In this document: one piece after another, positions 1 to 64,000 of the stretch
Layout of the letters: each line of letters begins with the position of its first letter
Numbering within the stretch: the stretch's first letter is position 1
Assembly: GCA_028698995.1 (NCBI GenBank)
Contig: JAQVVM010000002.1
Span: 1 to 64,000 of the forward strand
Reading direction: 5' to 3'
Length of the DNA stretch: 64,000 nucleotides
Source: Bacteroidales bacterium
Lineage (GTDB): Bacteria; Bacteroidota; Bacteroidia; Bacteroidales; PXBB01
The notes under the pieces: generated by a model
What the model saw: only the letters and a program-made list of their open reading frames with translations
Told to the model about the DNA's origin: nothing
Databases searched by the model: none
Made by a program: the position numbers and the translations under genes

Positions 1-1267
1 CATTCAGAAACTCAAGGTCGAAACAGAAAAAATGATTGTTAAGGTCGTAAATATGCATACGTATGCCATCAGCCATAAAACCGGAAGTATACAGTAAACT
101 GTCTTTGTCGTATGCAACCAGTCCCCAACCTTCATGGCATGTCCATAAAATACTGTCTTTAACTTTAGCATTCACACACCAGCCACCCGTTTCATATAAA
201 CCAAGCGTATCATAGGGGCTAAGCTGTGAGACATCGCTCACCAGCACCCCACACCATTCCGATGACATAGCCAAATAAGGTGTGCCGTCCATCAATGCAG
301 CATCAAAATGCCAAAGACCGGGAAAAACATGACCAATTTTCTCCATGGTGTCGGTGGGCAAACCTGTGGCATCTACTATTGGGATATAAGCCAAAGGAAA
401 AGAAAACGTGTCGTAAGCGGCTGTCGTGCATATAAATAAAGTATCATTGCGCGAATCGTAATTGATAATATTCATCTGTGCTATACCCAAAATACCACCG
501 GATACCGAAAATGTATCTAAGGGTGTCAATGTACTTCCGTTAAAATGCAAAGCAAAGAAGTTCGATTTGGTAAAAAGTAGGTCTTCCGGTCCACCACATA
601 TATAAATGATGCTGTCGTTAAGATCTGCAAAACGTATTTTCTGAACCACATTTACCCATGGGCTTACCCATTGTGCTACAGGTGTATTCAGATTCTGAAT
701 GTGATATACGGAAATAGTGCCATCACTGGTAAGTGTTCCTTTGTTACCCACAACAATATAGTCTCCTCTGCGGGCTACACAATAGGAGGCAGGGCCCCCA
801 AATGTGGCAATTTTTATAAATCCTGTGCCATGGCCGTAGTCAAGAACTCTTACCATCTTATTGTCTGCAATGAAAAGAGTATCGTTGCTGCGCCACATAT
901 CTTGCGCAGCCGAATCACCCATGTTTTTCATATCATAATGATTTATGATATCAAGATTTGGTGAAGTGTAATCCAGGGCATAAACACCATCGTGCGTGGC
1001 CGCAACAAATAATGTATTGTCAAACAATGAGGTCTCATTCACTAACCCCATAAAGGGGCGTTTGGCTATTACTTGTGGTAGTTGTGGATTGGAAAAATCA
1101 TACACCCATATACTGGTACCGCAACCCACAATGAGCTTTTGTCCTGTGCTATCCCAGTTTACATGATAGCTTGCTCCGCCGGGGGTTTGTCCTAATCTAT
1201 TCAGTGTTGTCTGTGCATGCAGTCCTACAGAAATCGTCAAAAGTAAGATGGTAAATAGTTTTTTCAT
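1..1267 (-). CDS. Secreted LVIVD-type beta-propeller protein (C-terminus outside window)
   Basis: An open minus-strand frame runs from an ATG at 1265-1267 to the window edge without a stop, so the gene is partial and its C-terminus lies before position 1. The N-terminus is a clear signal peptide (MKKLFTILLLTISVGLHAQ, cleaved after AQ). The roughly 420 visible residues are repeated blades in which hydrophobic strand pairs such as LIVGCGTSIWVYD and LFVAATHDGVYALD alternate with polar loops. This pattern fits the LVIVD/WD-like propellers common in Bacteroidota secreted proteins. A T9SS sorting domain could lie in the missing part. The C1A protease gene ends 44 bp upstream on the same strand, so the two are probably co-transcribed. 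Ligand and function are unknown. Confidence 0.75.
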   Translation of the reverse strand, partial: MKKLFTILLLTISVGLHAQTTLNRLGQTPGGASYHVNWDSTGQKLIVGCGTSIWVYDFSNPQLPQVIAKRPFMGLVNETSLFDNTLFVAATHDGVYALDYTSPNLDIINHYDMKNMGDSAAQDMWRSNDTLFIADNKMVRVLDYGHGTGFIKIATFGGPASYCVARRGDYIVVGNKGTLTSDGTISVYHIQNLNTPVAQWVSPWVNVVQKIRFADLNDSIIYICGGPEDLLFTKSNFFALHFNGSTLTPLDTFSVSGGILGIAQMNIINYDSRNDTLFICTTAAYDTFSFPLAYIPIVDATGLPTDTMEKIGHVFPGLWHFDAALMDGTPYLAMSSEWCGVLVSDVSQLSPYDTLGLYETGGWCVNAKVKDSILWTCHEGWGLVAYDKDSLLYTSGFMADGIRMHIYDLNNHFFCFDLEFLN

Positions 1268-1311
1268 GACTGAACTTTTTAATTTTACTGAAAATATTTG
1301 AAAAAAATAAA

Positions 1312-3297
1312 TTATTTTACAATAAATCGTCCCATAAAACCCTGCCTGTCATTACCCATTCGGAAAATGTAAATTCCTTGGCTTAAATCATTATTATGAA
1401 AAACTACCCTTTTACCTTTTATATTATTTATGCTCTTTACAAGTGCACCCTGTATATTATAAACCTCAAGTGTAAAAGTGTCTTCACTTGGGTTTTCAAA
1501 TTCAATGTTTACATATTCGCCGAATGGATTCGGATAGAACGCAATGCCTCCCGAAGTCATTTCATTATTATTTGAAACATTGTAGTTGTATGGAACAGAA
1601 TATCTTTCACACATATTATTATCCCAAATCTGAACATAATAATTACCATTACTTAAGGGTATATAATAATTCAAATTTGCTCCGGGTATTATACCATTGT
1701 CATCATGCCACTGATACATAAATGCCTGACTTGAAAAAAGAGTGTCTCCTGATTGTGTGATAAGCGGTGGGGAGGGGAGAGGATGCACATATATAGCTTT
1801 TGTCAGCGAATCAGAATTACCACCAAAATATGCAACAAGAGTAATTAATTGTACACCCGAAGAAAGCATGGGGATGTTAATCATTGGCATGGCGTTTTGA
1901 TACATCCCATTGAGGAACCATTGAATACTATCACAAGGCATTGGTGTGGTATTTTGAAGATGCACTGTCTGCCCTTCACATACAGTATCGGTCAAGCACA
2001 TCAACGCAGCTTTAGGAGCATCAGCAGTGTACATTTTAATACAAACATCGAAATTGTATGAACTGCCTTGACCTGTTGATGCCCAATTGATACCATCAAT
2101 GCTTACAAAGCAACTATTTGTTGATAACGATATCCCTGTTGTGTGAGATGCTTCATAAATCTCAATGGGAATTACTGCGGAAGGTGTGCCTTGCATTGTA
2201 TAAGTGGCTTTAATATAAATAGTGGTACCTAAGGTATCTGTAGGTAAATTAAAAGGGAAAGTATAATACCCTTTATAATTGCAAAGCATGCTTGACGAAG
2301 CTATCAGGTTTGACAAAACACCTCCATTGAAGTCACCATAGATATTAATATGAATTTGCATATTATCTTGAATAGCATAGGTGCCGATACGTTTAATCTG
2401 TTGTCCGACAATACTTCCATTAGCAGGACTAAGAGTATATTTTGTCAAAGCATAAGCAGTATTTGTGCTAAAACCAAAATTATCCACCCATCCAAATTTA
2501 TCATGATAATACACATGTGATTTAGCGGGAGCTGCTGGAAGCTCTTGCATTATAGGGAAATATACGGTTTCTGATAAAATACCTACATCATAATAAGAAA
2601 CATAGAAATAACCATTTTGCGCCCATGAAGTCCCGTAGGAGTCTTTTATTATCCATGCCCCTGTACCGGGCGCTCCGGGAAAAGTCATGGTGTCATTCCA
2701 CCCGGCTATGGCAACACAATGCGGATACAGAGAATCATTAGCATCAATGTAATTATCATAATATTTGTATGTGGTCATATTAAAGTTAGACATATTAAAA
2801 AACATGGTTGTGGCAACTGCCCCATAGTCGTAAATGGCTTGTTTTATCACTTGTAGATCTTTGGGCAAAAACCTCATGTCCTCAATATATGCAGGCTTTT
2901 GAGGGGGAAACGTCATATTGTTAGGGCAATCCTGAAGCGTTGGTGTATAGGCGTCTGAACTTATAAGAAAAGGACCATCATATCTTGACAAAAGGGCATT
3001 TGACATATAGTAACTGCCACCGTAGCATGGTGCCTCATCAAAACCATGACAATCTATAAGATTATCTTCAGATAAAATAGTCAACCCATGTCCCTGTTTT
3101 AACCAATTAGACTCTATGGCAGCTATAGTAGCAAAAGCCCAGCAAGATCCGCAAGAACCCTGATCTTTTACCGGACTTACTAAATTAAACATACGCAAAT
3201 CATAAACTTGTGGCAACTGAGCATTTATTTCAGTAACATTATAATACATTAATAAAAACAGTATCATAATGAACCTTCTGTTTCTTGTTAAATTCAT
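1312..3297 (-). CDS. Secreted papain-family (C1A) cysteine protease with T9SS type A sorting domain
   Basis: 661 residues. A signal peptide (about 1-26) is followed directly by a papain-like domain with no obvious prodomain: Q46 and catalytic C52 lie in KDQGSCGSCWAF, and H193 in PHCVAIAGW. The position of the catalytic Asn, normally in NSW, holds Asp (D219 in KDSYGTSW). Residues about 240-430 are a beta-rich region of the kind found in lectin-like C1A proteases. An Ig-like domain (about 435-515) and a C-terminal type A sorting domain beginning at FYPNPFGEY (about 585-661) follow. It is expected to be exported by Sec, then by T9SS, and anchored or released at the cell surface. The Asn-to-Asp change could alter activity. 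The fold assignment is firm; the substrate is unknown. Confidence 0.88.
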   Translation of the reverse strand: MNLTRNRRFIMILFLLMYYNVTEINAQLPQVYDLRMFNLVSPVKDQGSCGSCWAFATIAAIESNWLKQGHGLTILSEDNLIDCHGFDEAPCYGGSYYMSNALLSRYDGPFLISSDAYTPTLQDCPNNMTFPPQKPAYIEDMRFLPKDLQVIKQAIYDYGAVATTMFFNMSNFNMTTYKYYDNYIDANDSLYPHCVAIAGWNDTMTFPGAPGTGAWIIKDSYGTSWAQNGYFYVSYYDVGILSETVYFPIMQELPAAPAKSHVYYHDKFGWVDNFGFSTNTAYALTKYTLSPANGSIVGQQIKRIGTYAIQDNMQIHINIYGDFNGGVLSNLIASSSMLCNYKGYYTFPFNLPTDTLGTTIYIKATYTMQGTPSAVIPIEIYEASHTTGISLSTNSCFVSIDGINWASTGQGSSYNFDVCIKMYTADAPKAALMCLTDTVCEGQTVHLQNTTPMPCDSIQWFLNGMYQNAMPMINIPMLSSGVQLITLVAYFGGNSDSLTKAIYVHPLPSPPLITQSGDTLFSSQAFMYQWHDDNGIIPGANLNYYIPLSNGNYYVQIWDNNMCERYSVPYNYNVSNNNEMTSGGIAFYPNPFGEYVNIEFENPSEDTFTLEVYNIQGALVKSINNIKGKRVVFHNNDLSQGIYIFRMGNDRQGFMGRFIVK

Positions 3298-3610
3298 AAT
3301 GTTTTTACTCCAAAGTTAGAATATAATTCTATTAAAACTTATTTTATTTACAGAAAATTTCTAATCCTCCATAAATTTCTATCAATTACATTAGCACCGC
3401 CACCTGGTGTTTGAACTATATCAACTTATATGTACTTGTTGTAAATGCGGTAGAAACCATAAACAGAAAACTTAAGATTATGGTAATAATATTATCTTTT
3501 GTTTTCATTATTTGTAGTTATAAGTTATTGTTGACGGAAAAACCAGCGGGTCAACCCATAGGATTAGCAGAAGAAACCTAGTGGTTAATCTGTAGGCTAT
3601 ACACAGTAGT
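3298..3610. other. Intergenic region upstream of the protease gene
   Basis: 313 bp between the start of the C1A protease gene and the stop of the SBBP-repeat gene, both on the minus strand. I see no credible ORF, no RNA gene and no strong terminator hairpin. The only candidate signal is the minus-strand -7 box listed separately at 3311-3318. Confidence 0.5.
3311..3318 (-). promoter_or_regulatory. Possible Bacteroidota -7 box before the C1A protease
   Basis: Read on the minus strand this is TAACTTTG, an exact match to TAnnTTTG, ending 14 nt before the ATG. No -33 TTG lies at the usual distance and the implied leader is very short, so support is weak. Confidence 0.3.
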
Positions 3611-5272
3611 TTATTTAACTATCAATTTCCCTGTATAAAAGCTGTCATTTTCCACCAAATGAAAATAATACAAGCCTTCTCCCAAATCATCTTTATTAAT
3701 ATTTATGTTTCGCCCGCTTAAGCTTATATATTTTCTTACAACCTCTCCTAAATTATTATACAAGTATAAATCGGCATTTTTGATAGGATATCCGAATTCT
3801 AATATAGTTGAGATTGAAAACGGATTTGGGTATGCCAAAAGAGTGGGGCTGGCATCGGGTTCGTACAAACCGCTGGCACCTGCACTAACTTTTGTCCAAT
3901 ACACATCATACGAGCCGGTATTGGTGAGTGTTGTTGTGCCAAAGGTCATATTGCTTCCTTCAAAATAACCTGTCAGAAAAACATTGCCGTTATTATCGTT
4001 ACAGATGGCATTGCCATAGCCACCGGAAAATCCTGTGCCTTTAAAGGCATAAGCATGAGTTGCTTGTCCGGCAGGGTTATATCTTGCCAGAAAAATATTA
4101 TCGCCATAGGCTGAGCTGTTCAGTACAATAGAGCCAAATGTTACGGATGGTGATGTAAACCAACCTGATATATAACTATATCCATCATTGTCAGTACTTA
4201 TACAGTAAACTTGATTACCCTCAGGGCCGGAAACAGGATTTGAAGCCCATTGTTCAACACCCGTTGCATTGTATTTAGCTATAAAGGCATTGCTGCCTCC
4301 GGGTTTATTATTCGTAATGGTGTAACTCCCAAACTGTGCAGTGGTACCATCAAAAGTGCCTCCAACATAGCAGTTCCCATTTTGGTCGAGTGATACACAC
4401 GAACCTTCGGTACCCGCTGCTGCTGACCATGCATGTTTTGCCCATAAATTGGTGCCTGTATTATCGTATTTGGCCACAAAAAGATAGTCTTCATACGTAT
4501 TGCTATTGGTAAGTGTTGCAGAACCAAAGTTTACACTGCTGCTTTCGTATCCACCAGTAATAATATGATTGCCTAAAGCATCAGCCACAATACCCCGACC
4601 TCTATCGTCACCTGTGCCACCAATAGCTTTAGCCCATTCCAATGTGCCTGAAGAATTATATTTAGCAGTAAAAATATCCACATCTCCATGTGAAGTTACA
4701 GACTGACTTCCAAAACTTAAAGTTGAACTCCAGAAATAACCAATAACATACACATTCCCGTTACCATCGCTGCTTATGCTAGTGGCTTCATCGTCATAAT
4801 TACCACCCATACTTTTAGCCCATTGCACATCCCCATTATTGTTAAACATTACTGCAAAGCCATCCCTGTCGCCGGTATTGTTGAGTGTTTGGGAGCCTAA
4901 TGTAAAACTACTGCTTTCAAAATAACCTGCAACAAAAATATTTCCTATGTTGTCTAAGGCAATGGCAGAACCATATTCTTTAGCACTCCCTCCAATACTT
5001 TTAGCCCATACACAATTGCCTGAAGCATCAAATTTGGCTACAAAGGCATCTTCATCACCAGCAGTGGAATTATTTGTAATAGTAACTGTTCCAAAATTAA
5101 GCGTGGCACTTTCAAACTGACCGGTTATATAAGTATTGCCACTGTTGTCAACAGCAATGCCATTTCCTTCGTCGAGCTGGTTGCCCGTAGCTCTTTGTGC
5201 ATAGTGAACGGTTTGTGCATTAGTTGATAGATGTAATGCGATAAGTGTAATAAATAATAAGGTTCTTCTCAT
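3611..5272 (-). CDS. Secreted SBBP-repeat beta-propeller protein, T9SS type A
   Basis: 553 residues with signal peptide MRRTLLFITLIALHLSTNAQ. Residues about 25-465 contain seven SBBP-type repeats of about 60 residues with the recurring pattern GN.Y..G.F.S..L.FG..T..N...D.F.AKY...G...WAK. They should form one closed beta-propeller. The C-terminus (about 475-553) is a type A sorting domain starting at LAYPNPFS and ending GKLIVK, implying T9SS export. The start lies 9 bp after the stop of the 1112-residue propeller gene upstream, so the two are very likely one transcript. Function beyond a surface propeller cannot be read from the sequence. Confidence 0.85.
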   Translation of the reverse strand: MRRTLLFITLIALHLSTNAQTVHYAQRATGNQLDEGNGIAVDNSGNTYITGQFESATLNFGTVTITNNSTAGDEDAFVAKFDASGNCVWAKSIGGSAKEYGSAIALDNIGNIFVAGYFESSSFTLGSQTLNNTGDRDGFAVMFNNNGDVQWAKSMGGNYDDEATSISSDGNGNVYVIGYFWSSTLSFGSQSVTSHGDVDIFTAKYNSSGTLEWAKAIGGTGDDRGRGIVADALGNHIITGGYESSSVNFGSATLTNSNTYEDYLFVAKYDNTGTNLWAKHAWSAAAGTEGSCVSLDQNGNCYVGGTFDGTTAQFGSYTITNNKPGGSNAFIAKYNATGVEQWASNPVSGPEGNQVYCISTDNDGYSYISGWFTSPSVTFGSIVLNSSAYGDNIFLARYNPAGQATHAYAFKGTGFSGGYGNAICNDNNGNVFLTGYFEGSNMTFGTTTLTNTGSYDVYWTKVSAGASGLYEPDASPTLLAYPNPFSISTILEFGYPIKNADLYLYNNLGEVVRKYISLSGRNININKDDLGEGLYYFHLVENDSFYTGKLIVK

Positions 5273-5281
5273 TTTTTTGTT

Positions 5282-8200
5282 TTATTTAAAAATTATTTTT
5301 TGTGTAATTGTAAACTCATTTCCAATAACTTTAACTAGATATACCCCCTTTGAAAGACCACTTAAATCAATATTTACAAAATTATCATAGGTAATAATTT
5401 GCTTTATTGAAGCACCTATTGAATTATATAAAATAATTTGGTGTGCATTAGATGATCCATTGATTGGAATTTCAATATTTATAATTCCGGTAGTGGGATT
5501 TGGATAAACAATTATTTGAGTTATATCTTCAGGCTCTTTATTAATTCCCGAATATACCCCAGCATAATATTCCACATCCTTCACTACGTTGTTTTTATTT
5601 GCATGAACAATACACACAGGATAACCAATGCCATTGGCAATATACATATAATTATTTGAGGTATCTCTGCTGAACTCCAAAGATGTTATCAAAGTGCCAC
5701 CCATTTTCATATAAACACTGTCAATACTGATAGCATATTCGTGCTGACGCAACACATTTGGATAGAAACCAAAGGGCGTTGTTATGGAGCCGCAGGCATC
5801 TGCAGTTATGGTTTTGGTAACCACTTTTACATAGAAGGTATCAATATTGCCAATGTTGGCATTTATGGGCAATTCCCAACGGGAATAGTTGTTAAAAACA
5901 CTGCCGTAAGAAGCTGGTGCACCAATAAGCAATTCGTGGGGGTTGTCATGTACATTAGTTCCTGCACATATTCCACCATCAGGTCTGAAGCCGGTTGTCC
6001 ACAACCCCGTATTGTCGCTTTTCCAGAAAACATAGCCATTGTCTCCCGTTCCGACAGGTGCTCCTCCATACAAACTGCCAAATAAATAGCCCGGTCCGTA
6101 TGTATATATGTTTGATGCTGAGAATGTTGAGGCATAAGGCGTTGAAGATGTTGCATCGTAAACAGCATATTTCATATAACTGGGACTTAAAGAAGAATAA
6201 TTCCAGCTTTGTGAAACGCCTGAATTGCCCACACTTACATTGCTTAGGGAATCAACTGCCAGCAAAACCGACAAACCTGCATGAGGTAAATCGGCACCGG
6301 TAATGGTGGTATAACATGTTGTATCAGCCAATAAACAGGCGGAGGTATCGGAACAGCCATTCTGAGTAATAATAACAGCATAACTACCAACAACTGTGGC
6401 TGTGTAACTCTGCATATTTGCGCCGGAAATAACTGTAAACCCATTGCAATTAAGCCACACATAACTTGCCCCTGTGGCATTGGCTGTAAAGGTCATGCCC
6501 GATTGTGTAACACTGGTGTTCACAGATATCACATTTATTGTTAGTGTTTGTGCAGATGATGAACCGTATGAGTTGTTTGCCGTAACAGTAATGTTTCCGC
6601 TTGTGCCTCCTGTTGCATTAATTGAATTGCTTGTGCTGGTACCCGTCCAACCGTTTGGCAATGTCCATGTGTAGCTGGTTGCACCGCTCACAGGTGCTAC
6701 ACTATAAGTGTTTGTACTGCCTTGACATACGGATGTGCTACCTGTAATAACACCCGGTGTTGGAGGAATAGCACCAATAAGTTGTGATAACTCCCTACGC
6801 CATACACCGTGAGCTGTTGTACCTGCCCACAAATAATTATTACTGACATTGAGGGCTGTAATAGCTGTATCTATTAGTCCTGTACTGACACTAGTCCATG
6901 AGGTTCCGTTGGTGGAATGGAATACACCATTGTCGGTTCCTGCAAAAATATTTGTGACGGAACCTGTAAAACATGTAATATTTGTAAATAGGGGAATACC
7001 AGTACTTACATCAATCCATTGCGCACCGTCATTAGTAGATTTAAAAATACCACCGCCCTGAGTGCCTGCATAAATATCAGCACCAGAAATCCACATGGCT
7101 TTTACATACATATTTGTTAAGCCACTGTTCACGGCAGTCCAGTTATTTTGACCTACTGTATTTTTGTAAACACCATGGTCGGTCCCTAAAAATAATGTTG
7201 TGCCTTTTAAAACAATGTCGTATGTATGTACTATGGATGTAGATAAACCGGTATTTACAGCTGTCCATGTTTGACCGTTGTCTGAACTTACATACACATG
7301 TGATGAAGAGTTGGAATCATCAGCTGCATAAATCAAAGAACCCGCAATAACAAATTTGACAAATTTATTGTAAAGTGCATTGTAGCCTGTACTTGTCCAG
7401 TTGTTACCGTTATTCGTTGAACGGTACACCTGAGACTGACCTGAACCCGAAAAGTCGAAAAGATATACAACAGCACCATTTGACTTAAGCGCAGTGATAT
7501 TACTGCCTGCAAAGCCACCGATGTTGAAATTCCAAACGGAATCAGTTTCTGTGGTTCTAAATAATGGAATACGTGATGTGTTTACAGATACATCATAAGT
7601 GCCTGCTAAAATGTTGCTCCCCGACATTTCGATACACGACACAGGATAATCTGTTATACCTATATGATTCCATGTCTGTCCATCATCCGGCGTCTTAAAT
7701 AATCCATAAGATTGTTCTGGACTGCCAAAGCCCCAAGTTCCAACGAAAAAATCAGTGCCGTCCTGAAAGAAAGCTTCAAATCTTGTGGCTGTAAAATTTC
7801 CCGGAGAAACAGCATTCCAGTTAATATAATCCGTTGTCTTGTATAAGTTCCCTGTGAGTGTGCTTGCATAAATACTGCTGCCATTTACACTCATATCCAT
7901 AATATAATCTGTAGATGATATTCCGTTATTTACAGAACTCCAATTTGCACCATCGTTTGTAGATTTATATACACCTGCTCCGCCGGTTCCTGCAATAATG
8001 TTATTACCTACCACAGCTAAACCAACAATTGCATAATAACTGCCTGGTAACCCTGTATTCGAAGTAGTCCAGCTTCCTCCATCGTTTGTAGATTTATATA
8101 TTCCTCTGCCATCACTACCAGCATAAATATCCGTCCCTTTAATTGTTAGAAAGCGAATATCCACAAGTGGTGTTGTTATGCCTGTATTGCATGCAGACCA

Positions 8201-8620
8201 GTTCTGTCCGTTGTTTATTGATTTGTAAATACCACTGCCTAAGGTTGATAAAAAGACATTAGTACCTTTAACCACCATGCTCCAAACATTTAATGAAGAA
8301 GTTCCGGCACTTACCGTCCAGCTATTTCCGTTATCTGCTGAATAAAAAACACCTGCATCGGTTCCTGCTACAATATTTGTACTTATTTTTACAAGGCTTC
8401 TTATAGCGCTTACACTTCCCGATATTCCATTGTTGCTAACATTCCATGTCATACCATTATCCAACGATTTATAAATCTGCTTTGAACCAACAATAATTTC
8501 ATTGTTGCTGATTATTACAGAATGTACATCCCCACTATAAAGTCCTTTAGTGGGTTGCCACTGGGCAAAGCTTGTGAAAAAACAACAGGTTAAAACTGCT
8601 AAAGCGAATTTTGTTCTCAT
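5282..8620 (-). CDS. Large secreted BNR/VPS10-like propeller protein, T9SS type A
   Basis: 1112 residues with signal peptide MRTKFALAVLTCCFFTSFAQ. Residues about 25-620 are about a dozen repeats of the BNR/sialidase-like type, with motifs such as YKSLDNGMTWN, YKSTNDGGSWT and FHSTNGTSWT separated by I.AGTD.GVY strands. This is typical of VPS10- or Ycf48-like propellers. A PKD/Ig-like domain (about 630-705, ATSYTWTLPNGW) and a region of unknown fold follow. The C-terminal type A sorting domain (about 1035-1112) starts near VYPNPTTG and ends TQKIIFK. Sialidase catalytic Arg and Asp motifs are not evident, so an enzymatic role is not claimed. It is first in a likely operon with the SBBP gene. Confidence 0.85.
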   Translation of the reverse strand: MRTKFALAVLTCCFFTSFAQWQPTKGLYSGDVHSVIISNNEIIVGSKQIYKSLDNGMTWNVSNNGISGSVSAIRSLVKISTNIVAGTDAGVFYSADNGNSWTVSAGTSSLNVWSMVVKGTNVFLSTLGSGIYKSINNGQNWSACNTGITTPLVDIRFLTIKGTDIYAGSDGRGIYKSTNDGGSWTTSNTGLPGSYYAIVGLAVVGNNIIAGTGGAGVYKSTNDGANWSSVNNGISSTDYIMDMSVNGSSIYASTLTGNLYKTTDYINWNAVSPGNFTATRFEAFFQDGTDFFVGTWGFGSPEQSYGLFKTPDDGQTWNHIGITDYPVSCIEMSGSNILAGTYDVSVNTSRIPLFRTTETDSVWNFNIGGFAGSNITALKSNGAVVYLFDFSGSGQSQVYRSTNNGNNWTSTGYNALYNKFVKFVIAGSLIYAADDSNSSSHVYVSSDNGQTWTAVNTGLSTSIVHTYDIVLKGTTLFLGTDHGVYKNTVGQNNWTAVNSGLTNMYVKAMWISGADIYAGTQGGGIFKSTNDGAQWIDVSTGIPLFTNITCFTGSVTNIFAGTDNGVFHSTNGTSWTSVSTGLIDTAITALNVSNNYLWAGTTAHGVWRRELSQLIGAIPPTPGVITGSTSVCQGSTNTYSVAPVSGATSYTWTLPNGWTGTSTSNSINATGGTSGNITVTANNSYGSSSAQTLTINVISVNTSVTQSGMTFTANATGASYVWLNCNGFTVISGANMQSYTATVVGSYAVIITQNGCSDTSACLLADTTCYTTITGADLPHAGLSVLLAVDSLSNVSVGNSGVSQSWNYSSLSPSYMKYAVYDATSSTPYASTFSASNIYTYGPGYLFGSLYGGAPVGTGDNGYVFWKSDNTGLWTTGFRPDGGICAGTNVHDNPHELLIGAPASYGSVFNNYSRWELPINANIGNIDTFYVKVVTKTITADACGSITTPFGFYPNVLRQHEYAISIDSVYMKMGGTLITSLEFSRDTSNNYMYIANGIGYPVCIVHANKNNVVKDVEYYAGVYSGINKEPEDITQIIVYPNPTTGIINIEIPINGSSNAHQIILYNSIGASIKQIITYDNFVNIDLSGLSKGVYLVKVIGNEFTITQKIIFK

Positions 8621-9195
8621 TTTGCTTATTTAATTAATATTTATTCTGTTAATTTACCGCCGTCTTATCACAAAAACGATATGCAAACTGACGAGTTAAA
8701 TCTTTATTTAGATATTTACCCCGCCACACAATAATAGGAATGGAAGGTATTATTTATTGAGAATCAAAATTATAAATAAAATAAAATAAAACAATTGAAT
8801 ATTTAGTTAAACGAAAAATAATAATGTTAAACCGAATAATAAATTAATAGAAAAATGCATTTACAAAAGTAGCTTTGATTAGTAATTTTCAGGTAAAATT
8901 GCCTGAATTATCAGTGGCTTATAGAGATTTCCTGGAACGGTGTCTTAGACTCTCATAGTTATCAAGACTCAGTCTTCGAGATTTGAGTTTGAGGTTTTCG
9001 AAATCGCATTTAAAAGATACAGGAATATCTTTGGGACTTAGCTTTCACAGGGAGTAAGTAAAAACTTCCTTAAACACTGAATCAAAAAAAATAAACTATT
9101 ACTAAATCTAACACTTTACACTTGTAGGGATTTTAAGTTCTAAGGCAGATTGTAATGAAATCAACTTTTAAGAAAAATAGACATCAGCCTAAGCT
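8621..9195. other. Large intergenic region with dyads, no gene seen
   Basis: 575 bp of AT-rich DNA. A 40-codon open stretch on the minus strand (within about 8930-9060) has no start codon and no recognisable family. Perfect dyads occur at 8942-8950 (GTCTTAGAC) and 8964-8976 (AAGACTCAGTCTT), and a 6-bp-stem hairpin at 8888-8907. TAnnTTTG-like boxes occur on both strands near 8874-8887 without proper -33 partners. The promoter of the 1112-residue propeller gene must lie here, but I cannot fix it. Confidence 0.4.
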
Positions 9196-9879
9196 TTAAT
9201 CTAAATAGACACTTTTATTTATCGGTCTGTAGCGTCCTGTTATAAGGCCACCTGCACTTGTCTTTTCACTCAAAGCAGGAGTAAAATACCTGTCCATCCA
9301 TAAAGTACCGTTTCCTTGACCTAATGCTTGCAACTGATTTAATGCCAAAATGATACTTTTTGCATTCACATTATCCTGCGTAAATATCTGTGCATCTCCT
9401 TCTAAAACACCATTTACTGTCAGAACTACTTTTTCATTGTCAATTAAGCTATCACCAACCCAAAACAGCTCATAAGCGGCACTTCTTGAAATAGTATCAA
9501 GAGGAGTTGGATAGTTTATGCTTTTTAAAGAGATTGTATTTTCAAATTCATTTCCATCTGTGTCAACCCATTTAAAAGTGCCTGTTGAAATAGGACCTGC
9601 ATATTCCTTTTCGTAATAAGCGAGTGCATCTTTAAATGTTAATACATCACCATTAAAAGTAACCTCACTTGGAGATGTGAGTTTTAAATTTGTTCCCAAT
9701 GCATTACTGAATTTAAATGTAGCTCTTGCATAAGTTTTGTCTTCATTGGCATTGTAAAACAACTCATAAGCTGTGTGAATCTTATCCTGATTAACGTCAG
9801 ATGATTCTTCTCTTGCACATGCATTTAAAAGCATAATACCCAAAATTACCAGTGGTAAATAATTTGCTGTCTTTTTCAT
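9196..9879 (-). CDS. Small predicted lipoprotein of unknown function
   Basis: 227 residues from the ATG at 9877-9879. This start is preferred over one 45 nt upstream because it gives a compact lipoprotein signal: MKKTANYLPL, a hydrophobic core, and lipobox LNAC with lipidated Cys21. The mature protein is acidic and beta-rich (for example VTFNGDVLTF and FKWVDTDGNEF), resembling the small Ig-like lipoproteins of Bacteroidota, but I recognise no family. A well-formed promoter lies upstream. It is monocistronic on the minus strand, separated by about 210 bp from the dehydrogenase gene. The absence of acidic residues right after the Cys gives no strong surface-export signal (AREESS follows). Confidence 0.72.
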   Translation of the reverse strand: MKKTANYLPLVILGIMLLNACAREESSDVNQDKIHTAYELFYNANEDKTYARATFKFSNALGTNLKLTSPSEVTFNGDVLTFKDALAYYEKEYAGPISTGTFKWVDTDGNEFENTISLKSINYPTPLDTISRSAAYELFWVGDSLIDNEKVVLTVNGVLEGDAQIFTQDNVNAKSIILALNQLQALGQGNGTLWMDRYFTPALSEKTSAGGLITGRYRPINKSVYLD

Positions 9880-9985
9880 AATTAAAAATTTGGTTATTAA
9901 AAATGATTTATAAATATTATACACTATTTAATGAGTTTACCCTTATTTTGATACATTTTAATGTTGAGAAACTATTGAAATATGA

Positions 9986-10016
9986 CAAAATTATGTATTA
10001 TAATCAGATTCTCAAA
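9986..10016 (-). promoter_or_regulatory. Bacteroidota-type promoter for the lipoprotein gene
   Basis: Read on the minus strand, TTTG (10016-10013), 19 bp, then TAATTTTG (9993-9986). This is an exact TAnnTTTG -7 element with a -33 element at the preferred spacing. The predicted start of transcription near 9979 leaves a leader of about 100 nt. Confidence 0.5.
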
Positions 10017-10092
10017 AAAGGAATTAAAAAATAATGTTAATATGATAATCTTCAAATTTCTTTCTTGATATTTGTTTAAATAACCCATTCTC

Positions 10093-13053
10093 TCAGCCTT
10101 TATCAATCAAGGCTCCATAAAGTATCTCAGCAGGATGCAATGCTTTTATGCCGGTTCCGTCTTTTATCTGATGTCTACAGCTTGTGCCGGGTGCACATAC
10201 CAATGAGTTCTTTTCGGCATTACGTACAGCCGGAAACAGTACCAATTCGCCAACTTTCATGGAAACATCATAATGCTCTTTCTCATAACCAAAACTTCCT
10301 GCCATACCACAACAACTCGACTTTATTTCGATGACTTCATAATTTTTAGGCAATTCAAGCATTTTTTTTGTGGGTAGTACCGACGCTAATGCCTTTTGGT
10401 GACAATGACCATGCAAATAAATTTTACATGTATCATTTGTAAATAAACTTTTATCAATATGTCCTGCTTCTGCTTCTTTAGTGATAAACTCATCTATCAT
10501 GAATGCAACAGAAGCAATTTTCTTTATAGCTGATTTATTCTCGCTTTTTGCAAGATCTATAAACTCATCCCTGAATCCTAATATGGCAGATGGTTCAATT
10601 CCCAAGAGGACAGTGTCTTCTTGCATCTTGTTTTTTAGGATGGCTATGTTGTTGTTGGCAATTCGTTTTGCATTTTTCAATAAGCCTTTCGACAAAAAAG
10701 TACGACCACTTAAATCATTTCCGGCCATTTCAATTCTATAGCCCAAAGCGGATAGTAGTTTTAAAGTTTTAATGCCTATTTCTACATCATTGTAATTTGT
10801 AAACTCATCATTAAATAAAAGAACCTTAGTTTTCTGAAAAGCATTTTTATTTAAAAGCGACAGATGCCTTAATGCCCATTTTTCCAATGTAGTTTTATAC
10901 AAGAGTGGAATTGAACGTTTTGGTGCAAAACCAAGTATTTTTTTTAAATATTTTGAAAAGAAAGTGTTGGATATAAAGAAATTGAAAAGTGAAGGAAACA
11001 GCGTTCCCATTTTGTTAATTGTCGAAATGAATGCAATGAGGCGTGTTCTTAATGGAATACCTTTTTCTTTATAATAATGGTGTAAAAATTCTGCTTTAAG
11101 CTTTGCCATGTCAACATTTGAAGGGCATTCACTTTTACAGGCTTTGCAAGAAAGACATAAATCAAGAACCTCATAAATCTCATTATGAGCAAATGGATTT
11201 GATTTTTCGGAACGCGTCAGAAATTCCCTTAGAATATTGGCTCTTGCTCTTGTAGTATCTGTTTCATTAAGGGTAGCCATATAACTGGGACACATTAATC
11301 CTCCTATTACTGCGGTTCTGCGGCAATCTGCTGATCCATTGCACAATTCTGTCGCACCAAGAATTCCATTGTTTTTACTGAAATCAAAAATGGTCTCAAT
11401 TTTTTTTGCATTCTGCCCTGCATCAAAACGAAGAGAGGTATTCATAGACGGGGTATCTACAATCTTGCGGGCATTGAAAATTGATTTCTCATCCCATACC
11501 TTTTTAATTTCTTTAATAATGGTGTAATTTTTTTCTCCTATCATCAAAGGTATAAATTCTCCTCTCAAGCGGCCATCACCATGTTCTCCGCTTAAGGAAC
11601 CCCTGTATTTTTTAACTAAAATTGCTGTTTCATGAAGAATTGTACGAAACAATTTAACATCTGACTCTTTTTTTAGATTCAGAACAGGACGCAAATGTAA
11701 CTCTCCTGTGGCTGCATGTGCATAATAAACACATGACAAATTGTGCTTTTCAAGCAGTTTCTGAAAATCAATAATATAATCCGGTAATAAATTCACATCA
11801 ACAGAAGTGTCTTCTATAACAGCAACAGGCTTTGCTTCTCCTTCAACATTTGAAAGTAATCCAAGGCCTGCTTTTCGTAATGCCCAGGCTTTATTAATAT
11901 CCGAATCAAATAGTAAAGGATAGTGATACCCCATGTTGTTTTCTTTGAAATCATTAATCAAAGCATCAGAACGTTGAACGATAAGTTCCTTGGAGCTGTC
12001 AGTAAACTCAATAATAAGTATGGCTCCTGGAGTTCCTTGGATAAAAAAACGGTTCTTTTGTTGCTCAATATTTTCTTTAGTGCAATTAATAATAATTTCA
12101 TCGATTAGTTCAATAGATACAGGATTGTGCTTCAATGCAATCAGATTTGCTTTCAAACTTTCATTAACTGACGAAAAGTGAGCACATAAGAGTCCCTTGT
12201 TTTTAGGAGGAAGGTCGACAAGATTAAGTTTTATTTCAGTAATAAAAGCCAGAGTTCCTTCCGAGCCCGCTATAAGCTTAGCCAGATTAAATAGTGGGCC
12301 GTCTGGGTTAAAGGGTTGTTGCTCCAAAAGAATATCTATGGCATACCCTGTGTTTCTGCGTTTCACAGATGGAGCCGGATATTCGGCCCGAATATTTTTT
12401 TGATTTTCTGTGTCAGAAAGCGTTCCTGTCATGTGTCTGTATATCTTCCCTTCAAGAGAGTCAGAAAGCTTTTTACTTTCTAATTCTTCTGGAGTCAAAG
12501 GGCCTAATGTACACGAACTGCCGTCACTTAAAATAACATCAACGGAAATAAGGTGGTCGCGGGTGCTGCCATAAATAAGAGAATGAGCACCACAAGCATT
12601 GTTTCCAACCATACCACCAAGCATACAACGGTTTGAAGTTGATGTTTCGGGACCAAAGAAAAGTCCATACCCTTCAAGATACTTATTGAGTTCATCAAGA
12701 ACAACACCTGCTTGAATTTTTATCCATTTTTCTTTTGTATTCAATTCAAGTATTTTGGTCATGTGCTTTGAAATATCGACCACAATGCCATTTCCTACAA
12801 CCTGTCCGGCTAATGATGTTCCGGCTGCGCGAGGGATAATACTGATATTAGAAATATGAGCAAATTCAATAATTTGTCTGACGTCTGTTGTGTTTTTTGG
12901 ATATGCTACAGCCAATGGAATTTCCCTATAAACAGAGGCATCTGTCGCATATAACAATCGGTATAAATTGGAAAAATGAAATTCTCCTTCAATTTTTTCA
13001 GATAGAACCTTAAACTGTCTTTCTAATTCAGTATTTATTGGTGAAATAAACAT
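10093..13053 (-). CDS. FAD/Fe-S D-2-hydroxyacid dehydrogenase (YdiJ-like, probable D-2-hydroxyglutarate dehydrogenase)
   Basis: 986 residues, a GlcD-type FAD oxidase fused to a GlpC/CCG-type iron-sulfur part. The FAD-binding loop is PRAAGTSLAGQ (74-84). The C-terminal FAD-oxidase motif SGEHGDGRLRGEF is near residue 490. The first [4Fe-4S] region has CNGSADCR and MCPSYMAT (about 575-600) and the second CLSCKACKSECP (about 645). A CCG heterodisulfide-type motif SSCCGMAGSFGYE lies near 910 and CAPGTSCRHQ near the end. The length and order match E. coli YdiJ, which oxidises D-2-hydroxyglutarate; D-lactate is the alternative. It starts 18 bp after the DUF1338 gene, whose characterised relatives make D-2-hydroxyglutarate, which favours that substrate. 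It is probably a cytoplasmic or membrane-peripheral electron donor to the quinone pool. Confidence 0.88.
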   Translation of the reverse strand: MFISPINTELERQFKVLSEKIEGEFHFSNLYRLLYATDASVYREIPLAVAYPKNTTDVRQIIEFAHISNISIIPRAAGTSLAGQVVGNGIVVDISKHMTKILELNTKEKWIKIQAGVVLDELNKYLEGYGLFFGPETSTSNRCMLGGMVGNNACGAHSLIYGSTRDHLISVDVILSDGSSCTLGPLTPEELESKKLSDSLEGKIYRHMTGTLSDTENQKNIRAEYPAPSVKRRNTGYAIDILLEQQPFNPDGPLFNLAKLIAGSEGTLAFITEIKLNLVDLPPKNKGLLCAHFSSVNESLKANLIALKHNPVSIELIDEIIINCTKENIEQQKNRFFIQGTPGAILIIEFTDSSKELIVQRSDALINDFKENNMGYHYPLLFDSDINKAWALRKAGLGLLSNVEGEAKPVAVIEDTSVDVNLLPDYIIDFQKLLEKHNLSCVYYAHAATGELHLRPVLNLKKESDVKLFRTILHETAILVKKYRGSLSGEHGDGRLRGEFIPLMIGEKNYTIIKEIKKVWDEKSIFNARKIVDTPSMNTSLRFDAGQNAKKIETIFDFSKNNGILGATELCNGSADCRRTAVIGGLMCPSYMATLNETDTTRARANILREFLTRSEKSNPFAHNEIYEVLDLCLSCKACKSECPSNVDMAKLKAEFLHHYYKEKGIPLRTRLIAFISTINKMGTLFPSLFNFFISNTFFSKYLKKILGFAPKRSIPLLYKTTLEKWALRHLSLLNKNAFQKTKVLLFNDEFTNYNDVEIGIKTLKLLSALGYRIEMAGNDLSGRTFLSKGLLKNAKRIANNNIAILKNKMQEDTVLLGIEPSAILGFRDEFIDLAKSENKSAIKKIASVAFMIDEFITKEAEAGHIDKSLFTNDTCKIYLHGHCHQKALASVLPTKKMLELPKNYEVIEIKSSCCGMAGSFGYEKEHYDVSMKVGELVLFPAVRNAEKNSLVCAPGTSCRHQIKDGTGIKALHPAEILYGALIDKG

Positions 13054-13071
13054 CTTTTTGTATTTAATAAA

Positions 13072-13902
13072 CTACATCATTTCATTTCTTTTCAGTGTGT
13101 AATAATCGGTGCTTTGAAAGATTTTATCTGCCGAAGCGGCAATAAATCCACCATAAAGCTTACCTTCTTTATCGGGGTATCTCTGGGTAAATTCATAAAA
13201 ACAAGCAGGAACTTTGAAATGACCTTCAATAAAATCAATATCTGCAATTTCTGCCTTTGTTGACGATTGCTCGAGAAGTTCTTCTGCTGATCCATAGGTT
13301 TCAAGACCATTAACAATGTTCATCATGTACCCATTTGATTTTACGAAATTATTTACTTTTCTGATGTCATTGAATTTTTTAAGTGCATTAACAAATATGG
13401 CAAAATGATTCGCCCTGAAGCCGTGAACATACAACCATGCAGCATATTCAGATTCATCTCTTAATTTATTATAAATTTCAAAAGAAGGTTGCGACCACAA
13501 CCTTTTACCAAATACAAATTCATTGTTGTGAATTAATGTATCCGGTATTTGATTAATAATATTTAAAACAGTTTCCTTCAAAAATTGACTGAAATTATCA
13601 AGTTTCAACTCGCTGATGAAAACTTTTGGTGCTTCTTTTATCGTTTTATGTTCAAAATGTTTTCCTGAAAGTTGTTTTTGTTCAAAAACATATTCATTTT
13701 TAGCTTCATAACCTATTTTAAGAAAAATCTCTGAAACTTTATCCAAATTAATTTTTTCTATACCAAATGTTCTCAAGGCGATATGATCATGTACCACATT
13801 TTCACCTTCTGCTTTGAAAAGATCCGAAATTCTTAGTGCAAGAGGATTTTGTGATGTGTAATCGTTCCAAAAACGATTGAATATTTTTAATACATTATCC
13901 AT
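13072..13902 (-). CDS. DUF1338 / HglS-type 2-oxoadipate dioxygenase-decarboxylase
   Basis: 276 residues. The protein matches the DUF1338 family. Its characterised member HglS of Pseudomonas putida uses Fe(II) and O2 to convert 2-oxoadipate to D-2-hydroxyglutarate in lysine catabolism. The N-terminal HDHIALRTF supplies a likely metal His (H40) and the substrate Arg (R44) in the HxxxR pattern. H166 (RANHFAIF) and E237 (CFYEFTQR) are the candidate second His and Glu ligands. It is clearly shorter than HglS (about 460 residues), so specificity is an inference. It is the first gene of a tight operon with a D-2-hydroxyacid dehydrogenase (18 bp gap). An O2-requiring enzyme would imply at least microaerobic life. 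Confidence 0.8.
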   Translation of the reverse strand: MDNVLKIFNRFWNDYTSQNPLALRISDLFKAEGENVVHDHIALRTFGIEKINLDKVSEIFLKIGYEAKNEYVFEQKQLSGKHFEHKTIKEAPKVFISELKLDNFSQFLKETVLNIINQIPDTLIHNNEFVFGKRLWSQPSFEIYNKLRDESEYAAWLYVHGFRANHFAIFVNALKKFNDIRKVNNFVKSNGYMMNIVNGLETYGSAEELLEQSSTKAEIADIDFIEGHFKVPACFYEFTQRYPDKEGKLYGGFIAASADKIFQSTDYYTLKRNEMM

Positions 13903-14070
13903 AATTTATTATTTAAAATTTGTGTAAAAATACAAATAATAATGACGGTTAATCCAGCATTAAATAAATTGATTTGTATTGGTGATTTTTTTGAAAAACT
14001 CGAAATGGAGTGATGATTACCTTCTCGTAATTATTTTGAAAACCTAAAATTGAATAAAAATATATGGGTA

Positions 14071-15150
14071 TTAGTTTGGACTTTCTTTGTAATCGTTTTT
14101 TACTTTTTCCCAAATTTCATTTGCGTATGCTAGATGTGAAGATTTCTGAGGGTGTCTTCGCATATAATCCAGTTCAGGAACACGGTATTTTTTTACCGCT
14201 GAATAGCCATCAATTAAAATGATATCTTTATATTTATTTATACACAGTTCTACAAGAGCAGGGTGGGGTTGAAGTCTTAATTGATGGGGCATCCACAACA
14301 GAACTATTTTTGTTTTGCTTGTATCAATTTGTTGCTGCATTTCATTCAAAATGAAATCGTACATGGAATAAACCATTTCATCATTGACTTCAATTTTTTT
14401 ATCTTTTGTGTTTTTAATTTTTTGTATCCAATATTCCGTAGCGTAAGGAAAAAGCTTGAAATATGTTTTTATGTCAAGGTTTTGATTTCTTCTACTTGCA
14501 TAATAATCTTTCAAATTGAAAACATAATTTTTATTGAGGTTACACTTTATTTCAATTTTACCTTCTTTATTATTTATGAATGAAGGACAAGGAAGTATCA
14601 AATTTTCAGCCATTGGAAAAAAGGACTGGTAAGATCTGGTATGAAGTCCTTCCCAGCAGCCTAATACAATCATAGAAGGATTCAAAGAATCAAGGATATG
14701 ATTCTCCGAAAGCTTTTTCAGTAATAACAAAGCAGCTGGATAGTTAAAAGAACAAACACCGTAATTATAGGATTGTGCTCCCATGCTATCAGCAAGAATA
14801 TGCGAATATGTTTCAGATGCTTCAACTTCATCACCGAATGTAAATGAACATCCTAAGGACAAAATACCCCCACTTCTATAACTTAAGGCATCTTCTAATT
14901 TGTCAATCCTATAACCTAATTCATGTGTTTTCAAATAATAGGAATTATCTGTCATTTGAGCATGTAGTAATGGGGAAAGCCTTATTCCTGTCTGACTATT
15001 GAAAAAGTAAGCCTTTTCAGGCCACCTGTTAGACTTTGAATATAAAATATTTATTTTGTGCATCTCGAATATGGCCACACTTAAAAATGTCAAGCAGATT
15101 ATAAATACAAAAAAAATCAGGAATAAATAATATGAATAGCTTCCCTTCAT
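14071..15150 (-). CDS. Membrane-anchored SGNH/GDSL-like protein
   Basis: 359 residues. One N-terminal transmembrane helix (about 8-28) anchors a domain on the periplasmic side. SLGCSFTFGDE (98-108, nucleophile candidate S102) is the block I motif of an SGNH/GDSL hydrolase family common in Bacteroidota, and YNYGV follows as the Asn-containing block. The C-terminal region has SSHLAYANEIW with H339 at the block V position, but no Asp three residues before it (K336), so the usual DxxH is missing. It could be an esterase or acetyl-group transferase acting on envelope glycans, or a non-catalytic relative. It stands alone between DUF1338 and NhaC genes. Confidence 0.72.
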   Translation of the reverse strand: MKGSYSYYLFLIFFVFIICLTFLSVAIFEMHKINILYSKSNRWPEKAYFFNSQTGIRLSPLLHAQMTDNSYYLKTHELGYRIDKLEDALSYRSGGILSLGCSFTFGDEVEASETYSHILADSMGAQSYNYGVCSFNYPAALLLLKKLSENHILDSLNPSMIVLGCWEGLHTRSYQSFFPMAENLILPCPSFINNKEGKIEIKCNLNKNYVFNLKDYYASRRNQNLDIKTYFKLFPYATEYWIQKIKNTKDKKIEVNDEMVYSMYDFILNEMQQQIDTSKTKIVLLWMPHQLRLQPHPALVELCINKYKDIILIDGYSAVKKYRVPELDYMRRHPQKSSHLAYANEIWEKVKNDYKESPN

Positions 15151-15423
15151 TTAAATTTACAAATAAGTAATACTATCTTCTTATTTTTAATATTTATTAT
15201 AATATTTTTATAATTCATTGCAAAATTATAAATTAATTATTAATAATTAAAGAAATGTATGCTTAATTTATATTTTATTAATTCTAATTATATAAATTCA
15301 TTATACAAATTATTTGTTTGTTAAGTCGCAGGTAGCTTTGGTAAAGGGATTGCTTAATCTGAACTTATTAGCAAATAATATGTTTTAATATTAAATTTTG
15401 TCAGCAAAAATTAAAATATGGTT

Positions 15424-16896
15424 TTAATTTGAAGAAGATAATGTTTCAATTTCTTCTTTTTTAATTTTTGCAATTTTAATATTGAAAAAAGCAAAAATCA
15501 TTGTCATAATCGGGCTGATTATATTGAAAAAACAAAAAGGAGCATAAATAAAGGTAGCAACACCTAATACAGATGATTGAGTAGCACCGCATGTATTCCA
15601 TGGTACGAGAACAGATGTTACGGTGCCACTGTCTTCTAAAGTCCTGCTCAGGTTCTGTGGGGCAAGTTCCTTCTCTTCGTAAGACTCTTTAAACATCTTT
15701 CCGGGAATAACAATAGCAAGGTATTGGTCAGAAGCTGTAATATTGAAAAACAAACATGCTCCTACCGTTGAAGCTATAAGCGAACCCACAGAATTTGCGT
15801 AAGCTAAAATTTTTTTTGAAATAATTCTTAGCATTCCTGTTGCTTCCATAACGCCCCCGAATACCATCGCACACAGAATGAGCCAGACCGTATTTAACAT
15901 GCCATACATACCGCCTGTTGTAAAAAGTTCACTGACAATTGGGTTGTCAACAGGAATATTAATTCGTGTTGACATAGCTTTAATACTGCCAATATACATG
16001 GTTTTAAAATCTAATGTACTGTTTTCAGCAATAATACCTACAATATGAGGTTGAAAAATTATTGCAAATACAGCTCCTAATAATGTTCCGGCCAAAAGGA
16101 CAGGCAATGCTGGTACTTTTTTTATTATTAAAAATATCACTAAAATGGGTACAATAAAAAGGGCCCAATGTATATTAAAAGTGCTTTCAATTGATTTCAG
16201 TACTGCATCAACATTTGTTGCAGAAGCCTCCGACGAATAGGAAAACCCTATCAGAAGATAAAGTAGCAAACTGATTGAAATGGATGGAATTGTAGTGATA
16301 GTCATATAGCGGATATGGGTGAACAAATCTGTACCGGCCATTGCCGATGCTAAATTTGTTGTATCTGACATGGGTGATATTTTATCACCAAAATAGGCAC
16401 CAGAAATGATTGCCCCCACAACCAACCCTTCATGGATACCAAGCGTTTTACCAATTCCTACCAAAGCAATGCCTATAGTAGCTGCTGTTGACCATGAACT
16501 TCCTGTAACCAAAGAAACAATTGAGCATATAACACATGCAGCAAAAAGAAATATAAAGGGGTTGAGAATTTGTAATCCATAATATATAAGTGCCGGAACA
16601 ATTCCGCTGATAAGCCATGTGCCTGCTAATGAACCTATAACAAGAAGAATAAGAATAGAAGGTATTGCAGTACTGATACTCTTTACAACTCCTTTTTCTA
16701 TCGAGGACCATTTATGTCCATGTCTGAATCCTATAAGAGCCGCAATAGCAGCTGAAAAAAGCAATACTAATTGATTGGGACCTCCTAATGAATTACCTTT
16801 AAAAACAAAAACGTTGTAAGATAGTGCAATTATTAGAAATATAATTGGAATTAAGGTTTCAAAAAAACTTAATTTACCTGTTTTGAATTTAAACAT
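15424..16896 (-). CDS. nhaC: NhaC-family Na+/H+ antiporter
   Basis: 490 residues, hydrophobic throughout with about eleven to twelve transmembrane helices. Recognisable NhaC-family features are the region TGSSWSTAATIG, the GAYFGDKISPMSDTTNLA motif (about 165-185), and a repeat-like C-terminal DSGTVTSVLVPWNTCGA block. The protein should exchange cytoplasmic Na+ for external H+ across the inner membrane; some family members take malate/lactate instead. It is monocistronic, with a candidate promoter at 16926-16958 and a short leader. The length and motif order are normal for the family. Confidence 0.88.
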   Translation of the reverse strand: MFKFKTGKLSFFETLIPIIFLIIALSYNVFVFKGNSLGGPNQLVLLFSAAIAALIGFRHGHKWSSIEKGVVKSISTAIPSILILLVIGSLAGTWLISGIVPALIYYGLQILNPFIFLFAACVICSIVSLVTGSSWSTAATIGIALVGIGKTLGIHEGLVVGAIISGAYFGDKISPMSDTTNLASAMAGTDLFTHIRYMTITTIPSISISLLLYLLIGFSYSSEASATNVDAVLKSIESTFNIHWALFIVPILVIFLIIKKVPALPVLLAGTLLGAVFAIIFQPHIVGIIAENSTLDFKTMYIGSIKAMSTRINIPVDNPIVSELFTTGGMYGMLNTVWLILCAMVFGGVMEATGMLRIISKKILAYANSVGSLIASTVGACLFFNITASDQYLAIVIPGKMFKESYEEKELAPQNLSRTLEDSGTVTSVLVPWNTCGATQSSVLGVATFIYAPFCFFNIISPIMTMIFAFFNIKIAKIKKEEIETLSSSN

Positions 16897-16925
16897 CAGA
16901 AATTAAATAAACATGAATTGATGTA

Positions 16926-16958
16926 CAAAAATAATGTTTTATTTAAATTTTCATTCAA
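16926..16958 (-). promoter_or_regulatory. Candidate promoter of nhaC
   Basis: On the minus strand TTG (16958-16956), 22 bp, then TATTTTTG (16933-16926), matching TAnnTTTG. The leader would be only about 20 nt. Confidence 0.4.
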
Positions 16959-17020
16959 TTGATTTTACCAATTAACTTTTCTAATATTATTTCTCAATGA
17001 ATTTTTTAAGTTTTTATTTC

Positions 17021-17055
17021 TTGAATAAGGATTTAAAGGAATCTTAATATCTTTG
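17021..17055 (+). promoter_or_regulatory. Candidate promoter of the glycine-rich adhesin-like gene
   Basis: TTG at 17021-17023 and TATCTTTG at 17048-17055 match the -33 and TAnnTTTG -7 elements, with a slightly long 24-bp spacer. The leader to the ATG at 17139 would be about 77 nt. Confidence 0.4.
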
Positions 17056-17138
17056 TAAAATTATTTTGGGCAACTATAGGCATACATGTACGTCAATAAT
17101 TAGTTTATATACCTACTAAAAAAAGATTCAGACATCTG

Positions 17139-20100
17139 ATGAAACCTATTTATTATTTAATTTTTGCAATGATGTTCTCTTTTTTGCATGTTTCTTCTTA
17201 TGCACAAAGAGGTAAGCATGGTAATAAGTCATTATCTGTGACGAACACCATTGTCAATGAATATACAGTATTAACTCAAAATGCAAATACAGGTGATATT
17301 ACTCTCAATGTTCAGAATAGTGCTTTAAATGCAAATAGCCGTTTCACATCTAATCTTCAGGTTGGCGACCTTCTTATGATTATTCAAATGCAAGGGGCTT
17401 CTTCAAATTCATATATTCAAGGCGGATTTGGTTTCCCAATAGATGATACTTGGGGTTCTGTTTCAAATTATAACAATTGCGGCTTGTATGAATTTGTTCA
17501 GGTAAAATCAATTCCCAATGCTTCAAGTATTGTGATAGATTGTGGCTTAAGGTACTCTTACACAGCTACAGGAAAAACTCAGGTAATTCGTGTTCCCCGT
17601 TATCAGACACTAACAATTAATTCAGGGGGTGTACTTACATGTGATATTTGGGATGGCGAAAAGGGTGGTGTGGTATCTGTTGAAGTAAATGGTAACTCCA
17701 TTATTCACTCTGGAGGTTCAATGTACACTACAGGAAAAGGTTTTAGAGGTGGTGAACTTGAAAATGATTTTATGTGGGGAGGTGGTCAGTGGGCTGCAAC
17801 TAATTCAGGTGAGGGGGCTGAAAAGGGAGAAAGTATTCTCGGCTATAAAACCGATTATGATGCTTACGGAGGCAGGTATTGTCGTGGTGCTCCTGCCAAT
17901 GGTGGAGGCGGTGGAAATACCCACAACTCAGGCGGTGGTGGTGGTGCAAATGGAGGTAACATTAATGCTTGGAATGGAAAAGGAAATCCTGATCTGAGTA
18001 CTCCTGGATGGGCTACTGCTTGGAATTTTGAAGGCCCTAATTTTGCAAATAACACTTCTTCCGGTGGAGGCAAAGGGGGCTATTCTTTTAGTAACAGTAA
18101 CCAGAATGCCTTATCGTTGGCTCCAAACAATTCTGCTTGGGGAGGAGACTACAGACGTAATAATGGTGGCCTTGGCGGAAGACCTTTAGACTATTCATCC
18201 GGAAGGATTTTTTTAGGGGGTGGTGGTGGTTCCGGAGAAGAAAATGATACCTATGGAGGTGTCGGTGGAAGAGGTGGAGGTATCGTTTATTTCCTTTCTT
18301 ATGGCAGCTTGTCCGGTGATGGTCAGATTGTTGCCAATGGTGACCCCGGTCAGAATTCTTCTTCACCATGGGGTATAATCGGTTATAACTCCGATGGTGC
18401 TGGTGGTGGTGGCGGTGCAGGTACTGTTATCATGAATACTTTTGGCACTGTCAGTGGCATTACCATTCGTGCAAACGGTGGGGTAGGTGGCGACCAGAAT
18501 ATTATTGCCAATAACAAAGTTCAAGCCCAAGGACCAGGTGGTGGTGGTGGTGGTGGATATATTGCAGTTTCAAATGGAAGCCCGGTAAGAGAAGCGCTTG
18601 CAGGATTAAATGGCACTTCAAATTCCAGTAGCATCACCGAGTTTATTCCAAATGGCGCTACAAAAGGTGGTGTGGGCACTTCTAATGCCGCAATTACTAA
18701 TTACCAGATTGTTGCACCCAATGATACTGTCTGTGGAGGAAATCCAGCCACATTAACAGCTTCATTATTAGGATTTGTGCCACCAAATACTGTTATAACA
18801 TGGTACGACAGCATCATAGCAGGGAATGTACTTGGAACAGGAAATTCCTATACAACACCACCTCTCAACGTTACAACTACTTATTATGTGGGTACATGTC
18901 CCGGTCATTATCGTGTACCCGTAACAGTCTTTGTTATAAATACAAATTACTCTGCCGGTTCTAATGTGTCCATTTGTGTTGGCGGAAGCGTTACACTTAA
19001 TGCAAGCGGTGGTACTTCCTACCAATGGTCCCCAGCGACAGGTTTGAGCAACCCCAATATCCATAACCCTGTTGCTTCTCCTGCTTCAACAACTACTTAT
19101 ACTGTAAGTATAAGCGATAATATTGGTTGTAGTGGCACTGCCTCGGTTGTGGTTACTGTTGATTTTTTGGTTGCTTTTGCCGGAAATGATACCAGTATAT
19201 GTGCAGGTGGTCAAGTACAGCTTATTGCTTCAGGCGGATTGAACTACCAATGGGCATCCAACCCCTCGTTAAATCAGACCAATATATTTAACCCTATTGC
19301 AACACCTATTCAGACAACGACATATACTGTGACCGTATCTGATAATACAGGTTGTCAGGCTACAGATGATGTGATAGTGAGTATTTTACCTTTGCCTCAA
19401 GCAAATGCAGGAAGTGACCTTTTTATCTGTCAGGGGGGAAGTGTTAACCTGAATGCTTCGGGAGGTGTTCTCTACGAATGGCAACCTTCATCTTCATTGG
19501 ATAATCCATCCATTCCCAATCCTTTGGCAACACCAAATCAATCAACAACATACATAGTCGGCGTTACTGATAATTTTGGTTGTCAAGCTTTTGATTCGAT
19601 GACCGTCTTTTTAACTACTGCAACAGCTCAGATTAGTAATGATACTACCATTTGCCCAGGTTCTGATGTGCAACTTTTCTCAAGTGGTGGTATAAGTTAT
19701 GTTTGGAGCCCCGGCTATGGTCTTACTGATTCTTTGATAGCCAATCCGATTGCAACACCATCGCAAACAACTACTTATACCGTGCAGGTAACTGACAGCA
19801 TAGGTTGCATTGCATCAGCTTCTGTAACAATTTCTATTGGCCAATCTGTTATTGCTGACTTCACTTCATCTGGTTTTTGTCAGGGACAGCCTACAAGTTT
19901 CTTTGACAGTTCGATTGATTCATCTGGTCAGATAACAGACTGGAATTGGAATTTTGGTGATGGTCTCTCATCAACAAGTACACAAAATCCAACCCATCAG
20001 TATGTTCAGCCCGGAACCTATGCTGTGCTTCTCGTTGTTTCCAATAACTTGGGTTGCATGGATAGCATTCAGCAGACTATTACCATCAACCCCCAACCTC

Positions 20101-20861
20101 AAGTAAGTTTTGTTACAGATTCTTTCAATACCTGCGCACCCGCCTTTGTAGAATTTATCAATCTCAGTGACGACAGTCTCACTTTTCAATGGTTTTTCGG
20201 TGATGGAACGGCTTCCACATTAGAAAACCCTCAGCATATTTACCAAATTCAGGGTAATTTCAGTGTCGTTCTAAGTGCAACTACCATTCATGGATGCAGT
20301 AATTTTGCTCAAAATATTTTATCTGTTTACCCGGCTCCGGTTGCTGATTTTAGCTTTAGCCCAAATCCTGCCTATACCGGAAGTAATGTCTCCTTCTCAA
20401 ACACTTCAACCAATGCAACAACTTATTTATGGTATTTTGGTGATGGTGGCACTGACACAGAACTCAATCCAACCTATAATTATTCTGTAGCAGGAACCTA
20501 TACCATTGAATTGTATGTTCAAAATAATCATAATTGTACAGACTCTACTTCACAAGAAATTATTGTTGAAGAAAACGTTACCTTTTATGTTCCCAATGCT
20601 TTTACGCCTAACGGTAATAATATAAATGATCGTTTTGGCCCTGTAGGTATCGGAATTAATAATGAAACATTTGAAATGTACATTTTTGACCGATGGGGTG
20701 GTCTTCAATTTCATTCAAACGATATCAACAATTTTTGGAATGGTAAGTCTTTAGATGGAACAGATTGTATGTCGGGTGTTTACACATGGGTTATCTTTTT
20801 TCAAACACATTCTGGAACCGATCATAAATACAGGTTTACAGGTACTGTAACGCTCCTTTAG
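17139..20861 (+). CDS. Giant glycine-rich, Ig-like/PKD repeat surface protein, T9SS type B (CHU_C)
   Basis: 1240 residues with signal peptide MKPIYYLIFAMMFSFLHVSSYAQ. Residues about 35-215 form a beta-rich domain. About 215-500 is extremely glycine-rich, with runs such as GGGGGN and GGGGGGGY. About 605-910 holds four SprB/Ig-like repeats of about 75 residues with the pattern CxGGxVxLxASGGxxYxW...TTTYTVxVxDxxGC. Three PKD domains follow (about 910-1140; WNFGDG, WFFGDG, WYFGDG). The C-terminus (about 1148-1240: PNAFTPNGNNIND, FDRWG, YTWVI) is a gliding-motility-associated type B sorting domain. It is probably a surface adhesin-like protein exported by T9SS; the ligand is unknown. It has its own candidate promoter. 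Confidence 0.87.
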   Translation: MKPIYYLIFAMMFSFLHVSSYAQRGKHGNKSLSVTNTIVNEYTVLTQNANTGDITLNVQNSALNANSRFTSNLQVGDLLMIIQMQGASSNSYIQGGFGFPIDDTWGSVSNYNNCGLYEFVQVKSIPNASSIVIDCGLRYSYTATGKTQVIRVPRYQTLTINSGGVLTCDIWDGEKGGVVSVEVNGNSIIHSGGSMYTTGKGFRGGELENDFMWGGGQWAATNSGEGAEKGESILGYKTDYDAYGGRYCRGAPANGGGGGNTHNSGGGGGANGGNINAWNGKGNPDLSTPGWATAWNFEGPNFANNTSSGGGKGGYSFSNSNQNALSLAPNNSAWGGDYRRNNGGLGGRPLDYSSGRIFLGGGGGSGEENDTYGGVGGRGGGIVYFLSYGSLSGDGQIVANGDPGQNSSSPWGIIGYNSDGAGGGGGAGTVIMNTFGTVSGITIRANGGVGGDQNIIANNKVQAQGPGGGGGGGYIAVSNGSPVREALAGLNGTSNSSSITEFIPNGATKGGVGTSNAAITNYQIVAPNDTVCGGNPATLTASLLGFVPPNTVITWYDSIIAGNVLGTGNSYTTPPLNVTTTYYVGTCPGHYRVPVTVFVINTNYSAGSNVSICVGGSVTLNASGGTSYQWSPATGLSNPNIHNPVASPASTTTYTVSISDNIGCSGTASVVVTVDFLVAFAGNDTSICAGGQVQLIASGGLNYQWASNPSLNQTNIFNPIATPIQTTTYTVTVSDNTGCQATDDVIVSILPLPQANAGSDLFICQGGSVNLNASGGVLYEWQPSSSLDNPSIPNPLATPNQSTTYIVGVTDNFGCQAFDSMTVFLTTATAQISNDTTICPGSDVQLFSSGGISYVWSPGYGLTDSLIANPIATPSQTTTYTVQVTDSIGCIASASVTISIGQSVIADFTSSGFCQGQPTSFFDSSIDSSGQITDWNWNFGDGLSSTSTQNPTHQYVQPGTYAVLLVVSNNLGCMDSIQQTITINPQPQVSFVTDSFNTCAPAFVEFINLSDDSLTFQWFFGDGTASTLENPQHIYQIQGNFSVVLSATTIHGCSNFAQNILSVYPAPVADFSFSPNPAYTGSNVSFSNTSTNATTYLWYFGDGGTDTELNPTYNYSVAGTYTIELYVQNNHNCTDSTSQEIIVEENVTFYVPNAFTPNGNNINDRFGPVGIGINNETFEMYIFDRWGGLQFHSNDINNFWNGKSLDGTDCMSGVYTWVIFFQTHSGTDHKYRFTGTVTLL

Positions 20862-20942
20862 TTTTATAAATCTATCCCCCTTAACTATTGGAAATCTGTT
20901 AATAAAAAAAAAACAGATAAAATGTTTATTATTCAAAAAAAA

Positions 20943-20980
20943 ATGCTTTTTTTGTCGATTATATTTGTTTGCAAAAGCAT
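20943..20980 (+). promoter_or_regulatory. pta leader: -7 box inside an inverted repeat
   Basis: TATATTTG at 20960-20967 matches TAnnTTTG. It sits in the loop between perfect 8-bp arms ATGCTTTT (20943-20950) and AAAAGCAT (20973-20980). No -33 TTG is well placed. The arrangement could be an operator or chance in AT-rich DNA. Confidence 0.3.
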
Positions 20981-21024
20981 CCTGAAATATTGCTTATTTT
21001 TTTTAAACTATTCATTTTATAATT

Positions 21025-22026
21025 ATGGAAATATTAAACAAAATCAAAGAGAGTGCTAGAATGCACAAAAAAAGAATTGTATTGCCCGAGGGCAATGAAG
21101 ACAGAACATTGAAAGCTGCCGATATTATCATTGGTGAAGGTTTGGCTCAGATAACACTTTTGGGCAATGTGGAAGAAATTAAGAAAAAAGCTTCTGAATT
21201 TGGTTTAAATAATATTGCAAAAGCAACACTGATAGATCCAATAAGCAACCCCAAAAAAGATTTCTATGCAGACATGCTTGTAGAAATCCGTAAAAGTAAA
21301 GGTTTGTCAAAGGAAGAAGCATTAAAACTGATTGAAGACCCATTGTACTATGCAGTAATGATGATTAAAAATGGTGATGCTGACGGTGAAGTTGCAGGGG
21401 CAATGAATTCTACTGGTAATGTGCTCCGTCCGGCATTTCAGATTGTAAAAACCCTCCCTGGTATCAGTGTGGTTTCCGGAGTATTCTTTATGATATTTGC
21501 AGATAAAAATATCGGAGATAATGGCATCCTCGTTTTTGCTGATTGTGCCGTTCATCCAGACCCTACTGAAAGAGAACTTGCCGAAATTGCAGTCATGACT
21601 GCGAAAACAACTAAAGCTATTATTGGACTAGAGCCAAGAGTTGCTATGCTGAGCTTCTCAACAAAAGGAAGTGCCAAACATCCAATGTGTGATAAAGTCA
21701 TTAATGCCACTCGAATTGCTAAAGAAATTGATCCAAATATCAAAATTGACGGTGAATTACAAGCTGATGCAGCTATTGTGGCAGCTATTGGAAAGAGCAA
21801 AGCACCCGGCAGTCCTATTGCCGGAAATGCTAATGTGCTTATTTTTCCTACTCTTGAAGTCGGAAATATTGCTTATAAACTTGTTCAACGCCTTGCAGGG
21901 GCTGAAGCTGTGGGACCTGTGCTTCAGGGAATGGCTGCTCCTATAAATGACCTTTCAAGAGGTTGTTCTGTGGATGACATTGTAAATCTTGTTGCAATTA
22001 CTGTTAATCAGGCAGCAGGTAAATAA
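21025..22026 (+). CDS. pta: Phosphate acetyltransferase
   Basis: 333 residues, the length of the short, DRTGG-less Pta class. It interconverts acetyl-CoA and acetyl phosphate in the cytoplasm. Characteristic segments are IVLPEGNEDRTLKAAD near the N-terminus, GAMNSTGNVLRPAFQ (about 125-140), the SGVFFM region and the C-terminal GNANVLIFPTLEVGNIAYKL followed by QGMAAPINDLSRGC. It is followed 43 bp later by ackA, giving the standard Pta-AckA operon for ATP formation from acetyl-CoA (or acetate activation). A candidate TAnnTTTG box and an 8-bp inverted repeat lie in its leader. Confidence 0.96.
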   Translation: MEILNKIKESARMHKKRIVLPEGNEDRTLKAADIIIGEGLAQITLLGNVEEIKKKASEFGLNNIAKATLIDPISNPKKDFYADMLVEIRKSKGLSKEEALKLIEDPLYYAVMMIKNGDADGEVAGAMNSTGNVLRPAFQIVKTLPGISVVSGVFFMIFADKNIGDNGILVFADCAVHPDPTERELAEIAVMTAKTTKAIIGLEPRVAMLSFSTKGSAKHPMCDKVINATRIAKEIDPNIKIDGELQADAAIVAAIGKSKAPGSPIAGNANVLIFPTLEVGNIAYKLVQRLAGAEAVGPVLQGMAAPINDLSRGCSVDDIVNLVAITVNQAAGK

Positions 22027-22069
22027 TTTTAATAAACTTTATTATTAACATCAAATTAAATAAAAATAA

Positions 22070-23278
22070 ATGAAAGTATTAGTATTAAATTGTGGCAGCT
22101 CATCTATTAAGTACCAGCTTCTTGATATGGCTGATGAAGCAGAAGTTCTGGCTAAAGGATTGGTTGAAAGAGTAGGCATCAAGGACAGTGAAATTAAACA
22201 TCAAGCCAAAGGAAAAGATACCTATAAAATGATTCAGGATGTTCCTAACCATGAAGTTGGCGTGAACCTTATTTTAAAGGTTTTAATGCATCCGGAGTAT
22301 GGAATTATTAAAAATGAAAATGAAATTGTTGCCGTAGGACATAGAGTGGTTCATGGCGGAGAAAAGTTCAGCGGCAGCGTACTGATTACCCAAGAAATCA
22401 TTGACAAAATGGAAGAGTGTGTAGATTTAGCGCCTTTACATAACCCTGCCAACTTGAAAGGTATTTATGCCATGCAGAAATTATTGCCAAATGTGCCTCA
22501 GTGTGGCGTTTTTGATACTGCTTTTCACGCTACCATGCCCGATTATGTTTACATGTATGCCGTTGCTTCTGAAATGTACGATAAACATAAAGTCAGAAGA
22601 TATGGCTTTCATGGAACAAGTCACCGTTATGTGTCTGCTAAAGCTTGTGAAATACTCGACAGAAATTATAATTCACAAAAAATTATCACTTGTCACCTTG
22701 GAAATGGCGCTTCTATTGCTGCCATTAAAAATGGAAAGTCATTTGATACATCAATGGGACTTACACCAGTTGAAGGCCTCATAATGGGTACCAGATGTGG
22801 TGACCTCGATCTTGGTGCACTTCTTTTTATGATGGAAAAAGAAGATATGGATCTCAAAAAAGCCAATAATTTTATCAATAAAAATTGTGGTGTTCTTGGT
22901 ATTTCTGGTGTTTCCTCTGATATGAGAGACCTTTGGAAAGCAGCAGGAGAAGGCAACAAAAAAGCAAGACTGGCCTTAGATATGTACGTTTACAGAATTA
23001 AAAAATACATTGGTGCTTATGCTGCCGCAATGGGTGGCGTTGATATCATCGTTTTTACTGGCGGAGTTGGCGAAAATGACTTTGCCGTCAGAGAAAGAGT
23101 GTGTAAGGACATGGAGTTTTTGGGCGTTGAGTTTGATTATGAAACCAACCATGAATTAAGGGGTAAAGATGCCGTTTTAACCAAGTCTGGTTCCAAAACA
23201 ATTGTCATTACTGTTTCAACTGACGAAGAACTTGTTATTGCACAGGATACCCTGGATATCTGCAAGGAATTATTGTAA
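22070..23278 (+). CDS. ackA: Acetate kinase
   Basis: 402 residues, normal length. It transfers phosphate between acetyl phosphate and ADP, completing the acetate pathway with the adjacent Pta. Visible family motifs: NCGSSSIKYQ (nucleotide-binding, 7-16), HRVVHGGEKF, the active-site FDTAFHATMP, RRYGFHGTSHRYV (catalytic His and Arg), HLGNGASIAAIKNGKS, DTSMGLTPVEG and FTGGVGEND near the C-terminus. It is second in the operon; a strong terminator follows at 23297-23333. Confidence 0.97.
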   Translation: MKVLVLNCGSSSIKYQLLDMADEAEVLAKGLVERVGIKDSEIKHQAKGKDTYKMIQDVPNHEVGVNLILKVLMHPEYGIIKNENEIVAVGHRVVHGGEKFSGSVLITQEIIDKMEECVDLAPLHNPANLKGIYAMQKLLPNVPQCGVFDTAFHATMPDYVYMYAVASEMYDKHKVRRYGFHGTSHRYVSAKACEILDRNYNSQKIITCHLGNGASIAAIKNGKSFDTSMGLTPVEGLIMGTRCGDLDLGALLFMMEKEDMDLKKANNFINKNCGVLGISGVSSDMRDLWKAAGEGNKKARLALDMYVYRIKKYIGAYAAAMGGVDIIVFTGGVGENDFAVRERVCKDMEFLGVEFDYETNHELRGKDAVLTKSGSKTIVITVSTDEELVIAQDTLDICKELL

Positions 23279-23296
23279 AATCTGTTTTTTTTTCTT

Positions 23297-23333
23297 AACT
23301 GCTTTGGAATTTTTTCTGAAGCAGTTTTTTTAT
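23297..23333 (+). terminator. Rho-independent terminator of pta-ackA
   Basis: Perfect 8-bp arms AACTGCTT (23297-23304) and AAGCAGTT (23319-23326) are followed directly by a T tract, 19 nt after the ackA stop codon. Confidence 0.8.
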
Positions 23334-23348
23334 TTATAATTTTCATAA

Positions 23349-23363
23349 TTAGAATAATTCTAA
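23349..23363 (+). promoter_or_regulatory. Fur/PerR-type 7-1-7 operator before copA
   Basis: TTAGAATAATTCTAA is a perfect 7-1-7 inverted repeat. It has the same layout as the PerR box (TTATAATNATTATAA), differing at one symmetric position per arm. It lies 8 bp upstream of the copA -7 box, overlapping where the -33 element should be, which fits repression by a Fur-family regulator. Confidence 0.45.
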
Positions 23364-23371
23364 ATAATTTG

Positions 23372-23379
23372 TAACTTTG
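23372..23379 (+). promoter_or_regulatory. -7 box of copA
   Basis: TAACTTTG is an exact TAnnTTTG match, 16 nt before the ATG at 23396. The -33 region is occupied by the palindrome at 23349-23363 and contains no TTG, suggesting a regulated promoter. Confidence 0.4.
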
Positions 23380-23395
23380 TGAAAATATATCTGAA

Positions 23396-25528
23396 ATGAA
23401 AACAATTGATAATAAAATATATATTAAAGTATTTGGCATGAGCTGTGTCAGCTGCGCTCAAAATATAAAAATACACTTAGAAAAACATGGTTTTAAAAAC
23501 GTCAATGTGAGTTTCCCTACATCTGAAGTTGCTTTCTTATATGAACAGGAACAAGACATTAATAAAGGTATAAAACTAATTGAATCATTGGGCTACAAAG
23601 TTGAAAAGCCTTCAAACAACCATGTTAAAAAGACATTTAACTTTGGAATAGAGTTAAAGTTTGCCATTTCATTGATTTTTACTATCCCTTTGCTTTTGTC
23701 AATGTTTTTGAAAGTTGACATTTTACACAACATGTTTTTTCAAATGTTACTTACAATACCTGTTTATACTATTGGTCTTTATCACTTTGGTTTAAGCGCT
23801 TATAAATCTTTAAAATCGGGTTATACAAATATGGATGTCCTTATTTTTACAGGTTCATCTGCTGCCTTTATTTATAGCTTGATAGGCACTTTTGCTGAAT
23901 TAGGTCACAACTATATGTTCTACGAAACAGCTGCAAGTATAATCACCATCGTTTTATTCGGAAACCTCATCGAACAACGGTCTATTAAACGAACAACATC
24001 GGCAATTGACGAACTATTGAAATTACAACCCGAAAAGGCTAAAAGAATTTTGAGTGATATGAATGCTTCAATTGAAACCATTGAAGATATTGATTCAGAG
24101 AATGTTATAAAAAATGACCGATTACTAGTTAATGAAGGAGATAAAATTCCTGTTGATGGAACTATTTATTGGGGAAATGCCACTGTCAATGAATCAATGT
24201 TAACAGGAGAAAGCATTCCTGTTTACAAACAGAAAGGGGATAAAGTAATAAGTGGTAGTATCCTTGTTCAAGGTAATTTGAAAATTTTTGCTACGGAAGT
24301 TGGCAACAATACTGTGTTGTCACAAATAATTGAGCTGGTAAAAAATGCTCAGAATGAAAAGCCCAAATTGCAAAACCTTGCCGATAAAATAAGTCGCATT
24401 TTTGTCCCATTGGTTTTAACTTTATCTCTCTTTACCTTCCTATTATTTTATTTTATTTTGGACATTGATATAAAAGATGCAATCATGCGGAGTATAGCAG
24501 TTCTTGTGGTAGCTTGTCCCTGTGCTTTAGGCCTTGCAATTCCAACAGCAGTTGTTGTTGCTGTGGGTGGAATGGCAGGGAAAGGCATACTCATTAAGGG
24601 TGGTATTACTATAGAGCATTTTGCCCATATAAAACGCATTGTGTTTGACAAAACAGGAACACTTACCACCGGTGCCTTTAAAATTAAGAATATCAATACA
24701 ATAGGGGAAGAAGAAGCCGTTATAAAAAGTATCTTACTCGGACTTGAAAAATATTCATCTCACCCCATTGCTGAGTCAATAGTAAGAGAGCTGGCAAAAT
24801 CAGGAATAAAACCCGTAAATTTTGAAAAAACAGAAGAAATTAAAGGCGTTGGTATTTGTGGTTGGGATAGTTTAAATAATAAATATGAAGTAGGTTCAAA
24901 ACTACTTATAAAAGAATCCCCAAGTAACTTAGAACATAATATCTATGTATTAAAAAATGAGGAACTTATTGCTACAGTGGATATTGAAGACGAAATAAAG
25001 ATAAATGCTAAAGAAATTATTGACTTTCTTAAAACCCGAAATATCACACCAGTAATGTTGAGTGGTGATACCAAGTCCAATTGCATGAATGTAGCTGAAA
25101 AACTGGGAATTTCTGAGGTGTATTACGAAAAATTACCTGCTGAGAAACTGGAAATCATTAAATCATTTGATAATCTGGGAAAAACAGCTATGTTGGGTGA
25201 TGGTATCAATGATGCCCCTGCACTTGCGCAAGCAGGAGTGGGGATTTCTCTTAGCAATGCCACACATGTTGCAGTGGAATCAGCTCAGATTATCTTGCTT
25301 AACGGCAATATCTCCCTGTTAAAACCAGCTTTATTACTTTCTCAAAAAACGCTTACTACCATAAAACAAAACCTCTTCTGGGCTTTCTTCTATAATATCC
25401 TTGCCATACCTTTCGCTGCTGCAGGATTCCTTTCTCCAATGTTAGCTGCATTGGCCATGGCATTTTCTGATATTATTGTTGTTTTGAATTCGCTTCGTTT
25501 AAAACTCAACTTAAATAGAAGTAATTGA
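23396..25528 (+). CDS. copA: Copper-translocating P1B-type ATPase
   Basis: 710 residues. One N-terminal heavy-metal-associated domain carries the CxxC site C17-C20 in GMSCVSCAQN. Eight predicted membrane helices follow, with the ion-binding CPC (C374-C376) in VACPCALGLA typical of Cu+ exporters. The actuator motif is TGES, the phosphorylation site is D418 in DKTGTLTTG, the nucleotide-binding HP motif is SHPIAES, and the hinge is GDGINDAP. It pumps Cu+ (or Ag+) out of the cytoplasm. It is monocistronic, behind a putative Fur/PerR-like operator rather than next to a visible CueR/CsoR regulator. It is convergent with the biotin ligase gene. Confidence 0.93.
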   Translation: MKTIDNKIYIKVFGMSCVSCAQNIKIHLEKHGFKNVNVSFPTSEVAFLYEQEQDINKGIKLIESLGYKVEKPSNNHVKKTFNFGIELKFAISLIFTIPLLLSMFLKVDILHNMFFQMLLTIPVYTIGLYHFGLSAYKSLKSGYTNMDVLIFTGSSAAFIYSLIGTFAELGHNYMFYETAASIITIVLFGNLIEQRSIKRTTSAIDELLKLQPEKAKRILSDMNASIETIEDIDSENVIKNDRLLVNEGDKIPVDGTIYWGNATVNESMLTGESIPVYKQKGDKVISGSILVQGNLKIFATEVGNNTVLSQIIELVKNAQNEKPKLQNLADKISRIFVPLVLTLSLFTFLLFYFILDIDIKDAIMRSIAVLVVACPCALGLAIPTAVVVAVGGMAGKGILIKGGITIEHFAHIKRIVFDKTGTLTTGAFKIKNINTIGEEEAVIKSILLGLEKYSSHPIAESIVRELAKSGIKPVNFEKTEEIKGVGICGWDSLNNKYEVGSKLLIKESPSNLEHNIYVLKNEELIATVDIEDEIKINAKEIIDFLKTRNITPVMLSGDTKSNCMNVAEKLGISEVYYEKLPAEKLEIIKSFDNLGKTAMLGDGINDAPALAQAGVGISLSNATHVAVESAQIILLNGNISLLKPALLLSQKTLTTIKQNLFWAFFYNILAIPFAAAGFLSPMLAALAMAFSDIIVVLNSLRLKLNLNRSN

Positions 25529-25548
25529 TCTATTTAATCTGAATTAAC

Positions 25549-26301
25549 TTACATGAATTTTATTTCCTTCATATTACAGAAGATAAGCTCTCCATTATCT
25601 TTACATAAAGCCAAACGCCCAAAATTATCTACACCGGTAATTTGTGCTTTTATCATAGTGTTTTTAAATGAATAGTTGGCAAGTGTGCCAAGTTGGTACA
25701 AGGATTTAAGGTATTCTTTATGAATTTCCTCTGTTTCATTGTTTTTCAGAAGTTTAAGCCACTTTTCAAAATGATTGATGAAATTTGTCAATGCTGTTTC
25801 TAAGTTTATATAGGCAGCTGTTTCGTTAGCTATGGAAGTGGCATTGGGTATTTCAGGCGGGAATTTAACCTGATTAATATTGATGCCTATTCCAATCACT
25901 GCATGCTTATACTCACTTCCAACAATAAAATTTTCAATTAAAATACCGGCAGTTTTTTTATTATTAAGATAAATGTCATTGGGCCATTTAATATATACCT
26001 GACACATATTCTGAGTTTGTTCCATACAAAAATCCCTTACTGCAAGACTTGTAATTTTATTGAGCTGGAACTGATCTTCAATTTTAAGAAAATCAGGCTT
26101 TAAAACCAAAGAAAGAATGAGGTTTTTACCCTTTTCGCTCAGCCAAACGTTGCCGCTCTGACCTTTGCCTTTTGTTTGCTCTCCTGTTACGATAACAAAA
26201 GCATCTTCCTTTGATGAATCAAGCATGCTTACAGCATAATCATTTGTAGATGTAAGGCTGTCAAAATGAAAGATATGCTCTTCCTTAAAGATAGATGGCA
26301 T
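25549..26301 (-). CDS. birA: Biotin--[acetyl-CoA carboxylase] ligase
   Basis: 250 residues, a class I biotin ligase without the N-terminal DNA-binding domain, so enzymatic only. It activates biotin with ATP and attaches it to the biotin carboxyl carrier protein. Motifs: STNDYA (biotin site start, about 17-22), the biotinyl-AMP loop GKGQSGNVW (about 47-55, canonical GRGRRGRxW), the catalytic KWPNDIYLNNKKTAGILIE segment, and a small C-terminal SH3-like domain. It is downstream of and close to the PorE-like gene (20 bp gap, same strand), so the two are probably co-transcribed. It is convergent with copA. Confidence 0.92.
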   Translation of the reverse strand: MPSIFKEEHIFHFDSLTSTNDYAVSMLDSSKEDAFVIVTGEQTKGKGQSGNVWLSEKGKNLILSLVLKPDFLKIEDQFQLNKITSLAVRDFCMEQTQNMCQVYIKWPNDIYLNNKKTAGILIENFIVGSEYKHAVIGIGININQVKFPPEIPNATSIANETAAYINLETALTNFINHFEKWLKLLKNNETEEIHKEYLKSLYQLGTLANYSFKNTMIKAQITGVDNFGRLALCKDNGELIFCNMKEIKFM

Positions 26302-26321
26302 TAGTAATAATTTATGTTTTT

Positions 26322-28292
26322 TTAATTGCTGAGAATTTTGAATTCCGTTCTTCTGTTGTTGGCTCTTCCTTCATCCGTTGTATTAATGTCAATAGGTCGT
26401 GTATCTCCATATCCTTTATATGACAAACGATTTGCACTGATTTGGTGTTCAACAAGAAAATTGAAGACTGCTTTGGCTCTGTTTTCAGATAAAATCCTGT
26501 TGTATTCTTGTCCCCCTACATTATCTGTATGGCCTGATATTTCAACAATCATATTGGGATTGTTTGTCAGTAATTCAAGCAGTTTGTTTAGCTCCACAAG
26601 TGACTCGGGTTTTAAATCAAACTTAGCTGTTTCAAAGAAAATATTTCTAAGAATAATGCTTTCACCAATTCCAATGGGTTGCAATGGAATATTTTTTAAG
26701 AAAGGTTCAGAATCAGAACTGGAACCTGAAACAGAAAAATGCTCTGAATAAAACAAATATCCGTTTTTTGATACATTCAGTGCATAATCATTGTCAGTAG
26801 GAATGCATACAAGGAAGCTGCCGTTGATTCTGTCTGAATAAGATTCAATTTCAGTCAATCCTGTTCTCAGATTAATAAGTTCAAATTTCGCTTCAAGTTT
26901 TTGATTGGTATTATTGTCATAAACAATACCTTTCAGATAGGTTACCAACTGAGGGCGGGCTTCTTCATATAATTCAAAGCAATAGAGGTCAAGACCTCCG
27001 TTACCGCCTTGTCTGTCAGAAGCAAAGTACGCATATTTACCGGTAGCATTGACAAAAAAACTTGATTCATCGTTGGCAGTATTAATTGGAAAACCCAAAT
27101 TGACAGGTTGTCCCCATTCACCCGCATCATTTTTACGGGCATAAAAAATGTCTAATCCTCCCATACCAGGGTGACCATCTGATGAAAAATAAAGTGTTTT
27201 ATTGTCGGGATGTATAAAAACAAAATATTCATTACCGCTGGTATTAATAGGGGCACCGATATTACGGGGGTTTTCCCAGTAACCTTCATCATTAAGAGCA
27301 CTTACCCAAATATCACTACCACCTGTTCCGTCATTACGACTGCTGATAAAATAAATGGTTTTACCATCGGACGAAAATGATGGGTGCGATTCCCATGCAG
27401 TTGTATTTATTGGGCGACCAATGTTTTTAGGAGGAGTCCAGGTTTCACCTGTCATTCGGGAAAAGAAAATATCACAACTTCCGTATCCTTCACGATTTTG
27501 TCCATAACCATCATAGTCAGGACATACCACAAAAACTAATATTTTGCCATCCGGAGAAAGGGTAGGAGCTCCTTCATTTTGTAATGTGTTTATAGGTAAC
27601 CCCAAATTTACAGCAGGCATCCATGCACTGTCTCTTTTATAACTGATGAAGAAATCTTCGTGAGGTCTGCTTCGCTGATTTGCATCATGAATTTCTTTAG
27701 TAAAAATAATAATCTGATCATCTGCTGTCAGCACGGGAGAATATTCATTAAGCTCAGTATTGATGTTAACTCCAAGATTAATAGGCGTAAATGGAACAGG
27801 GTTTTCAATGGCATAAATGGCAAAATCACAAATGGAGATGTTCTTTTCAATAGAATTGATAATTTCAGGATTTATCCTGTTATCCCTTTGTAATTCAAGA
27901 TATATCTGATAATTCCTTTTAGCATCGGCATATTTTCCGATTCTAATGTAGAAATTGGCAACTATAAAATAAAGCGATGGTTTGGTCTGATTACTCAGCG
28001 TAATAGCTTCATTATAGGCAATGATGGCCCCTTCAATATTTTGAGTTTCTGCATAAATGTCACCCAAAACCATATGTGCTTCAATAAATTTTTTGTCAGC
28101 TTTTATGGCTTTTTTAATTTCCGTTTCAGCCCTTGTAAAATCGTTTACTCTGATATAGTCAAGCGATTTTTCAAAATGTTTCTTTGCCTTTCTTGAATTA
28201 CTTGTGATTTGATAAACATCTTGTGAAAAAGCAGAAATGTTTATAAACAGGACCGTTAACAGAAAAAGTAGAATTTTTAGATTTGATTTCAT
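26322..28292 (-). CDS. PorE-like OmpA-family protein (TPR, PD40 propeller, CRD, OmpA)
   Basis: 656 residues. Signal peptide 1-23 (signal peptidase I type, ISAFSQ, no lipobox). TPR repeats about 30-175. A WD40-like PD40 propeller about 190-440 with recurring SPDGK, SSDGKTIYF and ASDRQGGNGG-type motifs. A carboxypeptidase-regulatory-like domain about 447-530. A C-terminal OmpA peptidoglycan-binding domain about 545-656 (GHTDNVG, LSENRA, GYGD). This order matches PorE (PG1058) of the T9SS, which links the secretion machine to peptidoglycan, but many paralogues with this layout exist in Bacteroidota and PorE itself is a lipoprotein. The T9SS role is therefore an inference. birA follows 20 bp downstream. 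Confidence 0.85.
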   Translation of the reverse strand: MKSNLKILLFLLTVLFINISAFSQDVYQITSNSRKAKKHFEKSLDYIRVNDFTRAETEIKKAIKADKKFIEAHMVLGDIYAETQNIEGAIIAYNEAITLSNQTKPSLYFIVANFYIRIGKYADAKRNYQIYLELQRDNRINPEIINSIEKNISICDFAIYAIENPVPFTPINLGVNINTELNEYSPVLTADDQIIIFTKEIHDANQRSRPHEDFFISYKRDSAWMPAVNLGLPINTLQNEGAPTLSPDGKILVFVVCPDYDGYGQNREGYGSCDIFFSRMTGETWTPPKNIGRPINTTAWESHPSFSSDGKTIYFISSRNDGTGGSDIWVSALNDEGYWENPRNIGAPINTSGNEYFVFIHPDNKTLYFSSDGHPGMGGLDIFYARKNDAGEWGQPVNLGFPINTANDESSFFVNATGKYAYFASDRQGGNGGLDLYCFELYEEARPQLVTYLKGIVYDNNTNQKLEAKFELINLRTGLTEIESYSDRINGSFLVCIPTDNDYALNVSKNGYLFYSEHFSVSGSSSDSEPFLKNIPLQPIGIGESIILRNIFFETAKFDLKPESLVELNKLLELLTNNPNMIVEISGHTDNVGGQEYNRILSENRAKAVFNFLVEHQISANRLSYKGYGDTRPIDINTTDEGRANNRRTEFKILSN

Positions 28293-28503
28293 TCGATTTT
28301 TTTAGGACCGCAAAATACAAAAATAAAACGTGAAAAATAATCCTATTTTATAAGAATAATTAATTTTACAAACTATAATATCTGAAATACCCATGCACTA
28401 CGGTACATTAAACCTGATGTTTAAAACATGAGCATTTTAAAGAATAGTCGTGAGTTTATTTGAAAAAAAATAAAACTATAAATCAAAAGAAAAAATTAAA
28501 CAA

Positions 28504-29121
28504 ATGAAATGGCAGTTGAATAAAATTCAATATCCTTTATATAACCTTGGACCCGGAAAACGCATAGGTATTTGGGTGCAAGGATGTTCAATCCATTGCC
28601 CTCATTGCATCAACAAAATGCTTTGGAAAAGGGATGGGGGTGAGGCTATTCCTGTTGTTGATGTATTCAATTGGATTTTAAAAAAATCAGAAGATTTTGA
28701 TGGCATTACCATAAGCGGTGGTGAACCATTTGACCAATATGAGCAACTTATTGCATTTCTATACCTTGTAAAAAATAAAACAAAACTGAATACTTATGTT
28801 TTTACAGGTTATTACTTGCATGAATTGTATAAAAAGTTTGAGAACCATTTATTCACGGCTTACACCGATTTTTTAATGGATGGCAGGTATGTAGAAAGCA
28901 AGCATGATAATAACAATACAAAAGGCTCACAGAATCAGACATTATATCACTTCATCAATGGTATTCCCTATCCCCAATCTATTGAAACCAATACGAATAT
29001 ATGGTCTTTAAAAGTTGATGATAAAGGGGGTATTTACATGGCCGGTATTCCAAAAAATGAGGATATGAAAAAACTTTGTCAAGATCTTGGTAAAGCCGGT
29101 ATTGAAAAGAGTTTTATGTAA
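28504..29121 (+). CDS. NrdG-like radical SAM activating protein (orphan)
   Basis: 205 residues. A minimal radical SAM domain with CxxxCxxC as C28, C32, C35 (QGCSIHCPHC), preceded by LGPGKRIGIWVQG, and the GGEP motif ITISGGEPFDQ. This layout is that of the anaerobic ribonucleotide reductase activase/single-cluster 4Fe-4S family. No NrdD-type glycyl radical enzyme is nearby, so its substrate is unknown; related orphan proteins in Bacteroidota are annotated only as 4Fe-4S single-cluster proteins. It is divergent from the PorE-like gene and convergent with the DUF2784 gene, whose stop lies 2 bp away. Confidence 0.8.
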   Translation: MKWQLNKIQYPLYNLGPGKRIGIWVQGCSIHCPHCINKMLWKRDGGEAIPVVDVFNWILKKSEDFDGITISGGEPFDQYEQLIAFLYLVKNKTKLNTYVFTGYYLHELYKKFENHLFTAYTDFLMDGRYVESKHDNNNTKGSQNQTLYHFINGIPYPQSIETNTNIWSLKVDDKGGIYMAGIPKNEDMKKLCQDLGKAGIEKSFM

Positions 29122-29123
29122 AC

Positions 29124-29531
29124 CTATGGCTCTTCAGTTTTTTGTTTTTCATTTTTTTTTCCTGCATCCTTTATGTTCAAAATAATGGTGCCTGAAAATG
29201 CAACAAAAAATAACAGCACTACCATATTATCCACGAGAACACTATTGATGTCGGTACCAAAAAATCTATCTATTATAAATTTAATATATGAATTTGGAAG
29301 GTCATTGTAATTCAACTGTCTTAAAATTTTCCAGTGCCAGTCCGTGAGAGGACAATAACCATAGCCAAAGCGTGTGCCTAAGATAAACCACGAAAATGCT
29401 GTCAGAAAAATGGTTATAAGATTGATTTTACGCGTTTTTTTAAAAATCCATCCAGTGATATTAAACAGACTCAATAATAAATGAAATATGGTGAAACCCC
29501 AATCAAGAAAAACCAATGTGTTGTGCGACAT
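29124..29531 (-). CDS. DUF2784-like small membrane protein
   Basis: 135 residues with three to four transmembrane helices (about 8-28, 38-55 and 94-116). The motif FGYGYCPLTDWHW (about 55-67) with CPLT is the signature of the DUF2784 family. Function is unknown. The C-terminus is charged (KKNEKQKTEE) and probably cytoplasmic. A well-spaced promoter lies at 29598-29626. Convergent with the radical SAM gene. Confidence 0.72.
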   Translation of the reverse strand: MSHNTLVFLDWGFTIFHLLLSLFNITGWIFKKTRKINLITIFLTAFSWFILGTRFGYGYCPLTDWHWKILRQLNYNDLPNSYIKFIIDRFFGTDINSVLVDNMVVLLFFVAFSGTIILNIKDAGKKNEKQKTEEP

Positions 29532-29975
29532 GTATGAATATTAAAAAAGGTTTATTATTAAAATTGAATTCTCAGCAAATTTTTATTCAAAGACATGCAA
29601 ATGTACTAAAGATATTAATCTGCAAACTAAATGGATTGGGTGTGAGGTTACTTTTCTATGATACATCATTTATTATTGATGCATAAATTCAATACTGCAA
29701 GCAAGCATCTATCTTAAAGAGAAAAAACAAGATGTAATTTTGTCTTTAATGGTATTTTTGAAGGTTTATTTTTATAAAAACTGCATATAATAACCTGTAG
29801 TGCAATTAATTAAAATGATTAATTTTAAATGTAAGAGACAGCTATTTTATGTGGTGTGGTTTAATTTTTTTATCTAAGTTTGTATAATTATTGAAAATCA
29901 CAGCAACTGCTTTGGGCATATTCGAATACTTCAATTAACACTACTATTTTTAATGCAAAAAAAAGAATAAAATTA
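29532..29975. other. Intergenic region between divergent genes
   Basis: 444 bp separating the DUF2784 gene (minus) from the small lipoprotein gene (plus). It contains a good minus-strand promoter at 29598-29626 and a weaker plus-strand TAAGTTTG box at 29875-29882, about 94 nt before the lipoprotein ATG. No convincing ORF or RNA gene was seen. Confidence 0.45.
29598..29626 (-). promoter_or_regulatory. Promoter of the DUF2784 gene
   Basis: On the minus strand TTTG (29626-29623), 17 bp, TACATTTG (29605-29598): -33 and TAnnTTTG -7 elements at a plausible spacing, with a leader of about 60 nt. Confidence 0.45.
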
Positions 29976-30254
29976 ATGAAACACCACACCAATCCAAGTA
30001 ATTTTCTATACTCAAAATTTTTATTATTTTTAGGTATTGTATTTTTGATTTTGAGTGGTTGTCGCGCTAAAAAGGGAAGTATAAAAGAAGATACCGATAC
30101 ACTAAATTCTGTATTTGATATGAATAATACCAATAAATGTGTTGCAATATATGGTGTCGTTCAAACTGTTTATAGACACCTCGAAATTGACTCTGCTCAA
30201 CTGGAAATTGAATATCAAGAATTTCAGGAAAGAGATGATGCAGTCAAAAATTAG
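29976..30254 (+). CDS. Small predicted lipoprotein
   Basis: 92 residues. A hydrophobic N-terminal stretch (FLLFLGIVFLIL) ends in a lipobox LSGC (lipidated Cys about residue 29), preceded by an unusually long polar lead (MKHHTNPSNFLYSK). The mature part is short and charged (CRAKKGSIKEDTDT) and ends in a glutamate-rich helix. I recognise no family. An overlapping minus-strand frame is less plausible because it has no signal or start context. It opens the plus-strand block of exported proteins. Confidence 0.6.
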   Translation: MKHHTNPSNFLYSKFLLFLGIVFLILSGCRAKKGSIKEDTDTLNSVFDMNNTNKCVAIYGVVQTVYRHLEIDSAQLEIEYQEFQERDDAVKN

Positions 30255-30482
30255 CATTTCTCTAGTTCCAGAAGCTGAATGGCAAACTTAATTCAAAGCG
30301 TTTTTTATTGATTTTTTCATTGTGTAGCAATACTTTTTTGCTTAAAATGAGAAACTTATATTTGAAAACCCTTTATGCAAAAATGTATTTTTTTGCTTTT
30401 ATTGATAAGTTAAACTTATTATAGACAAAATAAAATAAAAAGTATAGGTGTTTTTGCCTACACACACATTCTGCTTTTTTAC

Positions 30483-30535
30483 AAAAAAACAGCATTCATA
30501 CTGATGTCTATAAATTGAAGCACCCATAATTTTAC
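30483..30535 (+). promoter_or_regulatory. Bipartite leader motif, copy 1
   Basis: A-tract plus CAGCATTCATACTGATG (30490-30506), and TTTAC at 30531-30535, 30 nt from CTGAT to TTTAC. The ATG follows 53 nt after the A of ACTGATG. The same pair occurs before the genes at 31109, 33534 and 37253. Confidence 0.45.
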
Positions 30536-30552
30536 AACATAAATCAAAAAAA

Positions 30553-31008
30553 ATGACCATGAAAAATTGTAGAGTAATTGGGTTTATCGCTATTATGATT
30601 TTTTCTTTTGTAAGTAATTTAAAAATATCAGCACAAAGCATTGATAATCAATATGCTACTGTTCAATACTCTTTCTTTGATGAAAGTGATATCAATATAA
30701 GCAGCATGTGTTCAGAAGGCAGAACATATCTAAAAATCAATATTCAAAAAATTACAAGTAATTCGCACTATACCATTGAACGTTCCCCTGACGGAAACTT
30801 GTTTGAAATCATTGGAAATCTGTTTCTAAATGCAAATCAAGCTGATTATGAAATGCTTTACTCCTATGTTGAAGATGAGAAATATAATGGAAATTGCTAT
30901 TACAGAATTACCAATTTTAATAGGGATACCAGAGCATTAATGAGCGTTGTCCTTGTCCTTAAAGATATTTATTCGGCTCAAGATAATCTAACTGTTATAA
31001 ACAATTAA
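30553..31008 (+). CDS. Small secreted protein with sorting-domain-adjacent (FN3-like) motif
   Basis: 151 residues with a signal peptide ending ISAQS; a second ATG two codons in (30559) is an equally good start. The body contains HYTIERSPDGNLFEIIG and CYYRITNFNRD. This is the pattern of the beta-sandwich that normally precedes T9SS type A sorting domains in longer proteins, but here no sorting domain follows. It resembles the next gene (FAIERSLDGTNFENIG ... FYRI), so the two are tandem paralogues. It shares the bipartite leader motif with three neighbours. Role unknown; probably periplasmic or outer-membrane-associated. Confidence 0.68.
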   Translation: MTMKNCRVIGFIAIMIFSFVSNLKISAQSIDNQYATVQYSFFDESDINISSMCSEGRTYLKINIQKITSNSHYTIERSPDGNLFEIIGNLFLNANQADYEMLYSYVEDEKYNGNCYYRITNFNRDTRALMSVVLVLKDIYSAQDNLTVINN

Positions 31009-31039
31009 GATTCAGTATTTAAACTAATATATATGTTTG

Positions 31040-31092
31040 AAAAAACGGTGTTTTTACTGATGGTTAGTATAGAATTCTAAATATAATTTTAC
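31040..31092 (+). promoter_or_regulatory. Bipartite leader motif, copy 2
   Basis: A-tract then ACGGTGTTTTTACTGATGG (31045-31063), and TTTAC at 31088-31092, 31 nt from CTGAT. The ATG follows 53 nt after the A of ACTGATG, the same distance as in copy 1. Confidence 0.45.
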
Positions 31093-31108
31093 GTCAAAAT
31101 TTGAAATC

Positions 31109-31615
31109 ATGAAAAATGTTAAAATTCATACCATCAAAAAAACAAATAAATATTTATTAATAATACTAATTGCTCTCGTTGTACCTGCATCTCTATTCTC
31201 TCAGGCATCCTTTGATCTACCTGTTTTTCCATTTAATGAGACATTAAGCATTTTTTCAAGTCAACAGTCTGAAGAAAGAATTAAAGAGGTGAATACTTTA
31301 ATATTTGATAATAAAGTGTATTTAAATATTATGATTAATGCAGTTCATGAGGAAACTTATTTTGCAATTGAACGATCACTTGACGGGACAAATTTTGAAA
31401 ATATTGGCATGTTTAAATGTTTACCCTCAGAATCGGGTTCAAGTAATTTCAGCTTTGTTGATAGCAATCCATTGGGAATTAATTCATTTTATAGAATTAT
31501 CAGTATAAACAGCAACAATAACATAACAAATATAAGTACCCAACTGGTTGCAAGAACAAATACTTCTCCAGTTGAATCAGTAATTGAAGAAATTATCTAT
31601 GTTTCAACAAAATAA
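31109..31615 (+). CDS. Small secreted protein, paralogue of the preceding gene
   Basis: 168 residues. A basic N-terminus (MKNVKIHTIKKTNK) and hydrophobic helix lead to a signal peptidase site near LFSQA. The body carries YFAIERSLDGTNFENIGMF and SFYRIISIN, the FN3-like pattern also seen in the upstream 151-residue protein and at the end of the large T9SS proteins in this window. No C-terminal sorting domain is present. It is an individual unit with its own copy of the bipartite leader motif. Function unknown. Confidence 0.68.
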   Translation: MKNVKIHTIKKTNKYLLIILIALVVPASLFSQASFDLPVFPFNETLSIFSSQQSEERIKEVNTLIFDNKVYLNIMINAVHEETYFAIERSLDGTNFENIGMFKCLPSESGSSNFSFVDSNPLGINSFYRIISINSNNNITNISTQLVARTNTSPVESVIEEIIYVSTK

Positions 31616-31715
31616 TACTTTGTTGATAATTAATGTATTCCGTTTTATTCTCATAAAAGTATTTTAAGTTAAAATGCCTTTTAATTAATTATGAACTTTA
31701 ACTAATTTAATAAAT

Positions 31716-33254
31716 ATGAAAACAATTACATATGTAAAAGGGTTAATATCATTTATTATCCTTTTTAATGCGCTGTTCTTTTCAAACAGTGTTAATTCTC
31801 AAACAATTTATCAGCTTATCTTCACAGGTAATTATCAGAATAGCTCAACTGTTTCTTATTGTCCTTGTGATACTATAAAATGTATCCCCCCAACAGGTGA
31901 AACTTTTAATAATCTTATAGTAACAGGAGCAAATTACATGTTTAATGGCGATACATTGGTGCTAAATGCCGGAAATGCTATTGATTTGAGATTTGTAACG
32001 AGTATGGGCATTACGCATTTGAGACTTCGTCCTCAGCTTCCACCAAATAACCCTCAATTTGCATCATCTTATACAATTTGTGGGATAGAATCAATTGTAC
32101 TGGATGCTGAAAATGATTTAACAGGCTTTCAGACAGATTATGTTTGGTCTAATGCCGCTACAACTCAGACTGTTTCAGTAGGTGAAGGAAGCTATTCCGT
32201 AACTGTGTCCAATGCATGCGGCTCTATTGTAGCTTCAACAACTATTGACAAATTTAATGTAAATGAACCTGACTTAGGCTCTGACATTGTAACATGTAGT
32301 GGCTCATCAATTGTTCTTAATCCGGGGACAGGATACAGCAGTACTTTATGGTTGCCTCTAAATACCACAACTAATACATTAGAAGTATTTGAATCAGGCA
32401 CATACATTGTTGAAGTAACAAATGATAGTGATGGCTGTGTTGATAGAGACACCGTTGAAATTAATTTTATCACACCTCCGGATTTAGAAATTTGCTTTGT
32501 AGAATATGATGTTACAGCATCGAAAAATAGAATCGTTTGGCCAACACCACCCTCTAGTGCCCAATATATTAATATCTACACAGAAGTTTCTACAAATGTC
32601 TGGGACCTTATAAATACTGTCCCTGCTAGTGAAACAGAGTTTATTGATCTATCTTCGAACCCGCAGAATGTTTCAAAAAGTTATAAAATTGCCGTTGTGG
32701 ACTCCTGTGGAAATACAGGGAGTGAATCTGAACACCACAAAACAATTACCCTCTTAAGTGTATATAATGAGAACTCAAATAATTATGGTTTTACATGGAG
32801 TGCTTATGAAGGATTAAGTGTGGCAAATTTTGATATTTATGGTTTAGATTCATACAATCAGTCAACTCTGATTGGCTCTGTTTGTGGTAATACCTTCTTC
32901 TACATCTATACAAACCCTTCTCCCGATTTTATTAGTTTTTACGTTGCTTTTTACACTAATTCCTGTCTCAGTAAAAACGAACATTTAATAAAATCCAATT
33001 TAGTTTCCTCTGCTACAACAAGTTTAAACGAAATAATACCATCCGATTTGAATATTTACCCAAATCCTACCAATGGTGTTTTACATATTGATGGACGTTT
33101 TGACTATGTAGAAGTTTATGATATTACAGGAAAGCTGCTGTTTATTAACCATAATGATTCTAGTATAGATCTCAGTGCTTTTAATAAAAATATATACTAT
33201 CTACGTATAATTAACGATAATATTGTCAGAAATGAGAAGGTAATATTATATTAA
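31716..33254 (+). CDS. Secreted T9SS type A protein with Ig-like domains
   Basis: 512 residues with a signal peptide ending NSVNSQ. Residues about 105-250 hold two PKD/Ig-like segments of the pattern LGSDIVTCSGSSIVLNPGTGYSSTLW (split here), common in Bacteroidota surface proteins. About 255-430 is beta-rich, FN3-like. The C-terminal type A sorting domain (about 435-512) begins at NIYPNPTNG and ends NEKVILY. Export by T9SS is expected. It lacks the bipartite leader motif found before its neighbours and is followed by a strong terminator. Confidence 0.82.
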   Translation: MKTITYVKGLISFIILFNALFFSNSVNSQTIYQLIFTGNYQNSSTVSYCPCDTIKCIPPTGETFNNLIVTGANYMFNGDTLVLNAGNAIDLRFVTSMGITHLRLRPQLPPNNPQFASSYTICGIESIVLDAENDLTGFQTDYVWSNAATTQTVSVGEGSYSVTVSNACGSIVASTTIDKFNVNEPDLGSDIVTCSGSSIVLNPGTGYSSTLWLPLNTTTNTLEVFESGTYIVEVTNDSDGCVDRDTVEINFITPPDLEICFVEYDVTASKNRIVWPTPPSSAQYINIYTEVSTNVWDLINTVPASETEFIDLSSNPQNVSKSYKIAVVDSCGNTGSESEHHKTITLLSVYNENSNNYGFTWSAYEGLSVANFDIYGLDSYNQSTLIGSVCGNTFFYIYTNPSPDFISFYVAFYTNSCLSKNEHLIKSNLVSSATTSLNEIIPSDLNIYPNPTNGVLHIDGRFDYVEVYDITGKLLFINHNDSSIDLSAFNKNIYYLRIINDNIVRNEKVILY

Positions 33255-33330
33255 TAATTTAATATAGCTTTTCCTTATAAAAATTTTTGAAAAAGAATAT
33301 TTATAACTGAAACAACTAAATAAAGTATCA

Positions 33331-33366
33331 AAAAGGGCTGCCGTGAATAGAAGGCAGCCTTTTTTA
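33331..33366 (+). terminator. Rho-independent terminator
   Basis: GGCTGCC (33336-33342) and GGCAGCC (33353-33359) form a perfect GC-rich stem followed by a run of T, about 80 nt after the stop of the 512-residue protein gene. Confidence 0.8.
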
Positions 33367-33457
33367 TGAAACTATATGCATCGTTATATTGATCTCGTAA
33401 TAGTTTTATCCTTCTCAGAATAGTTCATTAAGTATAATTACTTAATAAAAATCATTT

Positions 33458-33508
33458 AAAAACAGCATTAATGCTGATGGTGGAAAATATGTAACATCAT
33501 ACTTTTAC
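33458..33508 (+). promoter_or_regulatory. Bipartite leader motif, copy 3
   Basis: A-tract followed by the perfect palindrome CAGCATTAATGCTG (33463-33476) continuing into ATGG, and TTTAC at 33504-33508, 30 nt from CTGAT. Over the first part it is nearly identical to copy 1. Confidence 0.45.
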
Positions 33509-33533
33509 ACCCTGATTAAAAAAAACATCAATT

Positions 33534-36500
33534 ATGAAAAGATTTATACTGTTATCAAATAAAATATATAAGACTTTGATAAAGGGATTTGATTTATGCT
33601 TAACGAATGCATTATATAGAATTATTTTAAGCGGATTGGTTTTGATGTCAATTAATCCGGTTATTAGTCAGACTCCTCTTGATTTGGGTAATGTATCTTC
33701 TTTTGTACTTTTCAGCTCAAATGGTTCAGTTTTGCATTCCGGACAGGGAACAACTTCAAATATAACAGGTAACATCGGATGTGCACAAAATTATACTGTA
33801 AGTGGTTTTGGAAACATAAATGGAAATATAATTGAAAATGATACCCTTGTTAATTTAGCAGCAGCAGATTTACTAGCAGCTTATAACGCATTTGATTTTC
33901 TTTCACCCATAACAGAAATAAACAACCTAATTATTGCGGATACACTTGCTCCCGGAATTTACAAGTCTTCGGGCTTGGTGTCACTTGTCGATGTCCTTGC
34001 TTTTGACGCTCTAGGTGATACGAATGCTTGTTTTTTTGTGCATATTGACGGTTCACTTTACAGCAACACAAACGCTCAAATTGTTTTATTAAATGGCGCT
34101 AAGGCATGTAATGTTTTTTGGAAAATTGAAGGGCCATTAAGCTTGGCAGATAGCACCAAAATTAAAGGAACTGTTTTGGTTGGTAATTCCAATGCATTTA
34201 TTGGTGCTGATGTAACTATTGAGGGAAGGGTGCTTTCAACAGCAGGTGAAATAAACATTGTTTCAGGACTTACTGTAACAAATCCAGATTGTGGGAGCTG
34301 TTCTTTTAACACATTTTCACCACCATATTTAGGAGGTTTGGAATGTTTTGCATTATTTACCTCCTCAGGTAATATTTCAAACACTGGGGTTTCTATAGTT
34401 GATGGAAAAATTGGAAACAACAGCAATGGCACAATATCAGGTTATGATTTATCCTATGTAGCCGGAACAATACACAACGGACCTGATGTTGAAACTTTTC
34501 AGGCTGATATTGCCCTGCAAAGTATATCAAATTTCCTTGATTCATTACCCGTAAATATTCATTTAAATAAGCCTGATCAATTTGGGAAAGGCTTTATTTT
34601 AAGACCCTGCGTTTATAATCTTGATTCTTCAACTAATCTTACTGATACTATATTTTTTGACGCTTTGGGTAATAGTAATGCTGTTTGTGTGATTAATATT
34701 GAAGGTGACTTCAATGTTATGCCATTTTCAAATGTAGTGCTATTAAATGGCGCAAACTTCGATAATATTTTTTGGAATATTAAAAATGGACATGTGAGCA
34801 TCAGAGAGAATTCTTCTTTTAAAGGCAATATCATTGCTGAAAATTCAACTATCACAATAAATCAAAACGCTGTTTTTCAAGGCAGAGCCTTAACAATAAG
34901 TGGAAATATTTACACTATTGAAACAAAAGTTATTTACAAACCGGCTCAGTGGACAGGTATTGGCACCAACAACAGCTGGTTTAACCCCGAAAACTGGAGA
35001 TGTGGTTTAATTCCGAATGAAAAACTTAACGCTGTCATAACCAATGGTCCTTTATTGAATCCTGTAATAAAATCAGAAAATAAAAACCTTTCAGCATTTT
35101 GCAAGGATCTTCTTTTGGAAGAAGGTATGGAATTGAGAATTTATGCAATGGAATCGCTCCAGATTGAAGGAGCTTCATTAATTTCCGGCAATCTCATAAT
35201 TGAAGATAGTGCTGAACTAGTAGTATTAGGAGACTTAATTATTAATGAAACGGGAAATTTCCAAACAAATAATTCTATAGTAATCTTTAGCGGACTTCAA
35301 ACACAAATAATAAGTTCCAATAAGCCTTTGAGTTTTTATAATATTGTTGTTGATAAACCAAATAACGGAAAGATAATATTAGGAAATGGTGAAGCCTTTA
35401 TCATTAATAATTCATTACATTTAAAAAGAGGTGAACTTAATCTAAACAACAGGCATCTGATTATTGAGAATAAAAATCCTAATGCCATTATAAGAGACAA
35501 TATTATTGATAATGGTTTTATTTGTGTTGAACATAATAACTCAAATTTTGAAAACAAAATTATTTGGACCATTGGCAACTCTCTAGGAAGTTATATCGTG
35601 CCATTTGGAAGAAGCTATGGTGAATACATACCATTTGAAATTAACATAACATCAAATCTTCTGGATTCTACTGAAGGAAAATTGGAATTCTCAACATACG
35701 GAACTCAAAATAACAATCTACCATTGCCGGTAAATGTAGAACACTTAGGTACAACTTCAATGGAATTAACTAATTCAAATTTTGTTACAGATAGGTTTTG
35801 GTATATTGGATTTCAAGATAACTTGAATAAATCAAATGTCCTTTCTCCAATTGAGGGTAATTTGAGTTTTACCTACCTTAAAGAAGAACTTAATGGCGTA
35901 ATTGAATCTCAAATGATGGCTCAAAGATATAATAGCAATAAAAATACCTGGACAGATATATTTTATACTATTGATTCTCAGGCCGGTTACCCTTTTCTGA
36001 CAGGCAGCAACGTTAATTTGGTACAAGCAGGGGAAAACAGTGGAAAATTTTCAACCTCATTGGTGAAAAATAATGATTTTGGCAATGTCTGGGTATTAAC
36101 CAATTTTGAGAGCTCTGAACCACTGCCTTTAGAATTACTTTTTTTTAATGCCGAATGTTATTCCGACAGTGTGTCAATTGAATGGGCAACCGCTACAGAA
36201 ACCAACGTGGATACTTACATTATTGAAAAAAGCATTGACGGTTCTAACTGGCTAACAGTTGGAAAAACCAAAGGTTCAGGAACAAGCAGTATGCAACATA
36301 ATTATTATTTGTCAGATCAAAATTATAACAATGACATTACATACTACCGTCTGACTCAGTATGACTTTGATGGGCAATTTGCAGTTTTTGCTCCTGTTGT
36401 TGTTTCATGTAATATAAATACTTCAGAAACTGAATTTTCTGTATTTCCAAATCCATTTTCAAATTCAATAAATATTACATTCGAAAATTCGGAAGGAAGC

Positions 36501-36686
36501 ATAATGGAATATGTCATATACGATGTTTTTGGGAATAAACTGATTCAAAACAACTTTACTCAAAATGATATCTATAATGGTATTAAACATATAAACACAT
36601 CTTTATTACCTAAAGGAAATTATATCCTGAAAATCAGAGGAAATGAACTTGTTGAAACAATGAACATCGTTAAATTAAATAACTAG
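33534..36686 (+). CDS. Secreted protein with two DUF3494 ice-binding-type domains, T9SS type A
   Basis: 1050 residues with an unusually long N-terminal region before the signal cleavage (about residue 46, NPVISQ). Two tandem DUF3494 domains (about 47-255 and 262-470) show the family's conserved path: FVLFSSNGSV / FALFTSSGNI starts, GNIG and GKIGN turns, LAPGIY, ALGDTNACFFVHIDG / ALGNSNAVCVINIEG, VLLNGA and (K)GTVLVGN / KGNIIAEN. Residues about 475-860 are a beta-filament-like region (WTGIGTNNSWFNPENW start) shared with the 2519-residue protein, then an FN3-like segment (TYIIEKSIDGSNW) and a type A sorting domain (about 970-1050, VFPNPFSNS). DUF3494 proteins bind ice in cold-adapted microbes or act as adhesins. 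Its stop codon lies inside the repeat of a MITE-like element. Confidence 0.85.
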   Translation: MKRFILLSNKIYKTLIKGFDLCLTNALYRIILSGLVLMSINPVISQTPLDLGNVSSFVLFSSNGSVLHSGQGTTSNITGNIGCAQNYTVSGFGNINGNIIENDTLVNLAAADLLAAYNAFDFLSPITEINNLIIADTLAPGIYKSSGLVSLVDVLAFDALGDTNACFFVHIDGSLYSNTNAQIVLLNGAKACNVFWKIEGPLSLADSTKIKGTVLVGNSNAFIGADVTIEGRVLSTAGEINIVSGLTVTNPDCGSCSFNTFSPPYLGGLECFALFTSSGNISNTGVSIVDGKIGNNSNGTISGYDLSYVAGTIHNGPDVETFQADIALQSISNFLDSLPVNIHLNKPDQFGKGFILRPCVYNLDSSTNLTDTIFFDALGNSNAVCVINIEGDFNVMPFSNVVLLNGANFDNIFWNIKNGHVSIRENSSFKGNIIAENSTITINQNAVFQGRALTISGNIYTIETKVIYKPAQWTGIGTNNSWFNPENWRCGLIPNEKLNAVITNGPLLNPVIKSENKNLSAFCKDLLLEEGMELRIYAMESLQIEGASLISGNLIIEDSAELVVLGDLIINETGNFQTNNSIVIFSGLQTQIISSNKPLSFYNIVVDKPNNGKIILGNGEAFIINNSLHLKRGELNLNNRHLIIENKNPNAIIRDNIIDNGFICVEHNNSNFENKIIWTIGNSLGSYIVPFGRSYGEYIPFEINITSNLLDSTEGKLEFSTYGTQNNNLPLPVNVEHLGTTSMELTNSNFVTDRFWYIGFQDNLNKSNVLSPIEGNLSFTYLKEELNGVIESQMMAQRYNSNKNTWTDIFYTIDSQAGYPFLTGSNVNLVQAGENSGKFSTSLVKNNDFGNVWVLTNFESSEPLPLELLFFNAECYSDSVSIEWATATETNVDTYIIEKSIDGSNWLTVGKTKGSGTSSMQHNYYLSDQNYNNDITYYRLTQYDFDGQFAVFAPVVVSCNINTSETEFSVFPNPFSNSINITFENSEGSIMEYVIYDVFGNKLIQNNFTQNDIYNGIKHINTSLLPKGNYILKIRGNELVETMNIVKLNN

Positions 36687-37016
36687 TGCTAAGTTAAGTG
36701 TCATTCTGAAAGTTGGGACTTTTTAAAAAACTCAATAAAGCAGCGATGACAGGGTTCCCCAGCGGGGAACAATATAAATAGCCACGGGTTTCAACCCGTG
36801 GCGAAAGGAAGCAAAATTTAATTGTTTTGGCACGCAAATTTGCTGTGTTAGCAAATTTCGTAACAAAACATAATTATATGATTAACAGTTATTTGCAATT
36901 TTCTGTCATTGGTAATGCAGTGAAGAATCTATATTCTGTAAATGAGATATTTCGCTTCTTCGAGTACCTCAGCACAAGTTGCTCAATATGACAAAACACG
37001 TTTAACTTAACACTAG
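36683..37016. mobile_element. 334-bp MITE-like element with terminal inverted repeats
   Basis: The ends CTAGTGCTAAGTTAA (36683-36697) and TTAACTTAACACTAG (37002-37016) are inverted repeats matching at 14 of 15 positions. Nested inside are TGTCATTCTGA (near 36699) and, inverted, AATATGACA (near 36985). There are also three hairpins: GTTCCCC/GGGGAAC (36754-36770), the perfect GCCACGGGTT-TC-AACCCGTGGC (36781-36802), and AAATTTGC/GCAAATTT (36836-36858). It contains no ORF. The left end supplies the TAG stop codon of the upstream gene. Its GC-rich palindromes stand out in otherwise AT-rich DNA. This looks like a non-autonomous element or a REP/BIME-like composite repeat. Confidence 0.6.
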
Positions 37017-37189
37017 AATTCTTTGCCCTTAAAAATTTAAAGCATGTTCTGGTAAATTAATCAAAAACTTGTTTAGATCTAATATTGTAAATGATTTATT
37101 AAAATCATCGAAATATGTTTTAGTTAACATAATACCCCGTAAAAATACTGATATCCCATTAATATTATTTGTAAAATTCAAGTACTACT

Positions 37190-37225
37190 ACTGATTTTCA
37201 GAGCATGTGCGCATGCTAAATTTAC
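37190..37225 (+). promoter_or_regulatory. Bipartite leader motif, copy 4 (weaker)
   Basis: ACTGAT (37190-37195) and TTTAC (37221-37225), 30 nt from CTGAT to TTTAC as in the other copies. A hairpin AGCATG-TGCG-CATGCT (37202-37217) lies between them. The upstream CAGCAT part is not conserved here. Confidence 0.35.
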
Positions 37226-37252
37226 AACATATATATTAAATATAAATCAAAC

Positions 37253-40200
37253 ATGGAAAAAATATACAAAAGCAAACGACATTTTATAGGATTGATGACT
37301 GTTATAATATGGTTCGTATGCCTTAGTAACAGCATCAGTAGCTCATTTGCTCAAATGGGTTGCAATCCGGTAAACATCACATTTGGTGGACATGTTATAG
37401 AATTTCTTGGTGTAACCTACGATAGTTCAGGTGTTGAACCTACTTCAACATGGACTTATAAAATTACTGCGTCCAACAATCCTCCTGAAATTAGCCATGT
37501 TGTTTTTGGAAACCTCAGTTGTGCCAGTTGTTTTTCTAATGCTTCTCATGTGATAAGTGCTTCTCATCCTTATTCCGTAGAAGTACAGCCGCCAACAAAT
37601 TATTGTGGTATTAAATTCGATTTTTCATTTTCTGAAGGAGAAGTAAGAATATATTCCTTTACGATGAAAGGTGCTTGGGCAATTGGTGAAATTACATTTG
37701 TGGCTAAAGCTGCAACAGGTTATACAACTGCAAAAGTTTGCGGGCCTGTATGTTCTCCACCCGTAACTTGCCCTCCGGAAATGGTGTGGAACACTACCAG
37801 TGGCACTTGTGTTCCTCTCATTAATGCGGTGAATGATTATGGTAGTTTTGAATCCAATACTAATGGAACTGTTTTAAATGTTTTAAGTAATGATTTTCTT
37901 AATGGAATTACTCCAACTGCAGCAAAAGTCAATATCGGTATAATTACCGATTTCCCTTCAACTCCTTCAGGAGGTGTTTCATTAAACACTTCAACAGGAA
38001 ATGTCAGTGTTCAACCAAATACCACCCCCGGTAATTATTCAATGACCTATTCAATATGCGATGTTGGAAATCCTTCACGATGTGATACTGCTATTGTAAG
38101 CCTTTTCTCTTGCCCGGCTTCTTCTAACAGCACTACAACAACTTATCAATTAGGAGATTTGCCTACTGATAGAAGCTTTACAACTCTTGTGGGCGTAAGT
38201 TCATCAGCCTGTCCCGGACAACTGAAAGTGACAATACCAACTGGCGCCTACATTACAGGTGTAGATGTTGAATACAAAATTGAAGCAATTAATCCTGGCA
38301 GAATGTCTCATCAGCGTTCTCATCTCAGATGTGTTTCACAAGGTGGGGTATCAGAAGCTACTTTGTTTTCCGGATCAGGTAATAGTGCTGGCATCATGTC
38401 ATATAGCCGATCAAACCTTGCCATTGCAAATGATGTTTTTGGTGGTGGTGATATTTACTTTGAACTTCATGCAGGCAGAACTTCAGGTGGCAGTGGTTGT
38501 AACTCAACTTATAATAAAATTAATAATAACTCATGGAAAGTTACTGTTCATTATTTAGTTCCTGATTTTGAATCTGAAATCAATAATAGTGAAGTAATAG
38601 ATAATGATTCGATTGCTTCTACGGTTATCAATTATGGCAGCAGGACAAATGTATTTGATGTAAAAATTGTTGATAAAGATATTTGTGATGGACTGCCAAC
38701 AATAATTAAGGAATTAGTTTTTACTCAGGGTGATAATAATGAGTTTGCAAACTGGACACAATTTATTGCAGGTGCTTCTTTGTTTGGTCCTGACCTTGGG
38801 GAAAATTCAGGTTTGGAGTTAACCGGTATAGTTACCAATGACAGAATCACATTTTCCGGTACTGATATCATTTCTGTAGCTAATTTTGATAGCAGTGTTT
38901 ATTATTTAAGGATATGGCTGAATCCCGGATTAACCACAATTCATGATAATAAAAAATTCCATTTTGAACTAAAAACAGAAAACATTGTAACTTCTATAAC
39001 TGAAAAAACATCTGGTTTTGGTAATTCAACCTGTGAGAGTTCTTTAGTTGCTTTGTATTTTAAAAGAGATGAAAACTCAGCATTAACCGAAGGTGACAAT
39101 CTTGAACCTAACAGCTTCTTATCTTTAAATAATTCATTTGCTACCCGTATTTCTGCAATGGATTTCAAATTAATTGATATGGGAACAAGTGATCAGGCTC
39201 ACACTATTATTGACAAGATTATTTTCAGACAGGGCCCCACAAATGAAATATTAGACTGGAGAGAAGTTATTGATGGTGTTACTCTATTTGGTCCCGATTT
39301 AGGTGAAGAATCCGGTTCCGAAATTTTTGGTATAGTAGATAGTAATTTTATTAGGTTTAATCTGTCTGATATGATTACTATTGAAGATGGTACTTCGGAG
39401 GTTTATTATTTAAGGATTTGGTTAAATCCAGATATGCCAAATCATAACGATAATAAAATTATTGATTTTGAACTCGATTACACCGACATTACAACAAGTA
39501 ATAAATTTTCTTCAAGATTTGGTATTGGCTATGTGTCCAGTGAAAGTATGCTCATTTTTCCAAGAGATTCCAAGACCATTGTTGCCATGAATGACAGTAT
39601 TACACCGGCAATAATTTCTTCAGAAATAGCTTCCGAAACAGATCGGATGACCGTATTTTACTTGAATTTTGCAGATGCAGGTGAAGATGGATTTTCCACG
39701 CTTATAAACGGAATAATTTTAACTCAGGGTGTCGATAATGAAATTATTGACTGGTCTTCAATAATTTCGGGTGCAACACTTTATGGACCTGATTTGGGAG
39801 GTGATACTTGCTCCGAACTTTTAGGAATAATTGACAATGACAGCATCATTTTTATTAAGCCTTGTGAAGACAAATCATTATGTTTCGAAAATTTTATTTC
39901 AGTTGATGATAGTACAAGTGAGAATTACGAACTGAAAATTTGGTTAACTGATTCAATTTATGATTGTAACCTCCTGCAATTTGAATTAAATTCAAGTAAT
40001 ATCTCTGTTGATACACTAGGTTCGAGATTCGACACCACTTCAGCTCAAAGCCAAGATATTTTGGTTATCTTTGAAAAAGATAATGAAGTTGAAATTCTTG
40101 AAAGTTATTCAACTTTATCAGATTCAATTTCTTCAGTAATTAATACCCAAATTGAAAGACAAACTGTCCTTGATTTTCTCGTTGCTGATAAAGGAACAGA

Positions 40201-43200
40201 CAGATTTAATTCAACAATTGATAAAATATTAATAACACAGGGAGACAATAATAAAGTAGCTGATTGGACAAGTATTATTGCAGGTGCAACTCTTTATGGA
40301 CCGGATTTAGGTCAAATTTCAGGTGCTGAAATAAATGGCACAATTTATTCTGACAATATTGAATTTGATGCCCCGGGAATGATAAATGTATTAGAAGGAG
40401 ACACCGAATTATACCAACTTAGAATTTGGTTATTATCTGATCTGGCTGCAATAAATGACAATGACACAATTGATTTTAAACTCAGTTTTGAGAATATTAA
40501 TACCGCATTTTGCAACTCATCTGCAATGGATACATCTATTGTGCAATCTGGTCCTATCATTATTGATATTGAAGCAACAAAGTTGATTTTTATGATTGAA
40601 GAACCTCCTACTTATGTTGAAGCCGGCGAGGAGTTCAAGATTACAGTGTATGCAGTTGATGAAAACAACAATGTTGACAGAGATGCCGATTATGACTTTA
40701 GATTAGAACTTGAAGATGGTAATGGTAATTTGTCATCAGACGATGGTTTTGATAAAACTTTAACAGATGGCTCATATACATGGACAGATGTTACTTATGA
40801 TGAAAAAGAAGATTTTACGCTTAAGGTTGTATCGGAACAACTTTCTCAGGGTGCAACCGAAACAGTAAGCTGTCTTGACGAGTATGCTGTTGTTTCTGAG
40901 GGCATACATTCTGAACCTGATTTTATTTCTTCGGTAATTAATGATGAATCAGAAAGAATAATGGTCTTTAATTTTACACTTACTGACAAAGGTATAGCTG
41001 ATAGCCTACCAACATTAATTAATGAACTGATAATTAGACAAGGACGTTTTAATGAAGTTCTTGACTGGACTCAGGTTATTGCCGGAGTATCACTCTATGG
41101 TCCTGATTTGGGTGAAGTTTCAGGGAATGAAATTTTTGGGGTTGTTGAATCCGATAGTATTGTATTCAGTGATTCCATATTTATTAATATTGCTGACAGT
41201 ACTGAGGAAGTATATATGTTGAAAATATGGTTATTGAACGATTTATCAAATATCAATCATAATGATTTAATCTCTTTCAGCCTTGATTATTCAGATATAA
41301 CTGTTGCTGATTCCGGTAGCACATTTTTTGGAAACGGTTTTACAGAGTCCAATGGTATTAGAACCTACATTGAGCCACAAAAACTTGTTTTTGAAGTAAA
41401 TGCACCTCCTGCAGTCGTTGGTTATGACAGTGAATTTACTGTTACTGTTAGAGTAATGGATGACAATAATAACTATAACACAACAGACACTTCTATTGTC
41501 CTGCTTTCAAAAGTCTTTGGCAATGGTAGTATTGAATCTGATACTGGTTTGACACAAACGCTTGTAAATGGCACATATACTTGGACGGATATTAAATATA
41601 ATGATCTTGGTTATTTTGGGATTCAAGCTACAGCTCCTGGACTTACAGCAGCAGTTTCTGATAGCATCGTAAGTGTTATTGATCTTGATTCAGAAATTTC
41701 TTATGGACCTTCTTCTTCTCCTGATTCAATCAGCTCGCTCAACAATGTTTACAGCAAAAGAGTAATTGTTCTTGATGTCATGTTCACAGATAAAGGGACT
41801 GATGATAATTTACCGACCATAATTGATAGTCTTTTCTTTACTCAAGGATTAATGAATGAAATTCCTGATTGGAGAAAAGCTATTGAAGGTGCAACCTTGT
41901 ATGGCCCCGACTTAGGTTTAAATTCAGGAATGGAGTTGTTAGGTGTTATTGATTCAACCACAATTTCATTTTCAGGATCAGAGATAATAAACATTAATGA
42001 TGGTGCTAACGAAGTCTATAAATTAAAAATATGGCTCTATTACGACCTTTCAGGTATCATTGATAATGATTCTATTGATATTAAACTTGATTATTCTGAT
42101 ATATCAACACCTGTTTTAGGTACTTCCTATTTTGGAGAAGGTGAAGTCAGTACAGGGGGTATGGCTGTTGATATTGATGCCACCAAATTAGCCTTTATAA
42201 GTAATCAACCTCCTACAATTGTTGGATTTTCTTATGACTTTGTAGTTGGTGTTCAGGCAGTTGATATTAATGGTAACAGAGATATTGATGCAAATGATGA
42301 TATTACGTTATCTCTATATCAAGGTACTGGTTCATTGATTACACCACCGGCTTATGGATTTACACAGCAATTGGATTCAGGTGTTTACATGTGGTACGAA
42401 ATGCAATATGATGAAGAGGAACCATTTAGAATGAGAGTCGTTTCCAATACTCTTTCACAAGCTCTATCCTCAGTAATTTTATGCAAAAAATGTGTAAAAA
42501 GTGCCATGTACAATTTGGGTGATATAAGCACATTTAGAGATTATATGTCAAGTGGGGATTCTGACTGTCCCGGAGTGCTTTCAATCTTTGTTCCTTCATT
42601 TGCAATAGTAGTTGGAGTTGATGTATTTTACACCATGACAACTGGTTCCACAGGCTTGAAATCTCAACAAAGGTCTCAACTCAGGTGCGTGTCTCCCGGA
42701 GGGTTAAGTGAGGCAGTTATTTATGAAGGTTCCGGTGATAGGGGCTCACAACAATATGAGCGTTTTAATCTCAGTATTGCTAATGACGTTCAACCCGGAG
42801 CAGATTATGTTTTCGAATTGCATGCAGGTAGAACAGAAGGCGGCACTGGGTGCGGCACTGAGTATAATAAAGTTGACAATTATACTTGGACAGTATTTAT
42901 TAATTATGTTATAACCAATGTTTACTGGACAGGAGATGTGAGCACTGATTGGCACGATCCGTTTAATTGGGCTTGTGAATTGGTCCCAAACCAATATTTG
43001 GATGTCATCATACCCGGAGACGTGGACAATATGCCCTTTATTGAAAATGGCAATGCTGAGACAAGAACTCTTTTTATTGAAGATGGCGCTACTGTTACTT
43101 TAGATAGCAATATTCAAATTAGTATTTATGGAGATTTGAATGTTGAAGGGGGTTTTGATGTACTGACAAATCAAGCAAGAGTTAATTTTATGGGGGATGG

Positions 43201-44812
43201 CTCCTCTTCAAGTGGAAGGCAAATAGTAAATGGAACAGATAATTTTAATTTCTTCGATGTATATGTTGAGAATACTTCTTATGTTAAGCTTCTAAAAGAT
43301 GTTAATATAACAGGAGATATAATTGTGAATGGCACTCTTGAATCTACTCTCAGCAATACAATAAATATGAATGGTGAAAGCAATGTTTTTGTTTTGGAAA
43401 ACAACAGTGTATTTATTCCTAAGTTCGGTACAGTAGAATTTTCGGGAAGTGGCAGACAAATGGTTTTGAGCAGTGAAAACAGCTTTTACAATATTGTACT
43501 TAATACAGATAATAAGGACAACCAATTAGTTCTATGGGATAATCTTACAGTAGAAAACGAAATTGAATTGACAAAGGGTGTACTTAACTTAAATAATAAT
43601 CAGTTAATTATTGATAATGCAAGTGTAGAAGCTATTAAAAGAGATTCTTTAAGCTCGGGATATATCAATGCAGAATCTGTCAATAACTCTGATTTTTCAA
43701 GCAGTGTCAGATGGAATATAGGAGACAATGTTAATACTTATAGTGTGCCTTTTGCAAAAGATACCATAACTTTAGTTCCAATGAGTATTGAGCTGACAAG
43801 GAATTTTATGTCGGATGATGGGTATATCACATTCTCAACTTATAGTACAGGAACTGATAACAACCCAAAACCGGAGATTGTGGCTCATCTTGGCGATCCA
43901 GATGAACAAGAATCAGCAACAGACTTAATAGTTGATCGCTTCTGGTTTTTCGACTCAAATGATCCATCAAAAGAAAATATTTCAAACTTTGTTGAGGGTT
44001 ATATCAGTATGTCATTCCTTGAATCAGAATTGGATTATGTCCTTGAAGAGTCAATGGCTGCTCAACGTTATAATAGCGACCTAAATATTTGGGCAGATAT
44101 TATTTATAGCCAAAATGATTTTGATGATCCTATTATAAGAGGGTTTAGTTCTGTTGAACCCGTTCAGGACAATCTTGCAGGTAAATTTAAAACCAGCTAT
44201 GTGGATTCAGCTCAATTTTATAATGTTTGGGTTTTATCTGACAAAGATAATCCGCTTCCAATAAAATTGTTACGCTTTGAAGCTTTATGTATCAACGATG
44301 TTGTTGACATAAACTGGGTTACAGCTTCAGAAATTAATAACCACTTCTTTACACTTGAAAAAAGTTATGACGGTTATAACTGGGATTTAGTTGCAACTGT
44401 ATCTGCATCAGGTAACAGCAGTACTGATAGATTTTATAATTATGTTGATGATGAAGCCTCTCAAATTGTATCATATTACAGGCTGAAGCAAACTGATTAT
44501 AACGGCATAAGTGAAACTTTTAAACCGGTGGTTGTTATTCCATGTTTACAGAATCATAATGACTTTGAGATTTATCCAAATCCCTTTTCAAATATTATTA
44601 ATATCTATTTATTTAATCTTGAAGATTCTTATGCGGAAATTAAAATTTATGATGCTGTAGGAAGATTAGTCAATAGTAATATATTTAAAGAAATTGAGGA
44701 TGGTCAAGGTAAAGTATCATTAAATCTTAACTCATTATCAAATGGGGTATATTATATGACTTGTATTTCGGGAGATTATGTAAGAAACGAAATCATAATA
44801 AAACAAAACTAA
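37253..44812 (+). CDS. Giant (2519-residue) secreted repeat protein, T9SS type A
   Basis: Signal peptide about 1-34 (SSSFAQ). Residues about 195-290 are a cadherin-like Ig domain (AVNDYGSF, VLNVLSNDF). A module of about 135 residues (YQLGDLPT to AGRTSGGSGC) occurs at about 296-436 and again at about 1751-1886 (YNLGDIST to AGRTEGGTGC). Between them are six copies of a repeat with the core LFGPDLGE.SG.E..G and VYYLRIWLNP, interspersed from the fourth copy on with three invasin/Ig-like domains (ATKLIF..EPP, DG.YTWTD). About 1886-2330 is a beta-filament region shared with the DUF3494 protein. An FN3-like segment (FFTLEKSYDGYNW) and a type A sorting domain (about 2437-2519, IYPNPFSNI) end it. It is a likely cell-surface or released fibrous protein; function unknown. 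Confidence 0.87.
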   Translation: MEKIYKSKRHFIGLMTVIIWFVCLSNSISSSFAQMGCNPVNITFGGHVIEFLGVTYDSSGVEPTSTWTYKITASNNPPEISHVVFGNLSCASCFSNASHVISASHPYSVEVQPPTNYCGIKFDFSFSEGEVRIYSFTMKGAWAIGEITFVAKAATGYTTAKVCGPVCSPPVTCPPEMVWNTTSGTCVPLINAVNDYGSFESNTNGTVLNVLSNDFLNGITPTAAKVNIGIITDFPSTPSGGVSLNTSTGNVSVQPNTTPGNYSMTYSICDVGNPSRCDTAIVSLFSCPASSNSTTTTYQLGDLPTDRSFTTLVGVSSSACPGQLKVTIPTGAYITGVDVEYKIEAINPGRMSHQRSHLRCVSQGGVSEATLFSGSGNSAGIMSYSRSNLAIANDVFGGGDIYFELHAGRTSGGSGCNSTYNKINNNSWKVTVHYLVPDFESEINNSEVIDNDSIASTVINYGSRTNVFDVKIVDKDICDGLPTIIKELVFTQGDNNEFANWTQFIAGASLFGPDLGENSGLELTGIVTNDRITFSGTDIISVANFDSSVYYLRIWLNPGLTTIHDNKKFHFELKTENIVTSITEKTSGFGNSTCESSLVALYFKRDENSALTEGDNLEPNSFLSLNNSFATRISAMDFKLIDMGTSDQAHTIIDKIIFRQGPTNEILDWREVIDGVTLFGPDLGEESGSEIFGIVDSNFIRFNLSDMITIEDGTSEVYYLRIWLNPDMPNHNDNKIIDFELDYTDITTSNKFSSRFGIGYVSSESMLIFPRDSKTIVAMNDSITPAIISSEIASETDRMTVFYLNFADAGEDGFSTLINGIILTQGVDNEIIDWSSIISGATLYGPDLGGDTCSELLGIIDNDSIIFIKPCEDKSLCFENFISVDDSTSENYELKIWLTDSIYDCNLLQFELNSSNISVDTLGSRFDTTSAQSQDILVIFEKDNEVEILESYSTLSDSISSVINTQIERQTVLDFLVADKGTDRFNSTIDKILITQGDNNKVADWTSIIAGATLYGPDLGQISGAEINGTIYSDNIEFDAPGMINVLEGDTELYQLRIWLLSDLAAINDNDTIDFKLSFENINTAFCNSSAMDTSIVQSGPIIIDIEATKLIFMIEEPPTYVEAGEEFKITVYAVDENNNVDRDADYDFRLELEDGNGNLSSDDGFDKTLTDGSYTWTDVTYDEKEDFTLKVVSEQLSQGATETVSCLDEYAVVSEGIHSEPDFISSVINDESERIMVFNFTLTDKGIADSLPTLINELIIRQGRFNEVLDWTQVIAGVSLYGPDLGEVSGNEIFGVVESDSIVFSDSIFINIADSTEEVYMLKIWLLNDLSNINHNDLISFSLDYSDITVADSGSTFFGNGFTESNGIRTYIEPQKLVFEVNAPPAVVGYDSEFTVTVRVMDDNNNYNTTDTSIVLLSKVFGNGSIESDTGLTQTLVNGTYTWTDIKYNDLGYFGIQATAPGLTAAVSDSIVSVIDLDSEISYGPSSSPDSISSLNNVYSKRVIVLDVMFTDKGTDDNLPTIIDSLFFTQGLMNEIPDWRKAIEGATLYGPDLGLNSGMELLGVIDSTTISFSGSEIININDGANEVYKLKIWLYYDLSGIIDNDSIDIKLDYSDISTPVLGTSYFGEGEVSTGGMAVDIDATKLAFISNQPPTIVGFSYDFVVGVQAVDINGNRDIDANDDITLSLYQGTGSLITPPAYGFTQQLDSGVYMWYEMQYDEEEPFRMRVVSNTLSQALSSVILCKKCVKSAMYNLGDISTFRDYMSSGDSDCPGVLSIFVPSFAIVVGVDVFYTMTTGSTGLKSQQRSQLRCVSPGGLSEAVIYEGSGDRGSQQYERFNLSIANDVQPGADYVFELHAGRTEGGTGCGTEYNKVDNYTWTVFINYVITNVYWTGDVSTDWHDPFNWACELVPNQYLDVIIPGDVDNMPFIENGNAETRTLFIEDGATVTLDSNIQISIYGDLNVEGGFDVLTNQARVNFMGDGSSSSGRQIVNGTDNFNFFDVYVENTSYVKLLKDVNITGDIIVNGTLESTLSNTINMNGESNVFVLENNSVFIPKFGTVEFSGSGRQMVLSSENSFYNIVLNTDNKDNQLVLWDNLTVENEIELTKGVLNLNNNQLIIDNASVEAIKRDSLSSGYINAESVNNSDFSSSVRWNIGDNVNTYSVPFAKDTITLVPMSIELTRNFMSDDGYITFSTYSTGTDNNPKPEIVAHLGDPDEQESATDLIVDRFWFFDSNDPSKENISNFVEGYISMSFLESELDYVLEESMAAQRYNSDLNIWADIIYSQNDFDDPIIRGFSSVEPVQDNLAGKFKTSYVDSAQFYNVWVLSDKDNPLPIKLLRFEALCINDVVDINWVTASEINNHFFTLEKSYDGYNWDLVATVSASGNSSTDRFYNYVDDEASQIVSYYRLKQTDYNGISETFKPVVVIPCLQNHNDFEIYPNPFSNIINIYLFNLEDSYAEIKIYDAVGRLVNSNIFKEIEDGQGKVSLNLNSLSNGVYYMTCISGDYVRNEIIIKQN

Positions 44813-44876
44813 AACTCTTGTTTCTTTAGAAAGGATTTTAAATACCAAATTGAATTTTCCTTAAATTTAACTTAAT

Positions 44877-44911
44877 AACTTCCCCTATCTTAATTTAGGG
44901 GAAGTTTTTTT
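44877..44911 (+). terminator. Rho-independent terminator of the giant repeat protein gene
   Basis: Perfect 10-bp arms AACTTCCCCT (44877-44886) and AGGGGAAGTT (44897-44906) with a 10-nt loop and a following T run. Confidence 0.85.
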
Positions 44912-45045
44912 ATGAGAGGCCTAAAATTATAACGGAAAATTTAAAGCTGTTGTCTTAAAAGAAATATACCTAAGAATCTCATTTTTAATATTTTTAAAAT
45001 AAAATGGAAAAGATTTTATTTATATTTCTGAATATTAAAATTTTA

Positions 45046-45053
45046 TATATTTG
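45046..45053 (+). promoter_or_regulatory. -7 box for the dehydrogenase/aconitase genes
   Basis: TATATTTG is an exact TAnnTTTG match, giving a leader of about 80 nt. No TTG at the expected -33 position. Confidence 0.35.
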
Positions 45054-45141
45054 CCTCAATATTCATGTGAAATTTTTGTGTGAATTTTTATAAAAGAACA
45101 AAGTCATTATTAAAATAATTATCAATTAAAATTTAATATTT

Positions 45142-46338
45142 ATGTCAAAAAGAACCATTGTAGCCATGCCAGGAGACGGCATAGGCAAAGCAGTTTTAGA
45201 AGAATGTATCAGGGTGCTTGATGCAGCAGGTTTTAAAGCCAATTATGTACAAGGTGATATTGGTTGGGAGTTTTGGTGCAAAGAAGGCAATCCACTACCC
45301 GACAGAACACTTAAACTTTTGGAAGAGCACAAAATTGGTTTGTTTGGAGCTATAACTTCAAAGCCAAAGGACAAAGCTGCTGCTGAACTTGTACCGGAAC
45401 TACAAGGTAAAGGTATTCAATATTACAGCCCTATTGTTGGCATGCGTCAGTTTTTCGATCTTGATATATGTATGCGTCCTTGCAGAACATTTAAAGGGAA
45501 TCCCCTTAATTTTGTACGCCGTGGTAAAGACAATAAGATTGAAGAACCCGAAGTGGATGTAATGATTTTTCGTCAGAATACTGAAGGCCTGTACGGAGGT
45601 GTTGAATGGACTAATCCTTCTGATAAAGTTTATGATGCATTAATGTCTCACCCCAAATTTGTTGATAACTTTTCATGGTGTCCACGTCCAGAGCTTGCAG
45701 TATCTACTCGTATTTTTACTAAAAAATACGTGACACGCATTGTTCGCGCTGCTTTCGAATATGCTAAAAAGAGAGGATTCGAAAAAATTACTGTTTGTGA
45801 AAAACCTAATGTTATTAGAGAAACTTCAGGCATGATGTTGAAAGTTGCTCAGGAAATGAGTAAAGCTGAATATCCTAACATTTGGGTTGAAGATGTAAAC
45901 ATTGATGCCATGATGATGTGGCTTACTAAAAACCCTGAAAACTATAACGTTATTGTTGCAGGCAACATGTTTGGTGATATTGTTTCTGACGCTTTTGCAG
46001 GTCTTATTGGTGGACTTGGCTTTGCTACATCAGCACAGTTTAATCCTGAAAATGGTATTGCTGTATTTGAACCAACTCATGGATCTGCACCCAAATATGC
46101 AAACTATGATGTTTCAATAGTAAATCCAATTGCAATGATTTTATCAGCAGTTATGATGCTCGAACATATTGGTGAAAATGAAATTGCAGAAAGAATACGT
46201 AAAGCTACTGCCGAAGTTGTTGCTGAAGGAAAGGTTCGTGCTTACGATATGATGAAACTCAAAGGTAGTCCGGAAGTTATCAATAACGGTGCAGCAAGTA
46301 CAAAACAAATGGCAGATGCTATTATAGCAAAATTATAA
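45142..46338 (+). CDS. Isocitrate/isopropylmalate dehydrogenase-family enzyme (probable isocitrate dehydrogenase)
   Basis: 398 residues, a beta-decarboxylating dehydrogenase. Visible are the N-terminal MPGDGIGK, the substrate-loop region VGMRQFFDLDICMRPCRTFKG, FRQNTEGLYGG, the catalytic Lys/Asp block with VEDVNIDAMMMW, the metal-binding GNMFGDIVSDAFAGL, and EPTHGSAPKYA. In E. coli isocitrate dehydrogenase the Lys-Tyr of APKYA contacts the NADP phosphate, so NADP use is suggested here. Because two aconitase-family enzymes follow, oxidative decarboxylation of isocitrate to 2-oxoglutarate is the likely reaction; homoisocitrate is an alternative. A terminator follows, then an HD-like gene. Confidence 0.85.
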   Translation: MSKRTIVAMPGDGIGKAVLEECIRVLDAAGFKANYVQGDIGWEFWCKEGNPLPDRTLKLLEEHKIGLFGAITSKPKDKAAAELVPELQGKGIQYYSPIVGMRQFFDLDICMRPCRTFKGNPLNFVRRGKDNKIEEPEVDVMIFRQNTEGLYGGVEWTNPSDKVYDALMSHPKFVDNFSWCPRPELAVSTRIFTKKYVTRIVRAAFEYAKKRGFEKITVCEKPNVIRETSGMMLKVAQEMSKAEYPNIWVEDVNIDAMMMWLTKNPENYNVIVAGNMFGDIVSDAFAGLIGGLGFATSAQFNPENGIAVFEPTHGSAPKYANYDVSIVNPIAMILSAVMMLEHIGENEIAERIRKATAEVVAEGKVRAYDMMKLKGSPEVINNGAASTKQMADAIIAKL

Positions 46339-46357
46339 TTTTTTTAATAATTCATTA

Positions 46358-46401
46358 AATCCGAAGGGAAGGTCTGAATGGCTAATAACTTCGGATTTTT
46401 T
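46358..46401 (+). terminator. Rho-independent terminator after the dehydrogenase gene
   Basis: Arms AATCCGAAG (46358-46366) and CTTCGGATT (46389-46397), perfect over 9 bp with a 22-nt loop, followed by a T run. It may partly separate the dehydrogenase from the HD/aconitase genes. Confidence 0.7.
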
Positions 46402-46430
46402 TTAAATATTAATCTTAAAAAACAAAAATT

Positions 46431-47006
46431 ATGTCGCATATTGAGATAAAAGAAGAATTCATATTAAAAGCCCGCGCCCTGTGGCCGGAGCTCGAATGGA
46501 TTAAAAACGCTGAATTGCGTGAACAAACAACCAATACATGGGCACTGGCACTTCAAAAAAGTGTTCTCACGCCGAATGATCTTAACACCATTCCATTTAC
46601 ACTTCTATGTGGACCCGATCTTAAAGTGACTTTTATGGACCATAAACGTGCTGTGGTTCATATTGCTAAAGATTGTGGCGAACAAATGAACAAGTTTTTC
46701 AAGAATGACCTGCCGGTTAATATGGATGTACTTTTAGCCGGTGCTATTCTCGCTGATGTTGGCAAATTATTAGAATATGAAATGAAAGAAGGAAAATCTG
46801 TTCAGGGTTCTTATGGCAAGTATTTACGTCATCCTTTTTCAGGTGTTTCTTTAGCTGAAATGTGCCATGTTCCTCCGGCAGTTTGTCATATTATTGCCAC
46901 TCATGCAGGGGAAGGAGATATGGTTAAACGCTCAACTGAAGCTTTCGTTGTGCATCATGCAGACTTTATGACATTTGAACCATTTAAAGACAGATTAAAA
47001 GTATAA
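46431..47006 (+). CDS. HD-domain-like protein with degenerate HD motif
   Basis: 191 residues. The fold pattern is that of HD phosphohydrolases: H71 in FMDHKRAVVHIA, then LLAGAILADVGKLLEYE, then RHPFSGVSLAE (H134), IIATHAGEGD (H158) and VVHHADF (H175, D178). The signature His-Asp of the family (LLHDIGK) reads Ala-Asp here (A108-D109), so one canonical metal ligand is missing while the others are kept. It may bind one metal differently or be non-catalytic. It is located between isocitrate-dehydrogenase-like and aconitase-like genes (66 bp before the latter), suggesting a linked role, possibly regulatory. Substrate unknown. Confidence 0.72.
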   Translation: MSHIEIKEEFILKARALWPELEWIKNAELREQTTNTWALALQKSVLTPNDLNTIPFTLLCGPDLKVTFMDHKRAVVHIAKDCGEQMNKFFKNDLPVNMDVLLAGAILADVGKLLEYEMKEGKSVQGSYGKYLRHPFSGVSLAEMCHVPPAVCHIIATHAGEGDMVKRSTEAFVVHHADFMTFEPFKDRLKV

Positions 47007-47072
47007 GTATTTATTTGACTGAGCTCCTCTCAGACTAATCCTTACTTAAATTATAACTAAAATAAAAATGAT

Positions 47073-48878
47073 ATGAATTTAATTGAAAAAATTTTAGCAT
47101 CTCATACAAACAGAGATGCTGTAAGTGCCGGTGAAATTGTAGATATCCTTATTGATGCACGTGTAGCACGTGACTTCGGAGGTGCCAATGTGGTAAAAAA
47201 TATTGTAAACAACGGACTTACTGTGAACGATCCTAAACGCACTTTTTTTACTTTTGACTGCAATCCTACAGGCTCAGACCAGAAATATGCTGCCAATCAG
47301 CAATATTGCCGTTTGTTTGCACGTGAAAATGGAATTAAAATATATGATATTGATGCCGGTATAGGAACACATCTTGCTATTGATGAAGGTATCGCTTGGC
47401 CGGGGAGCACATTTGTTTCAACTGATTCTCATGCGAATATTCTAGGAGCTATTTGTGCTTTTGGACAAGGCATGGGTGATCAGGATATTGCTGCTGCATG
47501 GGCAAAAGGTTCTTTATGGTTCAAAGTACCTCCTTCAATAAAATTAAATTTCAAAGGAGAACTGCCAAAAAATATATCAGCTAAAGATTTTACGCTTAAT
47601 ATGCTCAATATTTTCGGTGCCAATAAGCTTTTAGGTTATTCTGTTGAATTTTATGGTGATTGTATTGATAAACTGACCTTAGATGAACGAATTACCATAG
47701 CTTCTATGGCTACAGAAATGGGTGCAATTATATTTTTATTTCCACCGAATAAACCAATTAATGATTATTGTGAGGAAAAATCAGGGCGCAAAATTGAATT
47801 GCTTCAAGCTGATGATAATGCACATTATGAAGATATCAAAGAAATTGATGTTACCAAATTTGTTCCCATGCTTTCCTTACCCGGAAAACCTCATGACAAT
47901 GCCAGTGTTGAAAAAGAATTTGGTAAAAAGATAGATTCAGCATTTATTGGAAGTTGCACCAACGGTAGGATTGAAGACTTACGTGTTGCAGCTTCTGTTC
48001 TTAAAGGAAGAAAGGTAGCTCCAGGAGTTGTTTTAAAAATTGTTCCATCTACCGATAGTATCTGGAAACAAGCAATGGACGAAGGTCTCATAAATATTTT
48101 TAAAGATGCCGGTGCAATGGTTTCCAATGCAGGTTGTGCAGGTTGCGCAGCAGGGCAGGTAGGACAAAACGGGCCTAAGGAAGTAACTTTAAGCACAGGT
48201 AATAGAAATTTTGAAGGAAAACAAGGCAGCGGTTTTGTGTATTTAGCAGCACCTGCAATAGTTGCTGCATCAGCCGTGGCAGGGTACATTACAACCCCTG
48301 ATAATATTCCCAATATTCCTAAAAAATTTGAAAAAAGTGAAGTTTCTTCATTTAAGGCCGGTGTTAAAAAGGAAGTTAAAAAAGATAAACCACTGATTGT
48401 AGAGGGTAGGGTATGGGTTATTCTTAAAGATAATATTGATACGGACATGATTTTCCACAACCGCTATCTCACGATCACTGATATCAATGAGATGGGACAA
48501 TACGCATTTGATAATCTTAAAGGTTATGAAGATTTTGCTAAAAAAGCCAAACCAAACGATATTATAATAACGAGCAAAAACTTTGGTGCTGGAAGCTCCC
48601 GTCAGCAAGCTGTTGATTGTTTTATTTCATTGGGTGTCTCTTGTATTATTGCTGAGTCCTATGGCGCAATATACGAACGAAATGCCATTAATGCTGCTTT
48701 CCCAATACTTTCTTACAAAAGTGGGCTACTCGAAGAAATTGAAATTAAAGATGGAGATTTGATTAGGGTTGATATGGCTGAAGGCATCATTACAAATTTA
48801 AAGAACAATAAAACCGGAAAAATAAACAAGTTTACTGAAGTTCAAATAGAAATTTATAAAAATGGTGGACTTCTTTAA
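47073..48878 (+). CDS. Fused aconitase/isopropylmalate dehydratase-family enzyme (first of two)
   Basis: 601 residues, a LeuC-type large subunit (1 to about 420) fused to a LeuD-type swivel domain (about 440-601). The [4Fe-4S] ligands are Cys of GSCTNGR (about 294) and the two Cys of AGCAGCAAGQ (about 350). STDSHANILGA carries the substrate-binding Ser/His. In the swivel domain NIDTDMIFHNRYLTITD occupies the substrate-selecting loop (YLRT in archaeal homoaconitases, YLVY in isopropylmalate isomerase) and FGAGSSRQQA is the conserved active-site Ser-Arg loop. It should interconvert a hydroxy-tricarboxylate such as citrate or isocitrate. It shares a probable operon with a second, divergent copy 116 bp downstream. 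Confidence 0.87.
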   Translation: MNLIEKILASHTNRDAVSAGEIVDILIDARVARDFGGANVVKNIVNNGLTVNDPKRTFFTFDCNPTGSDQKYAANQQYCRLFARENGIKIYDIDAGIGTHLAIDEGIAWPGSTFVSTDSHANILGAICAFGQGMGDQDIAAAWAKGSLWFKVPPSIKLNFKGELPKNISAKDFTLNMLNIFGANKLLGYSVEFYGDCIDKLTLDERITIASMATEMGAIIFLFPPNKPINDYCEEKSGRKIELLQADDNAHYEDIKEIDVTKFVPMLSLPGKPHDNASVEKEFGKKIDSAFIGSCTNGRIEDLRVAASVLKGRKVAPGVVLKIVPSTDSIWKQAMDEGLINIFKDAGAMVSNAGCAGCAAGQVGQNGPKEVTLSTGNRNFEGKQGSGFVYLAAPAIVAASAVAGYITTPDNIPNIPKKFEKSEVSSFKAGVKKEVKKDKPLIVEGRVWVILKDNIDTDMIFHNRYLTITDINEMGQYAFDNLKGYEDFAKKAKPNDIIITSKNFGAGSSRQQAVDCFISLGVSCIIAESYGAIYERNAINAAFPILSYKSGLLEEIEIKDGDLIRVDMAEGIITNLKNNKTGKINKFTEVQIEIYKNGGLL

Positions 48879-48994
48879 TATCAGGTATTTTAAGGTTAAA
48901 TGTAGAAGGTGATAATAATCAAAAATAAATTAATTCATTAACCATTAATAAGAAGTAAAGTAATAAAATTTAAATTCATAAAAAAATAATAAAC

Positions 48995-50770
48995 ATGGGT
49001 AAAACATTTGCAGAGAAAATATTTGGAGCACCAACCGGTGCCATTGTTTTCAAAAAACCTGATATCGTTCTCACACACGATAATACGGAGAGCATCCGTA
49101 AAACATTTCAAAAAATGGGTGGGGAGAAAGTATTTTCAGTTGAGCAGCTGCTCATAACACTTGATCATAATGCTCCGCCAACAGATGCCAAGCTGGCTAA
49201 TGACTATTTTTCAATTCGTAATTTTGCACGCGAACAGGGCATTACAAAATTTCATGATGCAGGTGATGGCATTTGCCACCAGATAATGTCTGAATATGCA
49301 CGTCCGGGTATGCTCATTGTTGGCAGTGATAGTCACACTTGTACAGCAGGAGCTTTCAATGCTATGGCAGCAGGAATTGATAGAACTGAATCAGCAGGCT
49401 TGTGGAAAAAAGGTGAAACCTGGTTCCGTGTACCCGAATCCCTAAAAATTACACTCAATGGCAGGCTTAATAAAGGGGTATATGCTAAAGACCTTAGTTT
49501 GTGGATAATTGGGAAAATAGGAACAGATGGTGCCAATTATATGTCTATTGAATTTCATGGTGAAGGCGTTAAAACATTGAGCATTTCTGAACGTATGACA
49601 CTTACCAATCTGGCTTCAGAAATGGGTGCTAAAAATGCAGTTTTCCCCTCAGATGAAGTTCTGTCTAAACATCTGGGCACAGCTATTACCAATGGTGTTT
49701 GGGCTGATGAGGATGCTGTTTATGAAAAAGAAATGCTGATAAATTTGAATGAGGTATTTCCTGTTGTTGCAGCACCTCATAGTCCTGAAAATGTGAAAGC
49801 AATTTCAGAAGTTCAGGGCACCAAGTTAAATCAAGGTGTCATTGGTACCTGTACAAACGGTCGTTTAGATGATATCAGAATTGCTGCTGAGATACTTGAG
49901 GGTAAGCAAATTGCAAAAGATTTCCAATTGCTTGTAATACCTGCTTCAAAGCACATCTATATGCAAGCCATAGAAATGGGATATATTTCCTCCCTTATGA
50001 AAGCAGGAGCTACCATTTTAGCCTCTTCATGCGGTCCTTGTCTGGGTACTGGACAAGGTATTCCTGCAGATGGCTTTACTGTTATTTCTACTGCTAACAG
50101 AAATTTTAAAGGACGTATGGGAAATAAAAACGCTTCGATTTATCTGGCAAGTCCTGCTACTGTTGCATATTCTGCAATTTATGCCGAAATAACGGATCCA
50201 CGTGGTATTAAAGCCGGAGAAGTTTTTAAAACTGAAGTTCAGGTTGCTGCAAGTGTTTCTGTCCCCAAAGGTGAAAACAGAAAAGATAAAGGTGTCTGGA
50301 ACTATTCAGATGCCGATAATCTGAATACAGATCAGATGTTCGCTGGAAATCTTACCTATTCTGTTTTAAGTTCTGACCCTGTAGCCATTATGCCCCATTT
50401 GTTTAAAGGCTTTGATGAGATTTTTGCAGAAAATGTAAAAGAAGGTGATATTATTATTGCCGGTGATAATTTTGGTTGTGGCAGTTCTCGTGAACATCCT
50501 GCTGTTGGCCTTGCCCATGCAGGTGTGAAAGCTGTTATCTGCAAATCCGTAAACAGAATATTTTATCGTTCATCCGTTAATCAAGGTTTGCCCATTTTGG
50601 TTGTTCCTGATGCTGTAAACAATTTCAAACAAGGCGATAAAACTCATGTGGATTTTTCCAAAGGGGAAATTATTATTAACGAGAAAATCTTCAAATTCGA
50701 ACCTTTGCCAGAGCAATTGGTTGCTGTATTTGAAGCTAAAGGCTTGGTGAATTATCTGAAAAATAATTAA
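48995..50770 (+). CDS. Fused aconitase/isopropylmalate dehydratase-family enzyme (second of two)
   Basis: 591 residues with the same LeuC-LeuD fusion but a clearly different sequence from the neighbour. Large-subunit motifs: LDHNAPPTD, VGSDSHTCTAGA, GTCTNGRLDD (cluster Cys) and ASSCGPCLGTGQG with the canonical CGPC pair. The swivel domain has NTDQMFAGNLTYSV at the specificity loop and FGCGSSREHPAVGL at the active site. This is nearer to the classical IPMI/homoaconitase pattern than the first copy. With the dehydrogenase it could carry citrate to 2-oxoglutarate; why two fused dehydratases are kept is not clear from sequence. No LeuA/LeuB or homocitrate synthase is in the window. Confidence 0.87.
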   Translation: MGKTFAEKIFGAPTGAIVFKKPDIVLTHDNTESIRKTFQKMGGEKVFSVEQLLITLDHNAPPTDAKLANDYFSIRNFAREQGITKFHDAGDGICHQIMSEYARPGMLIVGSDSHTCTAGAFNAMAAGIDRTESAGLWKKGETWFRVPESLKITLNGRLNKGVYAKDLSLWIIGKIGTDGANYMSIEFHGEGVKTLSISERMTLTNLASEMGAKNAVFPSDEVLSKHLGTAITNGVWADEDAVYEKEMLINLNEVFPVVAAPHSPENVKAISEVQGTKLNQGVIGTCTNGRLDDIRIAAEILEGKQIAKDFQLLVIPASKHIYMQAIEMGYISSLMKAGATILASSCGPCLGTGQGIPADGFTVISTANRNFKGRMGNKNASIYLASPATVAYSAIYAEITDPRGIKAGEVFKTEVQVAASVSVPKGENRKDKGVWNYSDADNLNTDQMFAGNLTYSVLSSDPVAIMPHLFKGFDEIFAENVKEGDIIIAGDNFGCGSSREHPAVGLAHAGVKAVICKSVNRIFYRSSVNQGLPILVVPDAVNNFKQGDKTHVDFSKGEIIINEKIFKFEPLPEQLVAVFEAKGLVNYLKNN

Positions 50771-50915
50771 TGCGGAAAAATTAAATCGTTTTATTGTTAT
50801 TTTTTTGCTGTTAAAATAAAACCATATTCCATTAGGGAAATGGTTCCACTTATTACAAAAAGTTTTTTATCAGTTTGATAACAATCTGATTTAAGATTTT
50901 TAAACGAATTTTTTA

Positions 50916-52052
50916 ATGACTGACTTGAATTATATTCTACAATTTATACAGGGAAAGAAAACACCTTTTTACCTGTATGATGTTGAAAAAATTCGCTCTA
51001 ACTGTAGTGCATTTAAGGCAATCCCATATCCAAACTTGTCTTTACATTACGCCAGCATGGCAAATTCTTCAAAGTATTTTTTGAAAATTATTTTAAAAGA
51101 GGGGCTGGGCATTTTTGTCAATTCACTGGAACATTTAAATATGGCAATCGAAACGGGTTTCAAAAAGGAATCTATTGTGTTTACAGCTTCATCTTTAGAA
51201 AAGGAAACCATGATTGAAGCACAGAAAAAGGCTATGTTTATACACCTTGATTCACTCAATCAACTTCAACTATGGACATCTCTTTTTCCAAATCAAAGAA
51301 TTGGGTTAAGGGTTAATTTAGTTGATGCATTTAATGAAGAAGCCGGTATTAAATCAGGTTTATTTATAGGTTCTAAAAGCCGTTTAGGAATTGATACCGA
51401 ATCATTAAAATTCATTGAGAACCCTGATATGATAAATGGTCTGCATATTTATGTAGGCACCAATATTTTAGATCAGGATTACTTTTTTGAATATTACGCT
51501 AAACTTATTGAAACTGCAGAACTTTTCAAAAATTTAGAGTATGTTGATTTTGGAGGAGGTTTTGGGATTGATAGCTCAATGAGTCAGGTTTTTGATACTG
51601 AAAATTTCAATAAAAGACTTTCTGAATTGGTTCACAATTTTACTCTTCACCGTGGCCGGAACATTAAGCTTATTCTTGAACCGGGAAGAATTATTGCCGG
51701 TGATGCAGGTTATTTTGTTTGCAAGGTTATTGATATTAAATATCGGAACGACAAACAGTTTATTGTCTCAAATGCCTCAGTTTCTCAGTTTCCCCGTCCA
51801 TTATTTTACTGTAATGAAGCTATACATCCGGTTTTTTTAGTTTCTGAACAATTAATTATTAAAGAACAATCAATTCAAAAATCAGCTATTGTTGGATGTT
51901 CTACATATTCAAGAGATTATCTTGCTGATGATGTGTTTTTACCAAATGCGCAGATAGGGGATTTTGTTGTTTTTACACAGGCCGGGGCTTACTGTGCTTC
52001 TTTATTTACAAAGTTTCTTGGATTTCATGAACCTGATGAATATTACATTTGA
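50916..52052 (+). CDS. Fold-III PLP-decarboxylase homologue lacking the PLP lysine
   Basis: 378 residues with the full barrel plus C-terminal layout of diaminopimelate/ornithine-type decarboxylases. GGG (213-215, DFGGGFGID), EPGR (255-258) and the C-terminal AGAY (356-359) are conserved. However the YAxKAN motif reads YASMAN, so the Schiff-base Lys is Met48. The ring-stacking His of HxGS reads Tyr179 (HIYVGTN), and the catalytic Cys of the CxSxD block aligns with Thr330 (CSTYSRD). The protein is probably a pseudoenzyme or works by different chemistry. Its TGA stop overlaps the TTG start of the GNAT-like gene, so translation is likely coupled. Candidate role: partner in a small modification pathway with the GNAT and radical SAM proteins. 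Confidence 0.8.
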   Translation: MTDLNYILQFIQGKKTPFYLYDVEKIRSNCSAFKAIPYPNLSLHYASMANSSKYFLKIILKEGLGIFVNSLEHLNMAIETGFKKESIVFTASSLEKETMIEAQKKAMFIHLDSLNQLQLWTSLFPNQRIGLRVNLVDAFNEEAGIKSGLFIGSKSRLGIDTESLKFIENPDMINGLHIYVGTNILDQDYFFEYYAKLIETAELFKNLEYVDFGGGFGIDSSMSQVFDTENFNKRLSELVHNFTLHRGRNIKLILEPGRIIAGDAGYFVCKVIDIKYRNDKQFIVSNASVSQFPRPLFYCNEAIHPVFLVSEQLIIKEQSIQKSAIVGCSTYSRDYLADDVFLPNAQIGDFVVFTQAGAYCASLFTKFLGFHEPDEYYI

Positions 52053-53155
52053 AAATAATACGTGCAGATACTGAAGAGCTTAAAAAAGCATTCGTTGCTT
52101 TAGATAATGTCATCTATAAAGACAATATCTTTTATCGTAAAACGGACAATGATGTGCTTGACATACTTCTTGCAGAAAACAGCTGTTTTAAGTTACATGC
52201 CACCATAATTCCCTGCCTTGCAATTGATGATGACACTGTTTTCGCCAGGTTCATACTAATTCTTGATTCTCATTTCAAAAACTACATTCAAATCGCTTTT
52301 TTTGAAGCATTACCCAATTTGATCAATATTGCATCGCTCATCGAAAAAACTGCTAAAAACTTTTTCCCTGAAACTCAACAGCTAATTATTGGTTTAAATG
52401 GTCATCTGAATTATGGTGCGGGAATTTTATTAAACCAGTTTAATAGGGTTCCTTTGTTTGGATTGAACTACAATCCTGAATATTATAAAAATTATTTCAA
52501 AGACTATAAATTGACAAAATTGTACTCGTATCGTTTTGAATCAAATGCCGACTATAAACATTCAGAAAGTTTTAAAGAACGACTTCTGTCGAAAAACATA
52601 AGTGTCAGGAAATTCAGAAAGGGAAATTTTAGAAAAGAGATTGAAATATATACATATCTGAACAACTTATGCTTTGAAAAGCACCTGTTTTGGACAAAAC
52701 GCACATCAGATGAAGATTACGAATTGTTTAAGTCTTTCAGGTTTTTAATTCGGGAGGAAAATTTTTTAATTGCTGAATGTGAAGGACTACCCATTGGATT
52801 TATTCTTTGGTTTCCTGATTTTAATGAGATGATTCATTCAAATCGCATGATGAAAGCTGATTCTTATTTACATTTTGATGTGCTTAGATATAGAATCTTC
52901 AATCCCATAAAAACATTCAGGTTAGCAGAAATAGGAGTTGTTCCTGAATTTCAAAGAAAAGGAATAGATTTCTTATTACTTAACGAGATGATGAAATACG
53001 TCAGAAAAAGGAATTATACGTTTGGCGAGGGAGGTTTTATTCTTGAAAATAATTCTGAAAGCAATTTGATGGCTCAAAGGTATATTGAGAGATTAACCCG
53101 TCAACAAACATTACCTTTCAGAGAATATGGTTTATTTATTAAGGAAATTAATTAA
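52049..53155 (+). CDS. GNAT-like acetyltransferase-fold protein
   Basis: 368 residues starting at TTG (52049), which overlaps the previous gene's stop by 3 nt; no ATG is nearby. The C-terminal half has a GNAT core: LIAECEGLPIGFILWF (beta-4 region) and AEIGVVPEFQRKGIDFLLLNEM, the acyl-CoA-binding QxxG loop. The N-terminal half resembles the N-terminal part of double-GNAT proteins, with PLFGLNYNPEYYKNYF. The acceptor is unknown. It sits between a PLP-less decarboxylase homologue and a radical SAM protein with no gaps, implying a common pathway. It could also be an aminoacyl-transferase-like protein of the same superfamily. Confidence 0.72.
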   Translation: MKIIRADTEELKKAFVALDNVIYKDNIFYRKTDNDVLDILLAENSCFKLHATIIPCLAIDDDTVFARFILILDSHFKNYIQIAFFEALPNLINIASLIEKTAKNFFPETQQLIIGLNGHLNYGAGILLNQFNRVPLFGLNYNPEYYKNYFKDYKLTKLYSYRFESNADYKHSESFKERLLSKNISVRKFRKGNFRKEIEIYTYLNNLCFEKHLFWTKRTSDEDYELFKSFRFLIREENFLIAECEGLPIGFILWFPDFNEMIHSNRMMKADSYLHFDVLRYRIFNPIKTFRLAEIGVVPEFQRKGIDFLLLNEMMKYVRKRNYTFGEGGFILENNSESNLMAQRYIERLTRQQTLPFREYGLFIKEIN

Positions 53156-53156
53156 A

Positions 53157-54308
53157 ATGGCTGACAACATCTATATAAGTGGGTTTTCAAAATTTCTGAT
53201 TGATGTAAGAATCATATTTTTACTTTTTAAAAAGTCGGTGAGCTATTTTGGTTTTATTAAGGGCATTAATTTCTTGATCAGCTATTTGCAAAATAAACAA
53301 TCCGCCTTAAAAGATACGCCCAATCGTTATATAAAAAATGGAAACAATATTTTAGCAGTTCCTGATTTGCCTCCTGTAAATACATCTCTATTTAATGATT
53401 ATCTGTTCAGGGATATGAAAATCCTGCTAGGTAAAGATAAAGCCATACCGTTATTTGTTATTTTCTGTATTACTTCAAAATGCCCGCATAGATGTTCTTA
53501 TTGTTATAATTCAGACATGCATGAAAAGTTTGAAAAAATTCCTTTGGATGTTATTTTAAAAACAATAAATGATTTAGTAAATAGCGGCATATCAAATATT
53601 TACCTTTCAGGGGGTGAACCCATGATGAGATGGGATGATGTTTTAAAGATTTTGGATACATACGGAAACAAATCGGTGCGCTTTTGGCTTCTTACAACCG
53701 GAGCCCTGACTTCAGTTGAAAAATTAAAATTACTGAAGAAAAAAGGATTGTCGGGCATTATGGTATCACTTGATTCTTATAATTCTGAATATGTAAATAA
53801 AATCAAAGGTAATACCCATGCATTCAATGATGCTCAAAGCGCCATCAAAGCTGCTGCAGGTATAGGTATGCCTGTAGCTGTTAACACTGTTTTCTCGAAA
53901 GAAATGCTTGATAAGAAAGAATTTGATAAGTTTGTTTCCTTTGCCGGAGAAATTGGGGTTTCATTTATTAATTGTTACACTCCAAAGTGCACTCAGGAAA
54001 CATTTTCAGTATTTGATTTTGACGACTATCAAAAATTAGCAGATTTAACAAAAGAAAATCAAAAGAAATGCTTAAGATTACCATTAACATATTCCCCTGA
54101 TGCATGGGAGTCGAAAAGGGGCTGCGTTGGAGGTAAATTGTTTTTGTATATTGACCCCGAAGGAAATATAAAGCCTTGTCCATTTGCCTCCCATATTTTT
54201 GGTAATATTCGTGAAAATAGTGTTAAAGACATTCTGTCAAAATCACAGGATGCAGAATATTTTCAGATGTGCGGCAGTATGGCACTTATTCAGAATAAAA
54301 TCACTTAA
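53157..54308 (+). CDS. Radical SAM/SPASM-like protein
   Basis: 383 residues from the ATG at 53157, chosen because it follows the upstream stop by 1 nt; an ATG at 53127 would overlap that gene by 29 nt. The radical SAM cluster motif is C109-C113-C116 (CPHRCSYC), with GGEP (YLSGGEPMMRW), a VSLDSYNSE strand and a C-terminal SPASM-like segment (GCVGGKLFLYIDPEGNIKPCPF, split here by reading) with Cys for an auxiliary cluster. Such proteins modify peptides or small metabolites. It is third in the overlapping cassette; no precursor peptide gene was seen within about 150 bp either side. Confidence 0.82.
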   Translation: MADNIYISGFSKFLIDVRIIFLLFKKSVSYFGFIKGINFLISYLQNKQSALKDTPNRYIKNGNNILAVPDLPPVNTSLFNDYLFRDMKILLGKDKAIPLFVIFCITSKCPHRCSYCYNSDMHEKFEKIPLDVILKTINDLVNSGISNIYLSGGEPMMRWDDVLKILDTYGNKSVRFWLLTTGALTSVEKLKLLKKKGLSGIMVSLDSYNSEYVNKIKGNTHAFNDAQSAIKAAAGIGMPVAVNTVFSKEMLDKKEFDKFVSFAGEIGVSFINCYTPKCTQETFSVFDFDDYQKLADLTKENQKKCLRLPLTYSPDAWESKRGCVGGKLFLYIDPEGNIKPCPFASHIFGNIRENSVKDILSKSQDAEYFQMCGSMALIQNKIT

Positions 54309-54312
54309 AAAG

Positions 54313-54341
54313 TTTGCTATTTAATTTATTTTGTATATTTG
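54313..54341 (+). promoter_or_regulatory. Promoter of the CheR/kinase block
   Basis: TTTG (54313-54316), 17 bp, TATATTTG (54334-54341): -33 and TAnnTTTG -7 elements, 70 nt before the cheR-like ATG. Confidence 0.5.
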
Positions 54342-54410
54342 TATTTTGGTTTAAATACAAGTTTTTTTGATTTTGTCTATTATGAACAACTTTAATGGAT
54401 CTTTTTACAA

Positions 54411-55235
54411 ATGCTGAATGAATTAATAAGTCATTTTGACAAACTGCTTTATGAAGCATATGGTTTAGATATTTCAAAATTTGATGAGAATTTTCTTTTA
54501 AAGTCACTTCAAAAAAGAATTGAAGAAACAAATTGTTTGGATGAGAATGATTATTATGAGCTTTTAATTAAAAAAAAAAAAGAAGCTGAGATATTTTACT
54601 TAAGCCTCAATAACAGTTTTACCGAATTCTTTCGCAATTCACTTACTTATGCTGTTTTAGAACATCTTATAATTCCAGATTTAATTCAAAAAAAAACAGC
54701 ATTAAATAGGAGAGAAATCCGAGTGTGGTCAGCAGCTTGTGCTTCAGGGCTTGAACCTTACGGAATTGCCATACTTATTAACGAAAATTTGGATAGTGAA
54801 ACTTCTAAGCTTAATTACAGAATTTTTGCAACTGACATTAATGAAGCTCAAATAAGTATTGCCAGAGAGGGTCAATATCAGATTAATGCTCTTGAAAACA
54901 TTAATTTGAAGCACCTTAATAAATGGTTTACAAAAAATAATGGTCTTTATAAAATTGATCAACTTCTCAAAAAACATATAGAATTTACAATCTTTGACCT
55001 TTTATCTAAACAGTATAGCAGCCCACCTTCAAGCATATTTGGAAATTTTGACATTGTAATTTGTGCGAATGTACTCTTTTATTATAAAGAAGAATATCAG
55101 GATATCATCATAAATAAAATTGAAAAATCACTTGCCCAGGACGGTTATATAGTTACAGGAGAAGCTGAGAGATATTTTTTAATAAATAAAAAATTTAAAG
55201 AAGTAGTTCCAATGTCAGGTATTTTCAAAAGTTAA
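54411..55235 (+). CDS. cheR: CheR-type protein-glutamate methyltransferase
   Basis: 274 residues. An N-terminal helical CheR domain (about 1-70) is followed by a SAM-binding Rossmann domain: VWSAACASGLEPYGIAI (about 104-120, canonical AASTGEEPYSIA), FATDIN (acidic residue for the ribose) and FDIVICANVLFYY (canonical RNVLIYF). It would methylate glutamates on a chemoreceptor or related signalling protein. No CheB, CheA or MCP gene is adjacent; instead two hybrid histidine kinases follow, the first with an MCP-like sensor, so it may serve a non-chemotaxis phosphorelay. Own promoter upstream. Confidence 0.85.
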   Translation: MLNELISHFDKLLYEAYGLDISKFDENFLLKSLQKRIEETNCLDENDYYELLIKKKKEAEIFYLSLNNSFTEFFRNSLTYAVLEHLIIPDLIQKKTALNRREIRVWSAACASGLEPYGIAILINENLDSETSKLNYRIFATDINEAQISIAREGQYQINALENINLKHLNKWFTKNNGLYKIDQLLKKHIEFTIFDLLSKQYSSPPSSIFGNFDIVICANVLFYYKEEYQDIIINKIEKSLAQDGYIVTGEAERYFLINKKFKEVVPMSGIFKS

Positions 55236-55339
55236 AATAAGATTTTCGATAAACTTATCTTTTTTATTTGATATGCTGCTTAAGTGGATTAAATAAACCG
55301 GAGCACTTGAAATTTCAAAAATTAATAAATTATTATATT

Positions 55340-58300
55340 ATGAAACTAAAAAATCTTAAAATAGTAATGCAACTTATTTATGGATTTGGTATAGTATTAT
55401 TTTTTGTGATTATTCTTGGTGTTGCTTCTTTCCGACAAACTAACGAAATATTTCAACAGTTTCATATTTTATATAATCATCCTTTGCAGATTAGGAGAGC
55501 TATTGGTAATATTCGTAGTGATGTATATATGATTCATTGGGCACTTGAAACTACATACCATTTTGAAACTTATGAAGAAATGCTTCCCTACATTGAAATA
55601 ATAAGATTACATGAGGAATCTATTCAAGATAATTTAGCAATAATTCGTGAAAAATACTTAGGACCTAAAGAAGATATCGAGAATCTTAGTTATGAGATTA
55701 ATCATTGTAAGGCTAATAGAGATATGGTTTTTAATTTAACAGCAGCTGAAAACACCCAACTTGCAAAAGAAATTAATGTTCACAAAGAAACAGTTATTCG
55801 AAGTGAGCATATGAGAGAAATATCAGAAGCTGTTGATGCTATTAGCAATTTTTCATTAAATAAAGCAGATAATTTGTATCTCGATTCTAAGAAATTATTC
55901 AAAAACCTTACTATTCAATTAATTTTTTTGGTATTAATTATCCTCTTATTTTCAATTTCAATTATTTACTTACTTGTAAAAATAACAAGGACACCATTAA
56001 AACTATTAACAGAGGTTGCCCAAAAGTTTGATGAAGGAGATTTAACAGCACGGTGCAATTATGAATCTTTAAATGAATTTGGTCATCTTGCACTCTCATT
56101 CAACAAACTTGCAGATAACATAGAAGAAAATATTACAATTAATGTTAAAACAAATGAGTTGTCAAAGGTGATGTTAAGTGAAGAAGATGAAACAAGCTTC
56201 TTTAAAAGAACATTGACAACTCTTATTGAAATAACAGGGGCCCAAATGGCTGCAATTTATAAGTTGAGTAATGATGCAAGAAATTTAGTTTATATAGATT
56301 CTGTAGGATATGACCAACCTGCAAAAGAATCATTTTCTACAGAATTACTTGAAGGTGAGTTTGGTGTAGCAGTTTCAAATCAAAAAAAACATCATTATAA
56401 ACTAGCTGCTGATGATACCCGTTTTGTTTTCAACACAGTAGGTGGTAAGTTTATTCCAAAAGAAATTATATGCATTCCAATTATTTATGGGAACAAAACT
56501 GAAGCAATTATTTCGTTGGCCAATTTAAATAATTTCAGTAAAACAGCTTGTCTTTTGATTGATAAAATTCATGATATGTTGTGTTCGCGTATACTTGGAA
56601 TTCTTTCTAATTCAAAGAAGAAAGAACTATCTGAAATACTTGAAAAAACCAATAAAGAATTATTGGAACAACAAATGAAATTATCTAAGGCCAGTTCTTA
56701 TAATAGGGCATTGATTGAAGCTAGTATTGACCCAATGGCTACTATTGGTCCTGATGGTATAATTACTGATGTGAACGAAGCAACTGTTGCTGTAACAGGA
56801 ATAACAAGGAAAGACCTTATTGGAACCGACTTTTCTAACTATTTCACAGAACCCGAGAAAGCAAAAGCCGGTTATCAGAAAGTTTTTAATGAGGGTTTTG
56901 TCAAGAATTATGAATTGGCTATTAAGAATGTAAATGGTGAAATTACACCTGTTTTCTACAATGCTTCTGTATATCACGATACCAATGGAAACATAATTGG
57001 GGTTTTTGCTACAGCCAGAGATATTTCAGAGCAAAAACTCAACGAGCTTGAAATGAAGAGGTTACATGATGAACTAACCGTGCGTTCCGAAAATATGGCA
57101 TTAGCAAATTTAGAGCTTGAAGTACAAAAAAATGAGCTTTCAGCTAAATCCGAAGAACTTAAAGAACAGAATATTGAACTTGAAATGCAGAAAAAGCAAT
57201 TAGATGAAGCCAACAAACTAAAAACTAACTTTCTTTCTAATATGAGTCATGAATTAAGAACACCTCTTAATTCGGTTATAGCATTATCAGGAGTACTCAA
57301 CAGAAGATTGGAAAACAAGATTCCACTTGAGGAATACAGTTACTTAAGTGTTATTGAACGCAATGGTAAACACTTACTTAATCTCATCAATGATATTTTG
57401 GATTTATCTCGCATTGAAGCGGGTCGTGAGGATATTGATGTTTCTGTTTTTAATGTTTGTAACAGCATAAATGAAATTACAAGCATGATAATGCCACAAG
57501 CAAATAATAAGAATTTAATAATTGAAAAAGTTAAAGGTAATTGCAGTTTGCAGATAAGCAGTGACTCCAATAAGTTCAGGCATATAATACAGAATCTTAT
57601 TGGAAATGCAGTTAAATTTACAGAAAAAGGGGAAATAAGCATAACTGTTATAGAAAAAAATAATTATATTGAAATTGAAGTTGAAGACACTGGAATTGGA
57701 ATTTCAAAACAACATCTTTCCCATATTTTTGACGAGTTTCGTCAAGCTGATGGTAGTACATCACGTAAATATGGTGGTACAGGTTTAGGTTTGTCTATAG
57801 CAAGAAAATACGCCCTTTTGTTGGGAGGAAATATTAAAGTTGAAAGTACACTGAACAAAGGATCCAAATTTACTCTTGAACTGCCTCTTTATTTTTCTGA
57901 AAAAAAATCAAATGAGCAAAATGAATTTAAAATTAAATCTTCTGAAAACAAGTTTAATTTTCAAATTCCTGCCGTTTATGACTTTTCTGATAAAAATATT
58001 TTATTAGTCGAAGATAGTGATGTCGCAGTTATTCAGATAAAAGATATTCTTGAAGAAACAGGACTTCACATTGAAGTTGCTAATGACGGAGTTAGAGCAA
58101 TGGAAATAATGAATAACATGGTACCTGATGCCATTATTTTAGATCTAATGATGCCAGGAATAGACGGATTTGAGGTCCTAAACAGAATTAGAGCATCAGA
58201 AAAAACAATGCTTATTCCAGTTTTGATTCTTACTGCAAAGCATATTACACCACAGGACTTAAAAGCGCTTAACAGCAATAATGTTTTCCAACTGATTCAA

Positions 58301-58777
58301 AAGGGTGATATAAACAGAAGTGAAATGCTTATATCTATTTACTCGATGTTATTGAAAAGCGCTAAATATAAAGTAAATAGTGACCAGCTTAACCCTAAAT
58401 TTGACGATAAAAATCCGATTGTATTAATAGTTGAAGACAATCATGATAATATGCTCACTACCAAAGCATTATTGGGTGAAAAATACAATATAATTGAAGC
58501 TTACAATGGACTTGAAGGTGTTGAATTGGCAACTAAATTCATTCCGGATTTAATATTAATGGATATTGCTTTGCCCGAAATGGATGGTATAGAAGCTTTT
58601 AAAAAAATTAGATGTCATAAGCTTCTTAGTCATATTCCGATTATTGCAGTTACTGCAAGTGCACTAGCAAGCGATAAAGAAACAATTCTTTCCTTTGGGT
58701 TTGATGCATACATTTCAAAACCGATTAATGAAACAGTTTTTTTTAGTGTAATTAATAAAGTGTTATTAGAGAAATAA
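55340..58777 (+). CDS. Membrane hybrid histidine kinase with 4HB-MCP sensor, HAMP, GAF, PAS and two receivers
   Basis: 1145 residues from the ATG at 55340, preferred over one 72 nt upstream because it starts directly before the membrane helix (MKLKNLKIVMQLIYGFG). Order: TM1 (about 9-30), four-helix-bundle sensor, TM2 (about 190-212), HAMP (about 212-265), GAF (about 285-440), PAS (about 455-575), coiled coil, HisKA with H637 (NMSHELRTP), HATPase (DTGIGIS, GTGLGLSIA), receiver 1 with D935 (ILDLMMPGIDG) and receiver 2 with D1075 (LMDIALPEMDG). The MCP-type sensor suits the CheR encoded just upstream. No DNA-binding output domain is present. Confidence 0.88.
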   Translation: MKLKNLKIVMQLIYGFGIVLFFVIILGVASFRQTNEIFQQFHILYNHPLQIRRAIGNIRSDVYMIHWALETTYHFETYEEMLPYIEIIRLHEESIQDNLAIIREKYLGPKEDIENLSYEINHCKANRDMVFNLTAAENTQLAKEINVHKETVIRSEHMREISEAVDAISNFSLNKADNLYLDSKKLFKNLTIQLIFLVLIILLFSISIIYLLVKITRTPLKLLTEVAQKFDEGDLTARCNYESLNEFGHLALSFNKLADNIEENITINVKTNELSKVMLSEEDETSFFKRTLTTLIEITGAQMAAIYKLSNDARNLVYIDSVGYDQPAKESFSTELLEGEFGVAVSNQKKHHYKLAADDTRFVFNTVGGKFIPKEIICIPIIYGNKTEAIISLANLNNFSKTACLLIDKIHDMLCSRILGILSNSKKKELSEILEKTNKELLEQQMKLSKASSYNRALIEASIDPMATIGPDGIITDVNEATVAVTGITRKDLIGTDFSNYFTEPEKAKAGYQKVFNEGFVKNYELAIKNVNGEITPVFYNASVYHDTNGNIIGVFATARDISEQKLNELEMKRLHDELTVRSENMALANLELEVQKNELSAKSEELKEQNIELEMQKKQLDEANKLKTNFLSNMSHELRTPLNSVIALSGVLNRRLENKIPLEEYSYLSVIERNGKHLLNLINDILDLSRIEAGREDIDVSVFNVCNSINEITSMIMPQANNKNLIIEKVKGNCSLQISSDSNKFRHIIQNLIGNAVKFTEKGEISITVIEKNNYIEIEVEDTGIGISKQHLSHIFDEFRQADGSTSRKYGGTGLGLSIARKYALLLGGNIKVESTLNKGSKFTLELPLYFSEKKSNEQNEFKIKSSENKFNFQIPAVYDFSDKNILLVEDSDVAVIQIKDILEETGLHIEVANDGVRAMEIMNNMVPDAIILDLMMPGIDGFEVLNRIRASEKTMLIPVLILTAKHITPQDLKALNSNNVFQLIQKGDINRSEMLISIYSMLLKSAKYKVNSDQLNPKFDDKNPIVLIVEDNHDNMLTTKALLGEKYNIIEAYNGLEGVELATKFIPDLILMDIALPEMDGIEAFKKIRCHKLLSHIPIIAVTASALASDKETILSFGFDAYISKPINETVFFSVINKVLLEK

Positions 58778-58836
58778 TTGTAAATAAACCCCTCATGTTG
58801 AATTAATTTTTTTTATCCAAGAAAATAAGTGATTAT

Positions 58837-61800
58837 ATGAAAAATATAGTTAAAATTTTAATCATAGACGATAATGAGGATAACCTTATAAGTATCCAAG
58901 CACAAATTAAAGAAGTGCTTTCTAATACCATAACAATCAAGGCATTAAATGGAATATCAGGCATTGAATTGGCTGCTTCAGAAGATCCGGATGTCATTCT
59001 ATTAGATATTTTAATGCCGGAAATGGATGGTTTTGAAGTATGTAAAAAACTTAAGAGTGAGCCATTTTTGAAGAACATTCCTGTTGTTTTCTTTACATCC
59101 CAAAGAATGGAAAAAGAGTACCGTATTAAAGCTCTAGAAGCTGGGGCAGAAGCATTCTTGACCAAACCTGTAGATGAAATTGAACTTAAAGTGATGGTAA
59201 TGGCTATGGTAAAAATCAAGATGGCCAATGTTGAGAATAGAAATGAAAAAGAGAAATTAGAAGTTTTAGTTAAAAACCGTACTATCGAGCTTGAAAAAGA
59301 ATTTCATAAAAGAATTCAGTATGAGGTATCATTATATAAAAGAGATGAACAATTTCGTAAAATGTTTGAGTATGCTCCTTTTGCAATTTTTATTCAATCA
59401 GGGTTTAAATTCATATATGTTAATAATGAATGTGTAAAGCTTTTTGGAGCTAAGACTAAAGAGGATTTAATTGGTACAGATTTCATGCAAAGATCACATC
59501 CTGATTTTCATGATTCTGTAATTATAAGAATTAAAAGATTGAACGAAGAGCGAAAATCTGTTAATGAAGTTTTGCAACCAAAATTTATAAGGATTGATGG
59601 TTCTGAAATATGGGTTGAAACAATTGCAGAGGCGGTTGAATTTGACGATTTGAATGGAGCTATGGTCTTTGTAAGAGATATCACTGAGCGAAAGTTGGCA
59701 GAAAATGCCGAAAAAGAAAAGATGGCCCTGTACCAAAGTTTATTTCATAATAATCATGCTGTAATGTTACTTATTGATCCAGAAAAAGGTAGTATCGTTG
59801 ATGCTAATTTTGCTGCCGAAAAGTTTTATGGATGGCATCACAAACAATTGACACAGATGAATATATCCGATATAAACCTACTCTCAAAAAAAGAAATACA
59901 AAATGAATTATCAGCCGCCTTAAATTTTCAGCGAAACAGCTTCATTTTTAAACATAGGAAAGCTGATGGCACGGTCAGTGACGTTGAAGTTTTTAGTGGT
60001 ACAATAATTAAAGAAGAAAAAAAAATATTATATTCAATAATCCATGATATCACAGAGCGAAAAAGGGTAGAGGATGAGTTGCTTAGAAGTAAGACATTGA
60101 TACAAACCGTTATGGACAACTTGCCAATTGGGATATCTGTAAACTCTGTTTCTCCTCATGTTCAATTTGAATATATGAATGATAATTTTGTAAAAATATA
60201 CCGAACCAGTAGAGAAGCATTATGCAAACCTAATAATTTTTGGGAAGCGGTGTATGAGGATGAAAACTTCAGAGAACAAATAAAAAATCAGGTTTTAAGC
60301 GATATTTCTAGCGGAATAAAAAAGACTATGTTTTGGAACGAGATTCCAATAAACCGAAAAGGGGAAGCAACAACATACATAACAGCAATGAATACACCAC
60401 TTCCCAACAGCAATTTAATGATTTCGACAGTTTGGGATGTTACAGAAGCTAAATTAAATTTAGAAAAGCTTAAATCCAGTTACCGAATTTTCAATCATGC
60501 ACTCGACATGCTTTGTATAGCAGGATTTGATGGGTATTTTAAAGTTTTAAACCCATCATGGTCTAAGACTTTAGGTTGGTCAAATGAAGAGTTGCTATCA
60601 AAGCCATGGAACGAATTTGTTCACCCCGAAGACACTGAAAAGACCAACAATATAAAATCTGTCATCGTTGATGGTCAAGAGATTTATCAGTTTGAAAACC
60701 GATATATCTGCAAGGATGGCTCTATTAAATGGTTGTCGTGGAATTCTTTTCCATATCCCAGTGAAGGTATTATGTTTGGTGTTGCAAGAGATGTTACCCT
60801 TCAACGAAAAACTGAAAATGAATATAAAATTTTATTTAATGAAATGTTAGATGCCTTTGCATTACATGAAATGATTTTTGACGAAAACGGCACTCCCATT
60901 GATTATCGCTTTATTGCTGTTAATCCCTCATTTGAAAGAATGACCGGGCTTCATTCTGAAAAGCTAATTGGAAAAACAGTTCTTGAAGTCTTACCAAAAA
61001 CAGAACCTTATTGGATTCAATTTTATGGGGATGTTGTGTTGAATAACAAACCTGTATTTTTTGAAAATTATGCCAATGAGCTTCAGAAGTATTTTGATGT
61101 AAAAGCATTTTCTCCGGCTCCAAAGCAATTTGTTACAATTTTTAGTGATATTACAAAACGCAAAAAAGAATTGGAAGAAATTAGATTAAGTGAAGAACGC
61201 CTTCATATTATTGCCGCCAGTCTGAAAGGAGTTCTTTATTCATTAAATATGGATTTAATATTTACATTGTCAAAAGGTAGTATTCTGAATGATTTAGGAC
61301 TTAAACAGGATGAGGTTGTAGGAAAAAGTATTTTTGAATTTTTTAATACTACTAATCCTGATGATCACGTAATAGCGGCACATATAAAGGCACAAAAAGG
61401 GGAGATTGTAAATCTCGAAACAAATTTTAAAGGCATAACATTTTCTGTTGTTATTACACCACTTAAATCTTCAAGTGGGAATATTATTGGTCTTGTTGGA
61501 ATTGCTGTTGATATTACAGAACGTAAATTGGCCGAAGATGCATTAGCAAAACAAAATGAAATATTCTCTAAGCTGAATATTTTTTCTATAGAACTTGCCA
61601 CATTTTCATTCAGCGAAAATCTCGAATTATTTATTGTCAAAAAACTAAAAGAATTAACCGGAGCTCAATTCGTAACTTTTAATAAATACAATCCTTATGA
61701 AAAAACGATGAGCATCGTTGAGATAGATATAAATGTAAACTTTATTGAAAAGATATTAAAACTACTTGGTAAAAGTATATATGATTTAAAATCACCAATA

Positions 61801-62391
61801 AGCGACGATGTTTATCTTGAGATGATAAGAAACTTTTTTGGTGTCCGCGACAATTTATATGACGCATCATTCGGAGGTATACCACGTGCAGTAGGATTTA
61901 GCATACAGAAACTTCTTAAAGTGGACAAGTTTCTTGGTTTGGCTTTTATGGTTGACGGAAAGCTTTTTGGCTCGTCATTACTAGCATTTAAAAAGGAGCA
62001 AGAAATCCTTTCAAATGAAATACTTGTAAGCATTGTAAACATTGTGAATGCGTCTTTTCATCGCCGTAAAGACAACAGTGATATTATAGTTGCCAAAGAA
62101 AAAGCTGAAGAAAGCGACCGACTCAAATCTGCTTTTCTTGCCAATATGAGCCACGAAATACGAACTCCTATGAACGGTATTTTAGGTTTTGCTGAGTTGC
62201 TCAAAACGCCTGACCTTAGTGGGAATGAGCAAAAGGAATATCTAAAAGTAATAGAAAAAAGCGGTCAAAGGATGCTTAATGTTATTAACGACATAGTAGA
62301 TATTTCCAGAATTGAATCAGGGCATATAAAGATGGATGTTAAGAAGATTAATATTAACGAACAAATGGAATTCATTTATTCATTTTTTTAA
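58837..62391 (+). CDS. Multi-PAS hybrid sensor kinase, truncated by an in-frame stop
   Basis: 1184 residues: N-terminal receiver (1-125, phospho-acceptor D57 in LLDILMPEMDG), a coiled coil, about six PAS domains (about 165-920, each ending in DITERK-like sequence), a GAF-like domain (about 935-1080) and HisKA with H1106 (NMSHEIRTP). Translation stops at TAA (62389-62391) right after HisKA, before any ATP-binding domain. The next codons, in the same frame, continue with PEAEEKRLKF and a complete HATPase and receiver, so the full kinase was about 1465 residues. A single AAA-to-TAA change in the run of T before it explains the break. As encoded here this piece cannot phosphorylate by itself. Confidence 0.85.
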   Translation: MKNIVKILIIDDNEDNLISIQAQIKEVLSNTITIKALNGISGIELAASEDPDVILLDILMPEMDGFEVCKKLKSEPFLKNIPVVFFTSQRMEKEYRIKALEAGAEAFLTKPVDEIELKVMVMAMVKIKMANVENRNEKEKLEVLVKNRTIELEKEFHKRIQYEVSLYKRDEQFRKMFEYAPFAIFIQSGFKFIYVNNECVKLFGAKTKEDLIGTDFMQRSHPDFHDSVIIRIKRLNEERKSVNEVLQPKFIRIDGSEIWVETIAEAVEFDDLNGAMVFVRDITERKLAENAEKEKMALYQSLFHNNHAVMLLIDPEKGSIVDANFAAEKFYGWHHKQLTQMNISDINLLSKKEIQNELSAALNFQRNSFIFKHRKADGTVSDVEVFSGTIIKEEKKILYSIIHDITERKRVEDELLRSKTLIQTVMDNLPIGISVNSVSPHVQFEYMNDNFVKIYRTSREALCKPNNFWEAVYEDENFREQIKNQVLSDISSGIKKTMFWNEIPINRKGEATTYITAMNTPLPNSNLMISTVWDVTEAKLNLEKLKSSYRIFNHALDMLCIAGFDGYFKVLNPSWSKTLGWSNEELLSKPWNEFVHPEDTEKTNNIKSVIVDGQEIYQFENRYICKDGSIKWLSWNSFPYPSEGIMFGVARDVTLQRKTENEYKILFNEMLDAFALHEMIFDENGTPIDYRFIAVNPSFERMTGLHSEKLIGKTVLEVLPKTEPYWIQFYGDVVLNNKPVFFENYANELQKYFDVKAFSPAPKQFVTIFSDITKRKKELEEIRLSEERLHIIAASLKGVLYSLNMDLIFTLSKGSILNDLGLKQDEVVGKSIFEFFNTTNPDDHVIAAHIKAQKGEIVNLETNFKGITFSVVITPLKSSSGNIIGLVGIAVDITERKLAEDALAKQNEIFSKLNIFSIELATFSFSENLELFIVKKLKELTGAQFVTFNKYNPYEKTMSIVEIDINVNFIEKILKLLGKSIYDLKSPISDDVYLEMIRNFFGVRDNLYDASFGGIPRAVGFSIQKLLKVDKFLGLAFMVDGKLFGSSLLAFKKEQEILSNEILVSIVNIVNASFHRRKDNSDIIVAKEKAEESDRLKSAFLANMSHEIRTPMNGILGFAELLKTPDLSGNEQKEYLKVIEKSGQRMLNVINDIVDISRIESGHIKMDVKKININEQMEFIYSFF

Positions 62392-63231
62392 CCTGAAGCT
62401 GAAGAAAAGAGGCTTAAATTTTCATATTCAACAGGTATTAAATCAACGCAGGCATATGCCTATTGTGATGAGGAAAAATTATTGGCAATACTTACTAATT
62501 TGGTGAAAAACGCGCTTAAATATACACTATCTGGAACTATTAAATTTGGCTATAAATTGAAGGGTAATAATCTTGAATTTTATGTAAAAGACACAGGTTA
62601 CGGTATTCCCGAAAATATGTTAGAAGCTGTTTTTGAACGTTTTATTCAAACGGAATTGGTTACAAAAAAAGCATTGCAAGGTACTGGATTAGGCCTTGCT
62701 ATTGCTAAGGCTTATGTCTTGTTGCTTGGTGGCAAAATTTGGGTTGTAAGTAAAGAAGGCAAGGGTTCTACTTTCTTTTTTACAGTACCTTACATAACAA
62801 AGCAGATTCTGAACCCAAACGAAAAAAATATTGAATCAACAGTTGATTCAATTGTAAAAAAGAATAATAAAATAAATATTCTAATCGTAGATGATGATAA
62901 AACATCTCAAGAAATTCTTGAAAAGTTTGTTCAAGATTTCAGTAAAAAAACCATTTTTGCGGAAAATGGGATAGAAGCTGTTGAGTTATGTCTTGAAAAC
63001 CCTGATTTAGATTTAATTTTCATGGATATTCAAATGCCTGAATTAAGTGGCTTTGATGCCACACGACGGATAAGACAGTTTAATAAAAATGTGATTATTA
63101 TTGCACAAACAGCCTACGGCCTTTCAGGTGACAATAATTTAGCTCTTGAGTCAGGTTGTAATGATTATTTACCGAAACCTATCCGTAAAATAACCATAGA
63201 AATGCTTTTACAGAAATATTTTTACTTTTGA
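62392..63231 (+). pseudogene. C-terminal HATPase-receiver part of the disrupted kinase
   Basis: In the same frame as the upstream kinase and directly after its TAA. It encodes the N box (ILTNLVKNALKY), G1 (DTGYGIP), G2 (GTGLGLAIA) and a receiver (ILIVDDDKTS, phospho-acceptor in FMDIQMPELSG, KP in YLPKPIRK). No ATG or GTG precedes the N box; the first possible start is a TTG at 62482 that cuts into it. This supports a remnant of one gene rather than an independent histidine kinase piece, unless the stop is read through or is a sequencing error. Confidence 0.75.
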
Positions 63232-63462
63232 GATGAATTCGAATTTGAACAATATGATGTAATAATAAATTGTCTCTCTATTACAAATAATGTAGCTTAT
63301 ATTGATTTTTTTTTTAATAATCATAAGTTTTTAGTATTTTTGTATAATATTTATAAAAAATGATTTTTCCCTATTAACTTTGTGTATAGGAATAACATTA
63401 TTGCTAATTTTTTTTAATGTTGTTCTTTTCTATGAACTATACTATATATTATTTTTACCAAA

Positions 63463-64000
63463 ATGAAGCTCCTTATAATTGACGACAATAATGAAAACAT
63501 AAACTATCTTGAAGGTATTATTAAGGAAGTTTTAGGTGATGTAATTCTATTTTCTGCACTGAATGAATCTCAAGCTTTTGAATTAGCAAAAGTTGAAGAC
63601 CCTGATGTAATTTTGTTTGGTACTTTAAAACAGTCTTTTGGAGAAAATGATTTATGCCGTCTATTAAAGAAAGACCTTTTACTTAGAGATATTCCCGTCA
63701 TTCTTATTATCAATCCTAAGAATGACATTGAGAGTGAAAAAAAAATAATTAATAGTGGGGCAGAAGTTTTTATTTCTAAACCCTTTGACATTATAGAACT
63801 TTCTACCCTGATTAAAGCTATGGCAAGAATAAAAGCTGTAAATGTGATAAAAAGGGTAGAAAAACAAGGTTTTGAAGAACATGTGAAAAGCCGTACTTTG
63901 GAACTGGAAAATAGAATTGAAGAATTGATTAAAATAAACCAGAACATAAAAGAAAGTGAAGAACGTTATAAGAGCTTGATTAAAAGATCTCCTGATGGGA
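63463..64000 (+). CDS. Start of a further sensor kinase with a pseudo-receiver (C-terminus outside window)
   Basis: 179 visible residues from ATG 63463, open to the window end. It resembles the N-terminus of the preceding multi-PAS kinase: receiver, coiled coil (SRTLELENRIEELIK) and the beginning of a PAS domain (SEERYKSLIKRSPDG). The receiver keeps the acidic pair D7-D8 and the conserved Lys106 (SKPF), but the phospho-acceptor Asp is Gly53 (VILFGTLKQS) and the MPxxDG loop is lost. It probably cannot be phosphorylated and may serve in protein contact. Likely a tandem duplicate of the upstream gene. Confidence 0.82.
   Translation, partial: MKLLIIDDNNENINYLEGIIKEVLGDVILFSALNESQAFELAKVEDPDVILFGTLKQSFGENDLCRLLKKDLLLRDIPVILIINPKNDIESEKKIINSGAEVFISKPFDIIELSTLIKAMARIKAVNVIKRVEKQGFEEHVKSRTLELENRIEELIKINQNIKESEERYKSLIKRSPDG

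Follow-up and report, generated by a model that had tools for sequence, protein, structure and literature searches.

A lysine-less fold-III decarboxylase homologue encoded with tandem GNAT-like and radical SAM proteins in a Bacteroidales bacterium, and its relatives in other phyla

Three genes follow one another on the plus strand of contig JAQVVM010000002.1 (assembly GCA_028698995.1) of a Bacteroidales bacterium, within positions 1-64,000, the 64-kb stretch that was analysed as a whole and that we call the window. The first gene, P0001 (50916..52052), encodes a 378-aa homologue of the fold-III decarboxylases that lacks the Schiff-base lysine and is marked by Met48, Phe67, Tyr179, Thr330, Tyr331 and Arg333. 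The second, P0002 (52049..53155), encodes a tandem GNAT-like protein of 368 aa from a TTG start, and the third, P0003 (53157..54308), a radical SAM/SPASM-type protein from an ATG start. The layout is that described in the initial annotation, with all three open reading frames present: the stop of P0001 and the start of P0002 share the plus-strand letters TTGA (52049..52052, 4 nt, read from the sequence), and a gap of 1 nt separates the end of P0002 from the ATG of P0003. The longest P0003 frame opens at 53127, and the methionine at 53157 lines up with the start of its homologues in an alignment with those of loci L104, L113, L115, L105 and L068. Rfam and tRNA scans of the 64-kb window returned no matches.

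By its Pfam matches and its predicted fold, P0001 is a member of the fold-III PLP decarboxylase superfamily (Orn/DAP/Arg decarboxylase 2). It passes both PF02784 (E 2e-22, 80.2 bits against a cut-off of 23.4) and PF00278 (E 2.6e-14, 53.7 bits against 23), and its AlphaFold2 model (pLDDT 93.5) is predicted to form the TIM barrel and beta domain of the LysA fold, matching LysA 1ko0 with a Foldseek E of 3.5e-29 and a TM of 0.88, and LysA 1tuf with a VIA Z of 43.2 at 2.2 A across 364 residues. In the NCBIfam ranking the LysA model TIGR01048 comes best and TIGR03099 second, yet P0001 fails the former, with 193.9 bits against a cut-off of 297.9 despite an E of 3.2e-57. What it has in common with LysA (1ko0, 1tuf, 2yxx) is the fold, the domain order and the phosphate/pyridine pocket, including the scaffold motifs GGG (213-215), EPGR (255-258) and AGAY (356-359).

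PLP enzymes are defined by their lysine. In alignments with LysA and ODC, the Schiff-base lysine position is Met48 in P0001, the PLP-stacking histidine position is Tyr179 and the catalytic cysteine position is Thr330, which bears out what had been claimed for these residues and for the scaffold around them. The initial annotation overlooked two more changes in the pocket: Phe67 stands at the position of an aspartate (D88 of TbODC), and Tyr331 at that of the Glu/Asp after the cysteine, so that the equivalents of Lys, Asp88, His197, Cys360 and Glu361 have become Met, Phe, Tyr, Thr and Tyr. The substitutions named at the outset differ in weight, Tyr179 being less telling: Tyr or Phe also occupies the stacking-histidine position in the lysine-bearing relatives L163, L164 and L165, and Tyr179 was therefore ruled out as proof of lost catalysis.

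The rest of the cofactor site has been kept. By sequence, P0001 retains the residues of the PLP phosphate and pyridine-N pocket (Arg132, Thr182, Gly213-215, Glu255, Arg258 and Tyr359); Arg132, Glu255, Gly257, Arg258 and Tyr359 are identical in all 50 clade members, and position 182 is Thr or Ser in every one. With the PLP-contact list of PMC3543441, mapped onto P0001 by ourselves, six of the ten mapped contact positions fall among the 22 invariant columns of a 47-row alignment (hypergeometric p 3.5e-6). Because the contacts to the phosphate and to the pyridine nitrogen are fully or almost fully conserved, the protein may still bind B6 with no internal aldimine, which is if anything the favoured view, and the evidence supports calling it lysine-less rather than PLP-less. 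Nor need the loss of the lysine alone empty the pocket, because K69A ODC was crystallised with DFMO according to the title of PDB entry 2tod.

We found relatives of P0001, 28-48% identical, at 56 other loci spread over about 12 phyla. The lysine position is Met in 49 and Val in 1 of 50 aligned clade members and Lys in 62/62 comparison proteins. The genome scan was seeded on the patterns ATMAN and HxYxGT and is thus biased toward Met and Tyr. Neither STYSRD nor the pocket residues served as seeds, and L129 and the plasmid matches were found without the ATMAN and HxYxGT patterns. The lysine-less proteins form a single clade apart from the lysine-bearing homologues (SH-aLRT 98 and 99). The proposed reuse of the barrel accordingly holds for a family, with the Met/Tyr/Thr signature conserved across phyla; the opposite case, in which close homologues would bear the lysine and this copy alone would be mutated, was checked, and the close homologues are all lysine-less. 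Open-access literature searches returned no account of a bacterial lysine-less family or of these clusters.

A P0002-type GNAT homologue is found at 37/57 loci and a radical SAM gene of any type at 44/57, so that homologues are not scattered without such partners. The exact three-gene cassette is confined to the window and to three other Bacteroidota (L104, L113 and L115), the only loci where a P0003-type radical SAM gene adjoins the barrel gene. Thus the predicted co-occurrence holds across phyla for GNAT and radical SAM partners, whereas only a minority of loci have the exact trio. Most relatives instead combine B12-binding radical SAM genes with a second gene of the GNAT/FemAB-like type, others have spermidine-synthase-like or Asn-synthetase genes as partners, and the P. 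syringae barrel forms a fusion protein with a spermidine-synthase-like domain. The genes of the majority arrangement, called type-A operons here, are closely spaced. Because the partners vary between lineages, no single pathway follows from them; the cassette itself goes beyond chance, given that the substitutions are kept in about 50 divergent homologues and that the gene order recurs at L104, L113 and L115. Two extensions of the system were discarded: the best match in the window genome to the 440-aa B12 radical SAM protein has 31% identity and is no ortholog, which removes the idea of a split type-A system, and the upstream dehydrogenase and aconitase-family genes were not seen in the neighbourhoods of the other three Bacteroidota.

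P0002 belongs to the GNAT superfamily by a Pfam match that just passes the cut-off (PF00583, 22.1 bits against 20.7) and by structure matches. Its AlphaFold2 model (pLDDT 90.7) resembles, at a TM of about 0.6, the glucosamine N-acetyltransferase of C. acetobutylicum, the clavulanate tandem GNAT, MshD and FemX, and by Foldseek FemX and aminoacyl-tRNA-dependent synthases are among the proteins that the GNAT partners more widely resemble. The acyl-CoA glycine motif Q/RxxGxG/A reads QRKGID in P0002 and QRSPVA in most relatives; since the type-A GNATs thus lack the usual form of this motif, acyl transfer is to be regarded as putative. P0003 is of the radical SAM/SPASM type by its Pfam matches (Radical_SAM, E 1.7e-24; SPASM, E 4.8e-07) and by its cysteines, with CxxxCxxC at Cys119/123/126 and auxiliary Cys333, Cys351 and Cys382 in the numbering of the longest frame from 53127, fewer auxiliary cysteines than in the full SPASM motif. 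No close paralogue of P0003 was found in the window genome.

MccE of microcin C7 likewise combines a fold-III barrel and a GNAT within an operon for a natural product. MccE is, however, a single fused protein, whereas the window cassette places barrel and tandem GNAT on separate genes; MccE of plasmid MccC7-H22 retains the lysine (in YSYKSN), the histidine and the cysteine, all three of which P0001 lacks, and the annotated region shown places it beside mccB and mccD with no radical SAM gene. An MccE-like identity of the cassette was ruled out on the retained lysine.

How, then, might such a barrel work? In the reading that we prefer, the clade gave up the Lys-PLP internal aldimine together with the acid/base groups of decarboxylation and kept the site for the cofactor phosphate and ring nitrogen, so that a phosphate-bearing aromatic ligand would be held non-covalently in the barrel between Met48 and Tyr179. 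This ligand would most simply be a B6 vitamer, either PMP or PLP already joined to an amino acid of the pathway, or else a phosphate-bearing substrate. The barrel would belong to a pathway for a small molecule, with the tandem GNAT perhaps transferring an acyl or aminoacyl group and the radical SAM enzyme perhaps altering the same intermediate. That P0001 serves radical SAM pathways by binding a B6 vitamer or a substrate with a phosphate group non-covalently has about an even chance of being right; with the aldimine lysine and acid/base groups gone, it would not be a decarboxylase of the LysA/ODC mechanism. Against this reading, methionine at the lysine position offers no obvious base for C4' chemistry, and the pocket could instead be conserved because folding, dimerisation or a different phosphate ligand requires it.

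Alternatively, P0001 could descend from carrier-associated decarboxylases like BtrK or the TIGR03099 group and serve, with chemistry independent of PLP, as an enzyme or a binding module whose aminoacyl substrates are attached to a carrier, a tRNA or a peptide; we consider this rather unlikely. BtrK and the TIGR03099 exosortase-A-associated decarboxylases have the same fold as P0001 and are tied to carrier chemistry; TIGR03099 is its second-best model, the S. meliloti member adjoins a phosphopantetheine-binding protein, a BtrH_N domain is encoded in the Bradyrhizobium cluster L121, and some GNAT partners are FemX-like. The TIGR03099-like and Rahnella proteins share Tyr or Phe at the histidine position with P0001, but the TIGR03099 rows retain Lys and Cys; an AU test does not reject grouping the clade with L163-L165 (p 0.38), although the best tree keeps it apart from the TIGR03099 rows. 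Inspection of the genes flanking the window cassette identified none for a carrier protein or a precursor peptide, nor was a carrier gene identified in the inspected type-A operons, and a B6-like ligand accounts better for the retained Glu255/Arg258 pocket.

The loss of Lys and Cys and the tight operon coupling to the GNAT would also suit a pseudoenzyme acting as regulator of, or scaffold for, a partner enzyme in the manner of antizyme inhibitor with ODC, and inactive ODC relatives acting as regulators are known in eukaryotes (PMC6313458). Antizyme inhibitor, a eukaryotic, monomeric regulator that has lost catalysis on the ODC fold, nevertheless retains Lys and Cys and has lost PLP-binding residues (PMC3543441), the reverse of the pattern in P0001. 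This role is made improbable further by the fusion in P. syringae and by the fact that a lysine-bearing partner of the same family is not co-encoded. An ordinary decarboxylase whose Schiff base has shifted to another lysine is very improbable: Lys275 is invariant across the family, but a lysine is aligned there in LysA 2yxx too and so is no replacement, and the active-site Asp, His, Cys and Glu have changed as well. As for the idea that P0001 is a lone LysA copy that has mutated or is decaying, LysA is the best NCBIfam model and no LysA in the window genome reaches the TIGR01048 cut-off; the frame is intact, about 50 homologues in one clade carry the same changes, and a lysine-bearing 455-aa relative elsewhere in that genome scores 212.9 bits with the LysA model, above P0001. 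The clade-wide signature rules this origin out, and we give it next to no credence.

Returning to the non-covalent binder, a conserved clade without the lysine but with the remaining cofactor site makes the choice between B6 use without an internal aldimine and another ligand a testable one. The presence of this widespread lysine-less family next to genes for acyltransferase-like and radical enzymes probably points to a type of biosynthetic pathway that has yet to be described. The fuller proposal, a new fold-III class that uses a B6 vitamer without an active-site lysine, coupled to radical SAM and tandem GNAT enzymes in a hitherto undescribed class of pathways for natural products or lipids that has spread horizontally and is found in about a dozen phyla, is put forward only tentatively. 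At least some members carry the database names LysA, alanine racemase or decarboxylase, which would mislead pathway predictions. The radical SAM partners of the relatives have B12-binding and radical SAM domains and match the models of HpnR, PhpK and other such families, but all score far below the curated cut-offs, so that none of these named functions is assignable; the recurring neighbours point rather to several uncharacterised radical SAM clusters, including those of Ruminiclostridium hungatei DSM 14427, Mesorhizobium and Sinorhizobium.

The Lys-less clade of fold-III decarboxylase homologues to which P0001 belongs has lost its catalytic set and retained its pocket, and GNAT and radical SAM genes have been inherited together with it. 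In the window, the P0001 gene (50916-52052, +) is overlapped by that of the tandem GNAT-like protein P0002 (52049-53155, +), whose TTG start lies within the TTGA of the P0001 stop, and after a 1-nt gap the radical SAM/SPASM-type protein P0003 follows from an ATG (53157-54308, +); the longest P0003 frame opens at 53127, but the alignment of its homologues favours the shorter start at 53157. These ORFs bear out the placement of the genes in the initial annotation, and alignment likewise confirms its reading of Met48, Tyr179 and Thr330 at the positions of the Schiff-base Lys, the stacking His and the catalytic Cys. In a Pfam profile search P0001 matches both domains of fold-III decarboxylases, and its top NCBIfam model is LysA (3e-57; 194 bits, cut-off 298).

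Adjacent reading frames from a single assembly are weak proof of a functional unit, and relatives were therefore sought. Matches to P0002 above 200 bits occur in 5 of 393 Bacteroidales genomes, the window's own included, and the other four carry the barrel, at 42-45% identity, in the same cluster as the GNAT gene. A GTDB genome scan yielded 50 loci, and tblastn against plasmids added rhizobial and cyanobacterial relatives. By record title, the members belong to Bacteroidota, Krumholzibacteriota, Bacillota, Cloacimonadota, Calditrichota, Spirochaetota, Myxococcota, Nitrospirota, Pseudomonadota, Actinomycetota and Acidobacteriota, with Cyanobacteriota among the plasmids. Met replaces Lys in every member read except one, which has Val, although Met and Tyr were partly selected for, as the two seed motifs of the GTDB scan contain one each; the seeds covered neither the STYSRD loop nor any of the pocket residues, and locus L129 and the plasmid hits were recovered independently of them. 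Database entries for the Lys-less members at L074, L075 and L076 call them alanine racemase, diaminopimelate decarboxylase or decarboxylase, a misnaming by automatic annotation. Lys-less rows form one side of a single branch both in a tree of 86 rows (SH-aLRT 98) and in one of 73 rows that includes MccE and TIGR03099 (SH-aLRT 99), so that one loss of Lys would be enough for both topologies. As to the nearest Lys-bearing lineage, the AU test does not reject a grouping of the clade with TIGR03099-like rows (p 0.38).

The active sites of 50 Lys-less and 62 Lys-bearing proteins were compared column by column in one alignment. The Met/Tyr/Thr conservation that the initial annotation had regarded as support for a new system is present: the Schiff-base position is Met in 49 and Val in one of the Lys-less proteins, against Lys in 62/62 of the comparison set, His197 (ODC-type numbering, as for the positions below) is Tyr in all 50 and Cys360 is Thr in 49. 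Tyr179 of P0001 calls for caution, since Lys-bearing TIGR03099-like and Rahnella proteins can likewise have Tyr or Phe in place of the His. Asp88 has become Phe (44/50), the Glu after Cys360 has become Tyr (45/50), and Arg333 of P0001 is a new residue (46/50). The equivalents of Arg154, Glu274, Gly276, Arg277 and Tyr389 are kept in 50/50, the Ser200 position is always Thr or Ser, and the GGG loop is intact save for one Ser at its middle position. Of 10 PLP-contact positions that PMC3543441 gives for T. brucei ODC and that were mapped onto a 47-row alignment, 6 fall within its 22 invariant columns (hypergeometric p 3.5e-6). Together these comparisons imply that groups acting on the substrate were lost, while selection acts on those that hold the phosphate and the ring nitrogen. 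Given this retained pocket, the description of P0001 as "PLP-less" is not established. Antizyme inhibitor is the reverse case, having kept Lys and Cys and lost its PLP-binding residues (PMC3543441, PMC6313458).

The AlphaFold2 model of P0001 (pLDDT 93.5) is closest to LysA (1ko0, E 3.5e-29, TM 0.88; 1tuf, Z 43.2). Its PDB matches include 2tod, a K69A ODC mutant complexed with DFMO, and 9cpz, a fold-III decarboxylase in complex with PMP; a missing Lys and PMP binding thus both have precedents in this fold. The P0002 model (pLDDT 90.7) is a tandem GNAT whose nearest structures, a glucosamine N-acetyltransferase, the clavulanate tandem GNAT, mycothiol synthase and FemX, all have query-scaled TM of about 0.6 or less. 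Its acyl-CoA motif reads QRKGID and that of most relatives QRSPVA, which makes the use of acyl-CoA uncertain.

Neighbourhoods were counted at 57 barrel loci, several of which end at contig edges. The co-occurrence that the initial annotation proposed as a check is seen for a GNAT (37/57) and for any radical SAM gene (44/57), but the trio with a P0003-type gene is confined to the window, L104, L113 and L115 (type B); the AU test does not reject a tree that keeps these four together as a clade (p 0.35). Radical SAM genes of the B12-binding kind are present at 40/57 loci and a second GNAT/FemAB-like gene at 32/57. In type A, the barrel is followed by GNAT, GNAT/FemAB-like and two or three B12-binding radical SAM genes, the last with weak likeness to HpnR and PhpK, far under those models' cut-offs; at L105 a type-A operon is accompanied by a P0003-like gene close by on the opposite strand. 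Type C, of rhizobia and relatives, comprises radical SAM/SPASM, B12 radical SAM and barrel genes, subsets adding PqqD-like, BtrH_N, TldD-like and DUF3050 genes. Type D, in Actinomycetota, Bradyrhizobium and P. syringae, pairs the barrel with genes for a spermidine-synthase-like protein, a methyltransferase or an EamA exporter; in P. syringae pv. cilantro (L120:9962-12055) barrel and spermidine-synthase-like domain form one 697-aa protein. Type E, in Gloeothece, has asparagine-synthetase-like genes. Across these types the barrel is a module paired with varying partners, mostly acyl-transfer-like and radical enzymes.

We suggest that the barrel would hold a phosphate-bearing aromatic ligand non-covalently, with Met48 on one side and Tyr179 on the other. 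The ligand would most simply be either a B6 vitamer or the adduct of one with an amino acid, and the barrel may serve a pathway in which group transfer and radical chemistry are both directed at one intermediate. Ranked next is binding of carrier- or tRNA-linked aminoacyl groups, to which the similarity of P0001 to TIGR03099, a carrier gene adjoining a TIGR03099 gene and the BtrH_N domain in the barrel neighbourhood all point. The fold is already known. Together with its partners, the Lys-less clade appears new to the literature, as no description of a bacterial Lys-less fold-III family or of such clusters was found in open-access sources, so that an earlier description is possible.

The window genome lacks an ortholog of the type-A 440-aa radical SAM protein (best match 31%), has no close paralogue of P0003 and encodes no protein above the LysA model cut-off. 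On contig C2, a Lys-bearing relative of 455 aa (G000:C2:6663-7889, L158) has the highest LysA score and is the best LysA candidate; similar proteins of about 455 aa are present in many Bacteroidales genomes. Directly upstream of the cassette, 45142-50770 encodes an isocitrate/homoisocitrate-family dehydrogenase, a short gene without NCBIfam match and two tandem proteins, each a fusion of LeuC-type and LeuD-type aconitase-family domains; their scores are under most equivalog cut-offs.

Several other loci vary these arrangements. After the L120 fusion gene come genes for a methyltransferase, another spermidine-synthase-like protein and an EamA exporter, the cluster being flanked on both sides by ORFs resembling transposase genes. 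L078 (IMGVR_UViG_3300005836_000235), filed in a viral collection, carries QueA-like, PqqD-like, two radical SAM and Lys-less barrel genes in a cluster of the rhizobial type. At L076, L097 and L104, in three phyla, the barrel has asparagine-synthetase-like genes nearby that belong to a single homology cluster. At L065 and L068 (genomes G171 and G263) a P0002-like GNAT adjoins a P0003-like radical SAM gene without a barrel, beside a metallophosphoesterase-like ORF, and both genomes hold a separate type-A cluster. The GNAT gene is duplicated in tandem at L097, L099 and L109 (Cloacimonadota and a related contig), and in two Bacteroidales a repeat-rich, apparently secreted protein of about 222 aa is encoded between barrel and GNAT (L064:7983-8651, L067:5769-6440).
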